A stretch of DNA of 11,046 bases, taken from the NCBI GenBank assembly GCA_014523625.1, contig JAATVP010000114.1, positions 1-11,046 of the forward strand, read 5' to 3'. Made by a program: the position numbers and the translations under genes. Below the pieces are notes generated by a model. It made no database searches. It worked only from the letters and a program-made list of their open reading frames with translations, and was not told the DNA's origin. This document shows, one piece after another, positions 1 through 11,046 of this stretch (position 1 is the stretch's first letter; every line of letters starts with the position of its first letter). The stretch comes from Nitrososphaerales archaeon TH5896. Lineage in GTDB: Archaea; Thermoproteota; Nitrososphaeria; Nitrososphaerales; Nitrososphaeraceae.

Positions 1-145
<145 letters not shown>

Positions 146-221
146 CAATGATATCAAATAACTTAAGGTCACCCTTGGCTACTACATGCTTTTACTTGGA
201 GATGTGTTCAGGGATCTTCGG

Positions 222-232
222 CTCATTAATCT
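222..232 (+). promoter_or_regulatory. TATA-like element for coaD
   Basis: The AT-rich stretch CATTAATCT (225-230 is the core) is centred about 27 nt before the GTG at 255. That is the usual distance from an archaeal TATA box to the transcription start, so the coaD mRNA would be leaderless and begin at or near the start codon. This is inferred from position and composition only. Confidence 0.4.
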
Positions 233-254
233 AGAGAAGCACTAGATCTTCGAA

Positions 255-737
255 GTGCCACCAGAACAATTTGATCTAGTAGCAACAGGAGGTACGTTCG
301 ATGAACTCCATGCCGGGCATCGAGTATTATTGGCAAGGGCATTCAGTTTGGGAAGAACTGTACTGATAGGTGTCTCAAGCGACAATTTTGCAGCGACAAA
401 GAAAGGTAAGAGCAGACTGAGGCACAGGTTCGAAACTAGAGTTGAAAAATTAGTCCATTTCATCCATGATGAGTTGGGAGACGTCAATTTCGACATTAAA
501 GAGCTAAATGACGATTTTGGACCTACTAGCTCGGACAGAAATATTCAAGCCCTTGTTGTCAGCGAAGAAACCGAGAAGAAGGCACACGAAATTAATATCA
601 TTCGATCAAGGAAAGGGTTTGACCCTTTGGTAATCGTAATTGTCACAATGCTAAAGGCAGAAGACGGTCGACCTCTCTCGTCATCTCGAATTCGTATTGG
701 AGAAATTGATAAGAATGGTAGAGTCTTGAAGAAGTAA
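255..737 (+). CDS. coaD: Phosphopantetheine adenylyltransferase, archaeal type
   Basis: This enzyme joins 4'-phosphopantetheine and ATP to give dephospho-CoA, the fourth step of coenzyme A synthesis from pantothenate, in the cytoplasm. The 160-residue protein is one nucleotidyltransferase fold and matches the archaeal family in length. The signature TGGTFDELHAGH lies at residues 11-22 (the T/HxGH nucleotide-binding motif), VVSEET at about 101-106 and the SSSRIR triphosphate-binding motif at 142-147. The start is GTG at 255: the frame is closed by TAG at 243-245, no ATG precedes the T-G-G-T motif, and a TATA-like element sits 27 nt upstream. The gene stands alone between the ferredoxin-like gene and a convergent minus-strand gene. 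The function call is confident; other nucleotidyltransferases of this fold lack the late NDDFGPTSSD / SEET pattern seen here. Confidence 0.92.
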   Translation: MPPEQFDLVATGGTFDELHAGHRVLLARAFSLGRTVLIGVSSDNFAATKKGKSRLRHRFETRVEKLVHFIHDELGDVNFDIKELNDDFGPTSSDRNIQALVVSEETEKKAHEINIIRSRKGFDPLVIVIVTMLKAEDGRPLSSSRIRIGEIDKNGRVLKK

Positions 738-780
738 TGTGGTTAATAATAACATTCGAACATGCCACAGAAACTTTTTC
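738..780 (+). terminator. Possible terminator after coaD
   Basis: TGTGG (738-742) and CCACA (765-769) form a 5-bp inverted repeat directly after the coaD stop, followed by a T5 run at 775-779. Archaeal termination relies mainly on oligo-T, so the T-run matters more than the weak stem. The rest of the 174-nt space before the convergent gene (738-911) shows no ORF or RNA gene that I can recognise. Confidence 0.35.
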
Positions 781-911
781 TGCCATCATTAATCTAGCTC
801 ATTTAACTTAAGATTTGCGACCGGTTTTACACTTTGAGGTGGCCCTTGCCGTGCTAATGATTTGAGCAGAAGGTAGATAGCAATTCAGAGTAGACAATTA
901 AATTGAATAAT

Positions 912-1220
912 TTATCCTATATCTACGTGGACAGTGTTCCTTTGAGCACGAATCGACACGAGCTTTCTCCCCTCATAAAGTATCATTTTTACGGTCTTTT
1001 GAAGCCTTGCAGCGGATTCTTTGTCTGCCATCACTATGCTATGTGAACTATCATCATCTAAAACTAAGATCAACTCCTTCACACTGATGGTAATAACATG
1101 TTTCAGCTTGTGATGTTCTCTATTTGGGGATAGTATCCACATCAGCTTCTCAGCTTCGTACTCGTCATCACAATCGATCTGTGTGATCTCGGTATAGCTA
1201 ATCAAAAGGGTTTTCCTCAT
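912..1220 (-). CDS. Hypothetical protein, second gene of trpS unit
   Basis: I do not recognise this 102-residue protein. It is mixed alpha/beta in pattern, with no signal peptide, membrane helix or metal-binding motif. It has an acidic middle (LDDDSS at about 54-59) and a basic C-terminal part (about 78-95). It overlaps the 3' end of trpS by 23 nt if it starts at ATG 1220, so it is very likely co-transcribed and perhaps translationally coupled. An alternative start is TTG at 1205, which has a GAGG 9 nt before it, the same spacing as the Shine-Dalgarno-like boxes before pheT and cofG; this would shorten the protein by five residues and the overlap to 8 nt. The frame stays open upstream to 1322 inside trpS, but that part is a shadow. 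A small conserved lineage-specific protein is the likeliest identity; function unknown. Confidence 0.65.
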   Translation of the reverse strand: MRKTLLISYTEITQIDCDDEYEAEKLMWILSPNREHHKLKHVITISVKELILVLDDDSSHSIVMADKESAARLQKTVKMILYEGRKLVSIRAQRNTVHVDIG

Positions 1221-2376
1221 AAAGGAACGAATCGACTTGATTCTTAGCTTGATCTCTACGCCTAGTAAACTCTGACATGAACAGCTTTGTCTGAGTGGTA
1301 AGATCGGATTTGCATTCTCCACATAATAAATTACCTGTTCTACATTTTAGAGATCGTTCAAACGAATCCTTACCATCGTCAAAGAAATGGCTCAAATACC
1401 AGAATACTGGACATGCATCTGGATCTCCTCCTAGCATTCTTTGTAATCCAACTGACGGTTGTCCCCCCGTGTACGCGCCTGAAATCTTGCTTTCAATCGT
1501 TTCTGGATCGTCGGTTGTAAAAATAGCACCGGTTGGTCTTGAAGACGACATCTTGCCATTCAATTCAAGACTTGGTACAAACTTACTGTGGACTTGTGCC
1601 GGTTTATAGTACCCCATTTTCTCCGCGATGTCTCTTGTAATCCTCCAGTATGGATCTTGGTCAATTGCAGCAGGGATCAGCACGCGAGTAGGCTTCTTTT
1701 CTATCAAGGATGGCAAAAAGCAAGGGGCAGCTTGAATAGCGGGAAAGCCTATCATTCCAATATTAGACGAAGGCTTATACCCAAATACGGCCTTTGCAGT
1801 TGAGAAGGTTAATCTTTTTGCGATTTCCAGGTATAGAGGATATAAAGTTTGTATATTTTTTGTATCGATTATTATACGAGTCAGCTTCGGGTCAAATCCC
1901 ATAGCTATAACGTCAAGGATATTGTCGTACGCATACTTCTCCACTTCTTGCAAGCTGAGGTGTTGACTGTAGAGAAATTTTTCGTCATCGGTAATCTGAA
2001 ACAACAATCTGGATCCAAAAGTATCTTGAAGAAACTTTGTGAAAAACCACGGCATCAAGTGACCCATATGAACATGACCAGAAGGGCCTCTGCCGGTGTA
2101 AAGGTAAAAATTTTCCCCGTTGCCGTACGCATCTAGTACTAGGTCCAAGTCTCTGTGAGAAAAGAAGAAGCCACGTGATAAGAGAGGGTGGATGATTCCG
2201 GAAAACTTTTGCAATTTCTCGATAATTTCAGGAGTGATTAACCGGGTGCCGAAATCCTTGACAATTTTATTGTAGTCAACAACTCCGGTGACCTGCCACG
2301 GCGTGACACTATACCCCCTTTCTAATTTGCTTGCATATCCTGCCGATTCTTCGATTTTCTCATCACCTAAATCCAT
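1198..2376 (-). CDS. trpS: Tryptophanyl-tRNA synthetase, archaeal/eukaryotic type
   Basis: Class I aminoacyl-tRNA synthetase that charges tRNA-Trp with tryptophan. The 392-residue length fits archaeal TrpRS. The catalytic Rossmann fold shows TGRGPSGHVHMGH at about residues 94-106 (the HIGH motif, in the archaeal GRGPS context), AIDQDPYWR at about 237-245, and the KMSSS loop at 275-279 within LNGKMSSSRPTGA. A cysteine cluster (C345, C352, C355, the last two as CGEC) matches the anticodon-side region of archaeal TrpRS. Start ATG 2376 lies 29 nt from the centre of an AT-rich element in the palindrome shared with pheS, so the mRNA may be leaderless. The gene heads a minus-strand unit with the overlapping hypothetical gene. 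The bacterial-type enzyme is shorter and lacks the N-terminal about 90 residues seen here. Confidence 0.96.
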   Translation of the reverse strand: MDLGDEKIEESAGYASKLERGYSVTPWQVTGVVDYNKIVKDFGTRLITPEIIEKLQKFSGIIHPLLSRGFFFSHRDLDLVLDAYGNGENFYLYTGRGPSGHVHMGHLMPWFFTKFLQDTFGSRLLFQITDDEKFLYSQHLSLQEVEKYAYDNILDVIAMGFDPKLTRIIIDTKNIQTLYPLYLEIAKRLTFSTAKAVFGYKPSSNIGMIGFPAIQAAPCFLPSLIEKKPTRVLIPAAIDQDPYWRITRDIAEKMGYYKPAQVHSKFVPSLELNGKMSSSRPTGAIFTTDDPETIESKISGAYTGGQPSVGLQRMLGGDPDACPVFWYLSHFFDDGKDSFERSLKCRTGNLLCGECKSDLTTQTKLFMSEFTRRRDQAKNQVDSFLYEENPFD

Positions 2377-2400
2377 TTAAATTACTTCACGACCATATTT

Positions 2401-2420
2401 GATTAAACGTTTAAAAAGTG
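2401..2420. promoter_or_regulatory. Palindromic two-way promoter between trpS and pheS
   Basis: TTAAACGTTTAA at 2403-2414 is a perfect 12-bp palindrome in the 73-nt divergent spacer. Read on the plus strand, GTTTAAAAAG (2409-2418) is a TATA-like box about 37 nt before the pheS ATG at 2450; read on the minus strand, GTTTAATC is about 29 nt before the trpS ATG. One symmetric element could recruit TBP/TFB in both directions. It could also be an operator; the sequence does not distinguish these. Confidence 0.45.
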
Positions 2421-2449
2421 TTCTTCGCTCAGAAGATTAAAAACAAATT

Positions 2450-3961
2450 ATGACTTATAAAATGACTGCACTACATCCCATCGAGAAAAGGATTCTCTAC
2501 CATCTGGATAAGGATGACTCCCTTACAATTGAGGCGTTGTCGCAGAAAAGCGACTTGAGCATTGACCAGGTGAGAAGAGGAGTGGAGCGGCTAAAATTTA
2601 AAAAGCTTGTTCTGATCACTCAAGATTCATCCATCTTCTTCGAATTGGATGACCGTGGGAAATCTGCCTTACTCAAAGGACTACCTGAGAGACGGTTGGT
2701 TATTGCCATTCAATTAGAACCTGATAAAGGAATTGCAACAGTTGCAAAGTCTCAGGCGTTTGAGAAGGATGAACTGGGTGCAGCCATTCGAATTGCAAGA
2801 GATCAAAACCATTGGTTGTTTCAGGCTTCTGGTGATTCCAAGAGAGCTAATCTAAGAATCAGTCAGTCAATATCAGAACCTTCGGCAGAAGAACAAGTTA
2901 TAGAACGATTCAGGAATGTAAAACGCGTCTCTGCAACTGAATTAAATGACCTGGAGAAGAAGGGTATGGAGCTCCTCTTGAGAAGACCAAATTATGTAAA
3001 AAGGATTCAAGAACAAATTGTTACCATATCAATGACTACGAATGGGAGGTCGGCGGCTGCGGAGATCGACGTACTTGAATCCCATAGAGGAGAGTTCATT
3101 AGATCCGAGGCTAGTGCAGAAGATCGACCAGGAACAATTGCAATAGACCTTCATGCTGCAGTTAAGGTTGCTTACCCAGGGAAAACACACCCATTAACAG
3201 ATTTGATTGCAGAGATTAAAGAGATTTTCGTGAGCATGGGATTCACTGAGATTGAGGGTAACATCATCCAGACTTCCTTTTGGAACTTTGATGCATTGTT
3301 CACCCTTCAGGATCATCCTGCCAGAGAAATGCATGATACATACTATCTTTCTGGGCTCGCGAATGTGGAGGAAATAGCAACCAAAGAGCAGATCACAAAC
3401 GTTTCTAAAATCCATAACAAAAATTCAATTAATGCCTGGGATATTCGAGAGTCCAACCGTCTAGTTCTGCGTACTCATACAACTCCGGTCACATTGAAAT
3501 ATTTAGCAGATAACCAGCCTGATGAGGCAAAGCTTTTTTCAGTGGGGACTGTGTTTCGAAATGAAAAAGTAACAAAGGGTCATCTCTCTGAATTCTTTCA
3601 GATTGAGGGCATAGCTACCAAACCGGGTGCCTCCATTAGGGATTTAATGGGCTTACAAACGGAATTCTATCGCAAATTAGGAATCCAAAAAGTAAGGTTT
3701 TGGCCTACATTTTTTCCGTACACTGAACCATCATTACAATCAATGGTATATATCGAAAGTATCGATAAATGGTTAGAACTCTTTGGGATGGGAATATTTA
3801 GGGATGAAGTCGCCCTTCCCATGAAAATCAGAAATCCAGTTCTAGCTTGGGGGGGAGGGCTCGAACGTCTGGCAATGTTGCGCCTTGGCGTAGATGATAT
3901 AAGAACACTTTATAGCAACAAGATCGAGTGGTTGAGGAGCGTTCCCAAATGCCAGTTGTAG
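2450..3961 (+). CDS. pheS: Phenylalanyl-tRNA synthetase alpha subunit
   Basis: Catalytic subunit of the heterotetrameric (alpha2-beta2) class II synthetase that charges tRNA-Phe. It is 503 residues from ATG 2450; a second ATG at 2462 (MTALHPIEKRIL) matches the usual N-terminus at least as well and is a fair alternative. The first about 75 residues form the winged-helix region typical of archaeal/eukaryotic alpha subunits. The class II core follows: HPAREMHDTYYL at 289-300, LRTHTT at 340-345, motif 2 as FRNE (369-372) leading into GHLSEFFQIEG (377-387), PYTEPSLQ at about 423-430 in the phenylalanine-pocket region, and motif 3 as WGGGLERLAM (467-476). All hallmark residues appear intact. It overlaps pheT by 13 nt, so the two subunits are made from one transcript. 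Confidence 0.97.
   Translation: MTYKMTALHPIEKRILYHLDKDDSLTIEALSQKSDLSIDQVRRGVERLKFKKLVLITQDSSIFFELDDRGKSALLKGLPERRLVIAIQLEPDKGIATVAKSQAFEKDELGAAIRIARDQNHWLFQASGDSKRANLRISQSISEPSAEEQVIERFRNVKRVSATELNDLEKKGMELLLRRPNYVKRIQEQIVTISMTTNGRSAAAEIDVLESHRGEFIRSEASAEDRPGTIAIDLHAAVKVAYPGKTHPLTDLIAEIKEIFVSMGFTEIEGNIIQTSFWNFDALFTLQDHPAREMHDTYYLSGLANVEEIATKEQITNVSKIHNKNSINAWDIRESNRLVLRTHTTPVTLKYLADNQPDEAKLFSVGTVFRNEKVTKGHLSEFFQIEGIATKPGASIRDLMGLQTEFYRKLGIQKVRFWPTFFPYTEPSLQSMVYIESIDKWLELFGMGIFRDEVALPMKIRNPVLAWGGGLERLAMLRLGVDDIRTLYSNKIEWLRSVPKCQL
3934..3939 (+). promoter_or_regulatory. Shine-Dalgarno-like box for pheT
   Basis: GAGGAG inside the end of pheS ends 9 nt before ATG 3949. It decides the pheT start in favour of this ATG over the in-frame GTG at 3928, which would lie upstream of the box. 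Confidence 0.6.
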
Positions 3962-5619
3962 AAGTTCCACTAACTGTTCTAACTAAGTCATTCCCAGAGA
4001 ACTCCATTGAAGAAGTCATTGCCTCTCTACCCTTCGTAGGCCTCGATATAGAAGGTAGAAATGATAAGATAATTAGAATAGAATATAATCCAAATCGACC
4101 AGAATTTTCATCCTATATTGGAATTGTCCGAGCACTCAAGGGGTATCTTGGAATAGAAACGGGACTTCCAAAATATAAAATAAATAATGATAAGAATTTT
4201 CGGATTAAGATTAGCAGTTCGGTGAGACCAATCAGGCCATATATTAGAGCCTTAGTGGCCAAGGATTTAGAATTTGGTAATGACATTATCAAGATGTTTA
4301 TAGATATGCAAGAAGATCTACATATGGGAATATGTAACAAGAGAAAAGCTGCATCCATAGGTCTGCATAATCTTGATAGGATTCAGTTTCCATTAAGTTA
4401 CTTGGCGTCTAGTTCCGATATATCATTTGTGCCTTTAGATTCAAGTCAAGCCCTATCAATCAAAGAGATCTTGAGTTCAACGGACATAGGTAAGAAATAT
4501 TCGCATTTGCTTGGGAAGACAAATGAGTTCCCTGTCCTGCTAGATGCTGCACAGGAAGTAGTATCATTTCCTCCCATAGTGAATTCAAAGAATACCAGAC
4601 TGGACAATCAATCAAAAGGGATATTTGTTGAAATCACTGCAGTCGACCCCAGAGTAGCCGATCTTATAGCAGCTATTTACGCCTCAACATTGTACGATAT
4701 GAACTTCAAGATTTATCATACTACATTAATTGAAGCTAAAAGATCAATTAAATCGCCTGATATGAGCCCCTCGTCGATATCAGCCAACATTGCAGAAATA
4801 AATAGATATTTAGGGACTACATTTCCTCGAAAGGAGATTGCCAAAGCAGCAGCTCGTAGCCGGTTAGGCACAAGAAATTCAGCACGTGAGAAGCTTACGT
4901 GTATTGTACCCAAGTACAGAAACGATGTTAGGCACGTCAGAGACTTGATTGAGGAGGTGATGATCGGAGTTGGAATATCTAAACTATCACCGACGTTACC
5001 AATAGTTAATGTAACTGGAAGTAGGAACACAAATTCAGTTCTTATCGATAAGATCAAGGAAGTGCTGGTTGGTCTCGGGCTCCAGGAGATCAGAAACTTC
5101 GTTATAGTTTCGAGTTTTCTCCAGTTTGATTCCATGGGTCTAAAGGCCAACGAAGGGTCATTGTTTAAAATTGAAAATTCTCTGGTCTCCGGACATGATA
5201 TATTACGCAATTCTCTCCTTCCGTCGGTTGTTGATACCATTGGACATAATATCCATAGCTCCTATCCTCAGAATCTCTTTGAGATTGGTAAGGTGTTTAA
5301 AAAGGGAGAGGCCGAACCCGAAAAATGGAATCTCTGTGTGGCGCTCGCATATAATAGAGCTGATTACACGAGTATCAAATCGATATTGCAGGCTTATTTG
5401 AAAGTTGCATTTGGTAGAGATGTAACAACAACACCAAATTCCTATGATGGGGAATACGCCAATGGACGTTCTGCGAGTATTATAGTGGAAGGAAAGGAAG
5501 TGGGTAAAATAGGTGAAATTAGTGATTTAGTCAGACAAAGTCATAGGATACGTGTGCCTGTGGCGGCATTTGAAATAGACCTTTCTCCTTTTCTCAATTC
5601 ATTTCGCACTTCAGTGTAA
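3949..5619 (+). CDS. pheT: Phenylalanyl-tRNA synthetase beta subunit
   Basis: Non-catalytic beta subunit, partner of PheS; the B3/B4 region provides editing of mischarged Tyr-tRNA in this family. The 556-residue length fits the archaeal form, which lacks the N-terminal EMAP/tRNA-binding domain of bacterial PheT. The N-terminus MPVVEVPLTVL is typical of archaeal PheT. The B3/B4 region covers roughly residues 85-250, the B5 domain about 270-345 with VPKYRNDVRHVRDLIEEV (320-337), and the degenerate class II-like core runs from about 355 to the end with LLPSVVDTIGHN (423-434) and LFEIGKVF (443-450). ATG 3949 is chosen because of the GAGGAG box 9 nt upstream and the family N-terminus; the in-frame GTG 3928 would add seven residues. 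Translation is probably coupled to pheS through the overlap. Confidence 0.96.
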   Translation: MPVVEVPLTVLTKSFPENSIEEVIASLPFVGLDIEGRNDKIIRIEYNPNRPEFSSYIGIVRALKGYLGIETGLPKYKINNDKNFRIKISSSVRPIRPYIRALVAKDLEFGNDIIKMFIDMQEDLHMGICNKRKAASIGLHNLDRIQFPLSYLASSSDISFVPLDSSQALSIKEILSSTDIGKKYSHLLGKTNEFPVLLDAAQEVVSFPPIVNSKNTRLDNQSKGIFVEITAVDPRVADLIAAIYASTLYDMNFKIYHTTLIEAKRSIKSPDMSPSSISANIAEINRYLGTTFPRKEIAKAAARSRLGTRNSAREKLTCIVPKYRNDVRHVRDLIEEVMIGVGISKLSPTLPIVNVTGSRNTNSVLIDKIKEVLVGLGLQEIRNFVIVSSFLQFDSMGLKANEGSLFKIENSLVSGHDILRNSLLPSVVDTIGHNIHSSYPQNLFEIGKVFKKGEAEPEKWNLCVALAYNRADYTSIKSILQAYLKVAFGRDVTTTPNSYDGEYANGRSASIIVEGKEVGKIGEISDLVRQSHRIRVPVAAFEIDLSPFLNSFRTSV

Positions 5620-5770
5620 GAGGATGGCCCTGATTGAGAACAATGAGTGGGACTAAGCGAGTATTTTCGAATGAGTAATTTTCGATTCCAATACTGTTTC
5701 AAAATGAGTCCTAAAAGTAGGATCGCATTCGATAGTATTTTAGATACTTAGTTTTCGAACTTAAGTTCAG
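5620..5770. other. AT-rich non-coding stretch with short inverted repeats after pheT
   Basis: No convincing gene is seen here. The stretch contains several short symmetric elements: AGTATT (5660-5665) with AATACT (5690-5695), TCCTA/TAGGA with a 4-nt loop (5709-5722), AGTAT/ATACT (5734-5748) and a perfect 12-bp palindrome GAACTTAAGTTC (5757-5768). ATTTTCGA is repeated directly at 5663 and 5678. It may hold the pheST transcription end (T-rich tracts) but no clear hairpin-plus-T-run is present. Confidence 0.4.
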
Positions 5771-5990
5771 AATTATTGAAATATTTAACAACGTTCTTAA
5801 TCCGTCTCTAGCCGGACACGAATAAGAAACGGTTTTGTGCTCAATTGTTACACTGTTGGTGCCTCTCCCCAATATGTACTTGATGACCAATTGTCTTATT
5901 GAATCACCCAAAATCTCCCGGAAGTCATTTGATATGGGGCCTTTGAAAAACCTTCTCGTGGAACAAGATGTAAATCACCATTCGGACCAT
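5711..5990 (-). pseudogene. Possible small gene or frameshifted remnant, unknown function
   Basis: On the minus strand an open frame from about 5974 to the TAG at 5711 reads like protein in its middle, for example NDFREILGDSIRQLVIKYIL followed by VTIEHKTVSYSC. It has no ATG; the first usable start is TTG at 5911 (66 codons). About 70 nt upstream a TATATAAT box (centre near 6005) lies about 25 nt before ATG 5981, whose frame (MVIYILFHEKVFQ) closes after 18 codons. Joining the two frames near 5941 by a single-base change would give one protein of about 90 residues. It could therefore be a gene broken by one indel, a sequencing error, or a chance ORF. I do not recognise the family. Its C-terminal end is low in complexity and less protein-like. 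Confidence 0.3.
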
Positions 5991-5999
5991 CATATTATT

Positions 6000-6009
6000 C
6001 GATTATATA
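6000..6009 (-). promoter_or_regulatory. TATA-like box on minus strand
   Basis: The minus-strand sequence GTATATAATC (complement of 6001-6010) is the closest match to a canonical TATA box among the intergenic stretches I examined. It points toward 5981 and the possible remnant gene. It also overlaps the stop of the 37-codon ORF upstream, which argues that one of the two is not real or that they are separate units. Confidence 0.35.
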
Positions 6010-6116
6010 CGTCTACAAACTCCCTTCCTATCCCCGTTAGAGAGTACGCTAGGAGGGAATACACTTGAGTGTAAAAGGCTACCAATGAATAGTAGTGAGT
6101 CAGAGGCGGGGGACAT
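6003..6116 (-). CDS. Short serine-rich ORF downstream of the leader-like gene (tentative)
   Basis: A 37-codon ORF starts with ATG 6116, 15 nt after the stop of the 57-codon leader-like ORF on the same strand. It has eight serines, one cysteine (residue 34) and a basic end (CRRI). There is no recognisable motif and no Shine-Dalgarno-like box. Its only claim to reality is its place beside a leader-like gene and a YcaO-TfuA pair, where a short substrate peptide might be expected. An ORF this short occurs readily by chance. Confidence 0.15.
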   Translation of the reverse strand: MSPASDSLLFIGSLLHSSVFPPSVLSNGDRKGVCRRI

Positions 6117-6131
6117 TTTAAATACTTCAGA

Positions 6132-6305
6132 TTACCGAAAACCATCGATCACATTTCTAATTATCGACTTCGCTTCAGATGAAATATCGTAATCGGCTAA
6201 TACCTTGGTCGGTTCTGAAAGCAAGAGTCTTCTGAAATTTGGTTCGCTAGCTGCCCTTAGAAGTATATCGCTAACAATTTTTACATCCGCGTTTCTAATT
6301 TCCAA
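6132..6305 (-). CDS. Small NHLP-clan (Os1348-like) leader-type protein, candidate RiPP precursor
   Basis: This 57-codon ORF begins at TTG 6305 and ends at TAA 6132. Its centre, residues 17-49, reads RAASEPNFRRLL then LSEPTKVLADYDISSEAKSII. This fits the pattern (D/E)PxFRxxLLxxPxxxLxxYdLsxExxxxI of the small NHLP-clan proteins (Os1348-like, related to nitrile-hydratase-like leader peptides), many of which sit near RiPP-modifying enzymes. Only about eight residues follow the conserved helix, with no Cys or Gly-rich core, so it may be a leader-only or partner protein rather than a full precursor. TTG is the only plausible start: TGA closes the frame at 6314-6312, and the AT-rich element AAATTAAG (6330-6337) lies about 29 nt upstream, which suits a leaderless mRNA. 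It diverges from the YcaO gene across 98 nt. Family resemblance is by eye, not by search. Confidence 0.6.
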   Translation of the reverse strand: MEIRNADVKIVSDILLRAASEPNFRRLLLSEPTKVLADYDISSEAKSIIRNVIDGFR

Positions 6306-6403
6306 CAGGAATCATTCTGTATATGGAATCTTAATTTGTAGTTTTCTACCTACTGTATACCACAAGAACATTATTATTCTGAAAATTTGATTCCGAATAT
6401 GTA
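6306..6403. promoter_or_regulatory. Divergent promoter region between leader-like ORF and ycaO
   Basis: This 98-nt AT-rich spacer carries TATA-like tracts for both sides. ATTATTATT (6370-6378) is centred about 30 nt before the ycaO TTG at 6404. On the minus strand AAATTAAG (6330-6337) is about 29 nt before the TTG at 6305. Neither start has a Shine-Dalgarno-like box, so both mRNAs may be leaderless. Confidence 0.4.
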
Positions 6404-7711
6404 TTGCGACTAGTAGACCAATTTAAATGGTCCAATAATGGCACAAGTAGGATCCAACCACCAGAAAAGACCCTTCTGGCAGTGGAGGCGATCACGGGAA
6501 AGATTGGGGTGACACGTATTGGCAATATTACTCACCTGGATAGACTCGGTATCCCCAATTATTCAATTGTTCTACCCGGTACAGAGGATTACATTTGGGT
6601 CTATAGTGGAAAGGGTTTTACCATGAAGCAAGCCAGGACAAGCGGACTTATGGAAGCTGTAGAACGATATTCTTCTTTGCCTAGCAACTATGAACGTCCA
6701 TTCATTAGGGGGTCATATTTTGAGCTGTCAAAACGGTATAACATACTTAGTCCAGATGATGTTTGTGAACCCCTGTCTGTTCAGTATAAGAATGGTATGG
6801 TAATGGAATACGTTCAGGGCTTTGATCTGATTTCTAGTGAACAGATTCTAGTACCTGCCCCTTTGGCCTTGTTTAGGTACACTCAGGACGGTCGAGCTGT
6901 CAATCCGTTCTCTTTTTCTCATACAAACGGACTCGCATCAGGAAATGTTTTGGAGGAGGCAATATGCCATGCTTTGTGCGAAGTAGTTGAGCGAGATGCA
7001 TCAAGCCTGGCTGATCTGCGCTCGAGCGCATTTCCATTTCATCTCATAAAGATCCTCACAAACACGTTTAAGGAAAGGGGATATGCAATAGATGAAATTA
7101 CTTCGAACATGATGGTTGATGAACCAAATTTGTTTCCAATGCTCGATCTTGAAGATGCAATTTTTCAACCGGCGAAGAATCTAGTGAATAGATTTAGGGC
7201 CGCAAATATTTCATTGATGGTCAAGGAGATTACAAGTGATGTGGGGATACCGACATTCAATGCTGCAAGTGTTGAATGGCTGACTCAAAATTACGGTTAT
7301 CTTGCCGAAGGAACGGGTACGCATCCGGATGCCCGGATTGCACTGGTAAGGGCAATTACCGAACTTGCTCAGACTCGAGCGGCCAACATTCAAGGTGCTA
7401 GAGATGATCTCCGCAAAATTAATTATATTGGTGAAAATTCAGAGGACAGGAGGTCATGGCAATTCATGAAATCTGATCGACAAGTTCTTCTCTCAGAGGT
7501 TAAGAGCTACTATAATGAAAACATACTAGATGATATAAGATTAATCCTCAATCATCTTAAAGCCGTGGGGCTCAAGAAAGTCATTGTGGCGGATCTGACG
7601 GTGCCGTGGATAGGAATTCCAGTGGTAAGGGCAATCGTACCAGGTTTGGAAACATTCAAGTTCACAAAATCTGTTATAGGTCAAAGGGCAAGGAATTATT
7701 TCAAAATATGA
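6404..7711 (+). CDS. ycaO: YcaO-domain ATP-dependent protein/peptide-modifying enzyme, TfuA-associated type
   Basis: YcaO enzymes use ATP to activate a backbone amide; with TfuA the known outcome is thioamide formation, as on McrA glycine in methanogens and in thioviridamide-type RiPPs. The 435-residue protein shows the ATP/Mg site: SGLMEAVER at 80-88, an N-x3-E-x7-E-x2-E array at N181, E185, E193 and E196 inside NGLASGNVLEEAICHALCEVVERD, and ITELAQTRA (E320, Q323) in the late helix. The C-terminal part has PVVRAIVPGLE (406-416), but the protein ends in ARNYFKI without the PxPxP tail of azoline-forming YcaO proteins, which fits a TfuA partner. TTG 6404 is the start: TGA closes the frame at 6380-6382 and no ATG or GTG lies between. 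It overlaps tfuA by four bases. The true substrate is unknown; no McrA gene is present here. Confidence 0.93.
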   Translation: MRLVDQFKWSNNGTSRIQPPEKTLLAVEAITGKIGVTRIGNITHLDRLGIPNYSIVLPGTEDYIWVYSGKGFTMKQARTSGLMEAVERYSSLPSNYERPFIRGSYFELSKRYNILSPDDVCEPLSVQYKNGMVMEYVQGFDLISSEQILVPAPLALFRYTQDGRAVNPFSFSHTNGLASGNVLEEAICHALCEVVERDASSLADLRSSAFPFHLIKILTNTFKERGYAIDEITSNMMVDEPNLFPMLDLEDAIFQPAKNLVNRFRAANISLMVKEITSDVGIPTFNAASVEWLTQNYGYLAEGTGTHPDARIALVRAITELAQTRAANIQGARDDLRKINYIGENSEDRRSWQFMKSDRQVLLSEVKSYYNENILDDIRLILNHLKAVGLKKVIVADLTVPWIGIPVVRAIVPGLETFKFTKSVIGQRARNYFKI

Positions 7712-8367
7712 AAAACGTAGTTATTTTTGTTGGTCCTAGTTTAGATCCCGAAAAGGCTCGAACGATATTAGAAGCCGACTATAGACCTCCAGCGAAGAAA
7801 GGAGATCTGATCAAATTGATTATGTCTCTAGACGATAAGGAGACAGTGGTAGGACTAATTGATGGATATTTCTTGCTTGACTATCCGCCAACACCTATTG
7901 AAGTTTATCAGTTGATTGTTAGACCCAATACTGTTGTAATCGGATCATCAAGCATTGGGGCTCTACGAGCAGTCGAACTACAAAAATTCGGAATGATTGG
8001 AATAGGAAAAATATTCCAACTATTCAAAAACGGAAAACTAGATGCGGACGACGAAGTAGCTGTAACTTTTTCTCAGGACTTGTACCGCCTTCAGTCTGAA
8101 GCAATGGTAGATATTCGGTATAACCTATACCTCTCACTGAAAAGAGGGTTTGTCGATAAGGAAACCAAGTATGCTATCACTAAGGTAGCCAAGAATATCT
8201 ATTTTCCATTTAGAACCTACCAAAATATCATTGAAGAAACCATCAAAAGATATCCTCAACTGGAGAATAACGCAAGACGATTCGAATCCTACATCCTTAG
8301 GAATAGAAAGAGTCTAAAAGAGAAGGATGCTTTGAAACTTATTGAGCAGATTAGAGATATGATTTAG
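7708..8367 (+). CDS. tfuA: TfuA-like protein, partner of YcaO
   Basis: TfuA proteins work with an adjacent YcaO in thioamide formation, and are thought to help deliver sulfur or recruit the sulfur donor. The 219-residue protein shows the family core clearly: VGPSL at 8-12, PPAKKGDLIKLI at 27-38, VVGLIDGYF at 47-55, then GSSSIGALRAVEL (79-91), FGMIGIGKIFQLF (94-106) and DADDEVAVTF (112-121). The rest is helical and charged, without membrane segments. Start ATG 7708 overlaps the ycaO stop as ATGA, so the two are almost certainly one transcription and translation unit; the open frame extends upstream inside ycaO but that part is a shadow. A T6 run soon follows the gene. The family call is firm, the substrate is not known. 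Confidence 0.93.
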   Translation: MKNVVIFVGPSLDPEKARTILEADYRPPAKKGDLIKLIMSLDDKETVVGLIDGYFLLDYPPTPIEVYQLIVRPNTVVIGSSSIGALRAVELQKFGMIGIGKIFQLFKNGKLDADDEVAVTFSQDLYRLQSEAMVDIRYNLYLSLKRGFVDKETKYAITKVAKNIYFPFRTYQNIIEETIKRYPQLENNARRFESYILRNRKSLKEKDALKLIEQIRDMI

Positions 8368-8385
8368 AAATGTTCAAAAGACGGT

Positions 8386-8541
8386 ATGAATATTGCTTTT
8401 TTCAATTTGATGCAGATCCTTGCGCTTAGCTCCGGTCCAGAGCGGGTTACAGACGAGTTTATCAACCTGTTTTGCTTGCTGTTTAGAATTCTATTGATAA
8501 AACAAAAGGGAAGCTTCCAAAACTTGCACGGATTGGTCTAA
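8386..8541 (+). CDS. Short 51-codon ORF after tfuA (tentative)
   Basis: ATG 8386 opens 18 nt after the tfuA stop and runs 51 codons to TAA 8539-8541. The product begins MNIAFFNLMQILALSSGPERV and has a hydrophobic middle (FINLFCLLFRILLI) with one cysteine, then a basic tail. No known motif is seen and no Shine-Dalgarno-like box precedes it. A T6 run falls within its first codons, which argues for a transcript end there instead. It is listed because short genes next to YcaO-TfuA can encode substrates; chance is the simpler explanation. Confidence 0.2.
   Translation: MNIAFFNLMQILALSSGPERVTDEFINLFCLLFRILLIKQKGSFQNLHGLV
8397..8402 (+). terminator. Oligo-T tract after tfuA
   Basis: A run of six T lies 30 nt after the tfuA stop. 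Archaeal RNA polymerase often stops at such tracts, so this may end the ycaO-tfuA transcript. The remaining spacer up to the glycosyltransferase (to 8616) holds only the tentative 51-codon ORF and a weak GCTC/GAGC hairpin near 8430-8445. Confidence 0.3.
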
Positions 8542-8576
8542 TCATTGAATGCACACAGAACACAATATTGTCAGAG

Positions 8577-8586
8577 AAAAAAATAC
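8577..8586 (+). promoter_or_regulatory. TATA-like element for the glycosyltransferase gene
   Basis: AAAAAAATAC is centred about 33 nt before ATG 8617, close to the expected archaeal TATA position for a near-leaderless mRNA. It suggests that the glycosyltransferase-cofG unit has its own promoter, separate from ycaO-tfuA. Confidence 0.35.
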
Positions 8587-8616
8587 GTCTAATCGCCGCT
8601 CGAAATATTGATACAT

Positions 8617-9804
8617 ATGCAATCCGTTGAACTGATAACTCTTTATTTATTAGGTTTTATCATGATCGGCGTCTTGGCCACTTGGGTGCGGTTGTTGACG
8701 TATAGCCGGAAGTCATTAAGATGTTCTCCAAAGCTTGAAGAAATAAGAAAACAAAATGATGATCTAATACCTCGCGTCAGCATAATTGTACCTGCATTGA
8801 ATGAGGAGAAATACATAAGAAGGTGCCTACAGAGCCTTCTTGCTCAGGATTATCGTAACCTTGAGATAATATCTATAGATGACGGCTCGACGGATAGTAC
8901 CCTCATGATTATGAAATCAATAGCATCATCAGACCAAAGACTTCATGTAGTCGAAGCTGGGCAGAGGCCAAGTGGTTGGGTGGGGAAAAATTGGGCTTGC
9001 TATATTGGTTATAATAATTCGACGGGAGACATTCTAATCTTTACTGATGCAGATACTGTTCACTCAGAGAGGACTGTTACCTTAGCAGTAAACCATATGC
9101 TACAGGAGAACCTTTCAGCGATTACGGCAATTCCAAAACTATTATCTGAAGATTTTCTAACTCGTGTCACATTACCACTTCTCTCAGTATTCCTACAAAC
9201 CAAGTTTTCTCCTTTAAAAGTAAACGATTCTGCAAACAAGTTGGGGTATTTTTTTGGAAGTTTCTTTGCTGTTATACGAGGCCATTATGAATCCATTGGG
9301 ACTCACCGGGAAGTGCGTATGGAAATAATTGAAGATGGTGCAATTGGGTCGCTTGTAAAAAAAAGAGGGATAAAGATGAAAATGTTTAGAGGAGAAAACT
9401 GTGTTGATGCAATGTGGGCGAGGGACCGACAAGGTTTATGGAATGGTCTTTTGCGACTGTTAGTCCCTATGCATAAAGAACAAGGTAAGAAGACTGTTCC
9501 GATGGTGATTGCAATTGCCTTCTTAATGTTATTTCCAATCATTGCATTACCAGGAGGAATCTATTTTGCCTTCAGAGAGGAAACGAGCTTGTTAGGAATA
9601 TTTCTTGCAGGGGCTGCGTTGGTTACTTTGTGCGTCATGATGATGACGTCTGTATTTATCTTGTCTCAATCGATTAAGACGACTAAGAAACTAGCTATAG
9701 GGTCGCCTATAGGGGCGACCCTCATAACTTTGGCGTTTGTTATTTCCCTGCTTAGGGCCCACAAGCCTCAATCGTTTGCCTGGAAAGGAAGAATGTACGT
9801 ATAA
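8617..9804 (+). CDS. Membrane-anchored family-2 glycosyltransferase
   Basis: It transfers a sugar from a nucleotide-sugar donor to an unidentified acceptor at the cytoplasmic membrane face. The 395-residue protein has an N-terminal membrane helix (about 5-28), a GT-A domain with VSIIVPALNEEKYI (54-67), IDDGSTDST (87-95), WVGKNWACYIG (121-131), the metal-binding DAD at 144-146 in FTDADT, ED at 239-240, and RQGLWNGLLR (271-280) as the late acceptor-site motif. Three C-terminal membrane helices follow at about 294-317, 325-350 and 365-380. This layout, with GW-GK-WA before the DAD, resembles the lipid- and carotenoid-linked glycosyltransferases (CruC/HpnB-like), so a polyprenyl or other lipid acceptor is plausible but unproven. 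ATG 8617 is preferred over TTG 8608 because of the codon and TATA-like spacing. cofG follows after 16 nt. Confidence 0.88.
   Translation: MQSVELITLYLLGFIMIGVLATWVRLLTYSRKSLRCSPKLEEIRKQNDDLIPRVSIIVPALNEEKYIRRCLQSLLAQDYRNLEIISIDDGSTDSTLMIMKSIASSDQRLHVVEAGQRPSGWVGKNWACYIGYNNSTGDILIFTDADTVHSERTVTLAVNHMLQENLSAITAIPKLLSEDFLTRVTLPLLSVFLQTKFSPLKVNDSANKLGYFFGSFFAVIRGHYESIGTHREVRMEIIEDGAIGSLVKKRGIKMKMFRGENCVDAMWARDRQGLWNGLLRLLVPMHKEQGKKTVPMVIAIAFLMLFPIIALPGGIYFAFREETSLLGIFLAGAALVTLCVMMMTSVFILSQSIKTTKKLAIGSPIGATLITLAFVISLLRAHKPQSFAWKGRMYV
9699..9722. repeat. 9-bp perfect inverted repeat within the glycosyltransferase gene
   Basis: AGGGTCGCC (9699-9707) and GGCGACCCT (9714-9722) are perfect reverse complements around a 6-nt loop. 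The stem is unusually GC-rich for this region. It lies about 80 nt before the end of the glycosyltransferase gene and encodes GSPIGAT. No T-run follows, so it is not a standard terminator. It may shape the mRNA between the two genes or be a coding coincidence. Confidence 0.7.
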
Positions 9805-9807
9805 AAC

Positions 9808-9811
9808 GGAG
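9808..9811 (+). promoter_or_regulatory. Shine-Dalgarno-like box for cofG
   Basis: GGAG in the 16-nt gap after the glycosyltransferase ends 9 nt before GTG 9821. It supports this GTG over the in-frame ATG at 9860 as the cofG start, and shows that the gene is internal to a transcript. Confidence 0.5.
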
Positions 9812-9820
9812 TTAAGAATA

Positions 9821-11046
9821 GTGTTTATTAGTCAAGGTGTAACAGATAACGATGCATTGATGCGATGTGATAACGATATTGAGTTTGTATCCAAAATATT
9901 AGATGAAACAAAGCATTCTTCATTCCATATTAGTAGGGAGCAGGCTCTCTCGTTATTCTATGATGCTAGGCTAGAGCAGCTAATTGAGTGTTCTTCTTTT
10001 TTGCGCAATAAATTTAAGCCTTCAATTTTGACCTATTCTAGAAAGGTATTTGTAAATCTTGTAAATTTGTGTCGCGATACATGTACTTACTGCACCTACA
10101 AAAAGGAACCTGGAGACTCAAGATTATCAATGCTCGAACCCGACAAAGTTTTGTCAATAGTGGAGGTTGCAAAGCGACTAAGATGTACAGAGGCATTAAT
10201 CGTTACAGGGGAAAGACCAGATAGTAGATACCCAGAGGTGCGGAATTGGCTTCTGAAAATGGGGTTCTCTACGTTGTCTGAGTATATCGGTGAAATATGT
10301 GAAATGATTATCAAGAAAACAGGATTACTGCCTCACACTAATGCGGGAAGCCTCTCCAAACAAGAGTTACTCGCACTAAGGGAAAATAATGCTAGCATGG
10401 GATTGATGTTAGAATCCTCAAGTATTAGACTATCGAGTCGAGGAATGCCTCACGAAAGGGCACCAAGCAAACATCCTAGAGTAAGAGCTAAATCCCTGAC
10501 TTCATGTGGTGAGCTGAATATTCCAACTACAACTGGACTCCTCGTAGGGATTGGTGAGACACCCCAGGAAATCGTTGATTCATTGCTTTTTATTAAGTCG
10601 CTAAATGAATCATTTGGGCATATACAGGAAGTAATAATGCAAAACTTTTCACCAAAGGATGGAACATCAATGTCTCGTCACCCAGCCCCGGCTAGGGAAT
10701 ATTTCATGAGAGCAGTAGCGATAGCCAGAATCTTGATGCCCAATATGAACATTCAAGTACCTCCAAACCTCAACGAATCTCTCGGAGACTATATTGATGT
10801 GGGTATTAATGATTGGGGTGGAATATCGCCTGTTACCATCGATTACGTCAATCCAGAACACCCCTGGCCCCCAATAGAACACGTAAATCGGGTGTCTTCG
10901 AGGAAGGGGTTTCAATTAAAGGCCCGGCTGCCTGTTTATCCAGAGTTTTTCAAAAATGATCGGTCTTTTGTTTCCGATCGTGTTCGTGCCTCGATCGAAG
11001 CACTTTCGAATGATGAAGGTTTGGTAAAGGAGTCATACCTGAATTG
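9821..11046 (+). CDS. cofG: 7,8-didemethyl-8-hydroxy-5-deazariboflavin (FO) synthase subunit CofG, 3' end outside window
   Basis: Radical SAM enzyme that, with CofH, makes the FO chromophore of cofactor F420 from tyrosine and a ribityl-uracil. At least 408 codons are present. The [4Fe-4S]/SAM motif C-x3-C-x2-C is at residues 84, 88 and 91 (CRDTCTYC), after LTYSRKVFVNLVN. CofG hallmarks follow in order: VTGERPDSRYPE, STLSEY, GLLPHTNAG, MGLMLESSS, TTTGLLVGIGET, GHIQEVIMQNF, QVPPNLNESL and NDWGGISPVTIDYVNPEHPW, which separate it from CofH and MqnC. About 80 residues precede the cluster, longer than in methanogen CofG; the helical leader (SREQALSLFYDA) is like that of CofH/MqnC-type proteins. GTG 9821 is chosen for the GGAG box 9 nt upstream; ATG 9860 is possible. 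The frame is unbroken to the window edge. Probably co-transcribed with the glycosyltransferase. Confidence 0.95.
   Translation, partial: MFISQGVTDNDALMRCDNDIEFVSKILDETKHSSFHISREQALSLFYDARLEQLIECSSFLRNKFKPSILTYSRKVFVNLVNLCRDTCTYCTYKKEPGDSRLSMLEPDKVLSIVEVAKRLRCTEALIVTGERPDSRYPEVRNWLLKMGFSTLSEYIGEICEMIIKKTGLLPHTNAGSLSKQELLALRENNASMGLMLESSSIRLSSRGMPHERAPSKHPRVRAKSLTSCGELNIPTTTGLLVGIGETPQEIVDSLLFIKSLNESFGHIQEVIMQNFSPKDGTSMSRHPAPAREYFMRAVAIARILMPNMNIQVPPNLNESLGDYIDVGINDWGGISPVTIDYVNPEHPWPPIEHVNRVSSRKGFQLKARLPVYPEFFKNDRSFVSDRVRASIEALSNDEGLVKESYLN

Follow-up and report, generated by a model that had tools for sequence, protein, structure and literature searches.

A small leader-like protein inherited with YcaO and TfuA in ammonia-oxidizing archaea, and its candidacy as a thioamidated client

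What does a YcaO–TfuA pair modify in an archaeon that oxidizes ammonia? In methanogens and other Mcr-bearing archaea, the two enzymes thioamidate a glycine of McrA. Homologs from ammonia oxidizers were placed in the methanogen YcaO clade in 2017 (eLife; PMC5589413), and eight TfuA clusters from Thaumarchaeota have also been reported (PMC8120280). The parts of those two papers on which we draw name no client for them, and the role of the pair in ammonia oxidizers has been a question ever since the homologs were seen (PMC5589413). Our interest was in one such pair, from Nitrososphaerales archaeon TH5896, and in the small gene that reads away from it.

The locus and its genome

The window, by which we mean the whole 11,046-nt stretch of DNA analyzed (contig C51 of the assembly), holds an intact ycaO–tfuA pair at 6404–8367. 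The original prediction had described such a pair, overlapping by ATGA, with a 57-codon open reading frame divergent from it over a 98-nt spacer, and both the coordinates and the Pfam matches agree (Table 1). Around the three genes are coaD, trpS, pheS, pheT and a glycosyltransferase gene. The host genome is 2.74 Mb in 277 contigs, and the assembly is 92% complete. It encodes one YcaO, three matches to the ThiS family and archaeal AmoA (E 1.9e-118), which identifies the organism as an ammonia oxidizer, as had been guessed from the neighborhood. A search with PF02249 for McrA, sensitive enough to give matches in two control genomes, returned zero matches in this 92% complete assembly. The expectation that the pair would have a client other than McrA, which a McrA gene in the genome would have undercut, is consistent with this result. 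Among the named relatives returned, a Nitrososphaerales MAG (L114) is the closest, with a YcaO 97% identical. The palindrome GTAGAAAACTAC in the divergent spacer is intact in four of five same-genus sequences, the fifth (L116) having a single substitution.

Table 1. Features of the locus, in window coordinates
Feature	Position	Strand	Description
Conserved noncoding element	6032-6115	+	RNA-like, about 84 nt, 3' of pheT
Small gene	6132-6305	-	57 codons, TTG start, TAA stop; free-standing NHLP/nitrile-hydratase-leader-like protein, companion of ycaO-tfuA
Divergent spacer	6306-6403	.	98 nt; palindrome GTAGAAAACTAC; TATA-like sequence ahead of small gene (by eye)
ycaO	6404-7711	+	435 aa, TTG start; PF02624 E 2.9e-72
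tfuA	7708-8367	+	219 aa; ATG start within ATGA overlap with ycaO; PF07812 E 5.5e-33

The noncoding element behind pheT is an observation in its own right. It follows pheT in all 24 named loci that hold that gene, with 82% mean column identity over 23 sequences and ends that read CCCCG...CGGGG; a TATA-like box stands some 25 nt upstream, judged by eye. It has no Rfam match and no tRNA, and no base pair in it is changed on both sides. In locus L129, where 2.6 kb separate it from the small gene, the element remains with pheT.

The two enzymes

A Pfam scan of the window's YcaO finds the YcaO domain only, and no RRE domain was found for it. The YcaO and TfuA domains are encoded side by side, and the Glu, Asn and Arg positions that we take to be the YcaO ATP site are invariant in alignment A2. 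Judged by adjacent domains and an intact ATP-site pattern, the pair can be classed with the YcaO–TfuA thioamidation enzymes in general, and a thioamide would be its product. As a pair dedicated to McrA it does not qualify, to judge from its scores and from McrA not being found in the genome: YcaO reaches 291.3 bits against TIGR03266 (cut-off 365) and TfuA 203.7 against NF033432 (cut-off 235.2), both below the McrA-specific models. The likeness to the methanogen systems thus lies in the adjacency of the enzymes and, as described below, in a neighboring clade of the tree; the differences are these scores, McrA and the presence of a small companion. The YcaO of Escherichia coli is far more distant by score (25.9 against 700 bits for NF040716), and works without TfuA or a small companion.

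One genome of genus g6 has rhodanese and nitrite/sulfite reductase genes adjoining tfuA (L082, 7887–10567), a possible sulfur supply.

A real gene for a small protein

A first pass with tblastn found the small gene in 38 of 61 relatives, and 30 extracted frames align with a common stop. When the window is cut into 308 six-frame segments, the small open reading frame is the only one picked (E 5e-24) by a profile of 33 relatives from which the window protein and its same-genus sequences were left out. With dN/dS between 0.06 and 0.41 in 20 close pairs, the small gene is real and under purifying selection. TTG is its usual start across 45 named loci, which also have, by eye, a TATA-like box about 25–30 nt 5' of the gene. 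Its product diverges faster than the enzymes, the mean corrected distances over 46 loci being 1.05 (small protein), 0.57 (YcaO) and 0.61 (TfuA). Four genomes (G306, G329, G401 and G383) have two or three matches each; for the first three, no YcaO match lies on the stretches fetched around the extra copies (L077, L078, L080, L081), and contamination is about 6% in G329 and G401.

A leader-like domain with no core

The likeness to NHLP and Os1348 that had been read from the single protein is real, weak when that protein is taken by itself and firmer by profile. By itself it scores 20.1 bits against NF038399 (cut-off 40), 12.8 against TIGR03793 (50.9) and 17.3 against PF14407 (48), a comparison with curated cut-offs made for the window's protein and not for the other 36 members of alignment A5. 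That alignment combines it with 36 of the 45 named loci to give 37 sequences of 55–64 aa from several genera. Matches at E≤0.05 were found for 31 of the 37 with the Os1348 model NF038399 and for 31 with the NHLP model TIGR03793; PF14407 is matched by 20. The families matched by most members are leaders of the NHLP, TOMM and Frankia types. Against the PDB, the A5 profile reaches nitrile hydratase alpha (1v29, E 4e-8), the NHLP leader peptide (9cjx, E 0.0038) and 8tb1 (E 0.055), and gallate dioxygenase as well. This profile relationship assigns the small protein to the NHLP/nitrile hydratase alpha superfamily.

Five residues are invariant in A5: A18, F24, R25, L36 and K46. All but K46 appear to serve the fold. 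The C-terminal tail is variable, and the protein ends 10–15 residues past Lys46. None of the 37 sequences has a Gly-Gly, Gly-Ala or Gly-Cys motif or a core, and only seven contain Cys; the window's own protein has no L(X)4L segment. The AlphaFold2 model has four helices (5–20, 22–30, 32–37 and 43–56; mean pLDDT 90.4) and is helical nearly to the C-terminal end, leaving few free backbone amides. As modeled, the small protein stands alone as a helical domain and stops at the point at which a RiPP core would be expected to start. A classical RiPP precursor was rejected on the lack of a C-terminal core after a cleavage motif.

How does it compare with its better known kin? It shares with NHLP (proteusin) leaders and Os1348 a superfamily, by profile, and, in its model, a helical build; it differs from them in its 55–64 aa, in having no LXXXXL segment, Gly-Gly or core, and in the window protein falling below the curated cut-offs. 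Os1348 is a dimeric helical protein of 85 aa (PMC7726476). In MprE7, whose structure is described in PMC10858898, the NHLP bundle and a C-terminal LXXXXL motif dock on the RRE domain of YcaO (PMC12455567); it is absent from the structural-search matches listed for our model, which carries no weight for or against. In the actinobacterial thioamidated-RiPP clusters of RiPPER Network 7, YcaO–TfuA is likewise paired with small nitrile-hydratase-domain proteins (PMC6511847). Those are read as natural-product precursors, whereas ours are coreless and kept across archaeal families, a separation that we draw from the description of the network (PMC6511847). The small-protein profile found no match at E≤0.01 in 14 bacterial and methanogen-type YcaO loci (L180–L193).

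Three genes inherited together

Among 400 genomes of the class Nitrososphaeria, TfuA is found in 71, the small protein in 66 and both in 65. By family, TfuA and the small protein are found in 62 and 58 genomes of f1 (the window's own Nitrososphaeraceae, with Nitrososphaera, g5, and Nitrosocosmicus, g2), in six and seven of f3 (Nitrosocaldus and Nitrosothermus), in one each of f5 (SAT137), and in two and none of f9. Because these co-occurrence counts all nest within three families, they represent few independent events. AmoA is encoded in 196 of 290 genomes searched, many of them in family f2, which is taken to be Nitrosopumilaceae; none of the 71 TfuA or 66 small-protein genomes belongs there.

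The original prediction would have these three genes stay together in relatives, with the small frame neither absent nor unconserved where ycaO–tfuA is kept. They do stay together: 65 of the 71 TfuA genomes keep the frame, and the small gene is near ycaO in 45 of 60 named loci, always divergent, with a gap of 64–1644 nt (median 108). The gap exceeds 1 kb in four Nitrosocaldus-type loci, and in both annotated ones (G067, G077) a transporter gene lies in between. Three of the 15 named loci that have no small gene nearby are cut by the end of a contig (L118, L149, L153), nine (L120–L124, L127, L130, L136, L172) correspond to genomes that carry the gene far off or on a different contig, one (L126) is genome G365, and two (L125, L140) have no assigned reason. 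Two loci that have the small gene (L157, L178) carry the record name Nitrosopumilus; their YcaO and small protein resemble those of Nitrosocosmicus, and we take them as misnamed bins.

The exceptions are few. The small protein occurs without TfuA in a single genome (G360), which is 67% complete. Four f1 genomes have TfuA without the small protein: in G185 there are 365 nt between the start of ycaO and a contig end; in G224 and G253 tfuA lies 1509 and 264 nt from the contig start, so that its neighbors would fall on the contig boundary or beyond it; and the assembly of G365 is 66% complete. Genomes of Nitrososphaera (g5) and genus g3 keep both genes, but far apart (G072, G109, G121, G132, G136). 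Beside these unlinked copies lie a Na+/H+ exchanger gene (the first four genomes) and a gene for an apparently secreted Ser/Thr-rich protein (the first three), and guilt by association suggests no mechanism for either.

Might another small gene serve the pair? An all-against-all comparison of 1539 small open reading frames from 54 loci found just one family, the small gene itself, that is shared by all 46 linked loci. Second and third come families of 26 and 25 loci, which consist mostly of its antisense shadow and of frames lying across the conserved noncoding element; no other family occurs in more than 10 loci. A second conserved small precursor near the pair was rejected on this basis. Partial distance correlation ties the small protein to YcaO given TfuA at 0.42 and to TfuA given YcaO at 0.00; a control, PheS with YcaO given PheT, gave 0.71, exceeding both.

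McrA or the small protein

McrA is encoded in four of the 400 class genomes (G267–G270), all in f9, a family in the same order as the window. Two of them (G267, G269) have TfuA and McrA without the small protein. A draw of 250 genomes from the phylum gave TfuA matches in 30, 26 of which lie outside Nitrososphaeria, one (G606) being below the family cut-off. McrA was found in 30 of 35 genomes searched, these being all 26 together with the four of f9; 28 of the 30 have TfuA, and in none of the 30 does the small protein appear at E≤0.001. The five McrA-less genomes include three with the small protein (G112, G403, G137) and two without (G365, G224). McrA and the small protein are mutually exclusive in the genomes searched. 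Below threshold, small-protein matches fall within frames of about 460 aa in two McrA genomes of f9 (G269, E 0.002; G270, E 0.014). Where methane-cycling relatives have McrA, these ammonia oxidizers seem to have the small protein in its place.

The YcaO tree holds 110 of 132 full-length sequences, 22 locus ids having been dropped first as duplicate or partial, and was rooted on Actinobacteria by our choice. All ammonia-oxidizer sequences, including paralogs with no TfuA, form one clade (support 0.76), joined at 1.0 to a McrA-partnered clade that itself has support of 1.0 and in which the YcaO of two f9 genomes sits.

The TfuA-less paralogs, seven in number (L161, L162, L164, L169, L170, L173, L198), have company of their own. 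Six are 48–52% identical to the window's YcaO and the seventh was found by profile. Each of their loci has one to six genes of what we call the WQW family (PYGxTYGEWxARWWQWLLSIP...), the nearest at a gap of 69–763 bp, and five of the seven have a related hydrophobic protein of about 450 aa. As many as 41 matches to the family occur in a single genome. The family has no confident Pfam match, and its model is mostly beta with no confident PDB match. The window's genome has four members, and a second YcaO was not found there. TfuA-less YcaO and the WQW family may together form a second YcaO modification system. The family was rejected as a client of the YcaO that is paired with TfuA: it is at none of 60 main YcaO loci, and four f3 and f5 genomes (G067, G077, G112, G403) have no match.

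Client, adaptor or neither

That the small protein works with YcaO–TfuA in some way is, to our minds, very probable. The original prediction had left a choice between a RiPP-like pathway and a new protein target. The conserved link favors a protein partner or client of the enzymes over a natural-product precursor, and a RiPP precursor of the usual kind finds no support in 37 coreless sequences.

Our preferred reading, held tentatively and at a little under even chances, is that ammonia-oxidizing archaea have in this locus a module dedicated to backbone thioamidation, with the small protein as its client. YcaO would activate a backbone amide using ATP, and TfuA would supply the sulfide equivalents, with a thiocarboxylated ThiS-type protein as the probable carrier. 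Ammonia oxidizers are aerobic, which fits a TfuA-dependent route. Organisms outside sulfide habitats tend toward thiocarboxylated ThiS-type carriers and TfuA for sulfide delivery (PMC13063428). The client would be a folded protein recognized by its tertiary structure, as the folded cellular protein uL16 is by E. coli YcaO (PMC13063428), and we infer that it carries the thioamide, in a loop or at an end. We favor this reading because of the co-inheritance in 65 genomes, the exclusion with McrA, the divergent linkage in 45 of 60 loci, the small gene's presence in all 46 linked loci and its purifying selection, together with the three ThiS-family matches and the uL16 precedent. It is weakened by the want of a standout residue for modification, by a model that is helical almost throughout, by divergence faster than that of the enzymes, by the few independent events and by the sub-threshold matches in f9.

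Could the small protein instead be a coreless leader acting in trans, docking on YcaO and then recruiting, positioning or licensing another protein client for thioamidation? We give this a real, if somewhat smaller, chance. The co-inheritance data fit it equally, the small protein is the helical part only, and a separate docking protein would make sense for a YcaO with no extra Pfam domain; in its superfamily, NHLP leaders use a folded helical bundle to dock on an azoline-forming YcaO (PMC12455567). However, MprE7 uses an RRE domain and a C-terminal LXXXXL motif, and since we found counterparts of neither here, any docking must differ from that of MprE7. Nor is a second small gene common to all loci, and the two or three copies in some genomes look more client-like than adaptor-like.

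A different part in the same pathway, as structural subunit, stabilizer or regulator of the pair, we consider unlikely. All the co-inheritance evidence is compatible with it, and divergent arrangement is common for regulators. Yet most members match leader families; an AsnC-type ligand domain gives one weak match (E 0.016) among the 37, and scans of all of them list no DNA-binding domain. Less probable still is a cleaved, thioamidated RiPP natural product: it could appeal to the nitrile-hydratase-domain precursors of the actinobacterial clusters (PMC6511847) and to the ABC-type permease genes that adjoin the pair in a single genome of the Nitrosocaldus family (L066), but it meets the coreless alignment and the nine window proteins scanned with Pfam, among which there is no protease or exporter. 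An accidental neighborhood, for which the scattered genes of Nitrososphaera and g3 might speak, is the most improbable of all, given that those genomes still keep both genes, that 65 of 66 small-protein genomes have TfuA (the exception being an incomplete assembly) and that the 28 McrA genomes with TfuA are all without the small protein at E≤0.001.

A sulfur-modified protein in ammonia oxidizers?

In the open-licence literature searched, we found no companion protein of an ammonia-oxidizer YcaO–TfuA; thioamidation in ammonia-oxidizing archaea was found only in PMC5589413, and YcaO in Nitrososphaera nowhere. As far as that literature goes, three things appear to be novel: the companion, the fact that it is coreless, and its mutual exclusion with McrA. 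It is quite possible, though somewhat less likely than not, that three families (Nitrososphaeraceae, the Nitrosocaldus family and f5) thioamidate a housekeeping protein of about 57 residues, a trait possibly ancestral and lost in f2. uL16 is counted as the second protein thioamidated by a YcaO, after McrA (PMC13063428); if our preferred reading is true, this small protein would be a third kind of thioamidated cellular protein. Because the candidate partner is small and easy to express, and because genomes show a clear pattern of either McrA or the small protein, the question can be put to a direct test. The pattern points to a sulfur-modified protein not yet described in ammonia-oxidizing archaea.
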